Part shown: positions 1 to 64,000 of the stretch, piece after piece
Position numbering within the stretch: the first letter of the stretch is position 1
How the letters are laid out: the number at the start of each line of letters is the position of its first letter
DNA from: Peteryoungia aggregata LMG 23059
GTDB taxonomy: Bacteria > Pseudomonadota > Alphaproteobacteria > Rhizobiales > Rhizobiaceae
Length of the DNA: 64,000 nucleotides
Direction: 5' to 3'
NCBI RefSeq assembly: GCF_030814435.1
Contig: NZ_JAUSUW010000017.1
Span: forward strand, 1 to 64,000
Program-made: the position numbers and the translations under genes
Notes under the pieces: generated by a model
Told to the model about the DNA's origin: nothing
Seen by the model: the letters and a program-made list of their open reading frames with translations, nothing else
Database searches by the model: none

Positions 1-72
1 GCCACGATGCGCAAACTGCTCACCATCCTCAACGCCATCATCCGGGACGAAAAACCATGGCAAAACGCTTGA
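1..72 (+). mobile_element. C-terminal end of an IS110-family transposase (cut by window edge)
   Basis: The first frame reads without interruption from base 1 to the TGA at 70-72 and ends MRKLLTILNAIIRDEKPW then QNA. This is the characteristic C-terminus of IS110/IS1111-type transposases, DEDD enzymes that move insertion sequences. Only 23 residues lie in the window, so whether the element is intact cannot be judged. No terminal inverted repeat is evident directly after the stop, but IS110 members often lack one. A solitary remnant is possible. Confidence 0.7.
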
Positions 73-151
73 CTGCCAAGACAGTCGCTCTCCCCGCGAG
101 CGGAGAGAGGGTTAGGGGGAGGGATTGATCAGAGGTGTTGTCAGCGAAGCA

Positions 152-269
152 CCCTCCCCTTAAGGGGGAGGGTCGGCACGCAGTGCCGGGGTGGGGTGAC
201 CCGTTCGGCGTCAAAACGATCACCCCCACCCGCAGCTTCGCTGCGACCTCCCCCCTCAAGGGGGAGGTG
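152..269. repeat. Composite palindromic intergenic repeat of rhizobial type
   Basis: The segment consists of nested hairpins in mirror order: CCCTCCCCTTAAGGGGGAGGG, then CGGCACGCAGTGCCG, a spacer, then CGCAGCTTCGCTGCG and CCTCCCCCCTCAAGGGGGAGG. Elements built this way are scattered between genes in many Rhizobiales genomes. Here it lies 6 bp past the stop of the minus-strand aldehyde dehydrogenase gene and between that gene and the transposase end, so it may also act as a transcription stop or RNA stabiliser. Confidence 0.75.
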
Positions 270-275
270 CGGATC

Positions 276-1790
276 TCAGAAGAAACCCAATGCCTTCGGG
301 CTATAGCTGACCAGCATGTTCTTGGTCTGCTGGTAGTGATCGAGCATCATCTTGTGCGTCTCGCGTCCGATGCCCGACTGTTTGTAGCCACCGAAGGCGG
401 CATGCGCCGGATAGGCGTGGTAGCAATTGGTCCACACACGACCGGCCTGGATGTTGCGGCCGAAGTGGTAGCAGGTATTGGCATCGCGGCTCCACACGCC
501 GGCGCCGAGGCCGTAAAGCGTGTCATTGGCGATTTCGAGTGCCTCTGCCTCGTCCTTGAAGGTGGTTACGGATACGACAGGACCAAAGATCTCTTCCTGG
601 AACACCCGCATCTTATTGTGACCACGGAAGACCGTCGGCTTGACGTAGTAACCGCCCGAGAGATCGCCGCCCAGTTCGTTGCGATAGCCGCCGGTCAGAA
701 CCTCGGCGCCTTCCTGTTTGCCGATGTCGATATAGGACAGGATCTTTTCGAGCTGTTCGGAAGAGGCCTGCGCGCCGATCATCGTCGACATGGCAAGCGG
801 ATCGCCCTGGATCACGGCCTCGACACGCTTGATCGCCTTCTCCATGAAGCGGTCATAGATCTTCTCATGCACCAGCGCGCGGCTCGGGCAGGTGCAAACC
901 TCGCCCTGATTGAGCGCGAACATCGCAAAACCTTCCAGCGCCTTGTCGAGATAGTCGTCGTCCTCGCGCATAACGTCTTCAAAGAAGATGTTCGGCGATT
1001 TGCCGCCAAGCTCCAACGTCACCGGGATGAGGTTCTGGCTGGCATATTGCATGATCAGACGACCGGTCGAGGTCTCGCCGGTAAAGGCGATCTTGGCAAT
1101 CCGCGGGCTGGTCGCGAGCGGCTTGCCTGCTTCCAGACCAAAGCCATTGACGATGTTGAGCACACCCGGCGGAAGCAGATCGCCGATCAGTTCGGCCAGC
1201 ACCAGGATCGAGGCCGGGGTCTGCTCGGCCGGCTTCAGCACCACGCAGTTGCCGGCAGCCAGCGCCGGGGCCACCTTCCAGGCCGCCATCAGGATCGGGA
1301 AATTCCACGGAATGATCTGGCCGACGACGCCGAGCGGCTCGTGGAAATGATAGGCGATCGTGTCATGGTCGACCTCGCCGATCGTGCCTTCCTGAGAGCG
1401 CACGCAGGCGGCGAAGTAGCGGAAGTGGTCGATGGCCAGCGGAATATCGGCCACCATGGTCTCGCGCAGCGGCTTGCCATTGTCCCAGGTCTCGGCCCGC
1501 GCCAGAAGCTCGAGATTGGCTTCCATCCGGTCGGCGACCCGGTTCAGGATATTGGCGCGTTCGGTCGCGGAAGTGCGGCCCCACTTGTCCTTGGCGGCAT
1601 GCGCTGCATCGAGCGCGAGATTGATATCAGCTTCATCCGAACGGGCGATGTCGCAGAGCTTGCCGCCAGTCACCGGTGTGGTGTTTGCGAAATAGCGCCC
1701 GTTCACGGGCTCGCGGAATTCACCGCCGATGAAGTTGCCGTATTTCAGCTTGAACGGCGAAGCCGCGATCGTCTGGACCTGAATGTTCAT
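276..1790 (-). CDS. NAD(P)-dependent aldehyde dehydrogenase, AldB/ExaC type
   Basis: This 504-residue cytosolic enzyme oxidises an aldehyde, probably acetaldehyde or another short-chain alcohol-derived aldehyde, to the acid. The family length is normal. The Rossmann and substrate-pocket signature [20 protein letters not shown] lies near residues 161-180, the general-base Glu is in TLELGGKSP (about 260), and the catalytic Cys is in [11 protein letters not shown] (about 299). The GEVCTCPSR variant is typical of AldB of E. coli and ExaC of Pseudomonas. The start ATG follows a GGGAGGATGAC-like ribosome site. The gene upstream on the same strand is an AcoR-like regulator, a common partner of this subfamily, and a dyad shared with that regulator lies about 107 bp before the start. 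The exact substrate is inferred. Confidence 0.92.
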
Positions 1791-1896
1791 CTGTCATCCT
1801 CCCTGTGAAGGGACCCCTCCTCGGGTCCCGATGACAGGATGATTGCTGCCTTCTCTCTTCAGGAACAGTGCCGCGAAACAGTGCTGCAGCGCACAG

Positions 1897-1914
1897 TGTT
1901 TCAGTCTTGCGACA
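1897..1914 (-). promoter_or_regulatory. Candidate operator of the AcoR-like regulator, aldehyde dehydrogenase copy
   Basis: The plus strand reads TGTTTCA-GTCT-TGCGACA, an imperfect dyad with a four-base spacer. The same arm TGCGACA with the same spacer recurs before the regulator gene at 2987-3004. This copy ends 107 bp upstream of the aldehyde dehydrogenase start. It overlaps a second dyad, GAAACA-N16-TGTTTC at 1875-1902. The role is inferred from repetition and spacing. Confidence 0.5.
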
Positions 1915-1925
1915 CATGTGGGAGA

Positions 1926-2882
1926 TCAGTGCAGCTGGAAGCGCTTCATCTTCCGGTGCAGCGTCGCCCGGCTGATGCCGAGGATCTGGGCGGCCTGCGA
2001 GACATTGCCATTGGCCCGAGACAGCACGCGACGCAGCGCCGCACGCTCGGCATCATCGAGATCGCTTGTACTCTCGCCCCGCGTCTCGCGCAGCGCATCG
2101 GCAGCGGGCATCCCCTGCGCGATCAAACCGTCATCAAGCTTCAGAGTGAGCCGGGCGGCCTTGGTGGCACCCAGGATCAGGTCGTCGGCATCGACCGCGA
2201 TCAGCGCCGACAGCGAATTGGCTTGCGGCACCACGACGATCCGCGCGCCAGCATAGGCCTGACGGAACAGGTTGCTCTCCACCCGCGCAGCGGCATCGCG
2301 CACCGCCTGCGACAGAACCGCCAGCGTCATGTCGGAGACATCGTTGCGGCATGTGGACACGTCGAGGGCCGCCGTAACGCGACCGAGATGATCGCGGATC
2401 GGTGCGGTGGCACAGGACAGCTCGATATTGGCGCTCATGAAATGCTGGTCGCGATGGATGACGACCGCGCGTTCATCGGCCAGTGCCGTGCCGATGCCGT
2501 TGGTCCCGACACTCGCCTCGCTCCACAGCGTCTGCTGCCAGAGGCCCAGCGCCCGAAACTCGACATCATCCCCCGGCGCACCACGCCGGTCGACCACGAT
2601 GCCGCTATGATCCGCGAGAATGATGCAGCAGCCCGACCGTCCAACCATTTGATAGAGCCGGTCCACCTCGTCCGCAGAGCTGCCGATCAACCGCTCCATG
2701 CGCTCCCGCGCCTCGCGGAAGGTCGCCTCGTCCACCTGAGCGGGCTTGCGCGCCTCTTCCGGCTGCAAACGATAGAGGTTGAGACAACGACTCCAGGATG
2801 CGGCGACCGGTGAGGTCACCGCCGCCGACGCCTTCTGCGTCGTCGAATAGACGAGATCGGAATGTCTGAGATCCTGACGCAT
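1926..2882 (-). CDS. GAF-Fis regulator, AcoR-like without the AAA+ domain
   Basis: The protein has 318 residues. The N-terminal part (about 1-75) and the GAF-like sensor region, with SVGTNGIGTALADERAVVI, resemble AcoR-type activators of acetoin, alcohol and aldehyde metabolism. The C-terminus ends in a Fis-type helix-turn-helix (NVSQAAQILGISRATLHRKM). The AAA+ sigma-54 interaction module that normally sits between these parts (GAFTGA and Walker motifs) is absent, so the protein cannot remodel sigma-54 polymerase in the usual way. The start at 2882 was chosen because GGGAGGAG lies just before it; a longer frame upstream has no such support. It probably controls the adjacent aldehyde dehydrogenase gene and itself through the shared dyads. 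Confidence 0.85.
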   Translation of the reverse strand: MRQDLRHSDLVYSTTQKASAAVTSPVAASWSRCLNLYRLQPEEARKPAQVDEATFREARERMERLIGSSADEVDRLYQMVGRSGCCIILADHSGIVVDRRGAPGDDVEFRALGLWQQTLWSEASVGTNGIGTALADERAVVIHRDQHFMSANIELSCATAPIRDHLGRVTAALDVSTCRNDVSDMTLAVLSQAVRDAAARVESNLFRQAYAGARIVVVPQANSLSALIAVDADDLILGATKAARLTLKLDDGLIAQGMPAADALRETRGESTSDLDDAERAALRRVLSRANGNVSQAAQILGISRATLHRKMKRFQLH

Positions 2883-2986
2883 CGGCTCCTCCCAAAGCAC
2901 AGTGAGCAGTATGCGCCTTCTGCCGACCTTGGCAATCGGCCAATCGGACGAGGCGCACAGCCCCCAGCAACGAGGCGGAGGCCGAG

Positions 2987-3004
2987 TGGCGCAATTCTGC
3001 GACA
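2987..3004 (-). promoter_or_regulatory. Candidate operator of the AcoR-like regulator, autoregulatory copy
   Basis: The sequence TGGCGCA-ATTC-TGCGACA is a near-perfect inverted repeat with one mismatch between the seven-base arms. It ends 105 bp upstream of the regulator start, almost the same distance as the related dyad in front of the aldehyde dehydrogenase gene. Confidence 0.5.
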
Positions 3005-3030
3005 CTTCACAGGACAAAAGTGCCGGATGC

Positions 3031-5127
3031 TCAGGCCGCCAGCCCGGACCTCTTCGGCGCAGCGGGTGTTGTGTCGGCTGCAGGCTCCGCAGCTTCAGCA
3101 TCCACGACCGGATTGACCACGTCCTGCAGATCAGAAATTGGAGCCGGGCGACCGTAGAAATAGCCCTGCACCTGTTCACAGCCCTCGTCCTGCAGGAACC
3201 TCAGATGTTCGGCACTCTCCACCCCCTCCGCCAGCACGGGGATGTCGAGGCTCTGCGCCAGAATGAGCGTCGAGCGAACGATCGCCGCCGACTGGCGGCT
3301 TTCGACGACGCTGTCGATGAAGCCCCGATCGATCTTGATTTTGTCGAAGGGGAAGAGCTGCAAAGTCGACAGCGAGGAATATCCGGTACCGTAGTCATCC
3401 ATGGCAATCTTGACGCCGAGCGCTTTGAGTTGCCGGATGATCGAGAGCGCATGCTGCTGGTCGGCGATGATGCCCGATTCGGTGATCTCCAGTTCCAGCC
3501 GCTCCGGGGCAAGGCCGGTTTCGGCAAGAATCTCGCGGATCCGCTGTGGAAGATTGGCATTGGCGAGCTGCTTCGGCGCGACATTGACGGCAATGCGCAG
3601 CGGATTGCGCCACTGGACAGCCTCAGCGCAGGCCTGGCGCAACACCCAGTCGCCGAGATCCATGATAAAGCCGGTGCGCTCTGCAATCGGAATGAACTCG
3701 ACCGGCGAGACCATGCCACGGCGGGGATGCCGCCAGCGCAGCAACACCTCGAAACCGATCACCTCGCCCGTCATCGTATTGTTCTGCTTCTGGAAATACA
3801 GTTCGAACTCACCTCGGTCAAAGCCGGTGCGCATGTCCATCGCCAGCGCACTGCGCTCCCGTGCAACCTGGTCCATCGACTGGTCGTAGAAGCAGACCTG
3901 GTTCGACCCCATGGACTTGGCCCGGTACATGGCGATATCCGCCTGCGCCAGCAGATCATCGATCGTGCCGGCACCGTCGGGGAAAACCGAAATCCCGATG
4001 CTGGCGCCGATGCCGAGTGTCACGTCCTCCCAGGCGATCGGCTCACCGAGATCGCGGATGATCCGCGTCGCCATCTGCTCGGCCTCGGAATGGGTGAAGA
4101 CGCGCGAGGTGACAGCAATGAACTCGTCTCCGCCGATGCGCGCAACGAACTCGCCCTCGCGCAGCCTGCGTCCCATCCGTTCGGCAGCCACCCGCAAAAC
4201 ATGGTCACCCGCGGCATGACCATGCACATCGTTGACTTCCTTGAACCGGTCGAGGTCGAAGCAGAGCATGTAGATGCGCTCGGTCCTGTTCACGGGTGCC
4301 TCCATCATGTGGCCAAGCCGCTCGACGAAGGCGCTCCGGTTCGGAAGTCCCGTCAGGGCGTCATGCAACGACAGCTGACGATAGCGCTCGACCGCAGAGC
4401 GGGTCGACTGCCGGTCGATGACATAGGTCATTGAGCCGATCGACAGGATCAGCACGGTCACCAGCATCAGCACGACGGTCAGAACGCTTTCCGGCAGCAT
4501 GTGATCAGGCAGTGCAGCCGAAGGATCCGGCACCACGGTCACGGCCGTCATGCCGATGAAATGGGTGGAGGCAATCGCAAGGACGAGGGCCACGCCGCCG
4601 CCATAGCGGCAGAATCGGGTAACGGGACGGGCAACACGGTTGGTGGCCAGCGCCCCGAAGGCAGCCCCGGCGACCAGCGACCAGACGACATAAGATGCGT
4701 TCCATTCCAGGTACCCCTGCACCTGATAGCCAGCCATGCCGACATAATGCATGGCGGCAATCCCGGCGCCGACGATCGCACCACCGGCCTCGATCAGCAG
4801 GCTGCGCTGCGTCATCGCTGCGATCAGCAAGCCGATCCCGGTAGCGGTGATGGCCAGCAACAGGGAGGTGAGTGTCGCCGCCGGCTCATAGCCCGCGAGC
4901 ACATCGGCCTCGTATCCCATCATCGCGACGAAATGCGTGGTCCAGATGGACGCCCCACCGATCACGCTGGTCAGAGAAATCCAGCTCGCCCGTGCCACAC
5001 CCCGCGTGTTGCGCACCCGCCCGAAGAGCCGCATGGTCAGGAGGGAGCCGAGAACACAGACGGTGACGGCAGCAATCAGAGAAAGCGGGTCGTGTTCGAC
5101 AGCGATACAGGTAAGGATTTCGAGCAT
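3031..5127 (-). CDS. MHYT-GGDEF-EAL membrane c-di-GMP enzyme
   Basis: This 698-residue inner-membrane protein starts with an MHYT sensor unit: paired membrane helices carrying THFVAMMGY (about 64-72), MHYVGMAGY (126-134) and THFIGM (188-193), thought to bind a metal and sense a diatomic gas. A seventh helix near 215-235 leads to a GGDEF domain with intact GGDEF (332-336) and DLDRFKEVNDVHGH. No RxxD inhibitory site is seen just before it. An EAL domain follows, with EVLLRW in place of EALLRW and conserved ITES, DDYGTGYSSL and KIDRGFI motifs. Both cyclase and phosphodiesterase activity are possible; which dominates cannot be told. The gene is monocistronic and divergent from the L25 gene. Confidence 0.93.
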   Translation of the reverse strand: MLEILTCIAVEHDPLSLIAAVTVCVLGSLLTMRLFGRVRNTRGVARASWISLTSVIGGASIWTTHFVAMMGYEADVLAGYEPAATLTSLLLAITATGIGLLIAAMTQRSLLIEAGGAIVGAGIAAMHYVGMAGYQVQGYLEWNASYVVWSLVAGAAFGALATNRVARPVTRFCRYGGGVALVLAIASTHFIGMTAVTVVPDPSAALPDHMLPESVLTVVLMLVTVLILSIGSMTYVIDRQSTRSAVERYRQLSLHDALTGLPNRSAFVERLGHMMEAPVNRTERIYMLCFDLDRFKEVNDVHGHAAGDHVLRVAAERMGRRLREGEFVARIGGDEFIAVTSRVFTHSEAEQMATRIIRDLGEPIAWEDVTLGIGASIGISVFPDGAGTIDDLLAQADIAMYRAKSMGSNQVCFYDQSMDQVARERSALAMDMRTGFDRGEFELYFQKQNNTMTGEVIGFEVLLRWRHPRRGMVSPVEFIPIAERTGFIMDLGDWVLRQACAEAVQWRNPLRIAVNVAPKQLANANLPQRIREILAETGLAPERLELEITESGIIADQQHALSIIRQLKALGVKIAMDDYGTGYSSLSTLQLFPFDKIKIDRGFIDSVVESRQSAAIVRSTLILAQSLDIPVLAEGVESAEHLRFLQDEGCEQVQGYFYGRPAPISDLQDVVNPVVDAEAAEPAADTTPAAPKRSGLAA

Positions 5128-5277
5128 GAAGTTCGCCCATATTGCAAAGACAGTACTGATTTAGCATCGGGCAATTTCAAAGGGCTTGACCGGAATGGTT
5201 AGCAATTCGCCTCCGCACCCGCTGGAACCCAGAAAGCGATCACAAACGCGTAATCATGGTCCACAGCCCGGAAATCC

Positions 5278-5306
5278 TTGCCATTCCGCATCATCTGGTC
5301 TATAGG
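5278..5306 (+). promoter_or_regulatory. Likely sigma-70-type promoter of the L25 gene
   Basis: TTGCCA and TATAGG are separated by exactly 17 bp, close to the alphaproteobacterial housekeeping consensus (CTTGAC-N17-CTATAT). It lies 118 bp before the L25 start. The rest of the 5128-5423 intergenic stretch shows no gene. Confidence 0.5.
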
Positions 5307-5423
5307 CGCCCGATCCGCACAGACACCCTTGGAGGCAATGTGGATGGGACCGGCAACGGTCTCCGGTTCTGGCATGACCAAGATGTGTCGCCAGGGCTCT
5401 CCAGTAACTTGAAAGGTAAAGCC

Positions 5424-6020
5424 ATGAGCCACGCTTCTTACGAGCTCAAGGCCGTAGCACGCGAACGGGTAGGTAAGGGGTCCTCCCGCGAACTTCGCCG
5501 CAACGGTTTGATTCCGGCTGTCATCTATGGTGACAAGCAGGCCCCGATTTCGATCTCGATCAACACCAACGAGATCACCAAGCGCATCCACGCCGGCGGT
5601 TTCATGACCACCGTCGCCATCATCGACATCGATGGCCAGAAGATCAGCGTTCTGCCGAAGGACTACCAGCTCGACGTCGTTCGTGACTTCACGATGCATG
5701 TCGACTTCCTGCGCATCTCGGCCGACAGCAAGGTCACCGTCGAAGTTCCGGTTCACTTCATCAACGAAGAGAAGTCGGCCATCAAGACCGGCGCCGTTCT
5801 CAACATCGTTCGTCACGAAGTTGAACTGCACTGCCCGGCTTCCGACATCCCGGAATTCCTGACCGTTGACCTCGCTGGCCTGAAGGTCGGCGACAGCGTG
5901 CACATCTCGGCTGTCAAGCTTCCGGCTGGCACCACACCGGTCATCGGCGATCGCGATTTCACCATCGCCACGATCGTTGCTCCGGCTGGCGGCATGGCTG
6001 ACGAGGCTGCTGAAGCCTGA
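5424..6020 (+). CDS. rplY: 50S ribosomal protein L25/general stress protein CTC
   Basis: This is the 198-residue two-domain form of L25 (TL5/CTC), which binds 5S rRNA on the large subunit. The N-terminal L25 domain begins [20 protein letters not shown], and the C-terminal beta domain contains [13 protein letters not shown] and [14 protein letters not shown]. The start ATG follows GAAAGG, and the upstream in-frame extension does not look like L25. In many Rhizobiales pth is the next gene; here pth lies downstream on the same strand but a GGDEF-EAL gene and a binding-protein gene come between, and a strong terminator closes the L25 transcript. Confidence 0.96.
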
Positions 6021-6046
6021 TCGTTCCGATCAGTCGCATCGATTGG

Positions 6047-6074
6047 AACCCACCCTCACGAGGGTGGGTTTTTT
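6047..6074 (+). terminator. Rho-independent terminator after the L25 gene
   Basis: AACCCACCCT and AGGGTGGGTT form a ten-base stem around a CACG loop, followed directly by a run of T. It begins 26 bp after the L25 stop. Confidence 0.9.
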
Positions 6075-6227
6075 CGTATCCGCGTTTACACGCAAAGGTC
6101 GAATTCGACCATGTTCCTTTAGTTAGATTTAAAGTATTTCGTGAAAGCCTTCGCCTCTCAATTCTTGCGTGAGGGAGCCCCAGAGGATCATGCCGCATCA
6201 TCCAGAGCCGCGTGAGGCCAACTGCTG

Positions 6228-8606
6228 ATGACCCGCTCCGTCGAGAGCCGTTTCCTTGCAATCGTGGGGATCACGATCTCGATTCTCGTGGTGCCGCTCT
6301 TTGCGCTGTTCCTGTCTTTGGCAACCGAACGCGCCTCCAGCGAGTTGCAACAAAATCTCGAAATTCTGATTGCCGCCAATGCCCAGGCGCTTGCCAAGCC
6401 GCTCTGGGATTTCGACCAGGAAAGCGTCGAGCAGATCACCGCCACGATCGTGTCCAACGCGACGGTCAGCCGCGTCAATGTCAAGGACATGTCCGGCGGC
6501 ATCGCCGTTTCCATGCCGGCCCTGCCCAAATGGCCGAAGAACGGACTGGAATCGATCAGCCGCGAGATCTTCTATCGCGCCGTCGAAGGCCCCAAGCTCG
6601 TCGGCACCATCACCATCTACTACAGCCGCATCGACATGTTCTCCTCCCTGCGCCAGGCAGAGGTCATGCTGATTGGCATCTTCATGCTGGCGGTGATGGG
6701 CGTCGTCGGCGCAGCCGTGGCCGGCAACCGGTTGATGGTCATGAAGCCGCTCCTCAAGCTGACGGCCGCCATCGAGGCGACGCGCCGGCTCGGCTCCCGC
6801 CATCATGTCGACTGGCAGTCGAACGACGAGATCGGTCGGCTCGCCCGCAGCTTCAATGCCATGCAGATCAAGCTTGAGCAGGAAGAAGGGGAATTGCGCC
6901 TCGCCCATCGCCGGTCGACCGACATCTACAACACGACGCCCGCCATGCTGTTCTCGCTCGACGAGGAAGATCGCATTACCGGGGTCAGCGACTACTGGCT
7001 CGTCGCCACCGGCTACCAGCGCCACGAGATCATCGGGCGCAAGTTCATCGAGTTGGTTCCGACCGAGGCGCGCGCCGATTACCTGGAAGGCAAGAAGACC
7101 CGTTCCATCGCCGACGTACTTGAGGCCACGACACGCTTTGCCTGCGCCGACGGCACAGTCATGGACGTGCTGATCGCCGAGGCCGATCGCAAGATCGAAG
7201 GCGCCGAGGAGGATCTGTCGCTCAGCGTCATGACGGATGTAACGGCGCTGAAGCAGTCGGAAGAGCGCAACCATCGTCAGGCGATCACCGATCATCTGAC
7301 GGGTCTGCGCAACCGCAAGGGCTTCGAGACGGCGCTCGACGGCGAGATTGCTGCGACAGATGCCGCCGGCGAGGAACTCGCCTGCATCTTCGTTGACCTC
7401 GACCGCTTCAAGTGGATCAACGACAATCTCGGCCATCAGGCCGGTGACCTCGTGCTCTGCCGTTTCGTCGAGCGCATGAAGGAACGCCTTCCCAAGGGCG
7501 CGGTTGCAGCCCGCCTCGGCGGAGATGAGTTCGCGGTCTTGCTGCGCGGGCGCAATATCGAAACGGTGGCGACCGAACTCAGCCACAGCCTCTGCGACAT
7601 CTTCGTTGAACCGATGGCCATCGAAAGCTCCACGGTTCGCCTCAGCGCCAGTATCGGGATTGCCCTCTATCCCCGCCATGCCGCCAATGCCGCCGAACTG
7701 CTGCAGAAATCCGACATGGCGATGTACAGCAAGAAGCGCGATGGCAAGAACGGCGCCCAGCTCTACGACCCGCAGATCCAGGATCACACCCGCCGCCGCG
7801 CCGAAATCGAGCGCGACATCGAAGAAGGCCTGGCCGAGGACTGGTTCGACGCCTTCTTCCAGCCGATCGTTGAAGTGGGCACTGGCCGTACGGTCGGCTA
7901 CGAGGCCCTGATGCGCCTCGTCCACCCCGAGCGCGGCATCGTGCCACCTGCGGAGCTCATCGGTGTCGCCGAGGAAACCGGCGCGATCAGTCGGCTCGGC
8001 GGCCAGGTGCTTGAAAAGGCCCTGTCGAACCTCGCCCGCCTGAGCGCCATGACCGGTGACCACGATGCCTATCTGGCAGTGAACTTCTCGCCGCTTCAGT
8101 TCGACGCCTCCCTGCCCGTCCGGCTCGCCGCCCTCTCCGCGCATTTCGACATCGCACCGAGCCGGATCGTCATCGAGATCACCGAGGCGACGCTCCTGCA
8201 CGACAATCCGCAGATCCGCACGATCCTCGACGAGTTCAACCACCACGGCTATCGCCTGGCCCTCGACGATTTCGGCACGGGTTACTCGTCGCTCAGCTAC
8301 CTCAACCGTTTTCCTGTCGACATCGTCAAGATCGACCAGTCCTTCATCCGCTCGCTGACGGAGGACGAGCCGGAACTGCGCCACAAGAGCCGCATGCTCG
8401 TCGAGGGCATCACTGCAATCTCGCACAAGATGCAGTGCACCGTGGTCGCCGAAGGCATTGAGACCGAGGAGCAGCGCCACATCCTGGAGGAGTTCGGCGT
8501 CGACTATGGCCAGGGCTATCACTTCGCCCGACCGCAGGCGCTTTCGGCTCTGATTGAACAGGCATCCGCCAAGCCGGCTCGCCGAGCGAAGCTATCCGCC
8601 GGCTGA
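6228..8606 (+). CDS. HAMP-PAS-GGDEF-EAL membrane c-di-GMP enzyme
   Basis: The 792-residue protein has a membrane helix at about 9-31, a periplasmic sensor region, a second helix at 145-168, a HAMP linker (about 170-222), a PAS domain (about 228-345), an intact GGDEF domain (ARLGGDEF at 428-435, with DLDRFKWINDNLGH) and an EAL domain (GYEALMRL, ITEATLL, DDFGTGYSSL, KIDQSFIRSL). It is predicted to make and/or break c-di-GMP in response to an external and a cytosolic signal. It lies downstream of the L25 terminator. A periplasmic binding-protein gene follows 24 bp later, so the two may be co-transcribed and that protein could deliver a ligand to the sensor; this is inference. Confidence 0.92.
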   Translation: MTRSVESRFLAIVGITISILVVPLFALFLSLATERASSELQQNLEILIAANAQALAKPLWDFDQESVEQITATIVSNATVSRVNVKDMSGGIAVSMPALPKWPKNGLESISREIFYRAVEGPKLVGTITIYYSRIDMFSSLRQAEVMLIGIFMLAVMGVVGAAVAGNRLMVMKPLLKLTAAIEATRRLGSRHHVDWQSNDEIGRLARSFNAMQIKLEQEEGELRLAHRRSTDIYNTTPAMLFSLDEEDRITGVSDYWLVATGYQRHEIIGRKFIELVPTEARADYLEGKKTRSIADVLEATTRFACADGTVMDVLIAEADRKIEGAEEDLSLSVMTDVTALKQSEERNHRQAITDHLTGLRNRKGFETALDGEIAATDAAGEELACIFVDLDRFKWINDNLGHQAGDLVLCRFVERMKERLPKGAVAARLGGDEFAVLLRGRNIETVATELSHSLCDIFVEPMAIESSTVRLSASIGIALYPRHAANAAELLQKSDMAMYSKKRDGKNGAQLYDPQIQDHTRRRAEIERDIEEGLAEDWFDAFFQPIVEVGTGRTVGYEALMRLVHPERGIVPPAELIGVAEETGAISRLGGQVLEKALSNLARLSAMTGDHDAYLAVNFSPLQFDASLPVRLAALSAHFDIAPSRIVIEITEATLLHDNPQIRTILDEFNHHGYRLALDDFGTGYSSLSYLNRFPVDIVKIDQSFIRSLTEDEPELRHKSRMLVEGITAISHKMQCTVVAEGIETEEQRHILEEFGVDYGQGYHFARPQALSALIEQASAKPARRAKLSAG

Positions 8607-8630
8607 CATCAATAGAGAGAGGGAACCGCA

Positions 8631-9371
8631 ATGAAAGTCTTGAGCCTTATACTTTCACTTGCGGCGGCCCCGGTCGCCGCCGCAGACATCGTCCACTTCA
8701 CGACGGAAGACTACCCGCCCTACAACTTCAGGGTCGGCAGCGAAATCCGCGGCGCCGGCTATGATCAGGTCCTTCTGATGATGGAGGAGCTCAAGATCCC
8801 CTATACCCTGGAGATGATGCCTTGGGCCCGGGCCATCGCGCTGGCGCAGAGCGAGCCGATGCATTGCGTCTTTACAACTGCCCATATCCCAGAGCGCGAC
8901 AAGCTGTTCAGATGGGTGGAACCGATTGCCGTCGGCCGCAACTTCATGGTCGCCCACAAGGGGTCGGGCATCAAGGTTGCAAACATAGAGGAAGCCAAGA
9001 CCTACATCGTCGGCACCCAGCGCAACGACTACACCCAGACGCTGCTGGAAAACGAAGGCTTCTCCAAGATCGATCTCGCCACCGACCTGAAGCTCACTCT
9101 GAAGAAATTGCAGAGCAAGCGCATCGACCTGATGCCGATCTCAGAACAGCATTACATGGAGCTCCAGGAAAAGGGTGAGGAACTGGAAGCGCAGTTCGTC
9201 TTCTCGGAGCAGAAATTCGCCATCGCCTGCAACGCGAATTTCCCTGAGGATCTCCTTGCCCGCATGCAGGGCGCACTCGACAAGCTGATCGCCGACGGCA
9301 CCCAGGCCGAGATCTTCGAGACCTACAATCTGCGCTACTCGAACTTCGGGATGATCGCCGCCAAACCCTGA
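8631..9371 (+). CDS. Periplasmic family-3-like solute-binding protein
   Basis: This 246-residue protein opens with a short signal peptide (cleavage probably after about residue 18, AAPVAAA) and then HFTTEDYPPYNF, the hallmark of family-3 amino-acid-type binding proteins. MPWARAIALAQ and the two-lobe layout match the transporter-less group often linked to signalling proteins. No permease or ATPase gene is adjacent. The nearest partner is the HAMP-PAS-GGDEF-EAL gene immediately upstream, preceding it by 24 bp, with a good GAGAGGG ribosome site. A sensory rather than a transport role is therefore plausible. Confidence 0.8.
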   Translation: MKVLSLILSLAAAPVAAADIVHFTTEDYPPYNFRVGSEIRGAGYDQVLLMMEELKIPYTLEMMPWARAIALAQSEPMHCVFTTAHIPERDKLFRWVEPIAVGRNFMVAHKGSGIKVANIEEAKTYIVGTQRNDYTQTLLENEGFSKIDLATDLKLTLKKLQSKRIDLMPISEQHYMELQEKGEELEAQFVFSEQKFAIACNANFPEDLLARMQGALDKLIADGTQAEIFETYNLRYSNFGMIAAKP

Positions 9372-9449
9372 CGGCTCAGACATCAGTCTTGACTTTCGTG
9401 CCGTTTCGCTGTCCGGAAAGGCAAAGAACCTCAAGACGGATCTCGGGCA

Positions 9450-10175
9450 ATGATCATCCTGGCCGGCCTCGGCAATCCCGGTGCGCAATATCAGAAGAAC
9501 CGGCACAATATCGGCTTCATGGCTGTGGACGCGATCCAGCGCCGCCACGGCTTTTCGCCGTGGGCGAAGAAGTTCAAGGCGGAGATCTCCGAGGGAACAC
9601 TCGCCGGCGAAAAGGTTATGCTGATCAAGCCGCAGACCTTCATGAACCTCTCGGGCGAAAGCGTCGGCGAGGCCATGCGCTTCTACAAGCTTGGGCCCGA
9701 AGACATCGTCGCAATCTATGACGAACTCGATCTCCTGCCCGGCAAGGCCCGCATCAAGACCGGCGGCGGCCATGGCGGCCACAACGGGATCAAGTCGATC
9801 GACGCCCATTGCGGCCTGAACTACCGGCGCCTGCGCCTCGGCATCGGCCATCCCGGCGACAAGTCCAAAGTCCACAACCACGTGCTCGGCGATTTTGCCA
9901 AGCTGGACGCCGAATGGCTCGATCCGCTGCTCGAAGCGCTCGCCGACAATGCCGAGATGCTGGTGCGTGGTGAGGATTCGCAGCTGATGAACAAGCTGGC
10001 GCTGGCAACCGGGGCCAAGGCCGAGGACGAGAAGCCGGCCAAGGCACCCAAGGCACCCAAACCCGCCCAGTCCCACATCCACCAGGCCCGCAATTTCAAC
10101 CAGCCGAAGAAGCTTCCCGAGACCGGCCCCATGGCCGAGAAGCTGAAGAAGATGTTCGGTCCCAAGGGCGACTGA
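9450..10175 (+). CDS. pth: Peptidyl-tRNA hydrolase with alphaproteobacterial C-terminal tail
   Basis: The enzyme releases tRNA from prematurely dropped peptidyl-tRNA. The catalytic core shows [18 protein letters not shown] (active-site His in RHNIGF), [11 protein letters not shown] and YDELDLLPG with [12 protein letters not shown]. It has 241 residues, about 45-50 more than E. coli Pth. The extra C-terminus is Lys/Ala/Pro-rich, contains a repeated KAPKA unit and ends in KKMFGPKGD; such tails occur in other Alphaproteobacteria. The start ATG is the first that gives the canonical [11 protein letters not shown] opening. Confidence 0.96.
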
Positions 10176-10243
10176 CACCGATCTTGTCGGGCACCTCCCC
10201 TGCCCGGCTTACAAATCCCGCGCAAAACGACCGGAAGACGACC

Positions 10244-11173
10244 ATGAGCCACGACATCACCACCGACCTCGTCACCCTGCGCGACTACTGGCGTTATGCC
10301 ATCTCCCGCTTCAATGCTGCGGAACTGAGCTATGGCCACGGCACCCATACCGCCGTCGATGATGCCGCCTTCCTCGTGCTCGACAGCCTTGATCTCCCGA
10401 TCGACACGCTCGATCCCTTCCTCGATGCAAAGCTGCTCCCCGCCGAGCGCCGCCTGCTCGCCGACCGCATCGAGACACGCGTCGCGACCCGCAAGCCCTC
10501 GGCCTATCTCACCGGCCGCTCCTACATCCAGGGCATGCGCTTCTTCGTCGACGAGCGCGTGATCGTGCCGCGCTCGCATATCGGCGAGATCCTGTTCAAC
10601 GAATATGGCGGCGAATTCGGCTCCACCTTCCTGCCCGATCCCTTCGCGGTCGAAAGCGTCGTCGACATCTGCACCGGCTCCGGCTGCCTCGCCATCCTCG
10701 CCTCGAAATTCTTCCCGCACGCATCGGTGGATGCCGTGGATCTCTCCGCCTATGCGCTGGAGGTTGCGGAAAAGAATCGCCAGGCCTATGGCCTCGAAGA
10801 CCAGCTGACGCTGCACCAGGGCGATCTCTTTGCGCCACTGTCAGGCCGGAAGTTCGACCTCATTATCACCAACCCGCCCTATGTCGACCACGAAGCCATG
10901 GACGCCTTCCCGGCCGAATACCGCGCCGAACCCGCCATGGCCCATGACGGCGGCGAAGACGGCCTCGACCTCGTCCGCACGCTGCTCATTGAGGCCCCGA
11001 AGCACCTCAATCCCGGCGGCGGCATGCTCTGCGAAATCGGCCGCGGTCGCGACATCCTCGAAGCCGAATTCCCCGACCTCGATTTCCTCTGGGTCGAGAC
11101 GACGGAAGAAGAAGACGCGGTGTTCTGGATCTCGGCGGAAGCGCTCGGCGTGAAGGCGAAGAAGGGCAAGTGA
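10244..11173 (+). CDS. prmB: Ribosomal protein L3 N5-glutamine methyltransferase
   Basis: This 309-residue enzyme transfers a methyl group from S-adenosylmethionine to a glutamine of ribosomal protein L3. The SAM pocket is DICTGSGCLAIL (about 157-168), and the glutamine-binding NPPY is in IITNPPYVDHEAM. The N-terminal helical domain begins with TTDLVTLRDYWRYAISRF. The start at 10244 was chosen over 10184 because GGAAGACG precedes it and the family starts here. It follows pth by about 70 bp. PrmB is preferred to PrmC because of the N-terminal helical segment and the PYVDHEAM continuation. Confidence 0.92.
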   Translation: MSHDITTDLVTLRDYWRYAISRFNAAELSYGHGTHTAVDDAAFLVLDSLDLPIDTLDPFLDAKLLPAERRLLADRIETRVATRKPSAYLTGRSYIQGMRFFVDERVIVPRSHIGEILFNEYGGEFGSTFLPDPFAVESVVDICTGSGCLAILASKFFPHASVDAVDLSAYALEVAEKNRQAYGLEDQLTLHQGDLFAPLSGRKFDLIITNPPYVDHEAMDAFPAEYRAEPAMAHDGGEDGLDLVRTLLIEAPKHLNPGGGMLCEIGRGRDILEAEFPDLDFLWVETTEEEDAVFWISAEALGVKAKKGK

Positions 11174-11183
11174 GGCGCAAGCC

Positions 11184-11582
11184 TCACCAGGTGAAGGTTT
11201 CGACCCGATACCAGAAGAGATCGACGAGTGCGGCAAGCCCCCAGTCTATAAAGTAGGCAGCAAGCCGTGATGCGTCCCGCCCCAAAAGCAGGATGAGAAA
11301 GCCGCTGAACATGGCCCAGCCAACCGCAAGCCGCAGATTGTGCAGGCTGTCGAGACGATAATAGCCCGCCTCGTCATATTCGGTCTTGAAGATCAGGTCG
11401 TGCCAACTGAAGCCGTCGCTGATGGCAAGATCCATCATCGGCCGATCCGACAGCCGATCCGGCAGGATGTTGAAAACGGCGCGCACCACATGGCCGATTG
11501 CGCCCATGATCGCAAAGATCCCGACCGCCACGACATAGTGCCAGGTAGCCGCCTCGGGGAGTGTCTGCAGGTCAGGACTCAT
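11184..11582 (-). CDS. Small integral membrane protein of unknown function
   Basis: A 132-residue protein with a likely membrane helix at about 16-37 (YVVAVGIFAIMGAIGHVVRAVF), a polar middle part rich in Asp and Tyr, and two further helices at about 85-101 and 109-122. The C-terminus ends WYRVETFTW. I do not recognise a family. The ATG at 11582 is preferred to a TTG two codons earlier; no strong ribosome site is seen for either. It converges with prmB, whose stop is 10 bp away. Confidence 0.65.
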   Translation of the reverse strand: MSPDLQTLPEAATWHYVVAVGIFAIMGAIGHVVRAVFNILPDRLSDRPMMDLAISDGFSWHDLIFKTEYDEAGYYRLDSLHNLRLAVGWAMFSGFLILLLGRDASRLAAYFIDWGLAALVDLFWYRVETFTW

Positions 11583-11703
11583 GGCCAAAGTCTATGCCCG
11601 CACACGTAATCAATTGGTTTCGGCTTCTCGTGACACACGGGATGGCATAGGCTGAGAGCCACCCCTCCCCGGCCCGACCGAAACTGGAGAGCCGCCAACA
11701 CCC

Positions 11704-12120
11704 TTAAGGTCGTGCTGCCAACGCAGCTCTGAGGGTCTCGCCCGCATGTGTCTCGAACCAACGAAGCATGTCAGACATCCCGACTGCTTCTCCCGTACCG
11801 GGCTTCGCGCCACAGAGCTCAGCACACGCAGCAGCCATCGCGGTCATAACTCGGGCAGTCTCCGGCACATAGGCGAGATCGTCATTGGCTTCATGACGCT
11901 TGCGGATGATGGCGTAACGCATGGTCTCCGGATAGGTCCATGCGCTCGTCAGCACATCCTGTACGCTGACGGCCTGCCCGTTGACGACAGTCGTCGCACC
12001 GCGATCGGTCTCACGATACCCAGCAGTCTCGACCTCTTCGCAGAAGTCGATGGAAGCCAGCATCATCCGCCTGACAAGAGCCCAGTCGGTCTGCGCAGAT
12101 GCATTCGCCATATCGCTCAC
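11704..12120 (-). CDS. Conserved-looking cytosolic protein coupled to clpS
   Basis: The predicted protein has 138 residues, no signal or membrane helix, and a mixed helical make-up with several Ala-Met stretches (MTAMAAACAELCGAKPG). Its ATG overlaps the clpS stop (ATGA at 12117-12120), so translation is probably coupled to clpS. I recognise no domain. The coupling and the normal codon use argue that it is real; a link to the N-degron pathway is only a guess from position. Confidence 0.65.
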   Translation of the reverse strand: MSDMANASAQTDWALVRRMMLASIDFCEEVETAGYRETDRGATTVVNGQAVSVQDVLTSAWTYPETMRYAIIRKRHEANDDLAYVPETARVMTAMAAACAELCGAKPGTGEAVGMSDMLRWFETHAGETLRAALAARP

Positions 12121-12425
12121 TCCTCCGGTTCAGCCGTAAACAACAGCGGCATGCCCGCTTCCTTGGCCAGGTCCATGGCTTCCGTCACCTTCGTCTCGGC
12201 AATCTCGCGCGTGCAGACCACGACCACCGCCGAGCCGAACTTGTGCGCCGTCATCATGACGCGGTAGCCCGTCTCCTCGCTCATCCGGAACACGACCTTC
12301 AAGACGATCGTAACGAAGTCGCGCGGCGTGTAGTCGTCATTGTGCAGCAGCACCTTGTAGAGCCGGGGCTTTTCCAGCTTCGGCTTGGTCACCGTCTTCG
12401 GCGTCAGCACCGTATCCTTCGCCAT
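12117..12425 (-). CDS. clpS: ClpS adaptor of the ClpAP protease
   Basis: This 102-residue adaptor delivers N-degron substrates to ClpA. The core carries the signature LYKVLLHNDDYTPRDFV (binding-pocket Asn-Asp-Asp), HKFGSAVV and the final TREIAETKV helix. The start at 12425 is preceded by CCGGAGGAATC. A basic N-terminal extension (KDTVLTPKTVTKPKLEKP) precedes the core and fits the part that engages ClpA. clpA itself is not adjacent. The downstream 138-residue gene overlaps it by four bases. Confidence 0.95.
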   Translation of the reverse strand: MAKDTVLTPKTVTKPKLEKPRLYKVLLHNDDYTPRDFVTIVLKVVFRMSEETGYRVMMTAHKFGSAVVVVCTREIAETKVTEAMDLAKEAGMPLLFTAEPEE

Positions 12426-12464
12426 GATTCCTCCGGCAACTGCGGCACTCAATGCCCGCAACAC

Positions 12465-12493
12465 TTGACCCTGCCCCTCCTATACCCCATAGG
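12465..12493 (+). promoter_or_regulatory. Likely sigma-70-type promoter of ychF
   Basis: TTGACC and CATAGG are separated by 17 bp, 42 bp before the ychF start and in the gap between the divergent clpS and ychF genes. It matches the style of the L25 promoter in this window. Confidence 0.55.
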
Positions 12494-12534
12494 CGTGGGC
12501 AACGAAAATCCATCCCGAGCAGGTATTCAGAGCC

Positions 12535-13638
12535 ATGGGCTTCAAATGCGGTATCGTCGGGCTTCCGAATGTCGGCAAGTCCACCCTCTTCAACGCGCTG
12601 ACCAAGACGGCCGCCGCCCAGGCAGCCAACTATCCCTTCTGCACGATCGAGCCGAACACCGGTGAAGTGGCCGTTCCCGATCCGCGCATGAAGAAGCTGG
12701 CCGACATCGCCGGCTCGAAGGAAATCATCCCGACCCGCATCTCCTTCGTCGACATCGCCGGCCTCGTGCGCGGCGCGTCCAAGGGTGAAGGCCTCGGCAA
12801 CAAGTTCCTCGCCAACATCCGCGAAGTCGATGCCGTGGTCCACGTGCTGCGCTGCTTCGAAGACGATGACATCACCCATGTCGAAGGCAAGATCGACCCG
12901 GTCGGTGACGCCGACACCATCGAGACCGAGCTGATGCTCGCCGACCTCGAAAGCCTGGAACGCCGCGTCGAACAGACCCGCAAGCGGGCCGCCTCCAAGG
13001 ACAAGGAATCGACCGCCCAGCTGCCGATCATGGAGCAGGTGGTGAAGCTCCTCAACGAAGGCAAGCCAGCCCGCCTTCTCCTGAAGACGCTTGCCCCCGA
13101 CGAGATCGAGATCCTCAAGGGCCTCAACCTCCTTACCTCGCATCCGGTCCTCTATGTCTGCAACGTCGCCGAAGGTGACGCCGCAACCGGCAACAAGCAC
13201 ACCGAAGCCGTCGCCAAGATGGCAACGGAACAGGGTGCGGAATGCGTCATCATCTCGGCTGCCATCGAAGCCGAAGTGGCCCAGCTGCCGGAAGAGGAAG
13301 CCACCGAATTCCTCTCCGCACTCGGCCTCGACGAAGCCGGCCTCGACCGCCTGATCCGCGCCGGTTACCATCTGCTGGATCTGATCACCTATTTCACCGT
13401 CGGTCCGAAGGAATGCCGCGCCTGGACCATCGTCCGCGGCACCAAGGCGCCCCAAGCCGCCGGCGTGATCCACACCGATTTCGAACGCGGCTTCATCCGC
13501 GCCTTCACCATTTCCTATGACGACTACATCGCCTTCAAGGGCGAAGTCGGCGCCAAGGAAGCCGGCAAGGGCCGAGACGAAGGCAAGGAATATGTCGTGC
13601 ATGACGGCGACGTCATCCACTTCCGCTTCAACACCTGA
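12535..13638 (+). CDS. ychF: Redox-responsive ribosome-binding ATPase/GTPase YchF
   Basis: This 367-residue Obg-family P-loop protein prefers ATP and binds the ribosome. The G1 loop is GLPNVGKST (about 8-16), the switch region [12 protein letters not shown] follows, and G3 is [20 protein letters not shown]. The middle is a coiled insertion (about 130-200), and the C-terminal TGS domain ends in [14 protein letters not shown]. Length and start are standard. A degraded copy of the last third of the TGS domain lies about 1.3 kb downstream, beyond the transporter gene. Confidence 0.97.
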
Positions 13639-13659
13639 TCCCAAGATTTCCAGATTCTA

Positions 13660-13693
13660 AAAAGGGCGCCTGCGGCAAGCACGGCGCCCTTTT
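13660..13693. terminator. Bidirectional terminator between ychF and the TDT transporter
   Basis: AAAAGGGCGCC pairs with GGCGCCCTTTT around a 12-base loop, with T-runs at both ends depending on strand. It lies 21 bp after the ychF stop and 12 bp before the converging transporter stop. Confidence 0.85.
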
Positions 13694-13705
13694 CTATGCC
13701 TGCTC

Positions 13706-14698
13706 TCACTCCGGCAGGAACAGATGGCCGGCGAAGAAGGCCTTGAGCGTGGCTGCAAACACCAGCGTCACGACGACCGTGATAAAGGCGACAAGCAGCC
13801 AGAGCGCCGGCTCCATCAGCGGGAATGGATGCGCATGCGCCGCCTTCATGCTCGCGGTGACAAAGGCAGCACTCGGGAACGTATAGCCCCACCAGGACAT
13901 GGCGAAGGGCACGCTGCGAAACTTCGACATCATCAGCAGCATGACGGCAGCGACAAGCACGGCATAGCCATAGATGGCAAGCGGCCCCGGCCCGAAGCCA
14001 TCAGTCAGGAGTGCCAGCGCCAGGCTGCCTACGGCCGGCGGCGCAAGCAGGATGACAAGCGTCGGCCACATCTTGGCCGGCAGGATCGGGCCGGTCGAGA
14101 TCCGGTAGAGGATCAGCGGCTGCACGATCACCCAGAGCAGCGCACCCAGCCCGAACAGCATCCAGGACACGGTGATGAAGCCCAGCTTGGCTCCGATGAC
14201 AGGTGCGAGCACATTGCCGACCAGCGGCAGCAGCAGAGGCGGTGTGAGCGTGGCTGCCTCGCGCGGACTGACGAGAAGTCCGCGCACGATATAGGCCCCG
14301 ATCGTCAGATGAATGGCGACCGCCACACCCCAGATCACCGCAGCAAGATCGAAAGAATAGGGCAAAAATCCACCGGCAATGATCATCAGGCCGATCGACA
14401 GCCCCCCGGCAAAGGCACTGCGGATCGGATGTTTGAGATCCGAAACCAGCGCCTCGGGATGACGCAGGACCCGCAGGGCATGACCGATGAAGATGATGCA
14501 CCAGAAGACACCGGTCGCCAGCATCAGCCCCTCGCCGATCACAGCCGGCGCACCCAGCATGACAGAGGCCTCCCGCCAGGTCATGGCGAGACCGCCAAGC
14601 CCCATCGGCACGGCAAAAAGTGGCAGCGGAAGATGGCGCAAGCCCGGAGCCGTTTCGGACGGCACAAGAGCCGGAGAGGAATGCTGAATGCTGGTCAT
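13706..14698 (-). CDS. TDT-family transporter (TehA/SLAC1-like anion or C4-dicarboxylate carrier)
   Basis: The 330-residue protein has about ten hydrophobic helices with the family opening LPLPLFAVPMGLGGLAMTW and a conserved SWWGYTFPSAAF near the end. The fold family covers TehA, malate permeases and SLAC1 channels; tellurite or dicarboxylate export cannot be told apart from sequence alone. The start at 14698 is preferred to one 13 codons upstream because the latter lies outside the conserved part. The gene is flanked by the true ychF 3' end and a decayed copy of it in direct orientation, suggesting it came in as a small insertion. Confidence 0.85.
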   Translation of the reverse strand: MTSIQHSSPALVPSETAPGLRHLPLPLFAVPMGLGGLAMTWREASVMLGAPAVIGEGLMLATGVFWCIIFIGHALRVLRHPEALVSDLKHPIRSAFAGGLSIGLMIIAGGFLPYSFDLAAVIWGVAVAIHLTIGAYIVRGLLVSPREAATLTPPLLLPLVGNVLAPVIGAKLGFITVSWMLFGLGALLWVIVQPLILYRISTGPILPAKMWPTLVILLAPPAVGSLALALLTDGFGPGPLAIYGYAVLVAAVMLLMMSKFRSVPFAMSWWGYTFPSAAFVTASMKAAHAHPFPLMEPALWLLVAFITVVVTLVFAATLKAFFAGHLFLPE

Positions 14699-14855
14699 GA
14701 AAATCTCGTCAAACAGGGAAACAGGGCAAAGCGGCACGCCGCCCCACCCTGATCGTTTTATCCTATACTCAGATCTTCATCATCGGGCAGCTGGAAATGC
14801 AGAAATCGAATAAACGGGGCAGCTCGCCATCAGCAAGGTTGCCAGAAGCACGCCC

Positions 14856-14962
14856 CTTTTTAGGCCGAAGTCTGGCCAGGCAAGCCAGCAAGGGCCGCGA
14901 CGAAGGCGAGCAACATGTCGTCCACGACGGGTGACGTCATCTACTTCCGCTTCAACACCTGA
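14856..14962 (+). pseudogene. Decayed duplicate of the ychF 3' end
   Basis: From about 14875 to the TGA at 14962 the sequence aligns with the last 87 bases of ychF (13552-13638), by my hand count with 11 mismatches and one inserted G in GACGGGTGACG. That insertion shifts the frame, so VVHDG is followed by a stop, while the next bases encode DVIYFRFNT in another frame. Similarity continues more weakly upstream to about 14856 and stops about three bases after the stop codon. The fragment has no start and cannot be functional. It lies in the 316-base stretch 14699-15014, which otherwise shows no gene. Confidence 0.85.
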
Positions 14963-15014
14963 TCGCGTTTACTGCCCTGAACGCAACCCCGGAGCGGTTT
15001 GATTCGGAGGCTAG

Positions 15015-16463
15015 ATGAACCAGAGACTGAAGCGCATCGGCCTGGCTGCCTGCCTGATCCTGCCGCTCGCGGGATGGGCAGATGCTGCGGCCGAGGAAAC
15101 GGTACCAGCTGAAGCCCTCAAGAAGGCCTTTGACGCCTTGCTTCCGCTCGGAGGCGAGCTCGCGCGTTTCGTCACCGTCAAACAGACGTGGCGGGGCTAC
15201 GAATACGAGGTGCGCGTCGATCCGCCTCTCCTTTTTCGGGAACTCGCGCATACCGGCCTGACCGTCTCTGGCCTTGACCCCTTCATTCTGAATTTCACGC
15301 GACAGCCCGCAGGGACCTGGGGCTTCGAGCAATACGGTTCCTACGACATCAAGGCTCAACTCGGCAGCGGCCCCTCCGCACCACGCTTGATCTACAGGGC
15401 TGCAACGACTGCGACGGAGGCGCAACTTTCGGACGATTTACGCACCCAGCCACAGCTCAAGTCCACCATCAGCGACCTTGAGGTCTCCCTCTGGACGGAG
15501 CGTAGCTTCCGCTCGCGCACGGTCGGCACTTTGTATCTTGATCAGACGATGAAGGACGTGACGCCAGAGCACGCCGATCTGGAGATCAACACCACTGAAT
15601 TGCGAGTGAGAGATGGCGATCGGCTCGGAGAGATATCCGCAAGGAAGATGACCACCAAAGTGGTGGCAACGGATGCTCGCTATCGCGCCGTACAGGACCT
15701 CTTTGCCGAATGGCTTTCGCTTGTGCAAGGCAAGCAGGAAGCTGCTGCGATCGCAGATCAGCTACGTCCCGGCCTGCAGGCCCTCATGCCGATTGCGGCG
15801 GAGCTGAAACAAACCGGCTCCATTGAGGACGCGATATGGGCAGTAGACGGATGGGAAATGGGCGTCGACAATCTTGGCTACAGCCTGGAAGCCTCGAATC
15901 TCGCCACGGAGCCCACCATCCACACAGAAGTGAACGTCTCAGGGATCGATACGAGAGGGCGGCTGACGCCCAGCATGGCCAAGCTTGTACCCGAACGGGC
16001 CAAGCTGTCTTTCACCATTGATGGGCTGAACTTCCAGAAGCCGTGGGAATACATCGTCGACGGCGCCAATTTCGGTGCGAGACAGTGGCTGAACGAAAAC
16101 CAGCGACAGCTGGCGATCAATTATCTCGTCCCGAAACGCACGGTCGATGTGACGGTAGATGAGCTCGAGCTTGAAACAGCGCTCTATCAGGTGACGGCGA
16201 CAGGAACGATGAGCGTTGACCGCAACGGCGCGCGACCATCCTTCGCTCTCAGGATAACGACAGCTGACCTTGATCCGCTTGTGAAGTACCTGCAGGAGAA
16301 TACCAAGCGCTTCCCGCAGTTCGGCCAATATGCGTTCTTCGCCCTGATGGCACAGGGCTTCGCCGGCAGGACGGCAGACGGGGCAATGTCTTGGGATGTC
16401 GTGTTGGACGCAGATGGTCGCCTCACGATCAACGGCCGCGACTTCGCGCCGCCCCGGTTGTGA
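15015..16463 (+). CDS. Exported protein of unknown function
   Basis: A 482-residue protein with a clear signal peptide (about 1-26, RIGLAACLILPLAGWADA followed by AEE). The mature part is rich in beta-type alternation, with repeated lipid-groove-like phrases such as VDVTVDELELETALYQVTATG near the C-terminus and a final LTINGRDFAPPRL. It loosely resembles the periplasmic DUF945/DUF2125 or AsmA-like proteins, but I cannot assign it. GGAG two codons before the ATG supports the start. It stands alone, with the ychF fragment just before it. Confidence 0.75.
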   Translation: MNQRLKRIGLAACLILPLAGWADAAAEETVPAEALKKAFDALLPLGGELARFVTVKQTWRGYEYEVRVDPPLLFRELAHTGLTVSGLDPFILNFTRQPAGTWGFEQYGSYDIKAQLGSGPSAPRLIYRAATTATEAQLSDDLRTQPQLKSTISDLEVSLWTERSFRSRTVGTLYLDQTMKDVTPEHADLEINTTELRVRDGDRLGEISARKMTTKVVATDARYRAVQDLFAEWLSLVQGKQEAAAIADQLRPGLQALMPIAAELKQTGSIEDAIWAVDGWEMGVDNLGYSLEASNLATEPTIHTEVNVSGIDTRGRLTPSMAKLVPERAKLSFTIDGLNFQKPWEYIVDGANFGARQWLNENQRQLAINYLVPKRTVDVTVDELELETALYQVTATGTMSVDRNGARPSFALRITTADLDPLVKYLQENTKRFPQFGQYAFFALMAQGFAGRTADGAMSWDVVLDADGRLTINGRDFAPPRL

Positions 16464-16533
16464 AAGCAACCCGCGACTGAAGCCGGCGGCCACCGGGAAA
16501 CACCCGAAGGGCCGCCGATCTCACAGTCTGACC

Positions 16534-16740
16534 TCAGGCCCGCTTCACCGGGCAGGTCGAGAGTCCGAAAATCGAATAGAGCGGGCAGGTCGACATCAGG
16601 CCGGTTGCAAGCGGCACCACGCCGATCAGCGTGTAATAGCGCCACCAGGCACCCGGATAGATGAAGAAGAGCGACAGCAGCGCGAGGCCCGCGACGATTC
16701 TCAGGATGCGATCGATGGAGCCGACATTCTTGGCAAACAT
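16534..16740 (-). CDS. YgaP-like small membrane protein (DUF2892)
   Basis: The 68-residue protein opens FAKNVGSIDRILRIVAGLAL and has two hydrophobic helices; CPLYSIFGLSTCP closes it. This is the DUF2892/YgaP membrane domain, here without a rhodanese domain. GGAGGGAAAGACC precedes the start at 16740. The Crp/Fnr-type regulator gene lies 90 bp upstream on the same strand, and a perfect 13-bp palindrome lies between them, so the regulator probably controls this gene. Confidence 0.88.
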   Translation of the reverse strand: MFAKNVGSIDRILRIVAGLALLSLFFIYPGAWWRYYTLIGVVPLATGLMSTCPLYSIFGLSTCPVKRA

Positions 16741-16802
16741 GGTCTTTCCCTCCGTTTGGTTTGACAATGGGGCCAGACTAGCGGTGTCGCACTCAGCCGT
16801 CG

Positions 16803-16815
16803 GTGACTTAGTCAC
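16803..16815. promoter_or_regulatory. Perfect palindrome GTGACTTAGTCAC, likely Crp/Fnr-family operator
   Basis: The six-base arms GTGACT and AGTCAC flank a single T. It lies 63-75 bp upstream of the DUF2892 start and 16 bp past the Crp/Fnr gene stop. Its symmetry and place suggest that it binds the neighbouring regulator. Confidence 0.55.
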
Positions 16816-16830
16816 GGGCTTTGCGAAGTC

Positions 16831-17493
16831 TTAACCCTCTCCCATCCTTGCCATCCGGGCGAGTTCCTTGCGCGCGATGATCCGGATCTGCCCGCGCTCG
16901 TTGGAGAGCACGCCCTTCGAGGCCAGCGCCTCCAGCCGTCGGGAGATCACCTCGCGCGCAGTGCCGATGATGACGGCGAGTTCCTGATGCGTCAGGGAGA
17001 CCTGCCCCGCCTCGTCAGCCCGCTCCACCAGTGCATGGGCCAGCCGCTGCTCGACCTTGACGAAGGCCACCTGCTCCAGCACGAACATCAGATCACCGAG
17101 ACGGTCGGCAAAGGCCTTGAAGACAAACCCGCGAAAGGCAGCCGATTCCGCCATCAGCCGTTCGAAGACATCAGGCGGCACCATGACGACAACCAGGTCG
17201 CTCTCGGCAATCGCCTCGCCACTATAGGGCGCACCGCCGAGCACGCCGAGTGTCGTCTGCACGCAGGTCTCTCCCGGCGTGACCGCATAGAGCAACAATT
17301 CGCGCCCGTTGCGCCCGGTGAGATAGACACCAATCCGCCCCGAGAGCAAGACGACGAAACTCCGGGCCTGGTCACCGGGCCTGAACAGCGTCGCGCGGTG
17401 GGGCACATGGACAGGTGTCAACCCCTCCAGCACATGCCTGGCATCGGCATCCAATGACGCCAGAAAGCCCGTCTCATCGACCCAAGCCGCCAT
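16831..17493 (-). CDS. Crp/Fnr-family transcriptional regulator
   Basis: The 220-residue protein has a cyclic-nucleotide-type beta-roll (RPGDQARSFVVLLSGRIGVYL at about 38-58), a long dimer helix (about 115-140, FADRLGDLMFVLEQVAFVKVEQRL) and a winged helix with the recognition helix GTAREVISRRLEALASKGV (about 177-195). It lacks the N-terminal cysteine cluster of oxygen-sensing Fnr, having one Cys only (in GETCVQTTLG), so it is not a classical iron-sulfur sensor. Members next to DUF2892 genes are common; the signal is unknown. Confidence 0.9.
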   Translation of the reverse strand: MAAWVDETGFLASLDADARHVLEGLTPVHVPHRATLFRPGDQARSFVVLLSGRIGVYLTGRNGRELLLYAVTPGETCVQTTLGVLGGAPYSGEAIAESDLVVVMVPPDVFERLMAESAAFRGFVFKAFADRLGDLMFVLEQVAFVKVEQRLAHALVERADEAGQVSLTHQELAVIIGTAREVISRRLEALASKGVLSNERGQIRIIARKELARMARMGEG

Positions 17494-17558
17494 GGACCAC
17501 CTCCCGATTTCCGCTTATGAACCATAATCACAGACAACGGCATGGGAGAACAGCGCGC

Positions 17559-18029
17559 ATGCAGCCTGACAGGCTTCACTACGAGGATTTCACACAAGGC
17601 CGCCAGTTCGAACTCGGACCGCGGACCGTGACGGCCGAGGAAATCATCGACTTCGCCAGTGAGTTCGATCCCCAGCCCATGCATCTCTCCGAAGAGGCCG
17701 GCAAGCAGAGCATCCTCGGCGGCCTCTCCGCCTCCGGCTGGCATACATCGAGCCTGTTCATGCGCATGATGATCGACGCCTATGTGCTCAAAGCCGCCTC
17801 GGAGGGAGCCCCCGGCATCGAATTCATGCAATGGCGCAAACCGGTGCTCGCCGGCGACACGCTGTCCGGCCGCTCGGTTGTCGAGGAAGCTCGCCCGATG
17901 CGCTCGCGTCCGCATCTCGGAATCGTCACCTTTGGCCACGAACTCCGCAATCAACGCGGCGAACTGGTTCTTTCCGCCCGCAACGCCGTCATGGTCCGCC
18001 GCCGCGAGAGCGTGGAGGCCGGCGCATGA
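17559..18029 (+). CDS. MaoC-type hydratase/dehydratase domain protein, first copy
   Basis: This 156-residue single hot-dog-fold protein has the R-hydratase motif: active-site Asp/His in SEFDPQPMHLSEEAG and the Ser in SASGWHTSSL. It should hydrate enoyl-CoA or a related thioester. The start at 17559 (MQPDRLHYED) is the family start, preceded by GGGAGAA; upstream codons overlap the divergent regulator's promoter. Its stop overlaps the start of a second maoC gene (ATGA), and together they may form a heterodimer. Confidence 0.88.
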   Translation: MQPDRLHYEDFTQGRQFELGPRTVTAEEIIDFASEFDPQPMHLSEEAGKQSILGGLSASGWHTSSLFMRMMIDAYVLKAASEGAPGIEFMQWRKPVLAGDTLSGRSVVEEARPMRSRPHLGIVTFGHELRNQRGELVLSARNAVMVRRRESVEAGA

Positions 18030-18514
18030 AGATGCTCGACCTCTATCCCGCCGGCACCCGGCTCGAACTCGGCAGCGTCACCTTTACCGCCGACGACATC
18101 ATCCGCTTTGCCGAGAAGTTCGATCCCCAGCCCTTCCATGTCGATGCCGAGGCGGCGAAGGCCTATGTCTTTGGCGCGCTCTGCGCCTCTGGCTGGCACA
18201 CCTGCGCCAACTGGATGAAGAGCTTCATCACCTTCTGGGGCAAGGAGAGCGACCGCCTGCACGCCGATGGCATCGCGCCGCCGAAGCTCGGCCCCTCCCC
18301 CGGTTTCGCCGAACTGCAGTGGCTGAAACCCGTCTTTGTCGGCCATACGATCACCTATTTCATGACGCCGCTGGAAAGCCGCAATGTAAAGGGACGCCTG
18401 CACTACATCCTGAATTCCGCCCTCTCCGAGGGTGTCAACCAGCACGGCGAGACCGTGCTGCGCTTCAGAAGCCAGATGATCGAATTCTTCCCCGACGAGG
18501 AGCAACCAGCATGA
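18026..18514 (+). CDS. MaoC-type hydratase/dehydratase domain protein, second copy
   Basis: A 162-residue hot-dog-fold protein closely parallel to the gene before it: FAEKFDPQPFHVDAEAA and CASGWHTCANWM hold the catalytic Asp/His and Ser positions. It differs by an insertion after the motif (KESDRLHADGIAPPKLGPS). Four-base overlaps with the genes on both sides imply translational coupling. In split MaoC pairs one copy is often catalytic and the other structural, but here both keep the active-site residues. Confidence 0.88.
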   Translation: MKMLDLYPAGTRLELGSVTFTADDIIRFAEKFDPQPFHVDAEAAKAYVFGALCASGWHTCANWMKSFITFWGKESDRLHADGIAPPKLGPSPGFAELQWLKPVFVGHTITYFMTPLESRNVKGRLHYILNSALSEGVNQHGETVLRFRSQMIEFFPDEEQPA

Positions 18515-18987
18515 GCGTCCACGACTTTACCATGAGCACCATCGACGGCACGGCAAAACCGCTGTCTGACTATGCTGGCAAGGTCCTGCTGATCGTCAAC
18601 ACGGCCAGCGCCTGTGGCCTTACCCCGCAATACGAGGGCCTGGAAGCCCTCTACAAGGCCAATCCGGATCTCGTCGTGCTTGGCTTCCCCTGCAACCAGT
18701 TCGGCGCCCAGGAACCTGGCACCGAAAAGGAAATCGCCCTCTTCTGCGAGACCCAGTTCGCTGTGACCTTTCCGCTCTTCGCCAAGATCGAGGTCAATGG
18801 CGAAGGCAGCGATCCGCTCTACGCCTATCTGAAGGCACAGACGCCCGGCGCCGAACAGGGCGCTGAGATCGGCTGGAACTTCGCCAAGTTCCTGGTCGGT
18901 CGCAACGGCAAGCCGATCGCCCGTTATGCGCCGCGCACGGCGCCGTCTGACATCGCAGCCGACATTGCCAGCGCCATCGCCGGCTGA
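18511..18987 (+). CDS. Glutathione peroxidase, cysteine type
   Basis: The 158-residue protein reduces peroxides with a thiol donor (glutathione or thioredoxin). The active site is NTASACGLTPQY with Cys in place of selenocysteine (residue 35), followed by LGFPCNQFGAQEPG, which supplies the resolving region, and WNFAKFLV with the catalytic Trp-Asn pair. The start overlaps the preceding maoC stop. The operon maoC-maoC-gpx may link acyl-CoA handling with lipid peroxide defence; this is inferred from coupling only. Confidence 0.93.
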   Translation: MSVHDFTMSTIDGTAKPLSDYAGKVLLIVNTASACGLTPQYEGLEALYKANPDLVVLGFPCNQFGAQEPGTEKEIALFCETQFAVTFPLFAKIEVNGEGSDPLYAYLKAQTPGAEQGAEIGWNFAKFLVGRNGKPIARYAPRTAPSDIAADIASAIAG

Positions 18988-18993
18988 CGCGCC

Positions 18994-19821
18994 ATGACCG
19001 GTTTCCGCTTCCATCCGACACCTTTGGCCGGCCTGGAAGCGGTTTCGGCAACAAGCGCCCATGTCTTTCCCAAGCACACACACGACACCTATGGCATCGG
19101 TTTCCTCTCTGCCGGAGGTCAGATCTCGGCCTCCGGACGTGGTCAGGTGCAGGCAGAGGCCGGTCAACTGATCACGGTCAATCCCGGCGAGGTGCATGAC
19201 GGCGCGCCGATCGGGCAGACGCCGCGCAGCTGGCACATGCTCTATCTGACACCGGCCCTCGCAGCCGAGAGCGTCAGCGATCTCGTATCGACCTCGGCAG
19301 ATCTCGAATTCGAACATCCGGTCTTCGTCGATCCTTCGGTCCGCACCGTGCTGGGATCGCTTCACCATCGCCTGGAGACCGCTGAGGGAAGCGAGGTTAC
19401 CGAGAGCTTTCGCGAAGCCCTCATCCTCCTCCTCGGCAGGACGCTGACCCGCCGCAGGGGCGCCCCGGCTCCCATGCCCGCATCCCTGCAGCGGGTGCGC
19501 GAGCGCCTCGACGATGACCCGGCAAGCCCGGCGGACCTCAAGGACCTCGCCCGTGACGCCGGCCTCAGCCGCTACCAGCTGATCCGCTCCTTCCTGCGCC
19601 ACACGGGCCTGACGCCGCACGCCTATCTGATGCAGCGCCGGGCACTCCTGAGCCGCAGCCTGCTTGCGACCGGCCTTGCACCGGCCGAAGTGGCCGCGGC
19701 CTGCGGCTATGTCGACCAGAGCCACATGCACCGCGAATTCCGTCGCCGCTTTGGCCTGACGCCCGGTGCTTATCGAAGCGCCCGTATCTGCCGCAATCCT
19801 GTACAAGACGGACGTGCCTGA
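18994..19821 (+). CDS. AraC-family regulator with cupin domain
   Basis: This 275-residue regulator has an N-terminal AraC-type cupin (HVFPKHTHDTYGIGFLSAG with metal-type His cluster; VNPGEVHDGAPI) and two C-terminal helix-turn-helix units, the second with CGYVDQSHMHREFRRRFGLTP. It starts 6 bp after the peroxidase stop and is followed by a LysE-type exporter gene after about 40 bp. AraC proteins of this kind frequently control the adjacent LysE exporter, so that pairing is the likely one. Confidence 0.9.
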   Translation: MTGFRFHPTPLAGLEAVSATSAHVFPKHTHDTYGIGFLSAGGQISASGRGQVQAEAGQLITVNPGEVHDGAPIGQTPRSWHMLYLTPALAAESVSDLVSTSADLEFEHPVFVDPSVRTVLGSLHHRLETAEGSEVTESFREALILLLGRTLTRRRGAPAPMPASLQRVRERLDDDPASPADLKDLARDAGLSRYQLIRSFLRHTGLTPHAYLMQRRALLSRSLLATGLAPAEVAAACGYVDQSHMHREFRRRFGLTPGAYRSARICRNPVQDGRA

Positions 19822-19861
19822 GCCTCCCATGGTTGCCCTGCCAAAAAGCAGGAGACCTCCG

Positions 19862-20470
19862 ATGACCCTCGACTTCCTTCTGACCACCCTGATCATCGTC
19901 GCCACACCCGGAACCGGCGCACTCTACACGCTGGCCGCAGCCCTGGGCGGTGGCCGGCGTGATGCGCTTGTCGCCGCCTTCGGCTGCACGCTCGGCATCA
20001 TCCCGCACATGCTGGCCGCAGCCCTCGGCCTCGCCGCGCTCGTCGCCGCCGAGCCGCGCCTCTTCGAGGCGATCCGCTATGCCGGCATTGCCTATCTCGT
20101 CTGGATGGCGGTCGGCCTCTGGAGAAGCGGACTGGCGGGGGATATGACAGCCGAACCGAAACAGCGTGCCTCACGGATCATCCGCAAGGCGGTGCTGATC
20201 AACCTTCTGAATCCCAAGCTCTCGCTCTTCTTCCTGGCCTTCCTGCCGCAATTCGTCGATCCGGCAGATGCCCGTCCGCTCGCCACCATGGCGACCTTGA
20301 GCCTCGTCTTCATGGCCGTGACCTTCGTCGTCTTCGCGATCTACGGACTTGCAGCTGCCAGCATGCGACAGCGGCTCGTCACGCGCCCTGACAGGATGCG
20401 TGTCGTCAACCGGCTGCTCTCGGCAGGCTTTCTGCTGATGGCGGGAAGACTGGCGCTGGCACAAAGGTAG
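19862..20470 (+). CDS. LysE/RhtB-family amino acid or metabolite exporter
   Basis: The 202-residue inner-membrane protein has about six helices and the family signature TPGTGALYTLAAALGGGRRD at about 14-33, with LINLLNPKLSLFFLAFLPQFV in the middle. The start follows AGGAGACCTCCG. It exports amino acids or related small molecules; the substrate is unknown. It comes after the AraC gene on the same strand. Confidence 0.92.
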   Translation: MTLDFLLTTLIIVATPGTGALYTLAAALGGGRRDALVAAFGCTLGIIPHMLAAALGLAALVAAEPRLFEAIRYAGIAYLVWMAVGLWRSGLAGDMTAEPKQRASRIIRKAVLINLLNPKLSLFFLAFLPQFVDPADARPLATMATLSLVFMAVTFVVFAIYGLAAASMRQRLVTRPDRMRVVNRLLSAGFLLMAGRLALAQR

Positions 20471-20520
20471 CACGCCAGAAAAGCGATCGACCGGGGGGAT
20501 CCCCGGTCGCCGGAAGGAGC

Positions 20521-21066
20521 TCAGTGCCCCTCGAATTCCACAAGCGTGCGAACCTCGACGCCAAGCGCCTCCAGCTTCTTGCGGCCACCGAGTTCCGGCA
20601 GATCGATGACAAAGCAAGCCGAGACGACATCGGCCCCGATCTGGCGGAGCAGCTGAACTGCACCGACAGCCGTGCCGCCGGTGGCGATCAGGTCGTCGAC
20701 CAGGATCACCTTCTCGCCGGGCTTGACCGCGTCCATGTGGATCTCCATCTCGTCCACGCCATATTCCAGGCTGTAGGCAATCCGCACGGTCTCATGCGGC
20801 AGCTTCCCCTTCTTGCGGATCGGCACGAAGCCGGCAGACAGCTGATGCGCGACGGCACCGCCCAGGATGAAGCCACGCGCTTCCATGCCGGCGATCTTGT
20901 CGACCTTGAGCCCCACATAGGGTTGAACAAGCTCATCCACCGCGCGCCGAAACGCCCGCGCGTCCCCAAGCAGTGTGGTGATGTCGCGGAAGATGATCCC
21001 GGGCTTCGGATAGTCGGGAATCGAGCGGATCGAGCTGAGGAGGTAGTTCTGGCTTTCGGGCGTCAT
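20521..21066 (-). CDS. apt: Adenine phosphoribosyltransferase
   Basis: The 181-residue purine-salvage enzyme converts adenine and PRPP to AMP. The PRPP-binding motif is [17 protein letters not shown] (about 120-136). [20 protein letters not shown] at the N-terminus and [13 protein letters not shown] are family signatures. It lies 119 bp downstream of petC but behind a terminator, so it is likely to have its own promoter. Confidence 0.97.
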
Positions 21067-21133
21067 GTATCATCCGATTGAGAGCGGAAGGGAGTTGCAA
21101 GGGACTGTACCAAGATTGGTATGGTCCCCCAAC

Positions 21134-21162
21134 AAAAAAAGGCGATCCGAAGACCGCCTTTT
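21134..21162 (-). terminator. Terminator of the petABC operon
   Basis: On the minus strand AAAAGGCGGTC-TTCG-GATCGCC leads into seven T residues. It starts about 24 bp after the petC stop and precedes apt. Confidence 0.85.
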
Positions 21163-21185
21163 CCGTGAAACGTGATCCCAGGGGA

Positions 21186-22061
21186 TCAGTGTTCCTTGTT
21201 CGCGTAGACCGACTTCTTCGTCAGGTAGATCAGCGCGGTGAAGATCGCCAGGAACACCATGACCATGAAGCCCATGCGCTTGCGATCTTCGAGATGCGGC
21301 TCGGCGGCCCACATCAGGAAGGCGGACACGTCGAGCGAATACTGCTCCAGCGTTTCCGGCGCGCCATCATCGTAGGTCACCTGACCGTCAGACAGCGGCG
21401 CTGCCATGGCGAGCGACTGGCCAGCGATGAAGTACGGGTTGAAGTGCGTACCTTCGGCAACCTCGATGCCTTCCGGCGGCTCCTGGTACCCCGTCAGAAG
21501 CGCATGGATATAATCCGGACCGCCCTGCTGATACTGGGTGAAGATGTCGAAGACGAAGGTCGGGAAACCGCGGGTGACGCCACGGGCCTTCGCGATCAGC
21601 GAAAAGTCCGGCGGAGCCGCACCGTTGTTGGCAGCCGCAGCAGCTTCCTTGTTCGGGAACGGCGACGGGAAGCGATCAGACGGAACCGCTGCACGGGTGA
21701 ACATTTCACCGTCCGCATTCGGACCGTCGGTCACTTCATAGTTCGCAGCAAAGGCCTTCACCTGCGCCTCGGAGTAACCCAGGTCTTCCAGCGTGCGGAA
21801 GGCAACCAGGCTCATCGAGTGACAGGCGGCACAGACTTCGGTGAAAACCTTCAGGCCGCGCTGCAACTGGCCCTTGTCATATTTGCCGAACGGGCCGGCA
21901 AACGACCAGTCCATCTGCTCGGGCTTCAGGATCGGGTAGTGACCGGTCTGCGCAGCATGATGCGTCATCTCGGCCAGGTCGCCACCTTCCGCCGCCAGCG
22001 CCTGACCGGAGAACCCGGCCAAGGCGGCGATCAGCGCAATGCTCGTGACAAGCTTTTTCAT
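21186..22061 (-). CDS. petC: Cytochrome c1 of the bc1 complex
   Basis: This 291-residue periplasm-facing subunit passes electrons from the Rieske centre to cytochrome c. It has a signal peptide (about 1-24, ending QALAAE), one heme-c site CAACH in CAACHSMSLVAFRTLEDLGY, the Met-ligand region near AAPLSDGQVTY, and a C-terminal membrane anchor (about 265-285). GAGAGGAAGATAAA precedes the start. It is the last gene of petABC, with 20 bp between it and petB, and is separate from cytochrome b rather than fused as in Bradyrhizobium. Confidence 0.97.
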   Translation of the reverse strand: MKKLVTSIALIAALAGFSGQALAAEGGDLAEMTHHAAQTGHYPILKPEQMDWSFAGPFGKYDKGQLQRGLKVFTEVCAACHSMSLVAFRTLEDLGYSEAQVKAFAANYEVTDGPNADGEMFTRAAVPSDRFPSPFPNKEAAAAANNGAAPPDFSLIAKARGVTRGFPTFVFDIFTQYQQGGPDYIHALLTGYQEPPEGIEVAEGTHFNPYFIAGQSLAMAAPLSDGQVTYDDGAPETLEQYSLDVSAFLMWAAEPHLEDRKRMGFMVMVFLAIFTALIYLTKKSVYANKEH

Positions 22062-22081
22062 TTTATCTTCCTCTCACGCGC

Positions 22082-23350
22082 TCAGGCTTGGGCAGCAGCA
22101 GACTTGCCGCTCTTTTCGAGAACCGCTTCGGTGATCGAGTTCGGGATACGCCTTGGCGTCTCGAACAGACCGAGCAACGGCATGATCACGAGGAAGAAGC
22201 CGAAGTAGTAGGCGGTTCCGGCCTGCGACAGCACGACATAGATGCCTTCCGCCGGCATCGCACCGAGCCAGCCAAGCAGGATCGAGTTGGCAACGAAGAG
22301 CCAGAAGAACAGCTTGTACCACGGACGGTAGACAGCCGAACGAACCTTCGACGTGTCGAGCCAGGGCAGGAAGAACAGGACGATGATCGCGCCGAACATC
22401 ACGAGAACGCCGCCGAGCTTCGAGTCGATGAAGAGAACGTCGAAGGTGATCGCACGCAGCATCGCGTAGAACGGCAGGAAGTACCATTCCGGGACGATAT
22501 GCGCCGGGGTCTTCAGCGAGTCGGCCGGGATGTAGTTGTCCGGATGGCCGAGGTAGTTCGGCATGTAGAAGACGAAGTAGGCGAAGACCAGCAGGAAGAC
22601 GGACAGGCCAAGCGCATCCTTCAGCGTTGCATAGGGCGTGAACGGTACCGTGTCGGTCTTGGACTTCACTTCGACGCCGGTCGGGTTGGTCTGACCGGTC
22701 ACATGCAGCGCCCAGACGTGCAGGATGACGACGCCGGCGATCATGAACGGCAGCAGGTAGTGCAGCGCAAAGAAGCGGTTCAGCGTCGGATTGTCGACCG
22801 CAAAGCCGCCGAGCAGGAACTGCTGGATGGTTTCGCCGACAAACGGGAAGGCTGTGAAGAAGCCGGTGATGACGGTCGCGCCCCAGAAGGACATCTGACC
22901 CCAGGGCAGAACATAGCCCATGAAGGCGGTTGCCATCATCAGAAGGAAGATCACCACGCCGAGGATCCAGAGGATTTCGCGCGGCGCCTTGTAGGAACCG
23001 TAGTAGAGACCACGGGCAATATGCAGGTAGACGGCGATGAAGAAGAACGACGCGCCGTTGGCATGCATATAGCGCAAGAGCCAACCATTGTTGACGTCAC
23101 GCATGATCTTTTCGACCGAGTTGAAGGCAACGGTCGTTTCAGCGGCATAGTGCATGGCCAGCACGACGCCGGTCAGGATCTGCACGATCAGCATGACAGA
23201 AAGCATGCCACCGAAGGTATAGGCATAGTTCAGGTTGCGGGGAACCGGATAGGCAACGAAGCTGTCATACATCAGACGCGGCAGCGGCAGGCGCGCATCG
23301 ATCCACTTCTCGACGCCGGTGGACGGCTGGTAACTCGAATGGCCACTCAT
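22082..23350 (-). CDS. petB: Cytochrome b of the bc1 complex
   Basis: A 422-residue integral membrane protein with eight helices. It carries the heme-b ligands: His of AMHYAAE and [20 protein letters not shown], and [10 protein letters not shown]. The quinone-site motif [15 protein letters not shown] is intact (PEWY). It takes electrons from ubiquinol and moves protons across the inner membrane. The start follows GAGGGG. It lies between petA (14 bp) and petC (20 bp). Confidence 0.97.
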
Positions 23351-23364
23351 TGTGTCTTATCCCC

Positions 23365-23943
23365 TCAGCCGATCGCGATGACAGTGTCGGATGTGAATGC
23401 AAAGGTCGGCACCGGCAGGTTGGTCGGTGCGGGACCCTTGCGGATACGGCCCGCCGTATCGTAGTGCGAGCCGTGGCAGGGACAGAACCACCCGCCGAAG
23501 TCTCCGGCCTGACCAAGCGGGACGCAGCCCAGATGGGTGCAGGAGCCGATCATGACGATCCAGTTTTCCTTGCCTTCACCGGCCGAACGCGCGAGGTCCG
23601 TCGCATCGGCAGCAGCGTCGACATTGGCGTTGCGCGCCACCGGGTCCTTGAGGTCAGCCAGCTGAACGGCCTTTGCCTCTTCGACTTCCTTGTCGGTTCG
23701 GTTGCGGATGAACACAGGCTTGCCACGCCACTTGACGGTCAGCGACATGCCCGGCTCAAGCGCAGACACGTCCACTTCGATCGAAGCGAGCGCGAGCGTC
23801 GATGCATCCGGACGCATCTGGTCGATGAACGGCCATGCGACCGCACCCGCACCGACGGCACCGGCCATCCCGGTCACCATATAGAGAAAGTCGCGGCGCG
23901 TAGGCTCGCCCGCATGTTCTGTCGTTGTCTCGTGTTCGCTCAC
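23365..23943 (-). CDS. petA: Rieske iron-sulfur subunit of the bc1 complex
   Basis: The 192-residue subunit binds a 2Fe-2S cluster through [10 protein letters not shown] and [14 protein letters not shown] (two Cys and two His). A twin-arginine-type membrane anchor [19 protein letters not shown] lies near the N-terminus. No ATG fits: the likely start is GTG at 23943 (giving SEHETTTEH after the first residue), or another GTG two codons earlier, both behind GAGAGGAAAAA. It is the first gene of petABC. Confidence 0.95.
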
Positions 23944-24131
23944 GGTCACTTTTTCCTCTCGCAATCCTGCGACACACCGCATTTGCCCCCGCAGCGGGAA
24001 TCACAATCCGGCCACTGTGCAGCCACAGATTCCCCGCCAGATTGGCGCGTTCTAAGCCCGATAATCTATTCTGTCCAGTCTTCCGCAGACAACGAGCCAC
24101 GTTGTCGCGGATTTCATGGGTACCATCCCCA

Positions 24132-24176
24132 ATTGCTTGATTTAACGCAAGTGTGAGAGGCAGTTTATCAAGCAAT
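24132..24176. repeat. Ten-base inverted repeat with 25-base loop upstream of petABC
   Basis: ATTGCTTGAT and ATCAAGCAAT are perfect inverted arms. Inside the left arm lies TTGAT-TTAA-CGCAA, a partial match to the FNR/FixK box (TTGAT-N4-ATCAA). It sits about 190 bp before petA and 39 bp after the ABC exporter stop. It could be an operator or a weak stop signal. Confidence 0.45.
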
Positions 24177-24214
24177 GCAGCAAGTTGAGCGACCGTACCG
24201 GCAGGTGGTCCGGC

Positions 24215-26086
24215 TCACGCCGTTGATGTCTCCGCAGCCGTATCGAGAAAACCGCCGGATTGCCGGGTCCAGAGCTCGGAATAGAGGCCACCGCGTTCGA
24301 CCAATTGCTGATGGGTGCCCTGCTCGATGATCCGGCCCTTGTCCATGACCACCAGCCGGTCAAGCGCCGCAATGGTCGACAGGCGGTGGGCGATGGCAAG
24401 CACGGTCTTGCCCTGCATCAGACGGTCGAGATTGGACTGGATCGCGGCTTCGACCTCCGAGTCGAGCGCAGACGTCGCCTCGTCCAGCACCAGGATCGGC
24501 GCATCCTTCAGCATTACCCGGGCAATCGCGATGCGTTGTCGCTGGCCACCCGAAAGCTTCACCCCGCGCTCGCCGACATGCGCGTCAAAGCCCTTGCGCC
24601 CGCGCTGGTCTTCCAGCCGCTGGATGAAGTCGAGTGCCTCGGCGCGCTCCGCTGCCTTGATCAGCTGCGCCTCACTCGCATCCTCACGACCGAAGAGAAT
24701 ATTGTCCCGGATCGAACGATGCAGAAGCGCCGTGTCCTGCGTTACCATGCCGATCTGCGAACGCAGGCTCTCCTGGGTGACTCCCGAAATGTCCTGTCCG
24801 TCGATGAGAATGCGTCCGCCCTCAAGGTCATAGAAGCGCAGGAGCAGGTTGACGAGCGTCGACTTGCCCGCCCCGGAGCGGCCGACAATGCCGACCTTCT
24901 CGCCAGGCTCTATCGTCAGTGTCAAATGATCGATCGCACCCGTCTTGCGGCCATAATGGAAGGTAACGTCCTCGAAGCGGATCTCCGGCGACTTCACCTC
25001 AAGCTTCGTCGCATCCGGCCTGTCCGTCAGTCCGATCGGCTTGGCGACCAGCTCGGCGGAATTCTGGATGGCGCCGATATTACGCATGATGCCGTTCAAC
25101 TGCGTCATCATCCGCCCCAGCAGCATGTTGAGGCGCAAAACGAGGCCGAGCGTGAAGGCAACGCCACCCGCCGTCACCGCACCGGTGAACCACAGATCGA
25201 CCGACAGAAGCGCCACCATCAGAATCATGAAGCCGGACAGGATGGCAAGCGAAGCCCGCACGCCGGTCAGCAACCGCGCGAACGGGCGCAGCGTGTCCTG
25301 AAACCGGTCGAAACCGGCGCGGATATAATGGTCGTTCTGCCGCTCGCGGGCAAAAAGCTTCAGCGTCTGGATGTTGGAATAGCTGTCGACAAGCCGGCCA
25401 TTCAGCATCGACGACGCCTCGGCCGTCTCCCGTGCATGATGGCGGATCTTCGGCACGAAATACCTCGCGAGCACGAGGAAAATCGCCACCCAGGCGCCGA
25501 TGATCGCGGCCAACCGCCAGTCGAGCTGTGCAACCAGCGCCATGGTCGAAATGGTGTAGATCACCATGAACCACACGACCTGCAGCAGCGACGTCAGCAG
25601 ATCCCCGGTCGATTGCCCCGCCGACCAGACCTTGGTCACGATGCGCCCGGCAAAGTCGTTCTGGAAGAAGGAGAGCGACTGGCGCGCCACATGCGCATGA
25701 GCCTGCCATCGCACCAGGTTGAAGAAGTTGAGGACGATCACCTGCTCCTCGACCAGAGCGCCCACCGTCACGACGATGAAGCGCCCAACGAGGACGATCA
25801 GCGCCATTGCGAGCAATTCACCGCCATGCGCGGCAATCAGCCCCTCCCAGCCGGCCTCCTTCGGCACCGTATCAAGAAGATCGACCAGCCGCCCGACAAA
25901 CCAGAACAGCCCTGCCTCCAGCATGGCCACGGCCCCGCCAAAAACAGCCATCAGGAAGAAGGCGAGCTTGGCCTGGCGGACATAGAACCACACGAAAGCC
26001 CAGATCTTCTCGGGCGGACGCAGATTGTCCGTGCGGGCGAAGGGATCGAGCCAGTTTTCGAAATATCGGGCAACAGCTTGGAACAT
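24215..26086 (-). CDS. ABC exporter, fused membrane and ATPase domains (first of two paralogues)
   Basis: The 623-residue half-transporter has six membrane helices in about residues 30-330 and an ATPase domain with Walker A GRSGAGKST, signature LSGGQRQRIAIARVML, Walker B ILVLDEATSALDSE and the H-loop His in IAHRLSTI. It belongs to the MsbA/multidrug-type exporters. A second gene of the same design lies at 30585-32453. It could work as a homodimer, or with its paralogue. The substrate is unknown. Confidence 0.93.
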   Translation of the reverse strand: MFQAVARYFENWLDPFARTDNLRPPEKIWAFVWFYVRQAKLAFFLMAVFGGAVAMLEAGLFWFVGRLVDLLDTVPKEAGWEGLIAAHGGELLAMALIVLVGRFIVVTVGALVEEQVIVLNFFNLVRWQAHAHVARQSLSFFQNDFAGRIVTKVWSAGQSTGDLLTSLLQVVWFMVIYTISTMALVAQLDWRLAAIIGAWVAIFLVLARYFVPKIRHHARETAEASSMLNGRLVDSYSNIQTLKLFARERQNDHYIRAGFDRFQDTLRPFARLLTGVRASLAILSGFMILMVALLSVDLWFTGAVTAGGVAFTLGLVLRLNMLLGRMMTQLNGIMRNIGAIQNSAELVAKPIGLTDRPDATKLEVKSPEIRFEDVTFHYGRKTGAIDHLTLTIEPGEKVGIVGRSGAGKSTLVNLLLRFYDLEGGRILIDGQDISGVTQESLRSQIGMVTQDTALLHRSIRDNILFGREDASEAQLIKAAERAEALDFIQRLEDQRGRKGFDAHVGERGVKLSGGQRQRIAIARVMLKDAPILVLDEATSALDSEVEAAIQSNLDRLMQGKTVLAIAHRLSTIAALDRLVVMDKGRIIEQGTHQQLVERGGLYSELWTRQSGGFLDTAAETSTA

Positions 26087-26193
26087 GAAAAGCGATATAG
26101 GCGGTTTGCCCGGGACGGCAAAGCATTTGCGCCGCCGAACCGCATTACAATTTGGTCAGATGCTGTAGCCCCATCAGGAACGACCGCTGCAGC

Positions 26194-27210
26194 TTAACGC
26201 ATCCGCCGACCATAGAGCGCCTCGTAGCGCCGGAGCGTTGCAAGGTCCGCCGACACTTCCGTGAAGACAGGAACCAGGCTTTCCGTCAGTTCCGCCCGTT
26301 GCAGCGACTGGCGCGCGGCCCCGTAGAGCTGCGCCGGCAACACACGCCGATAGGTGCGCGCGCATCCGAAACGGCAGGCAAGCGGCGGCATGGTCTTGAT
26401 CGAGCGGCGCGCGATTGTTTCCGCATCCGCCACCACGCGTGCAATCTTCTCGCCGAGTTGCGCCAGATAGCTTTCGCTCGTCGCACCGACCAGAAGACCG
26501 AGCTCATCGCTCGAAGTCCAATAGGCCGTGTCCGTCTTGTCGATCAGGCGATGGGTGAAACGCGCCAGCGTGTTCTTCATGTAGTCTCCGACCTTGGCGA
26601 GACCGACACGGCCAAGGGGTTCCAGCCCCTCGATCCGGCAGAGCATGAGGCTCACGCCGCCTTCCGGTTCCCCGTCGGAAAAGAGCGCTTCGAGCCGCTC
26701 TTCAAGCGCTCCATAGCCCGGCAACCCGAAACTCAGCTGCGCTGTGAGGTGATCCTGGCCGGGCATGTCCTGCGGGACCGGCGCTGCAAGGTTGAACACG
26801 CCCTGAAGCGCTGTGACGCAACGGCCGATCTGCGCATCGAGATCGGCAAGCACCTCGCTCGCACCGCCATGCGCCTCCACCACCGAGACTGTGCCACTTT
26901 CAAGCGTCCGTCGGAACGCTTCGAGCGCACCCAGCGCCGCCTCGCTCGTGGTCTTCAACGCATCGAGCGTCGGGCGTTCGGGCAGAAACCGCTGCGCAAG
27001 CGCCGAGAGCGCCATCTGGCTGACAGGTCTCTGGAGACCAACAAAGGCCTCCCGCAATGCTGGATCGCGACCGTCCAGGACGGCGCAGATCAGCTCGAAA
27101 TTGCGGGGCGTGAGCGCCAGCCGGTTTTTGCCGAGAAAGTCGACGGCCTTCCGGCCGATGATCTCGGCCTCCCTGGCATGGGTCACAGGATGATGAACAG
27201 CCTCTGTCAT
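26194..27210 (-). CDS. GGDEF-related protein with a destroyed active-site motif
   Basis: The 338-residue soluble protein has an N-terminal helical region of the kind seen before GGDEF domains (GRKAVDFLGKNRLALTPRNFELI) and a C-terminal GGDEF-like fold where the motif reads SSDEL in AYWTSSDELGLLVGA. The metal/substrate motif DxDxFKxxND is also missing. It is therefore unlikely to make c-di-GMP and may act as a receptor or partner. The ATG at 27210 was chosen over a GTG three codons upstream because GAAGGTG is properly spaced. Confidence 0.7.
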   Translation of the reverse strand: MTEAVHHPVTHAREAEIIGRKAVDFLGKNRLALTPRNFELICAVLDGRDPALREAFVGLQRPVSQMALSALAQRFLPERPTLDALKTTSEAALGALEAFRRTLESGTVSVVEAHGGASEVLADLDAQIGRCVTALQGVFNLAAPVPQDMPGQDHLTAQLSFGLPGYGALEERLEALFSDGEPEGGVSLMLCRIEGLEPLGRVGLAKVGDYMKNTLARFTHRLIDKTDTAYWTSSDELGLLVGATSESYLAQLGEKIARVVADAETIARRSIKTMPPLACRFGCARTYRRVLPAQLYGAARQSLQRAELTESLVPVFTEVSADLATLRRYEALYGRRMR

Positions 27211-27337
27211 GGAATGCACCTTCGATGGGTGTTCCGGTCATTCAAGGCTACGCCTGAAACGCAAACCCTTCCTTTCGAAGATCGCTAAAATGCACCGTCT
27301 CGTTCGATCGGCGTGAGGACGTCGGCGCGAGGAAAGC

Positions 27338-27760
27338 TCAGCGCGTATATCGCGTGAGGTAGATTCCGACCAGGATCAGCGCCACGCCCGCCAGCTGGCC
27401 GACATGGAACTGCGCCGTTCCCCTAAGGAGGTCGATGAGAAGGCCGGTGATCATCTGGCCGCCGATGATCAAAAGCCCGGAGCGGGCCGCGCCGATCCGC
27501 GGGAAAACATGCGAACTGATCACGACGAAGACGGCGCCGATGACGCCACCGGTCAGGTAGAAGAAAGGGGTTTCGGCAAGCAGCGGCAGCCCGGTCCGAT
27601 GCAGAAAGGCGATGTAGACGCTCAGCAGCAGGAAGCCGACCCAGTGGTTCCAGGCTGAGGCGGTGAACGGCCCGCGGTCCATGGTCAGGCGCCCGTTGAG
27701 CGAGCGGCTCATGCCAACCGCAGCCCCGCCGGCAAGCGCGATGAGAACGGCACCGAACAT
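27338..27760 (-). CDS. YdcZ-type small DMT transporter, second subunit
   Basis: The 140-residue protein has four hydrophobic helices and the DUF606/YdcZ pattern (LNGRLTMDRGPFTASAWNHWVGFLLL). It starts 2 bp after the gene upstream stops. Two such short proteins normally pair to form one transporter. A longer open frame across 28378 continues in this frame, but it is only the shadow of the partner gene. Substrate unknown. Confidence 0.85.
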   Translation of the reverse strand: MFGAVLIALAGGAAVGMSRSLNGRLTMDRGPFTASAWNHWVGFLLLSVYIAFLHRTGLPLLAETPFFYLTGGVIGAVFVVISSHVFPRIGAARSGLLIIGGQMITGLLIDLLRGTAQFHVGQLAGVALILVGIYLTRYTR

Positions 27761-27762
27761 GT

Positions 27763-28227
27763 TCAGCCCCCCTTCGAAAAGATGAGCAGCGCGCTGCCAC
27801 CGATCACACAGATGGTCGCCAGCAGGTCGAAACGGTTCAGCATCCGCTTCGGCGTCCCGAACAGGCCGAACTGGTCGGACACCAGGCCGAACAGGATCTG
27901 CCCGACGAGCAGCAATGACAGACCGCCAGCCAGCGCCAGTTCCGAATTGACCGCGATGGAACTCAGCGCCACCGCGAAAGCCCCCGGCGCACCACCGAGA
28001 TAGGACCAGAACGGCGCCTTGGCACCACTGGCGATCCGCCCAGAACGCTGCGCCAGGACGACATTGGCGATCAGCAGGACGAAGGCGGCAAGGCCTCCGA
28101 CGCCATGCACCACCCAAGAGGCGGTAAAAGGCGTGGTATGGGCCGCAAGTCCGCTGTTGATGGTTACCATCACCGCCAGCAGCGCCCCGGCCAGAACCGC
28201 CCAGAACCAATCGAGATATTTCAGCAT
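27763..28227 (-). CDS. YdcZ-type small DMT transporter, first subunit
   Basis: The 154-residue protein has about five hydrophobic helices; NSGLAAHTTPFTASWVVHGVG aligns with the matching segment of the downstream subunit, so the pair arose by duplication. A two-base gap separates the genes, suggesting translational coupling and heterodimer formation. Confidence 0.85.
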   Translation of the reverse strand: MLKYLDWFWAVLAGALLAVMVTINSGLAAHTTPFTASWVVHGVGGLAAFVLLIANVVLAQRSGRIASGAKAPFWSYLGGAPGAFAVALSSIAVNSELALAGGLSLLLVGQILFGLVSDQFGLFGTPKRMLNRFDLLATICVIGGSALLIFSKGG

Positions 28228-28366
28228 ATCGCTCCGCAGATGTCCGCCACGGACGAGATCCTGTGGCCCGCAGCCACGCCATAGCCGCCTGCCCGCATCG
28301 GCGACAAGCCAATTCGGCAGATGAACCGATCAGCGGCATGAATGTGGCCGGATATGCCTGCAACGC

Positions 28367-28392
28367 GAAACGGGGCATTGCTGCCCCGTTTC
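28367..28392 (-). terminator. Hairpin after the chemoreceptor gene
   Basis: GAAACGGGGCA and TGCCCCGTTTC form an 11-base stem with a four-base loop. It begins 32 bp after the chemoreceptor stop on the minus strand. There is no long T-run. Confidence 0.65.
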
Positions 28393-28423
28393 GTCAGACT
28401 GAAGCCCGAAGGCGAGATCTGTA

Positions 28424-30343
28424 TCAGAACTCCGACCACTCGGCAGCGGCCGCCGCATTGCCCCGGAACGCGTTGGCGACCTTCTGCCCGAGCGCGCGGG
28501 CCGGCGAGGCCTGCGGCGGGCGGGCGGCGGCAGATGGGCCGCGCACGGCCACGGGCGAATGCGCCTGACCGCCGAGGCGGAACTGCCCCAGAAGCTGCAT
28601 CAGCGCGTTCGCCTGCTGGTGAAGCGTGTGGCTTGCCGCCGTCGACTGCTCCACCATGGCCGCATTCTTCTGCGTGCCCTGGTCCATCAGGTTGACCGCC
28701 GAATTGATCTCGGCAAGCCCGGTGGACTGCTCACGCGCCGAGGTGACGATCGCCGCAACGTTCTGGTTGATCTCCTGCACCTCGCGCACGATCGCTTCCA
28801 GCGCCTGCCCCGTTTCTCCGACGAGAGCGACGCCGGTGCGCACCTGATCCCCCGAAGCCGTGATGAGACCCTTGATCTCCTTCGCCGCATGGGCCGAACG
28901 CTGGGCCAGTTCGCGAACCTCCTGTGCGACGACGGCGAAGCCCTTGCCCGCGTCGCCGGCACGTGCCGCTTCGACCCCGGCATTGAGCGCCAGCAGATTG
29001 GTCTGGAACGCGATCTCGTCGATCACGCCGATAATGTTCGAGATCTCGCTCGAAGACTTCTCGATCGCCTGCATGGCCTCGACGGCACGCCGCACGACCT
29101 CGCCGGAGCGTTCGGCACCGACACGCGTCCGTCCGACGAGGGCACCCGCCTCTTCTGCGCGGACCGCGCTGTCCTTGACGGCGGTGGTGACCTGCTCCAG
29201 CGCGGCAGCAGTCTCCTCGACCGAGGCTGCCTGCTGCTCCGTCCGCTTGGCGAGGTCTTCAGAACCCGCAAGCATCTCGCTGGCGCCGGCATCGATCGCC
29301 CGGGCATTCTCGCCAACGGCCTGCATCGCATCACGCAGCCGCTCGACAGAGTGGTTGAAATTGACGCGCAGCGGGTCGAGATGGTCGACAAAGCTCTCGC
29401 GGATCTCGACAGCCAGATCGCCGTCGGAGAGCTTCTGCAGTCCGCCGGCCAAACGCTCGACGGCAAATTGCACGTCGGCGGCCTCACGCGCCCTCTGCTC
29501 CTCGCGCTGCAGGCGCTCGGTGTCGCTCAGGCTGCGGTGTTCCTCGGCCTGCCGTTCAAGCGCCCCGCGCTCGATTGCGTTGTTGCGGAAGACGGCGACG
29601 GCAGCCGCCATGTCGCCGATCTCGTCCCTGCGGTCGGCGAAGGGGATCGCCGCAGCCGTGTCCCCCGATGCAAGCTGCCGCATGGAGTCGGTGATCGCGG
29701 AGATCGGCCTGGCCACCCGGAGGATCGATGCCACGGCAGCGGCAACCGCCATCAGCGCAGCAAGGATCACGGCGGCAAGCGACAGTCGAAGCGCCAGCGT
29801 TGCAGACGCGTCCGCCTCGACACGAACCTCGTCGCCCGCCGCGTGATTAAGGGCAACGATCTCTTTCAGGCTCTGGCCGGCAGCGGCACCGACGGGCACC
29901 ATCGCGGCGATGGTCTCCTTGGCCTTGTAGAGCTTGGAAGACAGCGCCTGCTCGACAAAGCTCTCGTCAAGCGTCTGATACTGGTCAAGTGCCGACTTGA
30001 AGACGTCGAAATGCTCGCGCACACCGGGCAGGCTGATACCGCTCTCGAAGCGGGCAACGGCTGCATCGAGACGATCTCTGGCCACGGCAAGCTCATCGAC
30101 AAGCGCCTGCTTTTCCGCAGCATTGCCGGCGTTGAGGACCATCAGATTGAGCCGGCGCACTTCGCCGAACAGCGAGTCCAGTTCAGCCGTCATCATCGAG
30201 CGGTCAAGGCGCGAACCGAGCGCCTGCATCTGGCCGCTCATGTCGGTGAAGGAACGCACGGCGATTGCCCCCTGGCCCAGGGAAACGACCACCATCAGGC
30301 CGAACAGAAATGGCAGGAGAAACTTGATCTTGAGATTTTTCAC
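28424..30343 (-). CDS. Methyl-accepting chemotaxis protein with CheR-tether pentapeptide
   Basis: The 639-residue receptor has a membrane helix at about 8-30, a periplasmic helical sensor region (to about 190), a second helix (about 185-210), a HAMP domain and a second HAMP-like stretch before the signalling domain. The hairpin tip is [26 protein letters not shown] in part, which binds CheA/CheW. The protein ends EWSEF, matching the xWxxF tail that recruits CheR or CheB. The start is a GTG at 30343. No che genes are in the window. Confidence 0.93.
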
Positions 30344-30525
30344 GAGAGAAATCCGAGCTTGAAAAGGAGGACGAAGGCGGGAAAACCCCGCTGTCCTGCC
30401 TGACAGCCCTGTTCTAACAAACCCTTACACCACCAAGGGCAGATCTGGCCCCTTAGCCCCCTTCTGCACAGGTGAGCACTCCGACACACGCATCGCAGCC
30501 TCAGAACAGCTCGACAAAAAGCGAA

Positions 30526-30545
30526 ATGGGGCATCACTGCCCCAT
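30526..30545 (-). terminator. Hairpin after the second ABC exporter
   Basis: ATGGGGCA and TGCCCCAT pair around TCAC. On the minus strand it lies 39 bp after the exporter stop and is followed by TTCGCTTTTTG. Confidence 0.65.
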
Positions 30546-30584
30546 CTCCCATGTGCTCGATATCCGGCCAGAATGGCCAGAGCC

Positions 30585-32453
30585 TTACTCGGCCGCAGCC
30601 CCTTGCGCCTCGTCCGCGACCTCAGTCTGATCGGCGAGGAAACCACCGGACTGGCGGTTCCACAGATCGGCATAGATGCCGCCATTCGCGACCAGCTGCT
30701 GATGCGTGCCCTCTTCGACGATCCGCCCCTTGTCGAGCACGATCAGCCGGTCCATCTGCGTCAGCGTGGAGAGCCGATGCGCGATTGCAATCACCGTCTT
30801 GTCCTCGATCAGCTTGAACAGGCTTTCCTGGATCGCCGCCTCGACTTCCGAGTCGAGCGCCGACGTCGCTTCGTCGAGCACCAGGATCGGTGCATCCTTG
30901 AGGAAGACGCGGGCAATCGCGATACGCTGCCGCTGGCCGCCCGACAGCTTCACGCCGCGCTCGCCGACATGCGCGTCGAGGCCGCTCCGGCCCTGCATGT
31001 CGGAGAGGGACTGGATGAACTCCCACGCATTGGCCCGCTTCGCCGCCTCAATAACCTCGGCATCGGTGGCCTCCGGCCGGCCATAGGCGATGTTGTCGCG
31101 GATCGACCGGTGCAGGAGCGAGGTGTCCTGCGTGACGACGCCGACAAGCGCCCGCAGGCTGTCCTGGCTGACCGCAGAGATATCCTGGCCATCGACCAGG
31201 ATCTTGCCCTTCTCCAGATCGTAGAAGCGCAGGAGCAGGTTCATCAGCGTCGTCTTGCCCGCACCCGAGCGACCGACCAGACCAACCTTTTCGCCCGCCT
31301 TGATGGTCAGCGAGAAATCCTCGATCACGCCCTTCTGCTTGCCGTAGTGGAAGCGCACGGCGTCATAGACGATCTCGCCCTTCGGCGCGGCCAGCGCCTT
31401 GGCGGCCGGCTTGTCGACGATGTCATGTCCCTTCGTCATCATGCCCATGCCGTCATAGACCGTGCCGATGTTTTCGAAGAGGGCAGCCACTTCCCACATG
31501 ATCCACTGCGACATGCCGTTGATGCGCATGGAAAGACCGATGGCGACCGCGATCGCACCGACCGTGACAGTGCCATTCAGCCAGAACCAGATGCCAAGCG
31601 CCGCGACGAAGAACTGCACCAGCACGTTGTTGATGTCGACGCAGATGTTGAGAAGCGAGATCTGCCGCATCTGCCGGTGAACCGTGCCGAGGAAGGCATC
31701 CATGCCTTCGCGTGCATAGACCTCTTCGCGTCCTGCATGCGAGAACAGCTTCACCGTCGCGATGTTGGTGTAGCTATCGACGATCCGGCCCGTCATCATC
31801 GATCGGGCATCGGCCTGCTCGCTGGAGGATTTGCGCAGCTTCGGGATGAAGTGGCGCAGGATCAGCGCATAGATCGCAAGCCAGACCACAAGCGGTACGC
31901 CGAGCCTCCAGTCGACGGACGCGACCAATGCCAGCATCGAGACGAAGAAGGTCGTTGCATAGATGAAGACGTCGATGATCTTCATGACGCTCTCGCGGAT
32001 GGAGAGCGCCGTCTGCATCACCTTGGTCGAGACGCGACCGGCGAACTCGTTGGCAAAGAAGGTCATCGAGTGACGCAGCAGGAAACGGTGCATTTGCCAG
32101 CGCGCAATCATCGGGAAGTTGCCGGCCAGAACCTGGTGCATGGTGATCGTATGGACCACGCCCAGCACCGGCAGACCGATCAGCAGCAGCGCCGCCATCC
32201 AGGCGAGCGTGTCGCCTTCCGTCTGCAGGAAAGTGGCGCGTTCGGCGGTCGACAACCAGTCCACGATATTGCCGAGGAACTGGTAGAGGAACACTTCGGC
32301 AACGGCGATGAGGCCCGAGCAGAGCCCGAGCAGCGCCAGCCACCAGCCGGCGGGCTTGGTATAGTGCCAGCAGAAGGCGACGAGGCCCTTGGGCGGCAGG
32401 GCCGGCTCATCGGCCGGATACGGATTCAGGCGGTTTTCGAACCACGAGAACAT
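30585..32453 (-). CDS. ABC exporter, fused membrane and ATPase domains (second of two paralogues)
   Basis: The 622-residue half-transporter mirrors the gene at 24215-26086: N-terminal FSWFENRLNPYP, six membrane helices, Walker A GRSGAGKTT, signature LSGGQRQRIAIARVFL, Walker B ILVLDEATSALDSE and IAHRLSTL. All catalytic residues are present. The start at 32453 follows GGAGATTTTCC; an upstream in-frame extension is not conserved in style. It is divergent from trmL. Confidence 0.93.
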   Translation of the reverse strand: MFSWFENRLNPYPADEPALPPKGLVAFCWHYTKPAGWWLALLGLCSGLIAVAEVFLYQFLGNIVDWLSTAERATFLQTEGDTLAWMAALLLIGLPVLGVVHTITMHQVLAGNFPMIARWQMHRFLLRHSMTFFANEFAGRVSTKVMQTALSIRESVMKIIDVFIYATTFFVSMLALVASVDWRLGVPLVVWLAIYALILRHFIPKLRKSSSEQADARSMMTGRIVDSYTNIATVKLFSHAGREEVYAREGMDAFLGTVHRQMRQISLLNICVDINNVLVQFFVAALGIWFWLNGTVTVGAIAVAIGLSMRINGMSQWIMWEVAALFENIGTVYDGMGMMTKGHDIVDKPAAKALAAPKGEIVYDAVRFHYGKQKGVIEDFSLTIKAGEKVGLVGRSGAGKTTLMNLLLRFYDLEKGKILVDGQDISAVSQDSLRALVGVVTQDTSLLHRSIRDNIAYGRPEATDAEVIEAAKRANAWEFIQSLSDMQGRSGLDAHVGERGVKLSGGQRQRIAIARVFLKDAPILVLDEATSALDSEVEAAIQESLFKLIEDKTVIAIAHRLSTLTQMDRLIVLDKGRIVEEGTHQQLVANGGIYADLWNRQSGGFLADQTEVADEAQGAAAE

Positions 32454-32821
32454 GGAAAATCTCCAGAATGGCGCGCAGGCGGCACCGGAAAATGGCAGCG
32501 CTAAAACGCGAATATTCAATGATTGAGGCCGCTTGCGGCAGCAGGATGAATCAGTTTGGGAAAAGAGGCGGAGGTGACGCGCTCAGGCGGCAGCAGCCAG
32601 AAATCGGGGCTGGCGCGAAATACCGAATAGATCCATCGATGGCCCTCCCGCTTTTTTGTGTTTAAGAAGAGCCTTGTTCTATCGGGCAGCCGATGTTTTT
32701 GCCAGCCGGCTTTTGCCGCGAGAGCGACATTCCGGCACAACTGTTGCACGCCGAACACAGGCAGCGTCCTGGCGCCGCACATCGCCTTGAGCCACACCGA
32801 GGGATCGCTTAAGACCCGTCC
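32454..32821. other. Gene-free divergent intergenic region between ABC exporter and trmL
   Basis: No convincing gene is seen in these 368 bases. It must hold the promoters of both divergent genes. A weak candidate for trmL is TTGTGT-N17-CTATCG, near 32658-32686. The sequence is slightly richer in A/T in its middle part. Confidence 0.4.
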
Positions 32822-33286
32822 ATGACCGAGCTCCGCATCGCCCTCTACCAGCCCGACATCCCCGGCAACACCGGCACGATCCTGCGGCTCGCTGCCTGCC
32901 TCGGGCTGAAGGTCGACATCATCGAGCCGGCCGGCTTCGTGCTCTCCGACAAGAACCTGAAACGCGCCGGCATGGATTATCTTGCAAGCGTCGCGATGAC
33001 CCGTCACGTCAACTGGGAGCGTTTCGACGCCTGGCGTCTGGCGGAAGGCCGACGGCTGGTTCTCGCCTCCACAAAGGCCGCCCTGCCCTACATGACCTTC
33101 GACTATGCGCCGAACGACATCCTCCTCTTCGGTCGGGAAAGCGCCGGTGTGCCCGAGCACGTGCATGAAGTAGCCGACCATCGCGTCATCATTCCGATGG
33201 TCGAGGGACAGCGCTCGATCAACGTCGCGATGTCCGCCGCCATGATCACAGGCGAGGCCCTCCGCCAAACCGGCTTTCCGTCCTGA
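32822..33286 (+). CDS. trmL: tRNA (cytidine/uridine-34-2'-O)-methyltransferase
   Basis: The 154-residue SPOUT enzyme methylates the wobble ribose of tRNA-Leu. The family motifs are LYQPDIPGNTGTILRLAAC (N-terminus), LLFGRESAGVPEHV and the knot end RSINVAMSAAMITGEAL. Length is normal. It is monocistronic and divergent from the ABC exporter gene. Confidence 0.95.
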   Translation: MTELRIALYQPDIPGNTGTILRLAACLGLKVDIIEPAGFVLSDKNLKRAGMDYLASVAMTRHVNWERFDAWRLAEGRRLVLASTKAALPYMTFDYAPNDILLFGRESAGVPEHVHEVADHRVIIPMVEGQRSINVAMSAAMITGEALRQTGFPS

Positions 33287-33475
33287 ACATTGAGTTTTCT
33301 GCATCTTCCGCCCCTCGTAACCCGGATGGGCATCCAAGATGCAACCTCAATCGCAGTTGAGGTCAACAGCCTTTTTCGCTTCCCGCATGACGCGTGCGCG
33401 CGCGACCGTTTCGCGCATTGCTTATTTATCCGAAAACCGTTATGTTGCATCGCAGCAAAAATGGGAGATGGAGTC

Positions 33476-34795
33476 ATGTTTGAGACAGCATTCGCCCTGG
33501 GTTTGACCCAGTTCGCCCGTTCCTTGAGCTTTCCCGAGCGCTTGAGCCAGCGCCCGGTCCGAAACGCCGCGCTGGAACCCTGGCGGCTTCGAAACACCGG
33601 CATGGACGCGCTGTATTACGATGTGAAGGCCCTGACGGCTGATGAGGCCTTCTACATCAGCGACAGCCTTGCCTCCGAGGGCCTGATCATGATCGTCCCG
33701 CCAACCGGCGGCGGCATGCTCACGCTCTGCGACAGCGTCGAGGAGTTTCGCCTGCGCGGCGGCAGACAAGTCCGCGCCATGGCGGTGGCAGGGATCGGCG
33801 GATCGGCAATTGGCGCGGCCGCCTTCGCCCGCAATGTCGCCGATGCGATCGACGCACCGGTGGCAGCCGTCGTCTCTGGCTACGGCCTCGGCGACCTCCT
33901 CAACGAGGCCATCGGCGGCGCCTTCCTCTTCGGCTGGCTCGGCCATGTCCGCAGCAATCTCGAGGTGATCGATGATGTCGTCGGCCGCCCCAAGCTCGGC
34001 GCCTACGGCAAGCGCGACGAGGACGCCGACAGCGGCCGCAAGACCGGACTCGACGCCGACACCGTGGCGACACTGCTTGCCGATCCGACGCTGTCCTTCA
34101 CCCTGATCGCCGGCCATTCCCGCGGCAACCGGGTGATTGCAGATGCTCTCTATGCGCTGAAGGACGCCGACAAGGCTCGTCTTGAAACCCTCGCCAACTC
34201 CGCCCGCATCGTCACCTTCGGCGGCCGCATCAAGATGCCGGAGGCTTTCACCGAAGTCATCGACGTCGTCGGCGAACTCGACTGGTTCGGCGAGATCAAC
34301 TCGCGCCCCAAGATCGCGACCGACATCAAGGTGCCCTTCTGCGGTCATTCGACGAACACCGATCTGCCGACCGCCCTGCAGGTGACGAAGATCCTGGAGC
34401 AGATCCTGAGCGGACAGGCCCCCGCCGCCTCGGCTCCTCCAGATGTGGTGGCGGTCGAACCCATTCCAGCGTTCGTCCCCAAGGTCGAAGCAGCGGTACC
34501 GGAACCACAGGCACCGGCAGCAGAACCGGCAGAAGCCGAAGCCGTCCCGGTACTGGTCGAGGCGGCTCCGGACCCGGTCATGATCGAACCTGAACCAGAG
34601 CTTCCGACGGCCCCGTTGCCGGAAGCTCTGGAAACAGCAGAGACGGAGGCGGCACAGGCTGCAGCCGCCGCCATTGCGGAGGAAGTCGCCCCGTCGAAAG
34701 ACGCCGAACCGGCGCCAGAGGTGCAGAAAGCCGCCACGCCGATCATGGTCCCGCTGCCGCGCGGCAAGACCAGGCGCCCCCGGGCCAAGACCTGA
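33476..34795 (+). CDS. GHSRG-motif protein with long acidic Pro/Ala/Glu tail
   Basis: The 439-residue protein has a core (about 1-315) with a lipase-like GHSRG nucleophile elbow in LIAGHSRGNRVIADALYAL, a Gly-rich AVAGIGGSAIGAAAFARN stretch and conserved-looking KVPFCGHSTNTDLP. This suggests an alpha/beta-hydrolase-like fold, although no signal peptide is present. The tail (about 318-425) is almost pure Pro, Ala, Glu and Val, and ends basic (RGKTRRPRAKT). The start at 33476 follows GGGAGATGGAG. No close family is recognised; it may be a polyhydroxyalkanoate- or envelope-associated protein. Confidence 0.7.
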   Translation: MFETAFALGLTQFARSLSFPERLSQRPVRNAALEPWRLRNTGMDALYYDVKALTADEAFYISDSLASEGLIMIVPPTGGGMLTLCDSVEEFRLRGGRQVRAMAVAGIGGSAIGAAAFARNVADAIDAPVAAVVSGYGLGDLLNEAIGGAFLFGWLGHVRSNLEVIDDVVGRPKLGAYGKRDEDADSGRKTGLDADTVATLLADPTLSFTLIAGHSRGNRVIADALYALKDADKARLETLANSARIVTFGGRIKMPEAFTEVIDVVGELDWFGEINSRPKIATDIKVPFCGHSTNTDLPTALQVTKILEQILSGQAPAASAPPDVVAVEPIPAFVPKVEAAVPEPQAPAAEPAEAEAVPVLVEAAPDPVMIEPEPELPTAPLPEALETAETEAAQAAAAAIAEEVAPSKDAEPAPEVQKAATPIMVPLPRGKTRRPRAKT

Positions 34796-34811
34796 AAACC
34801 TGCCGGAGAGC

Positions 34812-34838
34812 AAAAGGCCCGCGCGAAGCGGGCCTTTT
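34812..34838. terminator. Bidirectional terminator between the GHSRG gene and the flagellin gene
   Basis: AAAAGGCCCGC pairs with GCGGGCCTTTT around GCGAA, giving T-runs on both strands. It lies 16 bp after one stop and 24 bp from the other. Confidence 0.9.
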
Positions 34839-34862
34839 CGTTTCCGGCTCAGAGGCTTGGCG

Positions 34863-35816
34863 TCAGAGCTTCAACCATGACGTCATCGACACATTGGCCA
34901 TGTTGAGCGCTGAAGCCCGCAACTGTTGCTGGACCTTCTCCGCCGACAGGCGCGCATCCTGTTCATTCAGCTCCGGATCGACCAGACGGCTGAGGGCGGG
35001 TTCGCCCTCCCCCTGCAGACCCGTAGTCAGAAGGTCGCTGCCGGTGACCTGGCCGCGCAGCATGTTGACCTCACCACCCGCCCCGACCATATCGATCAGC
35101 ACGCGGTTGAGTGTCGAGATCATGCCGTCGATTTCATCGCTCGTGGTACGGCTGTCGATCCGGATCTCACGCGCGCCCGGCTCGTTCGGCACCTGCGGCT
35201 GAGCATCCATCACGAAATAATTGTAGGGCGTGCCGCCCATCGTCGTGCCGGCATAGGCGCGGGTCAGCATGCCATCCCTGGCCTCCTGCCGGGACACCAA
35301 TGTTGACTTTGCGGTATCGAAATCGACCATGTTGATGGACAGGTCACCATTGGCGGCGGCCGTCACCGACGCCAGCACCGAGGTCACCTTTGGGCGACCG
35401 CCGGCCTCGACCTTGAGCCAGTTTTCGCCGTTGAAGGAGCTGTCCTCGACCAGAGCACCGAGATCGGCCTTCATCTGGGCAATGTCGTTGTTGATGGCAT
35501 CGCGATCGGCACCGACCGCCTTGGCGAACACGAGCTTCTGCTGCATCCGCGCCACCATTTCAGTGGCCTGTTCGAGCCCGAGTGCTGCCGTGTCTGTCTG
35601 CGCCGCAGCAATCTCGCTTGCCTCCTGCACGCTGCCCATCGACAGGCTGCCGGCTCGCATCGTCGTGGAGATCGACCAGTAGGAGGAGTTGTCGGTCTGG
35701 GTTTCGCGCGCCGGCGCTGGTGGCGCCGGTCTCTCCGTCCGCTCCACCGAAGGCGCGGACGCTCTCGCCATCGAAGCCGCATTGGCCGAAGACGGATTGA
35801 GCCAAACTGAACTCAT
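34863..35816 (-). CDS. Atypical flagellin
   Basis: The 317-residue protein has flagellin D1-type coils: TDNSSYWSISTTMRAGSLSM and the following helix (about 40-100) parallel the rhizobial flagellin DNAAYWSIATTMRSD region, and the C-terminus DARLSAEKVQQQLRASALNMAN matches the D0/D1 C-terminal helix. The usual N-terminal D0 helix is missing: about 38 residues rich in Pro, Ser and Ala (SVERTERPAPPAPARE) replace it. It stands alone, away from other flagellar genes. It may be a minor filament protein or a secreted variant that cannot polymerise normally. Confidence 0.82.
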   Translation of the reverse strand: MSSVWLNPSSANAASMARASAPSVERTERPAPPAPARETQTDNSSYWSISTTMRAGSLSMGSVQEASEIAAAQTDTAALGLEQATEMVARMQQKLVFAKAVGADRDAINNDIAQMKADLGALVEDSSFNGENWLKVEAGGRPKVTSVLASVTAAANGDLSINMVDFDTAKSTLVSRQEARDGMLTRAYAGTTMGGTPYNYFVMDAQPQVPNEPGAREIRIDSRTTSDEIDGMISTLNRVLIDMVGAGGEVNMLRGQVTGSDLLTTGLQGEGEPALSRLVDPELNEQDARLSAEKVQQQLRASALNMANVSMTSWLKL

Positions 35817-36003
35817 GAGAAAACCCTGTGTCGCATGTCATGTCGATCCGGCGCCGGCGTCATACCGGCTGTGTATCGAACACTCTAGCGACGAGGTTTT
35901 GTTATCGGCTTTCTCCGAATGTTAGAATTTTAGCGATCCCGATCTTATTCCTCGAAAAATGGCCGATCGCAGGCCGCCTCGGGCCATCTCAAACATGACG
36001 GGA

Positions 36004-36264
36004 TCAATCGGCGGAGGGCAGTCGCCGCATGGTGAACTCGATCTGGTCGCCGTCGAGCTGCCGCCAGCTCTCCACCTCGGTCCAGTAGGCGGCCTTCGGA
36101 AAGGTGTCGAACCACTCCCGTGCCTTGGCACGGGCCTCCTCGCGGGTCAGGCAATAGGTTTCCCGCACGAACTGCCCGCCGATCCGCCCGGCTACACCGG
36201 CGCGGTGATCAGCAATGCGCTTCTTCAAGCCGGCAAAGGGTGGCGGACCGGGCATCTTCGTCAT
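36004..36264 (-). CDS. Small conserved protein of unknown function
   Basis: The 86-residue protein is soluble and rich in Arg and aromatic residues (REWFDTFPKAAYWTEVESW). GAGGGATTTC precedes the ATG, which supports translation. No domain is recognised. It lies between the flagellin gene and hemF. Confidence 0.7.
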   Translation of the reverse strand: MTKMPGPPPFAGLKKRIADHRAGVAGRIGGQFVRETYCLTREEARAKAREWFDTFPKAAYWTEVESWRQLDGDQIEFTMRRLPSAD

Positions 36265-36405
36265 GAAATCCCTCGCATGGCCCCAAGATTAATCCAGGCA
36301 AAACCGGAAGGCGAGTCGATTTTACGGGGACACCCCCACCCCGATATGGTCGCCCGCGATTTCACCTGATATTCGTTTGTCCTGAGAGCGTTAAAGGGGG
36401 ACGAC

Positions 36406-37320
36406 ATGGAGCGACCGGTTCTGCCGAAAGGCCTGCCCGAGGACATCGAGGACAAGAAGGTGGCGGCCCGCGCCTGGTTCGAAAGTCTGCGCGACACGAT
36501 CTGTGCCTCCTTCGAGGCCCTCGAGAACGAAGTCACCGGCCCCATGGCCGATCGCGAACCCGGTCGTTTCCAGGCAAAGGACTGGCAGCGCGAAGAGGGC
36601 AAGGGCGGCGGTGGTCGCATGTCGATGATGTATGGCCGCGTCTTCGAGAAGGTCGGCGTACATACCTCGACCGTGCATGGCGAATTCTCCCCCGAATTCC
36701 GCAAGCAGATGCCGGGCGCGGAGGAAGATCCACGCTTCTGGGCGTCGGGAATTTCGCTCATCGCCCACCCGGTCAATCCCCATGTTCCCACAGTGCATAT
36801 GAACACCCGCATGGTCGTAACGTCCAGCCAGTGGTTCGGTGGCGGTGCCGATCTCACGCCCGTGCTCGACCGGCGCCGTACCCAGGAGGATCCAGACACC
36901 CGCCTTTTCCACCGGGCAATGGAGGTCACCTGCCAGCGGCATCCGGAGATCGCCGATTATCCCGCCTACAAGACGTGGTGCGACGAATACTTCTTCCTGC
37001 CCCATCGCAACGAGGCACGTGGCATCGGCGGGATCTTCTTCGACTGGCTGACTGCCGATCCGGAGAAAGGCGGCTGGGACGCAAACTTCGCCTTTGTCCA
37101 GGACGTCGGCCGGGCCTTCAATCTCGTCTATCCGAAGATCGTCAGGGCCAATTTCAACACGCCCTGGACCGAAGAGGATCGCGAGGAGCAGCTGGTTCGC
37201 CGTGGCCGCTACGTCGAGTTCAACCTGCTTTACGACCGGGGCACGATCTTCGGCCTGAAGACCGGAGGCAATGTCGAATCAATCCTCTCTTCGTTGCCGC
37301 CGCTCGTTCGTTATCCCTAA
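36406..37320 (+). CDS. hemF: Oxygen-dependent coproporphyrinogen III oxidase
   Basis: This 304-residue enzyme oxidatively decarboxylates coproporphyrinogen III in heme synthesis. Characteristic blocks are [30 protein letters not shown] and [19 protein letters not shown]. Length is normal for the family. The start follows AAGGGGG. It is monocistronic and not linked to other heme genes here. Confidence 0.97.
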
Positions 37321-37491
37321 GGCCAAGGGTTACCGCTGACATCGCCGGTGCCCCGTCCGATCACGAAAAAGAATGGCCGGGGATTTCCGCCGCTTACGGC
37401 AAAGTGTGTCTGGAACTTGACAGTTTGCATTGCGCACGCATGCGCCTCGCTCCATTCTGCCGCCTCACGCAGTATCGAGGAGGAGATTGCG

Positions 37492-37767
37492 ATGAACCCG
37501 TCCAGCACAGCTTCCATGCCCCGTGTGAGTACCACCGCAGACCGTGCGATCGAAGCGCCTGAACTGATCGATCGCCTGGCGGAACAGTTGCGTGCGTCGA
37601 GCGATGTTGACCTGCCCCATTCCTATTTCGTCGAACAGGTCCGGCTGGGTCTCGCCGGCAAGGACCTGGCCGACCGTGTTGCCGCAAATGACATCGAGTC
37701 GGGCGCCCACCGCGGCAAGCGCACCCAGCCGCGCTCTGTCTTTCATGCCTGGGCAATGCCCGACTGA
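37492..37767 (+). CDS. Small protein of unknown function
   Basis: This 91-residue protein has the well-placed ribosome site GAGGAGGAG before its ATG. It contains a helical stretch (ELIDRLAEQLRASSDVDLPHSYFVEQVRL) and a basic C-terminus (HRGKRTQPRSVFHAW). No family recognised. A good terminator follows about 35 bp later. Confidence 0.7.
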   Translation: MNPSSTASMPRVSTTADRAIEAPELIDRLAEQLRASSDVDLPHSYFVEQVRLGLAGKDLADRVAANDIESGAHRGKRTQPRSVFHAWAMPD

Positions 37768-37801
37768 GAATTCCTATCCACCGCGTCGGTTGTCCTGCCT
37801 C

Positions 37802-37830
37802 GCCCGCACCTTGATGCGGGCTTCTTTTTT
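37802..37830 (+). terminator. Rho-independent terminator
   Basis: GCCCGCA pairs with TGCGGGC around CCTTGA, followed by TTCTTTTTT. It closes the transcript of the 91-residue gene. Confidence 0.88.
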
Positions 37831-37898
37831 GGCTGTCCGTCGAACAAAACCCCAAGGCCGGCGTTTGATCGGATGGTCATGACACGGAGGAGACGATC

Positions 37899-38087
37899 AT
37901 GAAACGCTTCGAATGTGGAACCCTTGTTCCCGGCTGCCACTGGCATACCCGCGCTGAAAAAGAGGCGGAAGTCGTCCGTCGCGCGGTGGAGCATCTGCGT
38001 GTGACCCATGGCGAGGAGGTCATTCGACCTTCGATGGTGGACCACATCAAGGAACGGATCCGCGAGGATCAGCCAACGACGGCCTGA
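37899..38087 (+). CDS. DUF1059 small protein
   Basis: The 62-residue protein has the DUF1059 pattern [21 protein letters not shown] with paired Cys and His residues that may hold a metal, then THGEE. CGGAGGAGACGATC precedes the ATG. The function of the family is unknown. Confidence 0.85.
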   Translation: MKRFECGTLVPGCHWHTRAEKEAEVVRRAVEHLRVTHGEEVIRPSMVDHIKERIREDQPTTA

Positions 38088-38121
38088 CCGGCCATGCGCG
38101 TCATCCGGAAGGGTGCAGGAC

Positions 38122-38146
38122 GCGGAGCCCGAACACCGGGCTCCGC
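38122..38146. terminator. Strong hairpin between convergent DUF1059 and fasciclin genes
   Basis: GCGGAGCCCG and CGGGCTCCGC form a perfect ten-base stem with an AACAC loop, without a T-run. Its place 34 bp after one stop and 16 bp from the other suggests a shared transcription end. Confidence 0.65.
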
Positions 38147-38162
38147 AATGGCAAGGTCTGGC

Positions 38163-38651
38163 TCAGCTGCTCGGCAGCATCACCTTGTCGATCACATGGA
38201 TCACGCCGTTATCGGTACGGATGTCGGCCGAAACCACATTGGCGCCATCGACGGTCACGCCCGAACCCGACTTGCTCACAGCCAGCGTCCGGTCACCGCC
38301 ACTCTTGAGGGTGCGGACATGGATGGTGCGGCCCGGCAGCATGGTAGATGTCAGCTCGCGGCCAACGACATGGTAGCTGAGGATCGCAGCGAGCTGGTCC
38401 TTGTTTTCAGGCTTGAGGAGGTTCTCGACGGTGCCCGCCGGAAGCGCTGCAAAGGCTTCGTCGGTCGGCGCAAAGACCGTGAGCGGGCCGCCGCCCGAGA
38501 GTGCGTCGACGAGACCTGCGGCCTGGGCGGCCGCAAGCAGCGTCTTGAAGCTGCCGGCCTGCTGGGCGGTCTCGACGATGTTGGCGGAATGTGCCGAGGA
38601 CGCGGCGAAGGTCATGCCGACGGCGACGAATGCGAATGCGATGCGGTTCAT
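38163..38651 (-). CDS. Exported fasciclin (FAS1) domain protein
   Basis: The 162-residue protein has a signal peptide (about 1-23, ending SSAHSA) and one FAS1 domain: TVFAPTDEAFAALPAGTVENLL (H1-like) in part and VVSADIRTDNGVIHVIDKVMLP (H2-like) in part. FAS1 proteins act in adhesion and matrix binding. AGGAGGGACTTCC precedes the start. It is a stand-alone gene. Confidence 0.93.
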   Translation of the reverse strand: MNRIAFAFVAVGMTFAASSAHSANIVETAQQAGSFKTLLAAAQAAGLVDALSGGGPLTVFAPTDEAFAALPAGTVENLLKPENKDQLAAILSYHVVGRELTSTMLPGRTIHVRTLKSGGDRTLAVSKSGSGVTVDGANVVSADIRTDNGVIHVIDKVMLPSS

Positions 38652-38821
38652 GGAAGTCCCTCCTCTGAAAGGCTGACCGACATCATGTCGATCGTGTGAA
38701 GCCGGATGGGATACGTTCCAGGGCTCGCCACCGGATTGCGCGGCGGCGGACACTCTTTGTTGAGCATGTGACGGAAATCCAATTCACACGGCAACCGTAA
38801 TGACGGCTTCGGTGATCGCCC

Positions 38822-40078
38822 TCAGGAGCCCACCAGCGCTTTGATCCGTGCCAGCAGATCCTCGCGGCTCAAGTTGAACTGCGAGGCGATCCAGCCTTCC
38901 TCGAGCTTGCCGAGAATCTCCCCGACCTTCGGCCCCGCCGGAATGCCGGCCGCAAGCACGTCGGCGCCCTTGATCGGCAGCACAGGCCGCACGAAACCCT
39001 CGGCCCGCCTGAGCAGCGAAAACAGCCGGGCGCTGCGGGCCATCGCCTTCTGGTCCCCCTCGGCGCGCGCGCGCGCCGAAGCAAGCTCAAGCTTCAGCAT
39101 GGAGATCATGCCATCCTTGCCGAAGCGGTAGAGATCACGGTCGAAGGCGACATCGGTCACCGTCTCCTGCGGCTTTGGCGCCCGGGCAAAGCGGTCGAGC
39201 GCCAGGGCCTCGGCATTCGAAAGACGCAGCCGCTCGGAAAGTGTGACCAGCCGCGCCGCATCCTTGGGCACGATCGAGCAAAGCCTCAAGAGCGCATCCG
39301 GCTCCCAGCCAAGCGCCTGTTCGGCCGCGATCAAACCGGGGATCGCATCGATGCCCCATTTTTCCGTTTCCGGCAGGATTTCGGTCAAAACACCCGACTG
39401 CCGCATCCAGAGCAGCGCCCGGCCCGGATCACGCGCGGACAAGAGCTTCTTGATCTCGCTCCACACCCGCTCCGCCGACAGCGTCTTGAGCTGCGTCCGC
39501 GCCCGGGCGCAGGCCTTCAGGCCATCCGTATCAGGACGACCACTGCCATAATGGGCAAAGAAGCGGAAGAAGCGCAGCACCCTGAGATAGTCCTCCGCGA
39601 TCCGCTGCTCGGCATCGCCGATGAAGCGCACGGTCTTCGTCTCGATATCCTTCAGGCCACCGACGAGATCGACCACCTCGCCGTCGGCGCCGACATAGAG
39701 CGCATTGATCGTGAGGTCGCGCCGATCGGCATCCTCCTGCCACGTTGCACCGAAGGCCACCTGCGCATGCCGTCCGTTGGTTTCGACGTCGCGCCTCAGC
39801 GTCGTCACCTCGTACCCCTTGCCATCGACAACAAGCGTCACCGTGCCATGCTCGATGCCGGTCGGCACCGCCTTGATGCCCTTGGCCGCCGCCCGCCCGC
39901 TCACCTCTTCCGGAAGAAGCGTCGTCGCAAGATCGATATCGCCCACGGGAAGTCCCATCAGGCTGTTGCGCACCGCGCCGCCGACCACCCGCGTTTCCGC
40001 CCCACCGCTGTTCAGGAGCGTCATGACCCGCTTCAAGGCAGGCGCCTGGAACCAGTCGCGATCGGCAAGATTGGTCAT
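38822..40078 (-). CDS. CCA-adding enzyme/tRNA nucleotidyltransferase
   Basis: The 418-residue protein is a class-II nucleotidyltransferase with GGAVRNSLMGLPVGDIDLATT (GGxVR and catalytic DxD) and DRRDLTINALYVG, and a FIGDAEQRIAEDYLRVLRFFRF head. Its ATG overlaps the stop of the NUDIX gene by four bases. It either adds CCA to tRNA 3' ends or is a related poly(A) polymerase; in Rhizobiales this locus normally carries the CCA enzyme. Confidence 0.9.
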   Translation of the reverse strand: MTNLADRDWFQAPALKRVMTLLNSGGAETRVVGGAVRNSLMGLPVGDIDLATTLLPEEVSGRAAAKGIKAVPTGIEHGTVTLVVDGKGYEVTTLRRDVETNGRHAQVAFGATWQEDADRRDLTINALYVGADGEVVDLVGGLKDIETKTVRFIGDAEQRIAEDYLRVLRFFRFFAHYGSGRPDTDGLKACARARTQLKTLSAERVWSEIKKLLSARDPGRALLWMRQSGVLTEILPETEKWGIDAIPGLIAAEQALGWEPDALLRLCSIVPKDAARLVTLSERLRLSNAEALALDRFARAPKPQETVTDVAFDRDLYRFGKDGMISMLKLELASARARAEGDQKAMARSARLFSLLRRAEGFVRPVLPIKGADVLAAGIPAGPKVGEILGKLEEGWIASQFNLSREDLLARIKALVGS

Positions 40079-40707
40079 GCATAAAGCCTTTCATAGAGCG
40101 TCCGGATGATCCCGGCCGTAATGCCCCAGATATGCCGTTCGCGGTAGGGCATCACGTAGAAATGCCGGACAGAGCCCTGCCACATGCGGCTGTCCTGCCG
40201 GTGATTGGCCGGGTCCATCAGGAAGGACAGCGGCACCTCGAAGACACTGTCCACCTCGTCGGGATTGAGCGTCAGCGAGAAACCGGGCTGCACGACGGCC
40301 AGCACCGGCTGGATCCGGAAACCGGTTCCCGCCAGATATTGCGGCAGCCGCCCGACCGTCTCGACGAAACGGCGGTCGAGACCGATCTCCTCTTCCGCCT
40401 CGCGCAAGGCCGCCTCCTCGGGCGACGCATCCGTCGCATCAATGCCACCGCCGGGAAAGGCGATCTGGCCCGCGTGCTTGCGCAGCTTGTCGGTACGCTG
40501 GGTCAGAATGATCCGCGCATCATCGCAATCGTCGATGACGCCGATCAAGACGGCCGCATCCTTCAGCGTCAGCTCTTCGTATTTAAGGATGGTTTCGGGA
40601 TTGAGCACATGGTCGCCATGGTCGCGCCAGGCATGCTCGAGCGGCGCGCCAAGCTGCTCGAGCGCCCGGCGGCGAAAATCATCGGCGGTAAAGGTCATTG
40701 ATCTCAT
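40075..40707 (-). CDS. NUDIX hydrolase, CoA-diphosphatase type
   Basis: The 210-residue protein has LTQRTDKLRKHAGQIAFPGG, the CoA-pyrophosphatase prefix, and a Nudix box SPEEAALREAEEEIGL. It is predicted to cleave CoA to phosphopantetheine and 3',5'-ADP. It overlaps by four bases both the DUF1285 gene before it and the nucleotidyltransferase gene after it, so the three are translated as one unit. Confidence 0.92.
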   Translation of the reverse strand: MRSMTFTADDFRRRALEQLGAPLEHAWRDHGDHVLNPETILKYEELTLKDAAVLIGVIDDCDDARIILTQRTDKLRKHAGQIAFPGGGIDATDASPEEAALREAEEEIGLDRRFVETVGRLPQYLAGTGFRIQPVLAVVQPGFSLTLNPDEVDSVFEVPLSFLMDPANHRQDSRMWQGSVRHFYVMPYRERHIWGITAGIIRTLYERLYA

Positions 40708-41327
40708 CGCAACAGTTGATCGAGTTCGTCGGCAGGCATGATCGGGAAGATCACACCGCGCGACCGAACGGCAAACATCGCCTTGCCCTCGACATCGACC
40801 ACCTCCCCGCGCTCGACGAGATCATACATCACGGCGCGCGATACGAGAGCCTCCAGCCGCCCGCGAACGACGAGATAGGGCTTCAGTTCGTGGTTGTCCC
40901 CGACAATCCCGAAGCGCAGCTCATGCTCCGGCCCGACCTCGACGACATCGCCGACATTGGTGCGAAACGTCAGCACCGACTCACCCGCCTCTTCGGTCGC
41001 GCTCATCTCGACGGCGACGAAATGCGCGTCCTCGACCCGGATGCCGACCTTTTCCACAGGCGTGACGAGGTAAGTCTTGCCGTCCTCATCCTTGCGCAAA
41101 ACGGTCGAAAACAGCCTCACCAGAGGCGCACGCCCGATCGGTGTCCCCATGTAGAACCAGGTGCCGTCGGCGCGGATTTCCATGTCGAGATCGCCGCAGA
41201 ACGGCGGTTCCCAGCGTTCCACCGGGGGGAGCGTCGGCTTTCCGCCGGATGTTTGCGCTGACGCGCGGGAAATCAGCGCCGCCAGTCCCGCCGCATCCGT
41301 CGTCGCCTTCAGCGTGTCGCCTGCCAT
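40704..41327 (-). CDS. DUF1285 family protein
   Basis: This 207-residue soluble protein matches DUF1285 (CGDLDMEIRADGTWFYMGTPI near 44-64, FRTNVGDVVEVG, and the C-terminal RSRGVIFPIMPADEL). The function is unknown. It is the first gene of the DUF1285-NUDIX-nucleotidyltransferase operon and is divergent from the MoxR operon. Confidence 0.92.
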   Translation of the reverse strand: MAGDTLKATTDAAGLAALISRASAQTSGGKPTLPPVERWEPPFCGDLDMEIRADGTWFYMGTPIGRAPLVRLFSTVLRKDEDGKTYLVTPVEKVGIRVEDAHFVAVEMSATEEAGESVLTFRTNVGDVVEVGPEHELRFGIVGDNHELKPYLVVRGRLEALVSRAVMYDLVERGEVVDVEGKAMFAVRSRGVIFPIMPADELDQLLR

Positions 41328-41487
41328 CTTTGCGTCCCGGTTTTGTCTTTAGTCCATAACAGTCACGAGATAGTCATTCGAAACGTCCTTGTCAGCCGTC
41401 CTCTCGCCAATAAGTTAGTTTCAGTAACATGCACCTCGCGCGTCCGTTCGATTCGCCGGACCAGGCCAACACCAATTGGAGCAGACC

Positions 41488-42501
41488 ATGGGCATGATGC
41501 CAAATCCCGATGTCGCACTGGATGAGAAGGCGATTGTCGCTGAGGCCGAAAAGGCGCTCGCTGACATTGCCACGATCCGCCAGGAAGTGGCGAAGGTAAT
41601 CTTCGGCCAGGAAAAGGTCGTCGAAAACACCCTGCTCGCCATCCTCTCCGGCGGCCATGCGCTGCTCGTCGGCGTTCCCGGCCTTGCCAAGACAAAGCTC
41701 GTCACCACACTCGGCACCGTTCTCGGCCTTGACGCGAACCGCATCCAGTTCACGCCCGACCTCATGCCCTCGGACATCCTCGGCACCGAAGTCATGGACC
41801 AGGACGACACGGGGCGCCGCTCCTTCCGCTTCGTCAAGGGTCCGGTCTTCGCCCAGCTGCTGATGGCCGACGAAATCAACCGCGCCAGCCCCCGCACCCA
41901 GTCTGCGCTCCTGCAGTCGATGCAGGAATATCACGTCACCATCGCCGGCCAGCCCTACCAGCTGCCCGCCCCCTTCCACGTGCTCGCGACCCAGAACCCC
42001 CTAGAGCAGGAAGGCACCTATCCGCTGCCGGAAGCCCAGCTTGACCGCTTCCTGCTGCAGGTCGACGTTCTCTATCCGGAACTCGCCGCCGAGCGGCAGA
42101 TCCTGCTGGAAACCACTGGTGTCAGCGACCGCCGCGCAACTGCCGTCATCTCAAGCGAGCGGCTGATGGAAATCCAGAAGCTGATCCGCCAGATGCCGGT
42201 TTCCGATACTGTCGTCGATGCCATCCTCTCGCTGGTCCGCTCCGCCCGCCCCGGCCATGGCAATGCATCCACCGACAAAAATGTCGCCTGGGGTCCAGGC
42301 CCCCGCGCAGGCCAGGCCCTCATGCTCTGCGCCCGAGCCCGGGCGCTTTATGAAGGCCGCCTTGCTCCCTCCATCGACGACGTGCATGCGCTCGCCGAAC
42401 CGGTGCTCGAGCACCGCATGGCGCTGACCTTCCCGGCCCGCGCCGAGGGCATGACCGTCCGCGACGTGATCGCGGGCCTCGTTTCCGACCTGCGCAAGTA
42501 A
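41488..42501 (+). CDS. MoxR-type AAA+ ATPase
   Basis: This 337-residue ATPase has Walker A GVPGLAKTK, Walker B LLMADEINRA and the MoxR segment ATQNPLEQEGTYPLPEAQLDRF. MoxR proteins act as chaperones for partners with vWA or related domains. The ATG at 41488 is preferred to a TTG four codons earlier because GGAGCAG is correctly placed for it. It opens a four-gene operon with DUF58 and two large membrane proteins. Confidence 0.95.
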   Translation: MGMMPNPDVALDEKAIVAEAEKALADIATIRQEVAKVIFGQEKVVENTLLAILSGGHALLVGVPGLAKTKLVTTLGTVLGLDANRIQFTPDLMPSDILGTEVMDQDDTGRRSFRFVKGPVFAQLLMADEINRASPRTQSALLQSMQEYHVTIAGQPYQLPAPFHVLATQNPLEQEGTYPLPEAQLDRFLLQVDVLYPELAAERQILLETTGVSDRRATAVISSERLMEIQKLIRQMPVSDTVVDAILSLVRSARPGHGNASTDKNVAWGPGPRAGQALMLCARARALYEGRLAPSIDDVHALAEPVLEHRMALTFPARAEGMTVRDVIAGLVSDLRK

Positions 42502-42517
42502 GGGAGGCCTTAACCGC

Positions 42518-43435
42518 GTGGCATCGATCGGCCAGATCGTCGAGCAGACACCCGGAAGCGAAGTGCTGAAGCGCGCCCGCCAGCGCGCCGTGCTGGTGCC
42601 CGATTGCATGGTCGAGGCAAAGCGTATCGCCAACACCGTGATCGCCGGCTGGCATGGGCGCCGCAAGCGCGGCATCGGCGAAAACTTCTGGCAGTTCCGC
42701 CCCTATGCCGATGGTGAGAGCTTCTCGCGCATCGACTGGCGCCGCTCGGCACGCGACGACCATATGTATATCCGAGACCGCGAATGGGAAGCGGCCCACA
42801 CCGTCTGGCTCTGGGCCGACATGTCGCCGTCGATGATGTACAAGTCGACGCTCGCCTCAGTCTCCAAGGAAAGCCGCGCGCTCGTCCTGATGCTGGCACT
42901 CGCCGAAATCCTCGCCCGCTCCGGCGAACGCATCGGCTGCCCGGGCATCATGGAGCCGGTCTCCGCCCGCAACGCCGCCGAACGGCTGGCGACAGCCATC
43001 ATGCATGCCCCCATCACCGAAGGACTGCCCGATACCCGCATGATCCGGGGATCGAGCGACATCGTGCTGATCGGCGATTTCCTCGATGATGCCGACCGGG
43101 TGATGGAGCGCATCACGCCGCTTGCCCGTCGCGGCCTGCGCGGCCATGTGGTTGAGGTTGCTGATCCCGCCGAAGAAACCTTCCCCTATACCGGCCGCAC
43201 CGAATTCACCGACCCCGAAACCGGCGAAAAGCTAACTTCCGGCCGCGCCGAAACGTTGCGCGAAGACTACCAGCAGGCCTATCTTGCGAGGCGTGACTCG
43301 ATGTCGGACCAGCTGCGCCGCATGGGCTGGAGCTTTACCCATAACCGCACCGATCGCCTCGCCTCCGAGGCCCTCGTCGCCGTCCACATGCACCTGTCGG
43401 GCATGCCGCCCGCCGTCAACAGGAGTGCGGGCTGA
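42518..43435 (+). CDS. DUF58 protein (vWA-related MoxR partner)
   Basis: The 305-residue protein starts with GTG behind GGGAGGCC. The DUF58 signature is FRPYADGESFSRIDWRRSAR, followed by REWEAAHTVWLWADMSPSM, a MIDAS-like D-x-S-x-S variant typical of the family. It overlaps the start of the next gene by one base (TGATG). It is expected to work with the MoxR ATPase at the membrane. Confidence 0.93.
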   Translation: MASIGQIVEQTPGSEVLKRARQRAVLVPDCMVEAKRIANTVIAGWHGRRKRGIGENFWQFRPYADGESFSRIDWRRSARDDHMYIRDREWEAAHTVWLWADMSPSMMYKSTLASVSKESRALVLMLALAEILARSGERIGCPGIMEPVSARNAAERLATAIMHAPITEGLPDTRMIRGSSDIVLIGDFLDDADRVMERITPLARRGLRGHVVEVADPAEETFPYTGRTEFTDPETGEKLTSGRAETLREDYQQAYLARRDSMSDQLRRMGWSFTHNRTDRLASEALVAVHMHLSGMPPAVNRSAG

Positions 43436-46257
43436 TGTTCGGTATCCCCCTGGCCTTCGGCGCTCCCGCCATTCTCGGCGCCCTGCTCGCGCTGCCGCTG
43501 ATCTGGTGGCTGCTGAAGCTCACGCCGCCGCGGCCCAAGGCGGAAGTCTTCCCGCCGCTCAAGATCCTGGCCGGCGTGTTGAAGCGCGAAGAAACGCCCT
43601 CGAAAAGCCCCTGGTGGCTGACGCTGCTGCGCATGCTGATGGCCGCGATCGTCATCTTCGCGCTGGCCGACCCGGTGCTCAATCCGCGCAACGCCACCCT
43701 CTCCGGTGACGGGCCGCTGCTGCTCGTCGTCGACAATGGCTGGGCAACCGTCGGCGACTGGGATCGCCGCGTCGAAACAGCGACCGCGCTGATCGGCGAT
43801 GCCGCCGACCGCAGCCTGCCCGTATCGATCGTCTTCACCGCAGATCCGACTCATGACGCGATCCCCGGCACTGCAGCCGTGGCGCTGGAAAAGCTCGCCG
43901 CCGCCACACCCCATCCGCAGCGCCCCGATCGGGCAAGGACCATCGAAGCGCTGCGCACCACCTTCTCCTCGGAACGCCCCGGCACGCTCGCCTATGTCTC
44001 CGATGGCATCGCCCGCGACCCGGAAGATCCCTTCCTGTCCGATCTCACCAGCCTCTCGCCCGCCGAATTCCGCATCGTCGAAGGCGACGGCGCAGCGAGT
44101 GTCGCCATCACCGGCGCCAACAACGGCTCCGATGCGCTGACCGTCACCCTCTCGCGCCTCAATGCGTCCGATGCCCGCAGCCTTGTCGTCGACGCCCAGG
44201 ACCGCCAGGGCCGCGTCATCGCCTCCGGTCAGGTCGATTTCGCGCCCGGCACCACCGAAGCCTCCGGCGAGATCGCCGCGCCCTTCGAGCTGCGCAATGA
44301 TTTCGCCCGCCTCTCGATCGCAGGTGTTGCTTCCGCCGGCGCCACCCACCTGCTCGACGATGGCTTCCGCCGCCGTAAGGTTGCCCTTGTTTCCGGCGAC
44401 AGCGGCGACGGCTTCCAGCCGCTGCTCTCGCCGCTCTACTACATCGAGCGCGCACTCGGCCCCTATGCCGACGTGGTCAAGCCCGGCCAGACCGATCTGG
44501 CCGTCGCCATCCCGGAAATCCTGGCCCAGAACCCGTCTGCCCTCGTGCTTGCCGATGTCGGGCGTCTGCCGGCAGATGTCTATGATCCGCTGCAAGCCTG
44601 GATTGCCAGGGGCGGCACGCTGATCCGCTTTGCCGGCCCGCGTCTTGCCGCCGCCCCCTCGGACGACCCGCTTGTCCCCGTCATCCTGCGCCAGGGCGAA
44701 CGCGCTCTCGGCGGTGCCCTTTCCTGGGCAGAGCCGCAGCCGCTTGCCGATTTCCCTGATTTTGGCCCCTTTGCCGGCATGCCGCGCCCCGAAGGCATCC
44801 TCGTCAAGCGCCAGGTGCTCGCCGAACCGACGCCTGACCTCGCCGCCCGTACCTGGGCAAGCCTTGCCGATGGCACCCCGCTTGTAACCGTCGAGGACAA
44901 CGGCGCCGGCCGCATCGTGCTCTTCCATGTGAGCGCCGAGGCCACCTGGTCCGACCTGCCGATATCAGGCACCTTCGTCGAAATGCTCCGCCGCATCGTC
45001 CAGCTCACACGCGTCGGCGCCGCCGAAGCGGAAGGCAGCCAGGCGACCGCCCCTTCGCTTCCCCCCTTCCGCCTGCTCACCGAACGCGGCGCGCTGACAG
45101 CCGAAGCCGGCACCGCCAAGCCCCTCTCGCTTGGCCCCGATCGCCCTGAAGCCGCGACTTTCGACAACCCGCCCGGCCTTTACGGCACGGAAGACGGCTT
45201 CACCGCGCTCAACCTGTTGCCCGCAGATGCGACGCTCCGCCCGCTCCCCTCGCCGACAGGCCTCACCGTGACCCGAGACCCCATGGCCGGTACCGCCGCA
45301 ACACCGCTGAAGCCGAGCCTTTTGACCATCGCCTTCCTGCTTTTGGTCATCGACAGCCTGATCGTGCTCTTCATGGGCGGCGCCTTCTCCCGCATGCCGA
45401 AGCGTGCGCCCGCTGCCGCCGCTTCGATCCTGGCACTCGCCGTGGCGGTCGCTGCCATCGCCCCCTCAGGTCATGCGCTCGCCCAGTCGGCCGATGCCAA
45501 GCCCGGCGACGAACAGATCCTCGAACGCCTCGACAACACCCACCTCGCCTATGTCATCACCGGAGAGCAGGACGTCGACCGCATCTCCGAACAGGGCTTG
45601 GCTGGCCTCACCGATTTCCTCACCTACCGCACGACGCTCGAACCCGAGCCACCTGTTGGCGTTGATATCTCGAAGGACGAGCTCTCCTTCTACCCGATCA
45701 TCTTCTGGCCGATCTCGGCCACCGCCCCCATGCCATCAGCGGCTGCCATCAGCCGCATCGACGCCTATATGCGCGCCGGCGGAACCGTGCTGTTTGACAC
45801 CCGCGATCAGGGCTCGATGCTGGGCGCAGACTCTGGCGCCTCGCCAAACGGCGAACGCCTGCAGGCCATCCTCGCCAATATCGACATCCCGCCGCTGGAA
45901 CCAGTCCCCTCAGACCACGTGCTGACCCGCGCCTTCTACCTCTTGCAAGGTTTCCCCGGCCGCTACAGCGGCAGTCCCCTCTGGGTCGAGTCCCGCCAGG
46001 AGGCTCAGTCGAGCAACAGCGCGGTTGCCTCGTCCGGCGATGGCGTGACGCCGATCATGATCACCGGCAACGACCTGCTCGGCGCCTGGGCGATCGATGC
46101 CAACGGCGCAAGCGTCCTGCCCGTCGTGCCCGCCGACGAGATGCAGCGCGAAATGTCCTTCCGCTCCGGCGTCAACATCATGATGTATATGCTGACCGGC
46201 AACTACAAGGCAGACCAGGTCCACGTGCCTGCCCTGCTCGAAAGATTGGGGCAGTGA
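43435..46257 (+). CDS. Large membrane protein with BatA-like N-terminus and DUF4159 domain
   Basis: The 940-residue protein has two N-terminal helices in the BatA style (AILGALLALPLIWWLLKLTPPRPK and a second near 60-80), a vWA-like region without a full MIDAS, a membrane segment at about 635-675 and a C-terminal DUF4159 domain (THLAYVITGEQDVDRISEQG to RAGGTVLFDTRDQG). It overlaps the DUF58 gene and is followed after 4 bp by another large membrane protein. It probably belongs to a cell-envelope stress or assembly complex driven by MoxR. Confidence 0.9.
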   Translation: MFGIPLAFGAPAILGALLALPLIWWLLKLTPPRPKAEVFPPLKILAGVLKREETPSKSPWWLTLLRMLMAAIVIFALADPVLNPRNATLSGDGPLLLVVDNGWATVGDWDRRVETATALIGDAADRSLPVSIVFTADPTHDAIPGTAAVALEKLAAATPHPQRPDRARTIEALRTTFSSERPGTLAYVSDGIARDPEDPFLSDLTSLSPAEFRIVEGDGAASVAITGANNGSDALTVTLSRLNASDARSLVVDAQDRQGRVIASGQVDFAPGTTEASGEIAAPFELRNDFARLSIAGVASAGATHLLDDGFRRRKVALVSGDSGDGFQPLLSPLYYIERALGPYADVVKPGQTDLAVAIPEILAQNPSALVLADVGRLPADVYDPLQAWIARGGTLIRFAGPRLAAAPSDDPLVPVILRQGERALGGALSWAEPQPLADFPDFGPFAGMPRPEGILVKRQVLAEPTPDLAARTWASLADGTPLVTVEDNGAGRIVLFHVSAEATWSDLPISGTFVEMLRRIVQLTRVGAAEAEGSQATAPSLPPFRLLTERGALTAEAGTAKPLSLGPDRPEAATFDNPPGLYGTEDGFTALNLLPADATLRPLPSPTGLTVTRDPMAGTAATPLKPSLLTIAFLLLVIDSLIVLFMGGAFSRMPKRAPAAAASILALAVAVAAIAPSGHALAQSADAKPGDEQILERLDNTHLAYVITGEQDVDRISEQGLAGLTDFLTYRTTLEPEPPVGVDISKDELSFYPIIFWPISATAPMPSAAAISRIDAYMRAGGTVLFDTRDQGSMLGADSGASPNGERLQAILANIDIPPLEPVPSDHVLTRAFYLLQGFPGRYSGSPLWVESRQEAQSSNSAVASSGDGVTPIMITGNDLLGAWAIDANGASVLPVVPADEMQREMSFRSGVNIMMYMLTGNYKADQVHVPALLERLGQ

Positions 46258-46261
46258 GACG

Positions 46262-48331
46262 ATGACGCTCGAATTCGCCCCCTTCATTCCATGGATCGCC
46301 ATCGCCGCGCTCGCGGTGCTCGCGGTCGTCCTCTCCGTCCTCGGTTTCCTGCGCAACGTGCGCGGCACGGCCATCCGTCTTGCCGCCTCCATCGCCGTGC
46401 TTGCGGCCCTTGCCAACCCGCTCATCCTCCAGGAAGAGCGCGATCCGCTGACGACGGTCGTGCCCGTGATCGTCGACCGCAGCCAGAGCCAGCAGATCGC
46501 CGGCCGCGTCGAACAAACCGACCAGGCCCTGCAGGGCATCCGCGACCGCCTTGGCCGTTTCCCGAATATCGAGCCTAGGATCATCGAGGTCACCGACCCC
46601 GGCGACAGCGACGCCCCCTCCACCAAACTCTTCGAAGCTTTGGCTGCCGCGACCACCGACGTTCCGCCGGCCCGTGTCGGCGGGGCAATCTTCATCACCG
46701 ACGGCCAGGTGCATGACATCCCCGGTGAAAATCAGGCGCTTCCCTTCGACGCTCCGGTCCACTCCCTGATCACCGGCAAGGCCGACGAATTCGACCGCCG
46801 CATCGAAATCCTGCGCGCCCCGCGCTTCGGCATCGTCGATGAAGAACAGGAACTCACCTTCCGCGTCTTCGACGACGGCGAGGCCTCCAACCAGCCGGCC
46901 GACGTCTCGGTCAAGATGAACGGCGAAGACTTAGGCATCGTCCCGGCCGTTCCCGGCGCCGAAACCTCGTTTGCCTTCCGCGTCCCCCGTGGCGGTAACA
47001 ATGTCCTGGAATTCTCGGTCGCCGCGACGCCAGGCGAAGTCACCGATGTCAACAACCGCGCCATCCACCTGATCGAAGGCATCCGCCAGAACCTGCGCGT
47101 GCTGCTCGTCTCGGGCGAACCGCATGCCGGCGAGCGCGCCTGGCGCAACCTCTTGAAATCGGACGCCTCTGTCGACCTCGTCCACTTCACCATCCTGCGC
47201 CCGCCGGAAAAGCAGGACGGCACGCCGATCAACGAGCTGTCGCTCATCGCCTTCCCGACCCGCGAACTCTTCGTCGAAAAGATCAACGACTTCGACCTGA
47301 TCATCTTCGACCGCTACCAGCATCGCGGCGTTCTGCCGATCCTCTATTACGACTACATCGCCGAATATGTGCGCAATGGCGGTGCGCTTCTGATCGCAGC
47401 CGGCCCCGAACATGCCGGCCAGGATTCGATTGCGCTGACCCCTCTATCATCGGTCCTTCCCGCCACGCCGACCGGCGACGTGCATCAGGCAGGCTTCTAT
47501 CCACGCCTCTCCGATCAGGGCAAGCGCCACCCGGTCACGCGTGGCCTCGATGGGTCAGCCGTCGAGCCGCCGCAATGGGGCCGCTGGTTCCGCAGCGTCG
47601 ATGTGGGCCGGACCGACGGCGAAACCGTGATGACCGCCGATGGCGACCGGCCGCTGCTCGTGCTGAACCGCGCCAATGAAGGCCGCGTTGCCATGCTGCT
47701 CTCCGACCAGGGCTGGCTCTGGGCGCGCGGCTTTGAAGGCGGTGGCCCGCATGTCTCGCTCTATCGCCGCATTGCCCACTGGCTGATGAAGGAGCCGGAG
47801 CTTGAGGAAGAGGCGCTGAAGGCCCGCGCCACCGGTCGCACGCTCGAAGTCACCCGCCAGACCATCGGCGAGGCCCCAGGGCCCGCGACGATCACCACGC
47901 CCTCGGGCGAAACCATTGCGCTGAACCTCAACGAGATCCAGCCCGGCCTCTATCGCGGCGAGCGCCGGATGACCGAGACCGGCCTCTTCACCGTCACCAA
48001 CGGCGACTTCTCCACCCTCGTCCATGTCGGCGCAGTCGACGCGCCAGAATTCCGCGCGATGATCTCGACCACGGACACGCTTGTCCCCATCAGCGAGGAA
48101 ACCCGTGGCCTCACCGCCCGCCTCGACGACGGCGACAGCTCCGTCCGCATTCCAGATATCCTGCCGGTGCGCGGCGAAGTCCGCGTGGCCGACGACCGCC
48201 GCATGCTGATCCGCCTGACCGATGAAACGGTGCTCAAGGGCGTCAACACAATGCCGCTGTTTGCTGGTTTTGCCGGCTTGGGGATCTTGCTGCTGGCGGT
48301 ATCCGCCATGTGGTGGCGCGAGGGGCGGTAA
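46262..48331 (+). CDS. Large membrane protein of the MoxR operon
   Basis: This 689-residue protein has two N-terminal helices (about 5-30, 33-58), a long extracytoplasmic region with Ig-like and glutamine-amidotransferase-like folds (VLLVSGEPHAGERAWRNLL; GGALLIAAGPEHAG), and a C-terminal helix (about 665-685) followed by WWREGR. This layout matches the last gene of MoxR-DUF58-DUF4159 operons in Rhizobiales. Its precise function is unknown. It likely forms a complex with the two upstream products. Confidence 0.88.
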   Translation: MTLEFAPFIPWIAIAALAVLAVVLSVLGFLRNVRGTAIRLAASIAVLAALANPLILQEERDPLTTVVPVIVDRSQSQQIAGRVEQTDQALQGIRDRLGRFPNIEPRIIEVTDPGDSDAPSTKLFEALAAATTDVPPARVGGAIFITDGQVHDIPGENQALPFDAPVHSLITGKADEFDRRIEILRAPRFGIVDEEQELTFRVFDDGEASNQPADVSVKMNGEDLGIVPAVPGAETSFAFRVPRGGNNVLEFSVAATPGEVTDVNNRAIHLIEGIRQNLRVLLVSGEPHAGERAWRNLLKSDASVDLVHFTILRPPEKQDGTPINELSLIAFPTRELFVEKINDFDLIIFDRYQHRGVLPILYYDYIAEYVRNGGALLIAAGPEHAGQDSIALTPLSSVLPATPTGDVHQAGFYPRLSDQGKRHPVTRGLDGSAVEPPQWGRWFRSVDVGRTDGETVMTADGDRPLLVLNRANEGRVAMLLSDQGWLWARGFEGGGPHVSLYRRIAHWLMKEPELEEEALKARATGRTLEVTRQTIGEAPGPATITTPSGETIALNLNEIQPGLYRGERRMTETGLFTVTNGDFSTLVHVGAVDAPEFRAMISTTDTLVPISEETRGLTARLDDGDSSVRIPDILPVRGEVRVADDRRMLIRLTDETVLKGVNTMPLFAGFAGLGILLLAVSAMWWREGR

Positions 48332-48386
48332 GGCTTGGCAAGCGGGCCATCTGGATTCCCCCGTGTTTTCCCGCTATGGTAGCGAC

Positions 48387-48584
48387 ATGACAAAAGCTGA
48401 CCTCAAGCAGACACAGACAGGACAATGGATGCTGCGCGATCCGCGCACAGGCCAGTATGTCGAACTGCGCGGTGCGAACTCCATGAAGGTTTCGGACCTG
48501 CCGTTGAGGAAGGGGATCGATCTGACCAAGCCGATCGCAGCTCAGGCTCTGGATGCCGGTTCAGGCTCGCAAAAATCTAAGTAG
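48387..48584 (+). CDS. Putative antitoxin partner of the PIN toxin
   Basis: The 65-residue protein (KADLKQTQTGQWMLRDPRTG; later ELRGANSMKVSDLPLRKG) sits 8 bp before a PIN-domain gene. It resembles neither Phd, VapB, AbrB nor RHH antitoxins: no DNA-binding motif is visible, and the first half looks like a small beta hairpin, the second unstructured and basic. The first ATG was used; no strong ribosome site precedes it. Its antitoxin role is inferred only from position and size. Confidence 0.55.
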   Translation: MTKADLKQTQTGQWMLRDPRTGQYVELRGANSMKVSDLPLRKGIDLTKPIAAQALDAGSGSQKSK

Positions 48585-48592
48585 CACCAGCT

Positions 48593-49024
48593 ATGGCCGG
48601 AGCGCTTCTCGACACCCACGCGCTCTACTGGTTGATCACCGCAGCAAGCACCATGTCGCAGGAAGCCCTTTTGGCAATCGCCGAAAGCCAGACATCGAAG
48701 CGGCTCTTGATATCGCCGATAAGCGCCTGGGAACTCTCGCTGGCCGCCCTAAAGCCGGCGCACAGAGACCCGATACTTCTGGATGACAAGTCGCCTTCAC
48801 GCTGGTTTTCGTTGGCAAAGGCCGCAACCGGCGCAAGGGTCGCACCTATACACCACAGAATTGCCTGCGAAGCCGCAACAGTGGTGGTCGACACAGGACA
48901 CAAGGACCCCGGCGATTGTTATTTGATTGCAACGTCGCGCGTCAAAAACATACCGCTGATTACCCGAGATCGGACACTGATCAAACTTGCCGCCAAGGGC
49001 CACCTAGAGGTCATCCGGTGTTGA
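48593..49024 (+). CDS. PIN-domain ribonuclease toxin (VapC-like)
   Basis: The 143-residue protein keeps the PIN acidic residues: Asp in GALLDTHALYWL (about 7), Glu in ISAWELSLAA (about 47), Asp in HKDPGDCYLIATS (about 105-110) and Asp in PLITRD. It should cut RNA, and the preceding 65-residue gene is the candidate neutraliser. The ATG lies 8 bp after that gene's stop without a ribosome site of its own, so coupled translation is likely. It follows the MoxR operon but is oriented the same way. Confidence 0.88.
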   Translation: MAGALLDTHALYWLITAASTMSQEALLAIAESQTSKRLLISPISAWELSLAALKPAHRDPILLDDKSPSRWFSLAKAATGARVAPIHHRIACEAATVVVDTGHKDPGDCYLIATSRVKNIPLITRDRTLIKLAAKGHLEVIRC

Positions 49025-49082
49025 TGCGAAGAAACCTCAACATATGCACCCACGCCATTCCATTTTCGGGAGGAGAGGACCG

Positions 49083-49292
49083 ATGAAGGACCAGCCCCAC
49101 AACGACGCGATGGCAAGCATCTTCCGCGAAGACCCGACATTGGCAGCAGCGACACTGGACACGATCCTTGCCGATGGCGACCAGGGAGAATTGCTCGTGG
49201 CCGTGCGGCAAATCAACATGGCCTTCGGCGGAACATCCGTGAGCGCGACGCCGCGCAGTGACGATCCCCCAAGCTCCGTCGGTTCAACCTGA
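49083..49292 (+). pseudogene. Truncated HigA-like antitoxin-type regulator
   Basis: The N-terminal 45 residues (MASIFREDPTLAAATLDTIL then DGDQGELLVAVRQINMAFGG) match the start of the addiction-module antidote/HTH regulators that normally reach about 95-100 residues. The helix-turn-helix half is missing, replaced by an unrelated 18-residue tail (SVSATPRSDDPPSSVGST). It is therefore probably a broken remnant. A GGAGAGGACCG ribosome site remains. Its last base overlaps the start of the next gene by one base. Confidence 0.65.
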
Positions 49293-50116
49293 TGCCAGCA
49301 AAGGCCCGCCCCTTGAAGCTTCTTTCCCTGAATTGCTGGGCAGGGCGCCTCTTCCCCTCGCTCCGTGACTATATCCTGTCGGAAAATGCCGACGTCATCT
49401 GCCTTCAGGAAGTCCTGCGATCGGACACCACCGAAGCGGAATGGGTGACCTATCGGGATGGTCATTTGGAATACCAGCAGCGCGCCAACCTCTTTGAAGA
49501 CATGCGCGCCGTTCTCCCTGATCACGACGCCTTCTTCTGCACCTCCATGCGCGGCGAACTCAGCGCAGACACTGGGCCCGTCTGGGCAGAATTCGGCCTG
49601 GCAACCTTCGTGCGACGAGGACTTCCGGTGATCGGCCAGGCCATGGACTTTATCCATGACCAATACCGCCACGACGGCTGGGGACCCCACCCCCGCCCCC
49701 GCAACGCCCATGTCGTCAGGATCCATGACCCCGAAACGGGAAAGCCAACGACCATCGCCCACCTGCACGGCCTGCGTCGCGAGGATGGCAAGCACGACAC
49801 GCCGGAACGTCTGGCGCAGGCCCATCAGCTGGTCGGTTTGATCAATCGCCTCTGGCGTCCGAATGACAAGCTCATCGTCTGTGGCGACTTGAACCTCATG
49901 CCCGACAGCGCCACCTTCGAGATCCTGCAATCGCTCGGACTGACGGACCTGGTGACGGCAGGCGCCTTCACGGGGACACGAACGTCCTACTATACAAAGC
50001 CGGAACGGTTTGCGGATTACATCCTGGTGAGCCGTCAGATCGATGTCTCCCGCTTCGAGGTCATCCGCGACCCCGAAGTCTCCGATCATTGCCCGCTCCT
50101 CCTGGAGTTCACCTGA
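49292..50116 (+). CDS. Endonuclease/exonuclease/phosphatase-family hydrolase
   Basis: The 274-residue protein has the EEP fold motifs LLSLNCWAGRL, VICLQEVL (metal Glu), IVCGDLNLMPDS and VSDHCPLLLEF. It lacks a signal peptide and is cytosolic. The family covers DNA repair exonucleases, phosphoinositide phosphatases and sphingomyelinases; the substrate is unknown. Its start overlaps the broken antitoxin-like gene. Confidence 0.9.
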   Translation: MPAKARPLKLLSLNCWAGRLFPSLRDYILSENADVICLQEVLRSDTTEAEWVTYRDGHLEYQQRANLFEDMRAVLPDHDAFFCTSMRGELSADTGPVWAEFGLATFVRRGLPVIGQAMDFIHDQYRHDGWGPHPRPRNAHVVRIHDPETGKPTTIAHLHGLRREDGKHDTPERLAQAHQLVGLINRLWRPNDKLIVCGDLNLMPDSATFEILQSLGLTDLVTAGAFTGTRTSYYTKPERFADYILVSRQIDVSRFEVIRDPEVSDHCPLLLEFT

Positions 50117-50187
50117 CCCTCAGGGCAGCTTTGGCAACCGAGCCGAGGCCTCGACACACCATCCACCCTGGCCTAGTCTCAGCCCTC

Positions 50188-50643
50188 ATGACCACGCCCC
50201 TCTCCCTCTCCGACACCGTCCCCGAAACCGCCCGCGACGCGATCCTCTCCGGCATCCGGGGCCATAACGACACCCTGCTCGGCCCGACCGACCGCAGGGA
50301 CGTCTTCATCCCGATCACCAGCGAAGACGGCGACGTCGATGGCGGGCTGATCGGCTATACTGGGCGCGGCTGGCTCTATGTGGAATTGCTCTTCGTCCCC
50401 GAACGCCTGCGCGGTCAGGGCATGGCGGCAAGACTTCTGGCGCTGGCGGAGGAGGAAGCCAGGGCCCGCGGTTGCATCGGTGCCTATATCGACACGATCA
50501 ATCCGGTTGCCTGCCGCGCCTATGAACGCGCGGGATACCGGGTCTTCGGTCGCATCGAAAATTTCACCAAAGGCCTCGATATCTGCTGGCTGATCAAGCG
50601 CTTCGGGGAAGCGCCTGAATCACCACATCAGGCCGAGGCATAG
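50188..50643 (+). CDS. GNAT acetyltransferase
   Basis: The 151-residue protein has the acetyl-CoA loop VPERLRGQGMAARLLALAEE (R/Q-x-x-G-x-G/A at about 70-80) and ends with a typical beta-strand tail (GYRVFGRIENF). The substrate is unknown. Its 3' end overlaps the converging gene by 16 bp. Confidence 0.87.
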   Translation: MTTPLSLSDTVPETARDAILSGIRGHNDTLLGPTDRRDVFIPITSEDGDVDGGLIGYTGRGWLYVELLFVPERLRGQGMAARLLALAEEEARARGCIGAYIDTINPVACRAYERAGYRVFGRIENFTKGLDICWLIKRFGEAPESPHQAEA

Positions 50644-51197
50644 GCCCGGACAGACGCCTCTTCCGTTGCGGAAACGGGCTCGGCAATGACCGCCTTGCAG
50701 TCGCGCCAGGCGATCACGCCCTTCAGCCGCGCATGCGCATCATCCGCCAGCGGCACGATCAGCACCCGGTTCGGATCGACGGGACCGGGGAAGTCGAGCG
50801 CCTTGTAGGCCACCTTCTCGAAGCCGAGCGGCATGTAATAGGGCGGGTCGCCGATCAGGATCACGCCTTCCGACCCCTTGCGCCGCGCCGCCTCGATGGC
50901 GATCCGCACCAGTTCGCGGCCAATGCCCCGGTTCTTGTGGGAAGGCCGCACGGCGAGCGGCCCGAGCAGATGCCCCTTCACATCCCCGGCCAGAACCGGC
51001 GTCATGCGCACGGAGGCAATGGTCTCGCCATTGTCGGCTGCGATGAAAGACAGCGACCGGTCATGCGGCCCCTGCTCGCGAATGCGGGCTGCCGCACGCG
51101 TGTGCCGGCCGGGACCGAAAGCTTCTTCATTGATGAGTTCGATGACAGCGTCGTGCGACGCATCCTCAGTGAGGTAGACAAGGCCAGAGTGAAACAT
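50628..51197 (-). CDS. GNAT acetyltransferase, YhbS-like
   Basis: The 189-residue protein has RPSHKNRGIGRELVRIAIE, the acetyl-CoA signature, and VILIGDPPYYMPLGFEKV, typical of the YhbS/N-acetyltransferase group. It is convergent with another GNAT gene, sharing 16 bases. Substrate unknown. Confidence 0.87.
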   Translation of the reverse strand: MFHSGLVYLTEDASHDAVIELINEEAFGPGRHTRAAARIREQGPHDRSLSFIAADNGETIASVRMTPVLAGDVKGHLLGPLAVRPSHKNRGIGRELVRIAIEAARRKGSEGVILIGDPPYYMPLGFEKVAYKALDFPGPVDPNRVLIVPLADDAHARLKGVIAWRDCKAVIAEPVSATEEASVRAYASA

Positions 51198-51446
51198 GGA
51201 TGACAGAAACCAAAAAGACAGACAGCAATAGGGTTCACGCGCACGGGTATCGTGCGTTCGAGAGCTTCAGCGTCGTCGTGGGTTCCGTGCGATGGTCATC
51301 GGGGCCTTCAAATCTTGAGTTTTGTTCGGATAGCAGCAAATTTTCCGCTCGTCCAACGGAAAACGCACTGTTCAATCGTCAGCCCCTCGCAATCCCAGCC
51401 AACAACCGTATTTTCCGGACCAAGTTCAAACGAGAAGGAAGCGACC

Positions 51447-52430
51447 ATGGGCAGACTGGTGGATGGCGTCTGGCAGGACGTCTGGTACGATACGAAATCG
51501 ACCTCCGGGCACTTCAAGCGCGCCGATTCAAACTTCCGCAACTGGGTGACAGCAGACGGCTCCCCCGGCCCTTCGGGCAAGGGCGACTTCAAGGCCGAGG
51601 CCGGCCGCTACCACCTCTACGTCTCCTATGCCTGCCCCTGGGCGCATCGCACCCTAATCTTCCGAGCCTTGAAGGGCCTCGAAGACCTGATCTCGGTTTC
51701 TGTTGTCGATCCGCTGATGCTGTCGAACGGCTGGGAATTCCACGACCGCGACGGCGCGACAGCCGACCATCTCTTCGGCTCCGACTATCTCTGGCAGGTC
51801 TATGTGAAGGCGGACCCGAGCTTTTCCGGCCGCGTGACGGTCCCGGCGCTCTGGGACAAGCAACAAGGCACGATCGTCTCGAACGAGAGCTCGGAGATCA
51901 TCCGCATGTTCAACTCGGCCTTTGATCACCTGACCGGCTCGACGCTCGACATGCACCCGGAGAATCTGCATTCCGAGATCGACGAGGTCAACAGGCGCAT
52001 CTACGACACCGTCAACAACGGCGTCTACAAGGCCGGCTTCGCCACCACCCAGGACGCCTATGAAAGCGCGGTTTACCCGCTGTTTGAAACCCTCGACTGG
52101 CTGGAGGAGCGACTGACAGATCAGCGCTACCTCTTCGGCACACGTATGACGGAAGCCGACTGGCGTCTGTTCACCACTCTGGTGCGCTTCGATCCGGTCT
52201 ATGTCGGCCATTTCAAATGCAACATCCGCCGCATCGCCGATTATCCGGCTCTATCAGGCTACCTGCGCGACCTCTACCAGACGCCTGATATCGCCGAGAC
52301 GGTCGAGATGCGCCACATCAAGCATCACTATTATCGCAGCCACACCATGATCAATCCGACCGGTGTCGTTCCTGTCGGTCCTGATGAGGACCTGATGGCG
52401 CCGCATGGCCGAGAAAAGCTCGGCGGTTGA
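51447..52430 (+). CDS. Glutathionyl-hydroquinone reductase (Xi-class GST)
   Basis: The 327-residue protein reduces glutathionyl-hydroquinones. The active-site Cys lies in YVSYACPWAHRTLIFRALKG (about 59), the Xi-class CPWAxR motif. The C-terminal helical domain includes FCKCN-like HFKCNIRRIADYPALSGYL and ends NPTGVVPVGP. The start follows GAAGGAAGCGACC. A 250-bp gene-free gap precedes it. It may protect against quinones. Confidence 0.92.
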   Translation: MGRLVDGVWQDVWYDTKSTSGHFKRADSNFRNWVTADGSPGPSGKGDFKAEAGRYHLYVSYACPWAHRTLIFRALKGLEDLISVSVVDPLMLSNGWEFHDRDGATADHLFGSDYLWQVYVKADPSFSGRVTVPALWDKQQGTIVSNESSEIIRMFNSAFDHLTGSTLDMHPENLHSEIDEVNRRIYDTVNNGVYKAGFATTQDAYESAVYPLFETLDWLEERLTDQRYLFGTRMTEADWRLFTTLVRFDPVYVGHFKCNIRRIADYPALSGYLRDLYQTPDIAETVEMRHIKHHYYRSHTMINPTGVVPVGPDEDLMAPHGREKLGG

Positions 52431-52433
52431 ATC

Positions 52434-52940
52434 TCACCAGTGATGTGCGGGGGCCATTTCCCCGCGCAGCTCCGCGATCCGCCGCAGCGTCGCCTGGGTC
52501 GCACCGTCGGGAAGCCTGTCCAGATCGAAAAAGCCGGCCTCGGCAATCTCCCGATCTGCCGGCCGCTCCGCCGTCTGCCGCACCGTGACGCGGTAGAGCA
52601 GCACATGGTCGCGCCGGCTGATCCGGGCGTTGAAATAGACATGGAAGAGTTCCGGCGTATCGACCGGTTCCAGGTTGCCCTCTTCCCGCATCTCCTTGAT
52701 CAGCGCATCGATCGCCGTCTCGCCGCGCTCGACCCCGCCGCCGGGCATATGCCAGCCCGGCACATAAGTGTGGCGCACGAGAAAGATACGCCCCGCTTCA
52801 TCGAAACAGGCCGCCCGCACGCCGAGCGTCATGCCGCGGCTGACGGCGAAATAGACATGCAGAAGGCGAACAAGGAACCTCTTCGGCCATCCGAGCCTTT
52901 CGCTATCGGCGCCGGGTCCGGCACCATCCGCTGGCTTCAT
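52434..52940 (-). CDS. NUDIX hydrolase
   Basis: The 168-residue protein has a Nudix box GGGVERGETAIDALIKEMREEGNL in its middle; the usual Arg of REL/REV is Lys here (IKEM), a mild deviation. A hydrophobic N-terminal stretch VRLLHVYFAVSRGMTLG precedes it. It converges with the GST gene, 3 bp apart, and is divergent from a metallophosphoesterase gene. Substrate unknown. Confidence 0.88.
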   Translation of the reverse strand: MKPADGAGPGADSERLGWPKRFLVRLLHVYFAVSRGMTLGVRAACFDEAGRIFLVRHTYVPGWHMPGGGVERGETAIDALIKEMREEGNLEPVDTPELFHVYFNARISRRDHVLLYRVTVRQTAERPADREIAEAGFFDLDRLPDGATQATLRRIAELRGEMAPAHHW

Positions 52941-52981
52941 TTTCCTTGCCCCTCGGTTTCAGCGCCGCTATGAGAAGCGCC

Positions 52982-53893
52982 ATGTTCAAGCTCGCCCACA
53001 TCTCCGACGTGCATCTCGGACCGCTGCCGAACCTGACAATCCGGGAACTGGCCTCGAAACGGATTACGGGCTATGTGAACTGGCATCGCAATCGCCGCAA
53101 GCATCTTTTCCCCAATGCGCTGGACATGGTCCTGGAGGCACTTCGCGGCGAAAATCCGGACCATCTCGCAATCACCGGCGATCTCGTCAACCTCGCCTCG
53201 AAGCTCGAAATCCGCCTTGTTTCCGAATGGCTGAAGGAAGCCGGCGCGCCGCTCGACACATCCGTTGTGCCCGGCAACCACGACGCCTATGTGCCCGGCG
53301 CCCATGAACGTGTGGTCCAGGCCTGGTACGACTACATGCGCGGCGACGACGATCCGTTGATCTTCCAGGACGACCACAAGCTCTTTCCCTATATACGCCG
53401 CCGCGGGCCGGTCGCCCTGATCGGCTGCTCCACCTCGATCGCCACACCGCCCTTCTCCGCCCAGGGCTATTTCAGCGGCCGCCAGGCCCGCGAAACCGCA
53501 GCGCTTCTGAAGGCCGCCGGCGAAGAGGGTCTCTTCCGGGTTGTTATGATCCACCACCCGCCGATCCGGGGTGCGGCCCCCCAGCACAAGCGCATGATCG
53601 GCATCCGCCGTTTTGCGGCCGCCATCCGCACCGGCGGCGCCGAACTCGTGCTGCATGGCCACACGCATCTCAACACGCTCTACTGGCTGGCAGACCGCGA
53701 AAAGAAGGTCCCCGTCGTCGGCATTGCCTCGGCGAGCCAGGGCCCCGGCGCCAAGAAACCGGCTGCCGGCTACAATCTCTTCTCGGTGGATGGCGAAGCC
53801 GGCAACTGGCGCCTCGACTGGCAGCGCTACAAGATCGAGAGCGAAGACACGCCCCTGAAGCTCGACCACAGCGAGCGCCTGCTCGGCGGCTGA
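52982..53893 (+). CDS. Calcineurin-like metallophosphoesterase
   Basis: This 303-residue protein has all metal ligands: HISDVHLG, LAITGDLVN, VVPGNHDAY, VMIHHPPIRG and LHGHTHLN. This is the cAMP-phosphodiesterase/CpdA-like or UDP-diacylglucosamine-hydrolase-like group. The ATG at 52982 follows GAGAAG, in preference to one 12 bases earlier. Substrate unknown. Confidence 0.9.
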   Translation: MFKLAHISDVHLGPLPNLTIRELASKRITGYVNWHRNRRKHLFPNALDMVLEALRGENPDHLAITGDLVNLASKLEIRLVSEWLKEAGAPLDTSVVPGNHDAYVPGAHERVVQAWYDYMRGDDDPLIFQDDHKLFPYIRRRGPVALIGCSTSIATPPFSAQGYFSGRQARETAALLKAAGEEGLFRVVMIHHPPIRGAAPQHKRMIGIRRFAAAIRTGGAELVLHGHTHLNTLYWLADREKKVPVVGIASASQGPGAKKPAAGYNLFSVDGEAGNWRLDWQRYKIESEDTPLKLDHSERLLGG

Positions 53894-53895
53894 GT

Positions 53896-54672
53896 TCAGC
53901 CTGCCTCAACGGCAGCTGCCATCGCTGAAGCCACCGCCTCCGGCGCCTCGTCGATCAGCATGTGCCCGACACCTTCGATCAAGGTCACCTCGGCAGCCTT
54001 CCAGATGGAACTGGCTTGCGTGACCGGCAGGATCGGATCTTCCGCCCCCCAGAGTAGCCGTGTTTCCACACCAAACCCCTCGAACGAGGAAAGCGGCAGC
54101 CTCCCCTGCCCGATCCGGCCATTGGTTTCCACAAGGAATGAGTTGAGGATCTCCATCAACCGCACAGTCGCGCCGGGAAGACGACGAGCATCTGCAAGCC
54201 GTTCGAGAACCGCCGCATCTACTATGCTGCCTGGAGCAGACATCGCAGCCAAGCCCAGCGCCAATTCGCCGGTCTCAACCGCCGATCCATAACGCCGCAG
54301 TACCTCATGATTGATCTCGGGCCCGAAACCACCCGGCGCCAGAAGCGTGAGCGAACGCACATGATCGACGGCTTTCAGCGCAATCAGGCTGGCAATCGCC
54401 CCGCCCATCGAATGTCCGCAGAGATGAAAGCTGGATATCTCGCGACGATCGAGATCAGCAAGAATGGCCCTGGCCATCACGCCCCCATGTCCGACGCCAT
54501 CAGCGTCGAGAGAGCGGCCATGCCCCGGCAGATCATAGACGACAAGCGGCAGGTCTGGGTCGAGCCGGCGCAGAACCGGCTCCCGCACGGCCCCGATCCC
54601 GCCGAAGCCATGCAGCAGCACGAGGGGCGCCTTCGCCGAGGACGGATGTCGAACCTCGGCGAAGAGAGCCAT
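53896..54672 (-). CDS. Alpha/beta hydrolase
   Basis: The 258-residue protein has the oxyanion region LLHGFGG, the nucleophile elbow LCGHSMGGAIASL, acid LLWGAEDPILPV and catalytic His in EGVGHMLIDEAP. It is a soluble esterase or C-C hydrolase. It lies just after leuA in the same direction, 5 bp apart. Substrate unknown. Confidence 0.9.
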   Translation of the reverse strand: MALFAEVRHPSSAKAPLVLLHGFGGIGAVREPVLRRLDPDLPLVVYDLPGHGRSLDADGVGHGGVMARAILADLDRREISSFHLCGHSMGGAIASLIALKAVDHVRSLTLLAPGGFGPEINHEVLRRYGSAVETGELALGLAAMSAPGSIVDAAVLERLADARRLPGATVRLMEILNSFLVETNGRIGQGRLPLSSFEGFGVETRLLWGAEDPILPVTQASSIWKAAEVTLIEGVGHMLIDEAPEAVASAMAAAVEAG

Positions 54673-54677
54673 GGCGG

Positions 54678-56393
54678 TTAAACCTTCTTCTGCTCGTCGA
54701 GCACCCGGTTGGCAGCAGAAACGATCGCCTCCAGTGAAGCCGTCACGATATTCGTGTTGATGCCGGCACCGAAGAGCTTGCCGCCGGCATGCGCCATCTC
54801 GACATAGGCGATGGCCGCCGCATTCGAACCGTGCTGCAGCGAGTGCTCGGAATAATCCTGCACCGAGAGATCCACGCCGAGATAGGTCGAGAGTGCATTG
54901 ACGAAACCATCAATCGGGCCCGTGCCCTTGCCCTCGATCCGCTTGACCTCGCCATTGTCGGTAATCTCGGCGGCCACCACGCGGATGCCCTTCTGATCCG
55001 TACCCGCCGGATAGGTGTGATGGTCGACGAATTTCAGGCGCGAACCGGTCTGATCGACATAGCGCTCGATGAAGCGCTCGTAGATTTTCTTCGACGGCAG
55101 CTCCTTGCCTTCCTCGTCGGTAATCCGCTGGATGTCCTCGCGGAACTCGATCTGCAGGTTGCGCGGCAGGTTGATGCCGTAGTCTTCCTGCAGAATATAG
55201 GCGATGCCGCCCTTGCCCGACTGCGAGTTGATCCGGATGATGGCCTCGTAGGTCCGGCCGACATCCTGCGGATCGATCGGCAGATAGGGCACTTCCCAGA
55301 CAGGGTGATTGGCGGTCTTGATCGCCTTCATGCCCTTGTTGATCGCATCCTGGTGCGAGCCGGAAAAGGCCGTGTAGACCAGCTCGCCGACATACGGATG
55401 GCGCTCGGGAATGACCATCTCGTTGGAATATTCATAGACCGCCTTGATCCGCTCGATGTCGGAGCAGTCGAGCTCGGGATCAACGCCTTGGGTGAACATG
55501 TTCAGCGCCAGCGTCACGATGTCGACATTGCCGGTACGCTCGCCATTGCCGAACAGCGTACCCTCGACGCGGTCGGCACCCGCCATCAACCCAAGTTCGG
55601 TGGCCGCAATCCCCGTACCCCGGTCATTGTGCGGATGCAGCGAAATCAGCACGTTCTCGCGATTGTCGATGTTGCGGCACATCCATTCGATCTGGTCGGC
55701 ATAGATGTTCGGCGTCGCCATCTCGACGGTCGACGGCAGGTTGAGGATCAGCTTGTTTTCCGCCGTCGGCTTCACTTCGGCGATCACGGCGTTGCAGATC
55801 TCCAGAGCCACTTCGAGCTCGGTGCCGGTAAAGCTCTCTGGCGAATATTCAAAGCGATAGCCGCCGCCGGCCTTGGCCGACATGTCCATGATCATCTTCG
55901 CCGCATCGACGGCGATCTGCTTGATCCCGGCGACATCCTTGCCGAACACCACGCGGCGCTGCAGTTCAGAGGTCGAGTTGTAGAAATGGATGATCGGGTT
56001 CGTGGCCCCTTCCAGCGCCTCGAAGGTCCGCGTGATCAGCTCCGGCCGGCACTGCACCAGCACCTGCAGCGATACGTCTGGTGGCACGCCACCCTCTTCC
56101 ACGCACCAGCGGGCAAAGTCGAAATCGGTCTGCGACGCCGACGGGAAACCGATCTCGATTTCCTTGAAGCCCATGTCGAGCAAGAGCTGGAACATCCGGG
56201 CCTTGCGGTCATGGCCCATGGGGTTGACCAGCGATTGATTGCCGTCGCGCAGATCCACCGAACACCAGATCGGCGCCTTGTCGATAACCTTTGACGGCCA
56301 GGTGCGGTCCGGAATGGCGATTTGCGGATAGGCGCGGTACTTCTGCGAAGCGTCCGGCATGCCCTGCTTCACGGTATGGGTCTTCAAAATCAT
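54678..56393 (-). CDS. leuA: 2-isopropylmalate synthase
   Basis: The 571-residue enzyme condenses acetyl-CoA with 2-oxoisovalerate, the first step of leucine synthesis. The metal/catalytic block is APIWCSVDLRDGNQSLVNPM, with HPHNDRGTGIAATELGLMAG further on, and the C-terminal regulatory domain carries EGKGTGPIDGFVNAL, the leucine-binding region. It is the long (type II) LeuA. The start at 56393 is preferred to upstream in-frame codons because the family begins MILKTHTVKQ-like. No other leu genes are adjacent. Confidence 0.96.
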   Translation of the reverse strand: MILKTHTVKQGMPDASQKYRAYPQIAIPDRTWPSKVIDKAPIWCSVDLRDGNQSLVNPMGHDRKARMFQLLLDMGFKEIEIGFPSASQTDFDFARWCVEEGGVPPDVSLQVLVQCRPELITRTFEALEGATNPIIHFYNSTSELQRRVVFGKDVAGIKQIAVDAAKMIMDMSAKAGGGYRFEYSPESFTGTELEVALEICNAVIAEVKPTAENKLILNLPSTVEMATPNIYADQIEWMCRNIDNRENVLISLHPHNDRGTGIAATELGLMAGADRVEGTLFGNGERTGNVDIVTLALNMFTQGVDPELDCSDIERIKAVYEYSNEMVIPERHPYVGELVYTAFSGSHQDAINKGMKAIKTANHPVWEVPYLPIDPQDVGRTYEAIIRINSQSGKGGIAYILQEDYGINLPRNLQIEFREDIQRITDEEGKELPSKKIYERFIERYVDQTGSRLKFVDHHTYPAGTDQKGIRVVAAEITDNGEVKRIEGKGTGPIDGFVNALSTYLGVDLSVQDYSEHSLQHGSNAAAIAYVEMAHAGGKLFGAGINTNIVTASLEAIVSAANRVLDEQKKV

Positions 56394-56721
56394 CGTCTTC
56401 GTCTCTTCTCGTCCTCGGGCGGCTGCCATGGCTGATAACAAATCAGCGGAGCTTTGGCACGCGCGCACAGACCCTTTTCAAGGGATGGATAACATCAATT
56501 GGGGAGTTTTCGAGGAGCAATCGCCAAACGGCTAACCCGGCCGCCGGGCGCTCCTCAATGGACCCGGCAACCGCGGATAAGGCCGAGAAGAAGAAGCGAG
56601 TTTGGCACCGACGCAACGAAGCCGGCCGCAGCGCGGGCCGTCATCTCAGTCGCAGCAATGGTCGTGCCGTTGATCTTCATGGGATCAGGAATAACGCGAC
56701 GAACTGAATCGCGCAAGGGTG
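56394..56721. other. Gene-free region upstream of leuA
   Basis: No convincing gene, T-box or leucine-rich leader peptide is seen in these 328 bases on the leuA strand. Short frames here on either strand lack ribosome sites or sensible composition. It must contain the leuA promoter. Confidence 0.4.
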
Positions 56722-56970
56722 TTATTCGGCGGCGGAGCGACGCTCCTCTTCGAGACGTTCGTCGACCCACCTTGAAATCAACTCATCGACCGACAGCCCA
56801 AGACGTTTGGCCTCGGCGGCGATTTCCGTCGCACTGTTCTCGCCAAGTTTCACAAGAAAAAGGTTGCGGCCAATATCGCCCGTCTTTGCCTGAGACCAAT
56901 CCAGATCTTCCTCGACATCTTCACCGCTATCAAATTTGCGATCGAACTCTTCAGCTGTCATCTTAGCCAT
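56722..56970 (-). CDS. brnA: BrnA-type antitoxin with ribbon-helix-helix end
   Basis: The 82-residue protein has a Glu/Asp-rich N-terminus (MTAEEFDRKFDSGEDVEEDL) that covers the toxin and a C-terminal RHH stretch (ATEIAAEAKRLGLSVDELIS) that binds DNA. Its start overlaps the end of the brnT toxin gene by 8 bases. The toxin gene comes first, as is standard for brnTA. Confidence 0.9.
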   Translation of the reverse strand: MAKMTAEEFDRKFDSGEDVEEDLDWSQAKTGDIGRNLFLVKLGENSATEIAAEAKRLGLSVDELISRWVDERLEEERRSAAE

Positions 56971-57220
56971 AGGCCAGCCTTTCCGGTTTTCTGGCGCGCC
57001 TCACCGAGATAATCCTGATGCGGCGTCCACGAAGGGTGAACACACCCGTCCAGAGTAGTCCCTTGATGCTGCCGACCGTTAAAAACCGTACTTCTTCACG
57101 ATAGGAAGCAGCGAGCGTCTTCTTACTTGGATCATACCACAACTCCTGCGCCGCCACGAAATCGATTCCGTGCTTCGCTTTGTTCGCCTCGCTCTTGGCA
57201 GGATCGAATTCAAACTCCAT
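56963..57220 (-). CDS. brnT: BrnT-type ribonuclease toxin
   Basis: The 85-residue protein has the RelE-like BrnT opening EFEFDPAKSEANKAKHGIDF, then LWTGVFTLRGRRIRIISVRRARKPE, which carries the conserved Arg and Glu active-site residues. It cuts RNA. The ATG at 57220 is preferred to a TTG two codons upstream. It overlaps brnA. Confidence 0.92.
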   Translation of the reverse strand: MEFEFDPAKSEANKAKHGIDFVAAQELWYDPSKKTLAASYREEVRFLTVGSIKGLLWTGVFTLRGRRIRIISVRRARKPERLAYG

Positions 57221-57272
57221 GCGCAAAACCTAGCGCAACCCTGACGATTACACCAGATCCGACACACCCCGA

Positions 57273-57497
57273 TCACCGCCGCCCGAACTGCGCAATAAGG
57301 GCCGCAGCGAGGAAGCCCAGCGCAATCACGCCCCACACCATCCCACCATCTGTCACATTGCTGCCATCAAGGGTCACGCAGCTCGATTGTGATACCGCGA
57401 TACAGTCGCGCCAGATCCAGTAGCGGGTGTAGAAGACGAAGCCGAAAAAAACTGCCGCAAAGCCAAGGAAAATCGCGCGGATGCGTATCCGTCTCAT
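57273..57497 (-). CDS. Small membrane protein coupled to the BenE-type gene
   Basis: The 74-residue protein has two hydrophobic helices (about 8-25 and 53-70) joined by a short loop with a Cys pair (WRDCIAVSQSSCVTLDG). Its start ATG overlaps the BenE stop by four bases (ATGA), so it is coupled to that gene. No family recognised. Confidence 0.75.
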   Translation of the reverse strand: MRRIRIRAIFLGFAAVFFGFVFYTRYWIWRDCIAVSQSSCVTLDGSNVTDGGMVWGVIALGFLAAALIAQFGRR

Positions 57498-58675
57498 CCT
57501 CTTGCCTTGGCGAGCTTCACCAGCCCGAGCATCGCCACCCCGGCAATCAGCCCCCAAAACGCCCCCGAGATCCCGAGGATCGAAATCCCTGACGCCGTGA
57601 CCAAGAACGTCACCGCCGCCGCCTCCCGCGTCTCCGGCACCTGAAACGCCGCAACCGAGGACCCCGAAAACGCCCCGATCAGCGCCAGACCCGCGACCGA
57701 TTGAATGAGGATCGGCGGCGCAAGCGACACGAAGCCGGTCACGGCACCGGCCGCGAGGCCGAGCAGCACATAGCCGATGCCGGCGATGATCGCCGCCCAG
57801 TAGCGCCTGACAGGATCGGCATGCGCATCTTCACCCGCACACATCGCCGCCGTGATCGCCGCGAGATTGACCGCATGCCCGCCAAACGGCGCAGAGAGTG
57901 CCGAAAACACACCCGTCACGGCAAACATCGGTCCTGGGTTTGGCTCGTATTTGTTGACCTTGAGGATCGCGATGCCAGGAATGTTCTGCGAAGCCATGGT
58001 GACGATGAAGAGCGGCAACGCGATCGACACCAGCGCCGGCAGCGTAAATTGAGGCGCGACGAACTCCACCGGCGGCGCGAGCGACGCAGCCCAGCTCGCC
58101 ATGGCACCCTCCGGCAGGTCGACGCCGAAGACGATGACGATAACGAAGGTCAGCAACGCAGCCGGAACCGCATAGAGCCGCTTGAAGGCCGCCACGACAG
58201 CCCAGACGACGAGGATCGGCAGACCGAGAGCCGCATCGAAGGCCACGGCCTTGAACGGCGCAAAGCAGAGATTGAGGATGACCCCGGCCAGCATCGCATT
58301 GGCAATCGGCGCCGGAATGGCCGCCACCGCCCGACCGAAGGGCCGGATCAACCCTGCGAGCACGATCAACGCAGCGCAGACGAAAAACGCCCCGACCGCC
58401 GCCGGAAAGCCGCCGACCGGAATGCCAGCCGTCGCCATCAGCGCCGCCCCCGGCGTCGACCAGGCAACCGAGACCGGCAGCTTCGTCCACACACTGAGCA
58501 CGATCCCGCAGATCCCCATGGCAACCGACAGCGCCATCAGCCCGGAAGCCGCCTCGTAATCGGTGGCGCCCACGCCCTTCAGCCCCTGCAGGACGACGGC
58601 AAAGGAACTGGCAAAACCGACAAAGGCGACGAGCACGCCCATGAAGGCGGCCTGGGGAGAAAAGTCTTTCAGCAT
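57494..58675 (-). CDS. BenE-family benzoate/H+ symporter-like transporter
   Basis: The 393-residue protein has about twelve helices and the BenE opening FMGVLVAFVGFASSFAVVLQ, SVAWSTPGAALMATAG and ASQNIPGIAILKVNKYEPNP. No benzoate catabolism genes are nearby, so the substrate is open. The ATG at 58675 is preferred to an upstream TTG. It overlaps a small membrane protein gene downstream by four bases. Confidence 0.92.
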   Translation of the reverse strand: MLKDFSPQAAFMGVLVAFVGFASSFAVVLQGLKGVGATDYEAASGLMALSVAMGICGIVLSVWTKLPVSVAWSTPGAALMATAGIPVGGFPAAVGAFFVCAALIVLAGLIRPFGRAVAAIPAPIANAMLAGVILNLCFAPFKAVAFDAALGLPILVVWAVVAAFKRLYAVPAALLTFVIVIVFGVDLPEGAMASWAASLAPPVEFVAPQFTLPALVSIALPLFIVTMASQNIPGIAILKVNKYEPNPGPMFAVTGVFSALSAPFGGHAVNLAAITAAMCAGEDAHADPVRRYWAAIIAGIGYVLLGLAAGAVTGFVSLAPPILIQSVAGLALIGAFSGSSVAAFQVPETREAAAVTFLVTASGISILGISGAFWGLIAGVAMLGLVKLAKARG

Positions 58676-58775
58676 GGCGGGACTCGCAGCATCGGCCAAG
58701 GGATGTGCAAGGCGAACCAAATTTTACACCGCCTGACAAGGCAGCATGTCCCGCTGAAAGACCTGCACAGACCGC

Positions 58776-59960
58776 TTAGGCGCCGACGGGAACGGCGCTG
58801 GACGGCCCCTGCGGCGCGCTCGCGATCATGGCATCTTCCTCATGCAGCCGCACGCGGTTTCGCCCGGCACGTTTTGCAACATAGAGCGCCTCGTCGGCCC
58901 GCCCGGCAAGGCGCTTGGTCGACATGTCCTCGCGGGCCACCGCAATGCCGGCACTGAGCGTCACCGGGATCTTGATTCCGTCATGGACAATCGACAGGGC
59001 TTCGACTGTCTGCCGCAGCATCTCGGCGATCGCGATCGCCTCGATTTCCGACGTCTTCGGCAGGAACAGCCCGAACTCCTCGCCGCCCACGCGGGCAAAG
59101 ATCGCGTCTTCACCGAGACGGTCCGCCATGGCCTGGGCGACCATCGTCAACACCATATCGCCGGCTGCATGCCCGTGAACGTCGTTGACCCGCTTGAAAT
59201 GGTCGATATCGATGACGACTGAGGCGCTTGCGGGCGGCGCCCGGCGCGGCAGCCGGTCCATCATCCAGTGCCGGTTGTGAATCCGGGTCAGGCTGTCTGT
59301 TTCGGTGAGTTCGATCAGCCGCCGTTCCGCGCGCTCCTGCACCAGGATCAGCACGAACATGGCGATGACGAACTGACAGAGGATGAGGATCAGGAAGGTC
59401 GCTGCCGGCGTCAGCCGAACGATCTCCGGATTGAACACGCCGCCGAGGGTCGCGAAAGCGAGCAGTGCCTTGAAGGCGAAGGTGATCGCCAGGCCATAGC
59501 GGCTTTCCAGCCTCTCCTTTTGCGGGTCCCAGAGGGCCAGAACTGCGCTGGCAGCGGAAAACCCGCCCATGGCGGTGAGAAAGACGATCGAGCGGCAAAG
59601 CTTGACCATGGGAAACTGCGTGAAGACCGCGATCAAGGTGATGCAAGCCGGTATCGCCATCACCCACCAGACTCGCCCGGCCCGCCGCTCGGTCATGACA
59701 TGGGTCAACCCGACAAACAGCAGCGCATAGGCGAGCGGCGCTGCGATCGTCGTGCCGAAGGTCCAGGTTGCGTAATCGATCACGCCCTGTTCGCCGGCCC
59801 CTGCTGCCAGCGCCGCAACCGCCAGCACCAGGAAGGACACCGCCATCGTTCCGAGCCCGCGGCTGCGTCGCGATCGGTAGCGCAGATAGAGAAAACACAG
59901 CGCCCCGACCGTCAGCGACAGCGGATGCAGGATCAGGATCGTGGCGAGGTCGAGATGCAT
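58776..59960 (-). CDS. Membrane diguanylate cyclase
   Basis: The 394-residue protein has about six membrane helices in residues 5-215 and a C-terminal GGDEF domain with the active variant GGEEF (in FARVGGEEFGLFL) and VIDIDHFKRVNDVHGHAAGD. It makes c-di-GMP in response to an unknown signal; no EAL domain is present. The start at 59960 follows GGACGCCTC. It is divergent from the carboxynorspermidine genes. Confidence 0.93.
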   Translation of the reverse strand: MHLDLATILILHPLSLTVGALCFLYLRYRSRRSRGLGTMAVSFLVLAVAALAAGAGEQGVIDYATWTFGTTIAAPLAYALLFVGLTHVMTERRAGRVWWVMAIPACITLIAVFTQFPMVKLCRSIVFLTAMGGFSAASAVLALWDPQKERLESRYGLAITFAFKALLAFATLGGVFNPEIVRLTPAATFLILILCQFVIAMFVLILVQERAERRLIELTETDSLTRIHNRHWMMDRLPRRAPPASASVVIDIDHFKRVNDVHGHAAGDMVLTMVAQAMADRLGEDAIFARVGGEEFGLFLPKTSEIEAIAIAEMLRQTVEALSIVHDGIKIPVTLSAGIAVAREDMSTKRLAGRADEALYVAKRAGRNRVRLHEEDAMIASAPQGPSSAVPVGA

Positions 59961-60156
59961 GAGGCGTCCAGGACAATACCGTTGCAACTGCAATTACCAA
60001 GGCAAAGCTTGCCGTTTGCTGAACAAAGCCAGCTGCCAAGCGCATGGCTGCAATCGCCTCAGCGCAGGGCAGACATCGCGCGCGGCGGGGCTCCGTCATC
60101 GGGCTTTCACGAAACACGGTCAAACAGCCCTGAAAACACGAAACCCCAGCTTCCGC

Positions 60157-60185
60157 TTGCCTTTTTACCCCCGTTTGCCTATGGA
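60157..60185 (+). promoter_or_regulatory. Likely promoter of the carboxynorspermidine operon
   Basis: TTGCCT and TATGGA are separated by 17 bp, 71 bp before the chosen start of the decarboxylase gene. It has the same layout as the L25 and ychF promoters. The rest of 59961-60256 shows no gene. Confidence 0.5.
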
Positions 60186-60256
60186 CCCCCTCCGACGCAT
60201 TCGGGGCGTCCCGTTCACTTCCGCCAGATATGGCTGGGTTCACGAAGGATAGAGCC

Positions 60257-61354
60257 TTGATCCAGACTCCCTATTACCTGATCGACAAATCCAAGCTGCT
60301 CCAGAACATGGAGAAGATCGCGACCCTGCGCGAACTCTCCGGCGCAAAGGCGCTTCTGGCGCTGAAATGCTTCGCCACCTGGTCGGTCTTCGATTTCATG
60401 CGCGATTACATGGACGGCACGACCTCGTCGTCGCTCAATGAAGTCCGCCTCGGCCATGAGCGTTTCGGCAAGGAAACCCACGCCTATTCCGTGGCCTACG
60501 CCGATTACGAGATCGACGAAGTCGTCTCCCATGCCGACAAGATCATCTTCAACTCGATCGGCCAGCTGACCCGCTTCGAAAAGCAGTCGTCCGGCATCAT
60601 CCGCGGCCTGCGTCTGAACCCCGGCATCTCGTCGTCGAGCTTCGACCTCGCCGATCCCGCCCGCCCCTTCTCGCGGCTGGGCGAATGGGACCTGAAAAAG
60701 GTCGAGCCGGTCATGGAGCTGATCTCCGGCTTCATGATCCACAACAACTGCGAAAACGGCGATTTCGACCTTTTCGACACGATGCTGGGTGACATCGAAC
60801 AGAAGTTCGGCCCCCTCCTGAAGAAAGCCGAGTGGGTGTCCCTCGGCGGCGGCATTCATTTCACCGGCGAGATGTATCCGCTGGAGAAGTTCGCCGAGCG
60901 CCTCAAGCGCTTTTCCGGCGAGTTCGGCGTCCAGGTCTATCTCGAGCCCGGCGAAGCCTCGATCACCAAGTCGACCACGCTCGAAGTCACCGTGCTCGAC
61001 AGACTTTACAACGGCAAGGATCTTGTCGTGGTGGATTCCTCCATCGAAGCGCATCTCCTCGATCTCCTGATCTACCGGGAAAGCGCAAAGGTCCACCCCA
61101 ACCAGGGACCGCACCGGTACCAGGTCTGCGGCAAGTCCTGCCTTGCGGGCGATATCTTCGGCGAGTTCAATTTCGAACAGGAATTGAACATCGGCGACCG
61201 CATCTCGCTGCAGGACACCGCCGGCTACACGATGGTCAAGAAAAACTGGTTTAACGGCGTGCAAATGCCGGCAATCGCCATCCGCGAACTGGATGGCAGC
61301 CTCAGGACGGTCCGTGAGTTCGACTACACGGACTACGAAACAAGCCTGTCCTGA
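60257..61354 (+). CDS. nspC: Carboxynorspermidine/carboxyspermidine decarboxylase
   Basis: The 365-residue PLP enzyme removes CO2 from carboxy(nor)spermidine in an alternative polyamine route. The PLP Lys lies in AKALLALKCFATWSVFD, and the second-half signatures are MIHNNCENGDFD, VSLGGGIHFTGE, VYLEPGEAS and CGKSCLAGDIFGE. The likely start is TTG at 60257, giving IQTPYYLIDK directly after it, as in other NspC, and preceded by GAAGGAT. An ATG nine codons upstream has no ribosome site. The dehydrogenase partner gene follows after about 50 bp. Confidence 0.93.
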   Translation: MIQTPYYLIDKSKLLQNMEKIATLRELSGAKALLALKCFATWSVFDFMRDYMDGTTSSSLNEVRLGHERFGKETHAYSVAYADYEIDEVVSHADKIIFNSIGQLTRFEKQSSGIIRGLRLNPGISSSSFDLADPARPFSRLGEWDLKKVEPVMELISGFMIHNNCENGDFDLFDTMLGDIEQKFGPLLKKAEWVSLGGGIHFTGEMYPLEKFAERLKRFSGEFGVQVYLEPGEASITKSTTLEVTVLDRLYNGKDLVVVDSSIEAHLLDLLIYRESAKVHPNQGPHRYQVCGKSCLAGDIFGEFNFEQELNIGDRISLQDTAGYTMVKKNWFNGVQMPAIAIRELDGSLRTVREFDYTDYETSLS

Positions 61355-61405
61355 ACTGCCTCAGGAACGGGTTCTGACGATTGGACGCAAGGAGTTGGTC
61401 CCATT

Positions 61406-62644
61406 ATGAAAAAGAACGTGCTCATCATCGGCGCCGGCGGCGTCGCCCAGGTGGTCGCCCACAAATGTGCGCAGAACAATGACGTGCTCGGCGACATCCA
61501 TATCGCCTCGCGCACCAAGGCGAAGTGCGACGCCATCATCGCTTCCGTGCACGAAAAGAAGGCGATGAAGCAGGAAGGCGTTCTCGAAGCCCACGCGCTT
61601 GACGCGCTGGACATCGAAGCCACCAAGGCCCTGATCAGACAACTCGGCACCGAGATCGTCATCAATGTCGGCACCGCCTTCCTCAACATGTCGGTGCTGC
61701 GCGCCTGCATGGACACCGGCGTCGCCTATATCGACACCGCGATCCATGAAGAGCCGAACAAGATCTGCGAGACACCGCCGTGGTACGGAAACTACGAGTG
61801 GAAGCGTGCGGAAGAATGCGCTGAAAAAGGCATCACCGCCATCCTCGGCGCCGGCTTCGATCCTGGTGTCGTCAACGCCTATGCGCGTCTCGCCAAGGAC
61901 GAATATCTCGACAAGGTGACCGACGTCGACATCGTCGACATCAATGCCGGCAGCCACGGCAAGTACTTCGCCACCAACTTCGACCCGGAAATCAACTTCC
62001 GCGAATTCACCGGCGTTGTCTATTCCTGGCAGGGCGGCGAATGGCAGGTCAACAAGATGTTCGAGATCGGCAAGGACTACGACCTGCCGGTCGTCGGCAC
62101 CCGCCGCGCCTATCTCTGCGGCCATGACGAAGTGCATTCGCTGGCGAAGAACATGGACGGCGCCGACGTGCGCTTCTGGATGGGCTTCGGCGATCACTAC
62201 ATCAACGTCTTCACCGTCCTGAAGTCGATCGGCCTCTTGTCCGAACAGCCGGTCAAGCTCGCCGACGGTTCCGAAGTGGTGCCCCTCAAGGTCGTCAAGG
62301 CCTGCCTGCCCGACCCATCGTCGCTTGCCCCGGAATACGAAGGCAAGACCTGCATCGGCGACTACGTGAAGGGCTTCAAGGACGGCAAGGAAAAGACCGT
62401 CTTCATCTACAACGTCGCCGACCACAAGGAAGCCTATAACGAAGTGGGAAGCCAGGGCATCTCCTACACCGCCGGCGTCCCGCCGGTCGCAGCCGCCATG
62501 CTCGTCGCGACAGGCGAATGGGACGTGAAGAAGATGGCCAACGTCGAAGAACTGCCGCCGAAGCCCTTCATCAACCTGCTCAACAAGATTGGCTTGCCGA
62601 CGCGCATTCAGGACGAGGATGGCGATCGGGCTGTGGAGTTCTGA
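61406..62644 (+). CDS. Carboxynorspermidine/carboxyspermidine dehydrogenase (saccharopine dehydrogenase family)
   Basis: The 412-residue enzyme reductively joins aspartate semialdehyde with a diamine. The NADPH fold is KNVLIIGAGGVAQVVAHKC at the start; AILGAGFDPGVVNAYARLA and SYTAGVPPVAAAMLVATGEW are family signatures. Together with nspC upstream it completes carboxyspermidine- or carboxynorspermidine-dependent polyamine synthesis. The saccharopine-dehydrogenase label is the alternative, but the pairing argues against it. Confidence 0.93.
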   Translation: MKKNVLIIGAGGVAQVVAHKCAQNNDVLGDIHIASRTKAKCDAIIASVHEKKAMKQEGVLEAHALDALDIEATKALIRQLGTEIVINVGTAFLNMSVLRACMDTGVAYIDTAIHEEPNKICETPPWYGNYEWKRAEECAEKGITAILGAGFDPGVVNAYARLAKDEYLDKVTDVDIVDINAGSHGKYFATNFDPEINFREFTGVVYSWQGGEWQVNKMFEIGKDYDLPVVGTRRAYLCGHDEVHSLAKNMDGADVRFWMGFGDHYINVFTVLKSIGLLSEQPVKLADGSEVVPLKVVKACLPDPSSLAPEYEGKTCIGDYVKGFKDGKEKTVFIYNVADHKEAYNEVGSQGISYTAGVPPVAAAMLVATGEWDVKKMANVEELPPKPFINLLNKIGLPTRIQDEDGDRAVEF

Positions 62645-62739
62645 GAGCGCGGGTTAACGCTTGAGGTTTGAGGGAATGTTGACCCCGCCGGAGAAATTCG
62701 GCGGGCGCCGTGTAGCGAAGAAAGACCAAATCCATAGAT

Positions 62740-64000
62740 TCAGTGCTTGCTCTGCGAGATGATACGGCCAAGCTCTCCGTTCTGCTGGAGCTCCGGAGCG
62801 AAACCGTTCACAAGCGCAGCACGTTGTCCGGAAGCTAACAGGGCTCGAACGTATGTCTCCGCCAGTGAGTGTACATAAGAACTCCAAATGGCTTCGAACC
62901 TCGCGTTGAGTTTCGCTGCATCTAGCTCACGCAACGCCTGCTCCGCAAACTCGCGACGGCCAGAACCTGCCATAAGTCGCCACCTAACAACCCGAAGCTG
63001 GAAACGATCAGGATCCATGTGTATAGCTTGATCCATATTCTCTAGAGCAGCAGTAAAATCACCGGTAAATTCAGCCTCCTCCGCATACAACTCGAACGGA
63101 GCGGCATTTGCCCCCGGATACGACTCTAAATCCCTAAAAGCTTGCTTGATCAGCAAATCGATATCAACAGGAACGTCTCGACCAGCCTGAACACCTCTGT
63201 ACTTCCAATGTAAATAAACTCTTGCAAGAGAAATCAAGCTAAAAACAGTTCTCTTGAGATTCACGTAAGACTTAGCAACAACCTCCGCTCTACGAAAATC
63301 AGGAGAACGTGTAGACAAAATGCAGCGAATTAATGGCCTATAAATGAACTCTCGACGTCTATCTTTATCCGAATTTAGATCGAGCGCTAAATTGTACGCT
63401 TCGATTGCCTCCAAAAATTGACGTCTATACTCGTAAAGATCGGCCTGCAGGAATGCTGCAATAGGCTTGCTGCGCGCATCTCGATTCAAGCGAGCGATGC
63501 ACTCCTCGGACTCTGGATACTTTCTCATCCTTGTTGCCGCTAGGCAAAAGTAGCGATCAATCTCCAGCCGCGAGGCATCACGAAACTGGCCACGGCTCTC
63601 ATACGCCTTACGCAGCAATCGATACGCATGCTTCCATTTGCTAGCATGATAGAGTCGAATACCGGCCTGAAACCAGTGAGCCGCAGAAACGAACAGCTTA
63701 GCCGCGCCTGGTAAGCCATCCCCCCCTGAAAGAAGTGCAGCCTGAATACGCGCCTCCAGCCGCACCAATTCATGACCACCTTCCTGAGTTTTCGATTCAA
63801 CCTCGAACGGCTGACTACAAAAAATTCGCTGAGCCTCATCGATCCACTTGACCAATTCCGGCTGAATAAGCTCCCTGTTCAAGCGATTTGCAAGTAATGG
63901 CGTCAAGCGATATATCTCATCCGTTTCTCGCTCGACTAGACCAAGATCAACGAGACGCGAAACAACCCTAAGTATACTGCGTCTTGGCCGGATTGCGATA
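62740..64000 (-). CDS. C-terminal part of a STAND-like protein with winged helix and TPR-like repeats (cut by window edge)
   Basis: The frame is open from its stop at 62740 to the end of the window; a TTG at 63906 is not the start. The edge part encodes a winged-helix unit (RSILRVVSRLVDLGLVERE then TDEIYRLTPLLANRL) as found after the NTPase module of STAND proteins, and about 350 residues of alpha-helical, TPR-like repeats follow (YHASKWKHAYRLLRKAYESR, YEYRRQFLEAIEAYNLALDL). The NTPase itself would lie beyond the edge. Base use is visibly AT-richer than the neighbours, which suggests transfer. Many such proteins act in phage defence, but here that is only a guess. Confidence 0.7.
   Translation of the reverse strand, partial: IAIRPRRSILRVVSRLVDLGLVERETDEIYRLTPLLANRLNRELIQPELVKWIDEAQRIFCSQPFEVESKTQEGGHELVRLEARIQAALLSGGDGLPGAAKLFVSAAHWFQAGIRLYHASKWKHAYRLLRKAYESRGQFRDASRLEIDRYFCLAATRMRKYPESEECIARLNRDARSKPIAAFLQADLYEYRRQFLEAIEAYNLALDLNSDKDRRREFIYRPLIRCILSTRSPDFRRAEVVAKSYVNLKRTVFSLISLARVYLHWKYRGVQAGRDVPVDIDLLIKQAFRDLESYPGANAAPFELYAEEAEFTGDFTAALENMDQAIHMDPDRFQLRVVRWRLMAGSGRREFAEQALRELDAAKLNARFEAIWSSYVHSLAETYVRALLASGQRAALVNGFAPELQQNGELGRIISQSKH

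Follow-up and report, generated by a model that had tools for sequence, protein, structure and literature searches.

The locus analysed here lies in a 64,000-nucleotide stretch of the genome of Peteryoungia aggregata LMG 23059 (contig NZ_JAUSUW010000017.1, positions 1 to 64,000), to which we refer as the window. An intact gene for a PIN-domain protein is preceded, with 8 bp between the stop codon of the one and the start of the other, by a gene for a protein of 65 residues, an arrangement described in a first-pass annotation and borne out by the coordinates of the open reading frames (Table 1). The pair is followed by a truncated antidote gene of the HI1420/HigA kind; upstream lie a BatA/DUF4159 gene and then a gene for a 689-residue protein, and, farther away, the open reading frame at 41476-42501, which we take to encode MoxR.

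Table 1. Genes and predicted signals at the PIN locus of the window
Feature	Coordinates	Strand	Remarks
Small gene, 65 aa, ATG start; predicted headless VapB-like antitoxin gene	48387..48584	+	
PIN-domain toxin gene (VapC-like), 143 aa	48593..49024	+	D7, E47, D105, D108 and D126 invariant in 12 aligned sequences
Truncated HI1420/HigA-like antidote gene, 69 aa, decaying in the window	49083..49292	+	
RDxxTGxxVxxRG, conserved segment (residues 17-29) where a DNA-binding head would be expected	48435..48473	+	From alignments
Predicted toxin-binding tail, residues 31-54, NSMKVSDLPLRKGIDLTKPIAAQA	48477..48548	+	hhalign to tails of headed antitoxins
Predicted -35 element CTGGAT, 17 nt 5' of the -10 element	48351..48356	+	Fit to the S. 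meliloti consensus
Predicted -10 element CTATGGT, ending 6 nt before the ATG	48374..48380	+	TANNNT at -12
Gene for a 689-residue protein, downstream of the BatA/DUF4159 gene, that borders the insertion site	46262..48331	+	
Flanking gene of the exo/endonuclease/phosphatase family	49292..50116	+	

The PIN protein of the window matches Pfam PF01850 (E 1.1e-13), and, with its AlphaFold model (pLDDT 90.8) as the query, the best-ranked solved folds were the VapC toxins in VapBC complexes, 3h87 and 3tnd among them. Sequence searches against solved structures returned one unrelated match for the protein (E 0.78) and none at E 0.01 for the PIN profile. Conserved acidic residues, which a PIN toxin of a VapBC module should possess, are present, and from these intact residues and the family assignment the protein is predicted to be a VapC-like RNase. 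In 6 of the 12 copies of the first set, with starts assigned by protein alignment, the PIN gene begins with TTG or GTG. Among 21 pairs of 7 genomes, the dN/dS ratio of the PIN gene was 0.06-0.18 in the 17 pairs where it was computable, and that of the 38-codon core of the small gene was 0-0.29, with synonymous sites saturated in many of the 21 pairs. Because these ratios are low and the adjacency of the two genes is kept in other species, both appear to be more than chance open reading frames, and the comparison of the sequences indicates that both are under selection.

The 65-residue protein matched nothing above the curated cutoffs of Pfam and NCBIfam. A scan of 16 aligned members of its family detected no antitoxin or DNA-binding model, which upholds the original observation that the small partner carries no recognisable DNA-binding head; by the same scan, the N-terminal DNA-binding domain that serves autoregulation in VapBC modules has no counterpart in these 16 proteins. 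The alignments define a family core, RDxxTGxxVxVRGAxxMK..L.L.KGIDLTKPIA.Q, and the structure model of the small protein is of low confidence (pLDDT 66, pTM 0.32). The PADLOC model PDC-S38 was weakly matched by 5 of the 16 members (best E 6.1e-5; 14.6 bits over residues 7-27 for the window protein) and had no match in 21 genomes or in 14 control genomes. DUF4585, PuhC and GlgA were considered as the identity of the small protein and rejected, the matches being weak.

The first-pass annotation also held the partner to be unlike any usual VapC antitoxin, and this part of the description has to be revised. The C-terminal half of the protein aligns with the tails of antitoxin-like partners that carry HTH, DUF7662 or Phd heads and accompany more distant PIN proteins. 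These distant PINs (18 in a sample of 150 genomes and 2 on plasmids) are preceded by genes for partner proteins of about 77-161 residues, whose heads Pfam identifies as HTH in 12, DUF7662 in 3 and Phd/YefM in 5; the head matches of 18 of the 20 exceed the curated cutoff, and the 2 Phd matches below it belong to proteins annotated as Phd/YefM in their records. All 15 partners with HTH or DUF7662 heads end in a tail of the form M/L-x-G-T ... D-L-T-x-P (for example, GCMKGTITIMPGTDLTAPTDPEW), and in the 5 with Phd heads M/L-x-G-T/S is present and the sequence after it has diverged. The D-L-T-x-P element is found in none of the 7 Phd-headed partners examined, two of which (L077 and L078) also lack the G-T.

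Residues 31-54 of the window protein align to the headed tails with a profile-profile E of 5.4e-6 (12 tails). When the whole small family was compared with 18 tails in hhalign, the E was 1.9e-6 and the score 29.7, as against 15.5 for the best of 200 column shuffles (0/200). A profile of the tails scores all 16 small proteins, the score of the window protein being reached in 49 of 32000 shuffles and that of the best member in 1 of 32000; by itself, the window protein obtains just 4.2 bits against this profile. The tail profile and the hhalign comparison used 18 of the 20 tails (L044 and L052 were left out), and L077 and L078 entered no profile. Searches of solved structures with the small family and with the tail yielded nothing beyond weak, unrelated matches. 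The match, short as it is (about 24 residues), would provide the C-terminal segment related to VapB-type partners that is expected in a VapBC antitoxin. Given this kinship of the tail, the pair looks like VapBC with a headless antitoxin and less like the distinct type of toxin-antitoxin system that had been proposed; the small protein is best read as what is left of a VapB-like antitoxin, namely the tail and the short RDxxTGxxVxxRG segment. The discussion in PMC10440598 describes a linear neutralising motif that can be separated from the DNA-binding domain; the portions of the literature that were searched contained no headless VapB belonging to this family.

The genome of the window itself contains a headed relative, an HTH antitoxin bearing the shared tail motif (E 1.4e-16), beside a PIN gene on contig C6 (20374-20890; L051, L109), with the PIN at 20483-20890 and the antitoxin tail at 20374-20481. 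In three partners (L037, L041 and L042), Pfam DUF7662 (E 3e-13, 2e-17 and 7e-18, respectively) makes up the N-terminal portion of antitoxins that belong to this PIN group, and it is probably a DNA-binding antitoxin head domain.

With duplicates and chance matches dropped, relatives of the small protein occur at no fewer than 33 places, the window included: 12 in the 150-genome sample, at least 2 in genome contigs (L015 and L017), 4 on plasmids and 15 in a Sphingomonas group, the genus-level group of L017, sampled by 201 genomes. The scan of genome contigs recovered at least 5 loci, 3 of them duplicating the 150-genome sample, and the Sphingomonas-group search recovered 17 matches, from which the one in the genome of L017 and one chance match were subtracted; L064 and L065, 2 of the 15 remaining copies, look identical. 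No relatives were found in phages or viral contigs, and order- and class-wide samples (397 and 385 genomes, searched with a 12-row alignment) yielded only the window copy and L018, a chance match that lies, by eye, inside an RND-like open reading frame. The small-protein family looks rare. Matches in G012, G033, G054 and G059 (E about 0.003, in 322-aa frames) and L069, at the edge of an 859-aa frame, were likewise rejected as chance. Two of the plasmid copies are annotated as 'hypothetical protein'.

A PIN gene lies directly downstream of the small gene at 19 of the 33 places; at the other 14, PIN searches detected no close PIN beside the small gene or elsewhere in the genome or plasmid. Viewed from the toxin, the association is of a different kind. 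In the 150 genomes, each of the 10 close PINs (E <=4.9e-62, the remaining 18 matches falling between 8.0e-19 and 5.8e-13) has the small gene directly upstream, and so does each of the 7 close PINs in the 201 Sphingomonas-group genomes (E <=3.8e-36), where the other 2 PINs, L077 and L078 (E near 1e-21), have Phd-like partners as judged by eye. Across the two samples, 17 of 17 close PINs are thus preceded by the small gene, in one case, G005, with a stop codon in it. Frequent homologues without a PIN gene had been named beforehand as evidence against a toxin-antitoxin pair, and such homologues do exist in number (14 of 33); however, the asymmetry, with every close PIN paired and many small genes alone, is what would be expected of a toxin and its antidote and fits an antitoxin.

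The two genes are separated by -1 to 13 bp in the 19 linked copies, in agreement with the small, co-directional and nearly overlapping upstream gene typical of VapBC. The protein distances of the small protein and the PIN are correlated (Mantel r 0.85 for 19 pairs, 0 of 10000 permutations; r 0.81 for 16 non-redundant pairs), a parallel divergence that linkage alone would also produce. In G043, the PIN gene is deleted and the small gene is damaged in its start and frame. In G005 (Rhizobium sp. AQ_MP; L013, 5001-5201), codon 48 of the small gene is an in-frame TAG and the PIN gene is intact. A strongly toxic PIN would not easily be tolerated in this state unless neither gene is expressed, the remaining 47 residues are enough or the TAG reflects an error in the sequence.

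Some of the solitary copies are unusual in other ways. In G017 (L011, 1279-1641), where there is no PIN nearby, the core of the small protein is in frame with an N-terminal stretch that we take to be ParD-like, a stretch without a Pfam RHH match; we read this fusion, or debris, as degradation. Four diverged solitary copies of the Sphingomonas group (L064-L067) have no PIN, 3 of the 4 lack the -12 box described below, and they may possibly serve another use.

The pair is a variable insertion. Among 22 homologous sites in the genus group of the window, 3 contain the pair and 19 contain neither gene within 1.5 kb downstream (about 0.5 kb in L093), and the flanking protein is 95-96% identical at four of the pair-less sites. 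The HigA-like gene is found at 5 of the 33 family loci, all in this same genus group. That it is broken in the window, as annotated initially, is confirmed by its length (69 aa, compared to 107 residues in G008 and G034, where it is complete) and by its score of 18.1 bits against PF21716 (dnstrm_HI1420), below the cutoff of 27 bits that a full-length relative exceeds (39.6 bits). The full-length copies have a dN/dS of 0.16, based on only 6 changes; between the window genome and G005, where the gene is truncated, codons 1-49 give a ratio of about 1.2 (8 nonsynonymous and 2 synonymous changes). The gene is absent from G040, where the exo/endonuclease/phosphatase-family gene directly follows the PIN, and in G043, which lost the PIN, it is alignable over residues 13-90, with a frame change near the start. 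No RelE/HigB-type toxin was picked out among the open reading frames of at least 40 aa listed between 44000 and 52500, profiles having been run on part of them. A conserved third gene for a regulator, the mark of a three-component system, is accordingly not present across the family, and the HigA-like gene would be a passenger or a former regulator rather than a needed part. Of the suggestion that the locus is a patchwork of two former systems, the HigA remnant survives; the small gene and the PIN gene do not fit it, recurring as a unit in Rhizobiaceae and in a Sphingomonas group.

The region upstream of the small gene displays a signal at a fixed distance from the start codon. Of the first 16 copies, 13 have a TANNNT box precisely at -12, as do 8 of ten chosen lineages, compared to at most 3 in 2000 shuffles, and the box recurs in 6 of 7 PIN-linked copies of the Sphingomonas group, which are independent of the discovery set. 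Altogether, the box is present in 16 of the 19 PIN-linked copies and in 6 of the 12 solitary copies with a placeable start, a count that leaves out G043, whose start is lost, and G017, whose start is fused. Solitary sphingomonad copies in L017 (5410-6432), L022 and L019, near Abi_2 genes or fragments, keep it. A Shine-Dalgarno-like core is missing from 18 of the 19 PIN-linked copies, whereas the 20 headed relatives, with start codons chosen by hand, have such a core in 17 cases and the -12 box in none. For S. meliloti, the promoter consensus CTTGAC-N17-CTATAT is given in PMC2573895, and 171 mapped leaderless transcripts that start at AUG are mentioned in PMC3616915. Placed in the -12 register, this consensus has on average 7.63 of 12 positions matched in the 19 PIN-linked copies, compared to 1.95-4.47 in 26 other registers. 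The position of the box, combined with the lack of a Shine-Dalgarno core, suggests that transcription starts on the ATG itself and that the mRNA of the small gene is probably leaderless.

Taken together, these observations make it probable, in our judgement, that the locus is a type II toxin-antitoxin module of the VapBC kind, with a headless and apparently leaderless antitoxin. The lack of a DNA-binding head would make it a variant that works like VapBC rather than a canonical member. Under this model, the 65-residue protein would be the antitoxin of the PIN toxin and would bind and neutralise it through the C-terminal tail that the antitoxins of related PINs carry behind their heads. Because the head is missing, the antitoxin would probably be unable to repress its own promoter by itself, and the balance of expression could instead be set by the conserved promoter, with transcription predicted to begin on the antitoxin ATG and the toxin made by ribosomes that re-initiate downstream, often at weak start codons. 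In the lineage of the window, an HI1420-type gene appears to have been added downstream and to be decaying now. A further elaboration, to which we assign a low probability, is control at the level of translation: a leaderless antitoxin mRNA might stay usable when the PIN damages normal initiation (for example, the initiator tRNA or the end of 16S rRNA), such that the toxin would favour resynthesis of its antitoxin, with RDxxTGxxVxxRG as a new regulatory or RNA-binding element.

The alternatives differ mainly in where they place the regulation. The small protein might bind DNA after all, its N-terminal 28 residues folding into a compact, unrecognised beta-ribbon that would dimerise and repress the operon; the module would then be a VapBC with ordinary autoregulation in which only the head is new. 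Antitoxins mostly have an N-terminal DNA-binding domain, according to a passage of PMC4803016, and the RDxxTGxxVxxRG segment is conserved and predicted, in the low-confidence model, to form short strands. However, no DNA-binding model was detected in the 16 members scanned, and no conserved operator palindrome is apparent upstream by eye. In most members, moreover, at most about 30 residues precede the tail, and known DNA-binding heads are longer than that. We regard a hidden head as unlikely. If regulation were instead delegated to the downstream HI1420-type protein, which would stand in for the head, in the manner of PaaR in the PaaA-ParE system, and would be broken in the window, one could point to the full-length genes of G008 and G034, with their low dN/dS over 6 changes, and to the PaaA and epsilon antitoxins, which, according to PMC5086665 and PMC4803016, have no DNA-binding domain and use a third protein. 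Such a three-part system is improbable here, the gene being confined to 5 of 33 loci in one genus group, truncated in the window genome and G005, and absent from G040.

The decay of the HI1420 gene, the stop codon in G005 and the lack of both genes at most homologous sites might also be taken to indicate that the locus is a decaying remnant of a toxin-antitoxin system with no present function in this strain. Both genes of the window are intact, however, with dN/dS well below 1 and with the promoter and the catalytic residues kept, and we consider a mere remnant quite unlikely. Finally, the small protein might be a general partner of RNases that also serves Abi proteins, which we take to be HEPN-like, in sphingomonads: L017 has an Abi_2 gene on its downstream side, and H4 and H1 each have an Abi gene, or a fragment of one, nearby. 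Among plasmid records, however, Abi_2 homologues occur on 183 and the small gene on 4, with none among the best 20 of the 183 Abi records, and a single lineage may explain the Abi neighbourhood. We rejected an Abi partnership on this co-occurrence and consider the idea of a general RNase partner extremely improbable.

The favoured reading, a VapBC variant with a headless antitoxin, has partial parallels among known systems. With the VapBC modules whose antitoxins have HTH, DUF7662 or Phd heads, the module shares the PIN superfamily, the antitoxin position directly upstream and the related C-terminal tail; it differs in that the headed antitoxins, of about 77-161 aa, include an N-terminal domain and are in most cases preceded by a Shine-Dalgarno core (17/20), whereas those of the window type measure 53-79 aa (PIN-linked copies with intact frames), have no head and are predicted to be leaderless. 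PaaR-PaaA-ParE and omega-epsilon-zeta also include an antitoxin without a DNA-binding domain, according to passages of PMC5086665 and PMC4803016, but their toxins and antitoxins are different, and there is no conserved third gene here. The MenA1 antitoxin of MenAT1, as portrayed in an excerpt of PMC10435456, has 68 residues and is predicted to lack a DNA-binding domain, although its toxin is a nucleotidyltransferase and not a PIN protein, and the likeness is one of size and predicted domain content. PADLOC PDC-S38, the model weakly matched by 5 of the 16 family members, carries no stated function.

The usual picture of a type II antitoxin joins a DNA-binding head to a toxin-binding tail, with control exerted through repression by the complex. 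In the family described here, the tail alone appears to be kept, under selection, in two groups of Alphaproteobacteria, with the promoter placed on the start codon. If this reading is correct, neutralisation would be separated from autoregulation in a very common class of toxin-antitoxin systems, and proteins of just 53-79 residues would be natural inhibitors of VapC. It would also imply a probable antitoxin role for entries recorded as 'hypothetical protein', such as the two plasmid copies, and would point to Pfam DUF7662 as a head domain of antitoxins.
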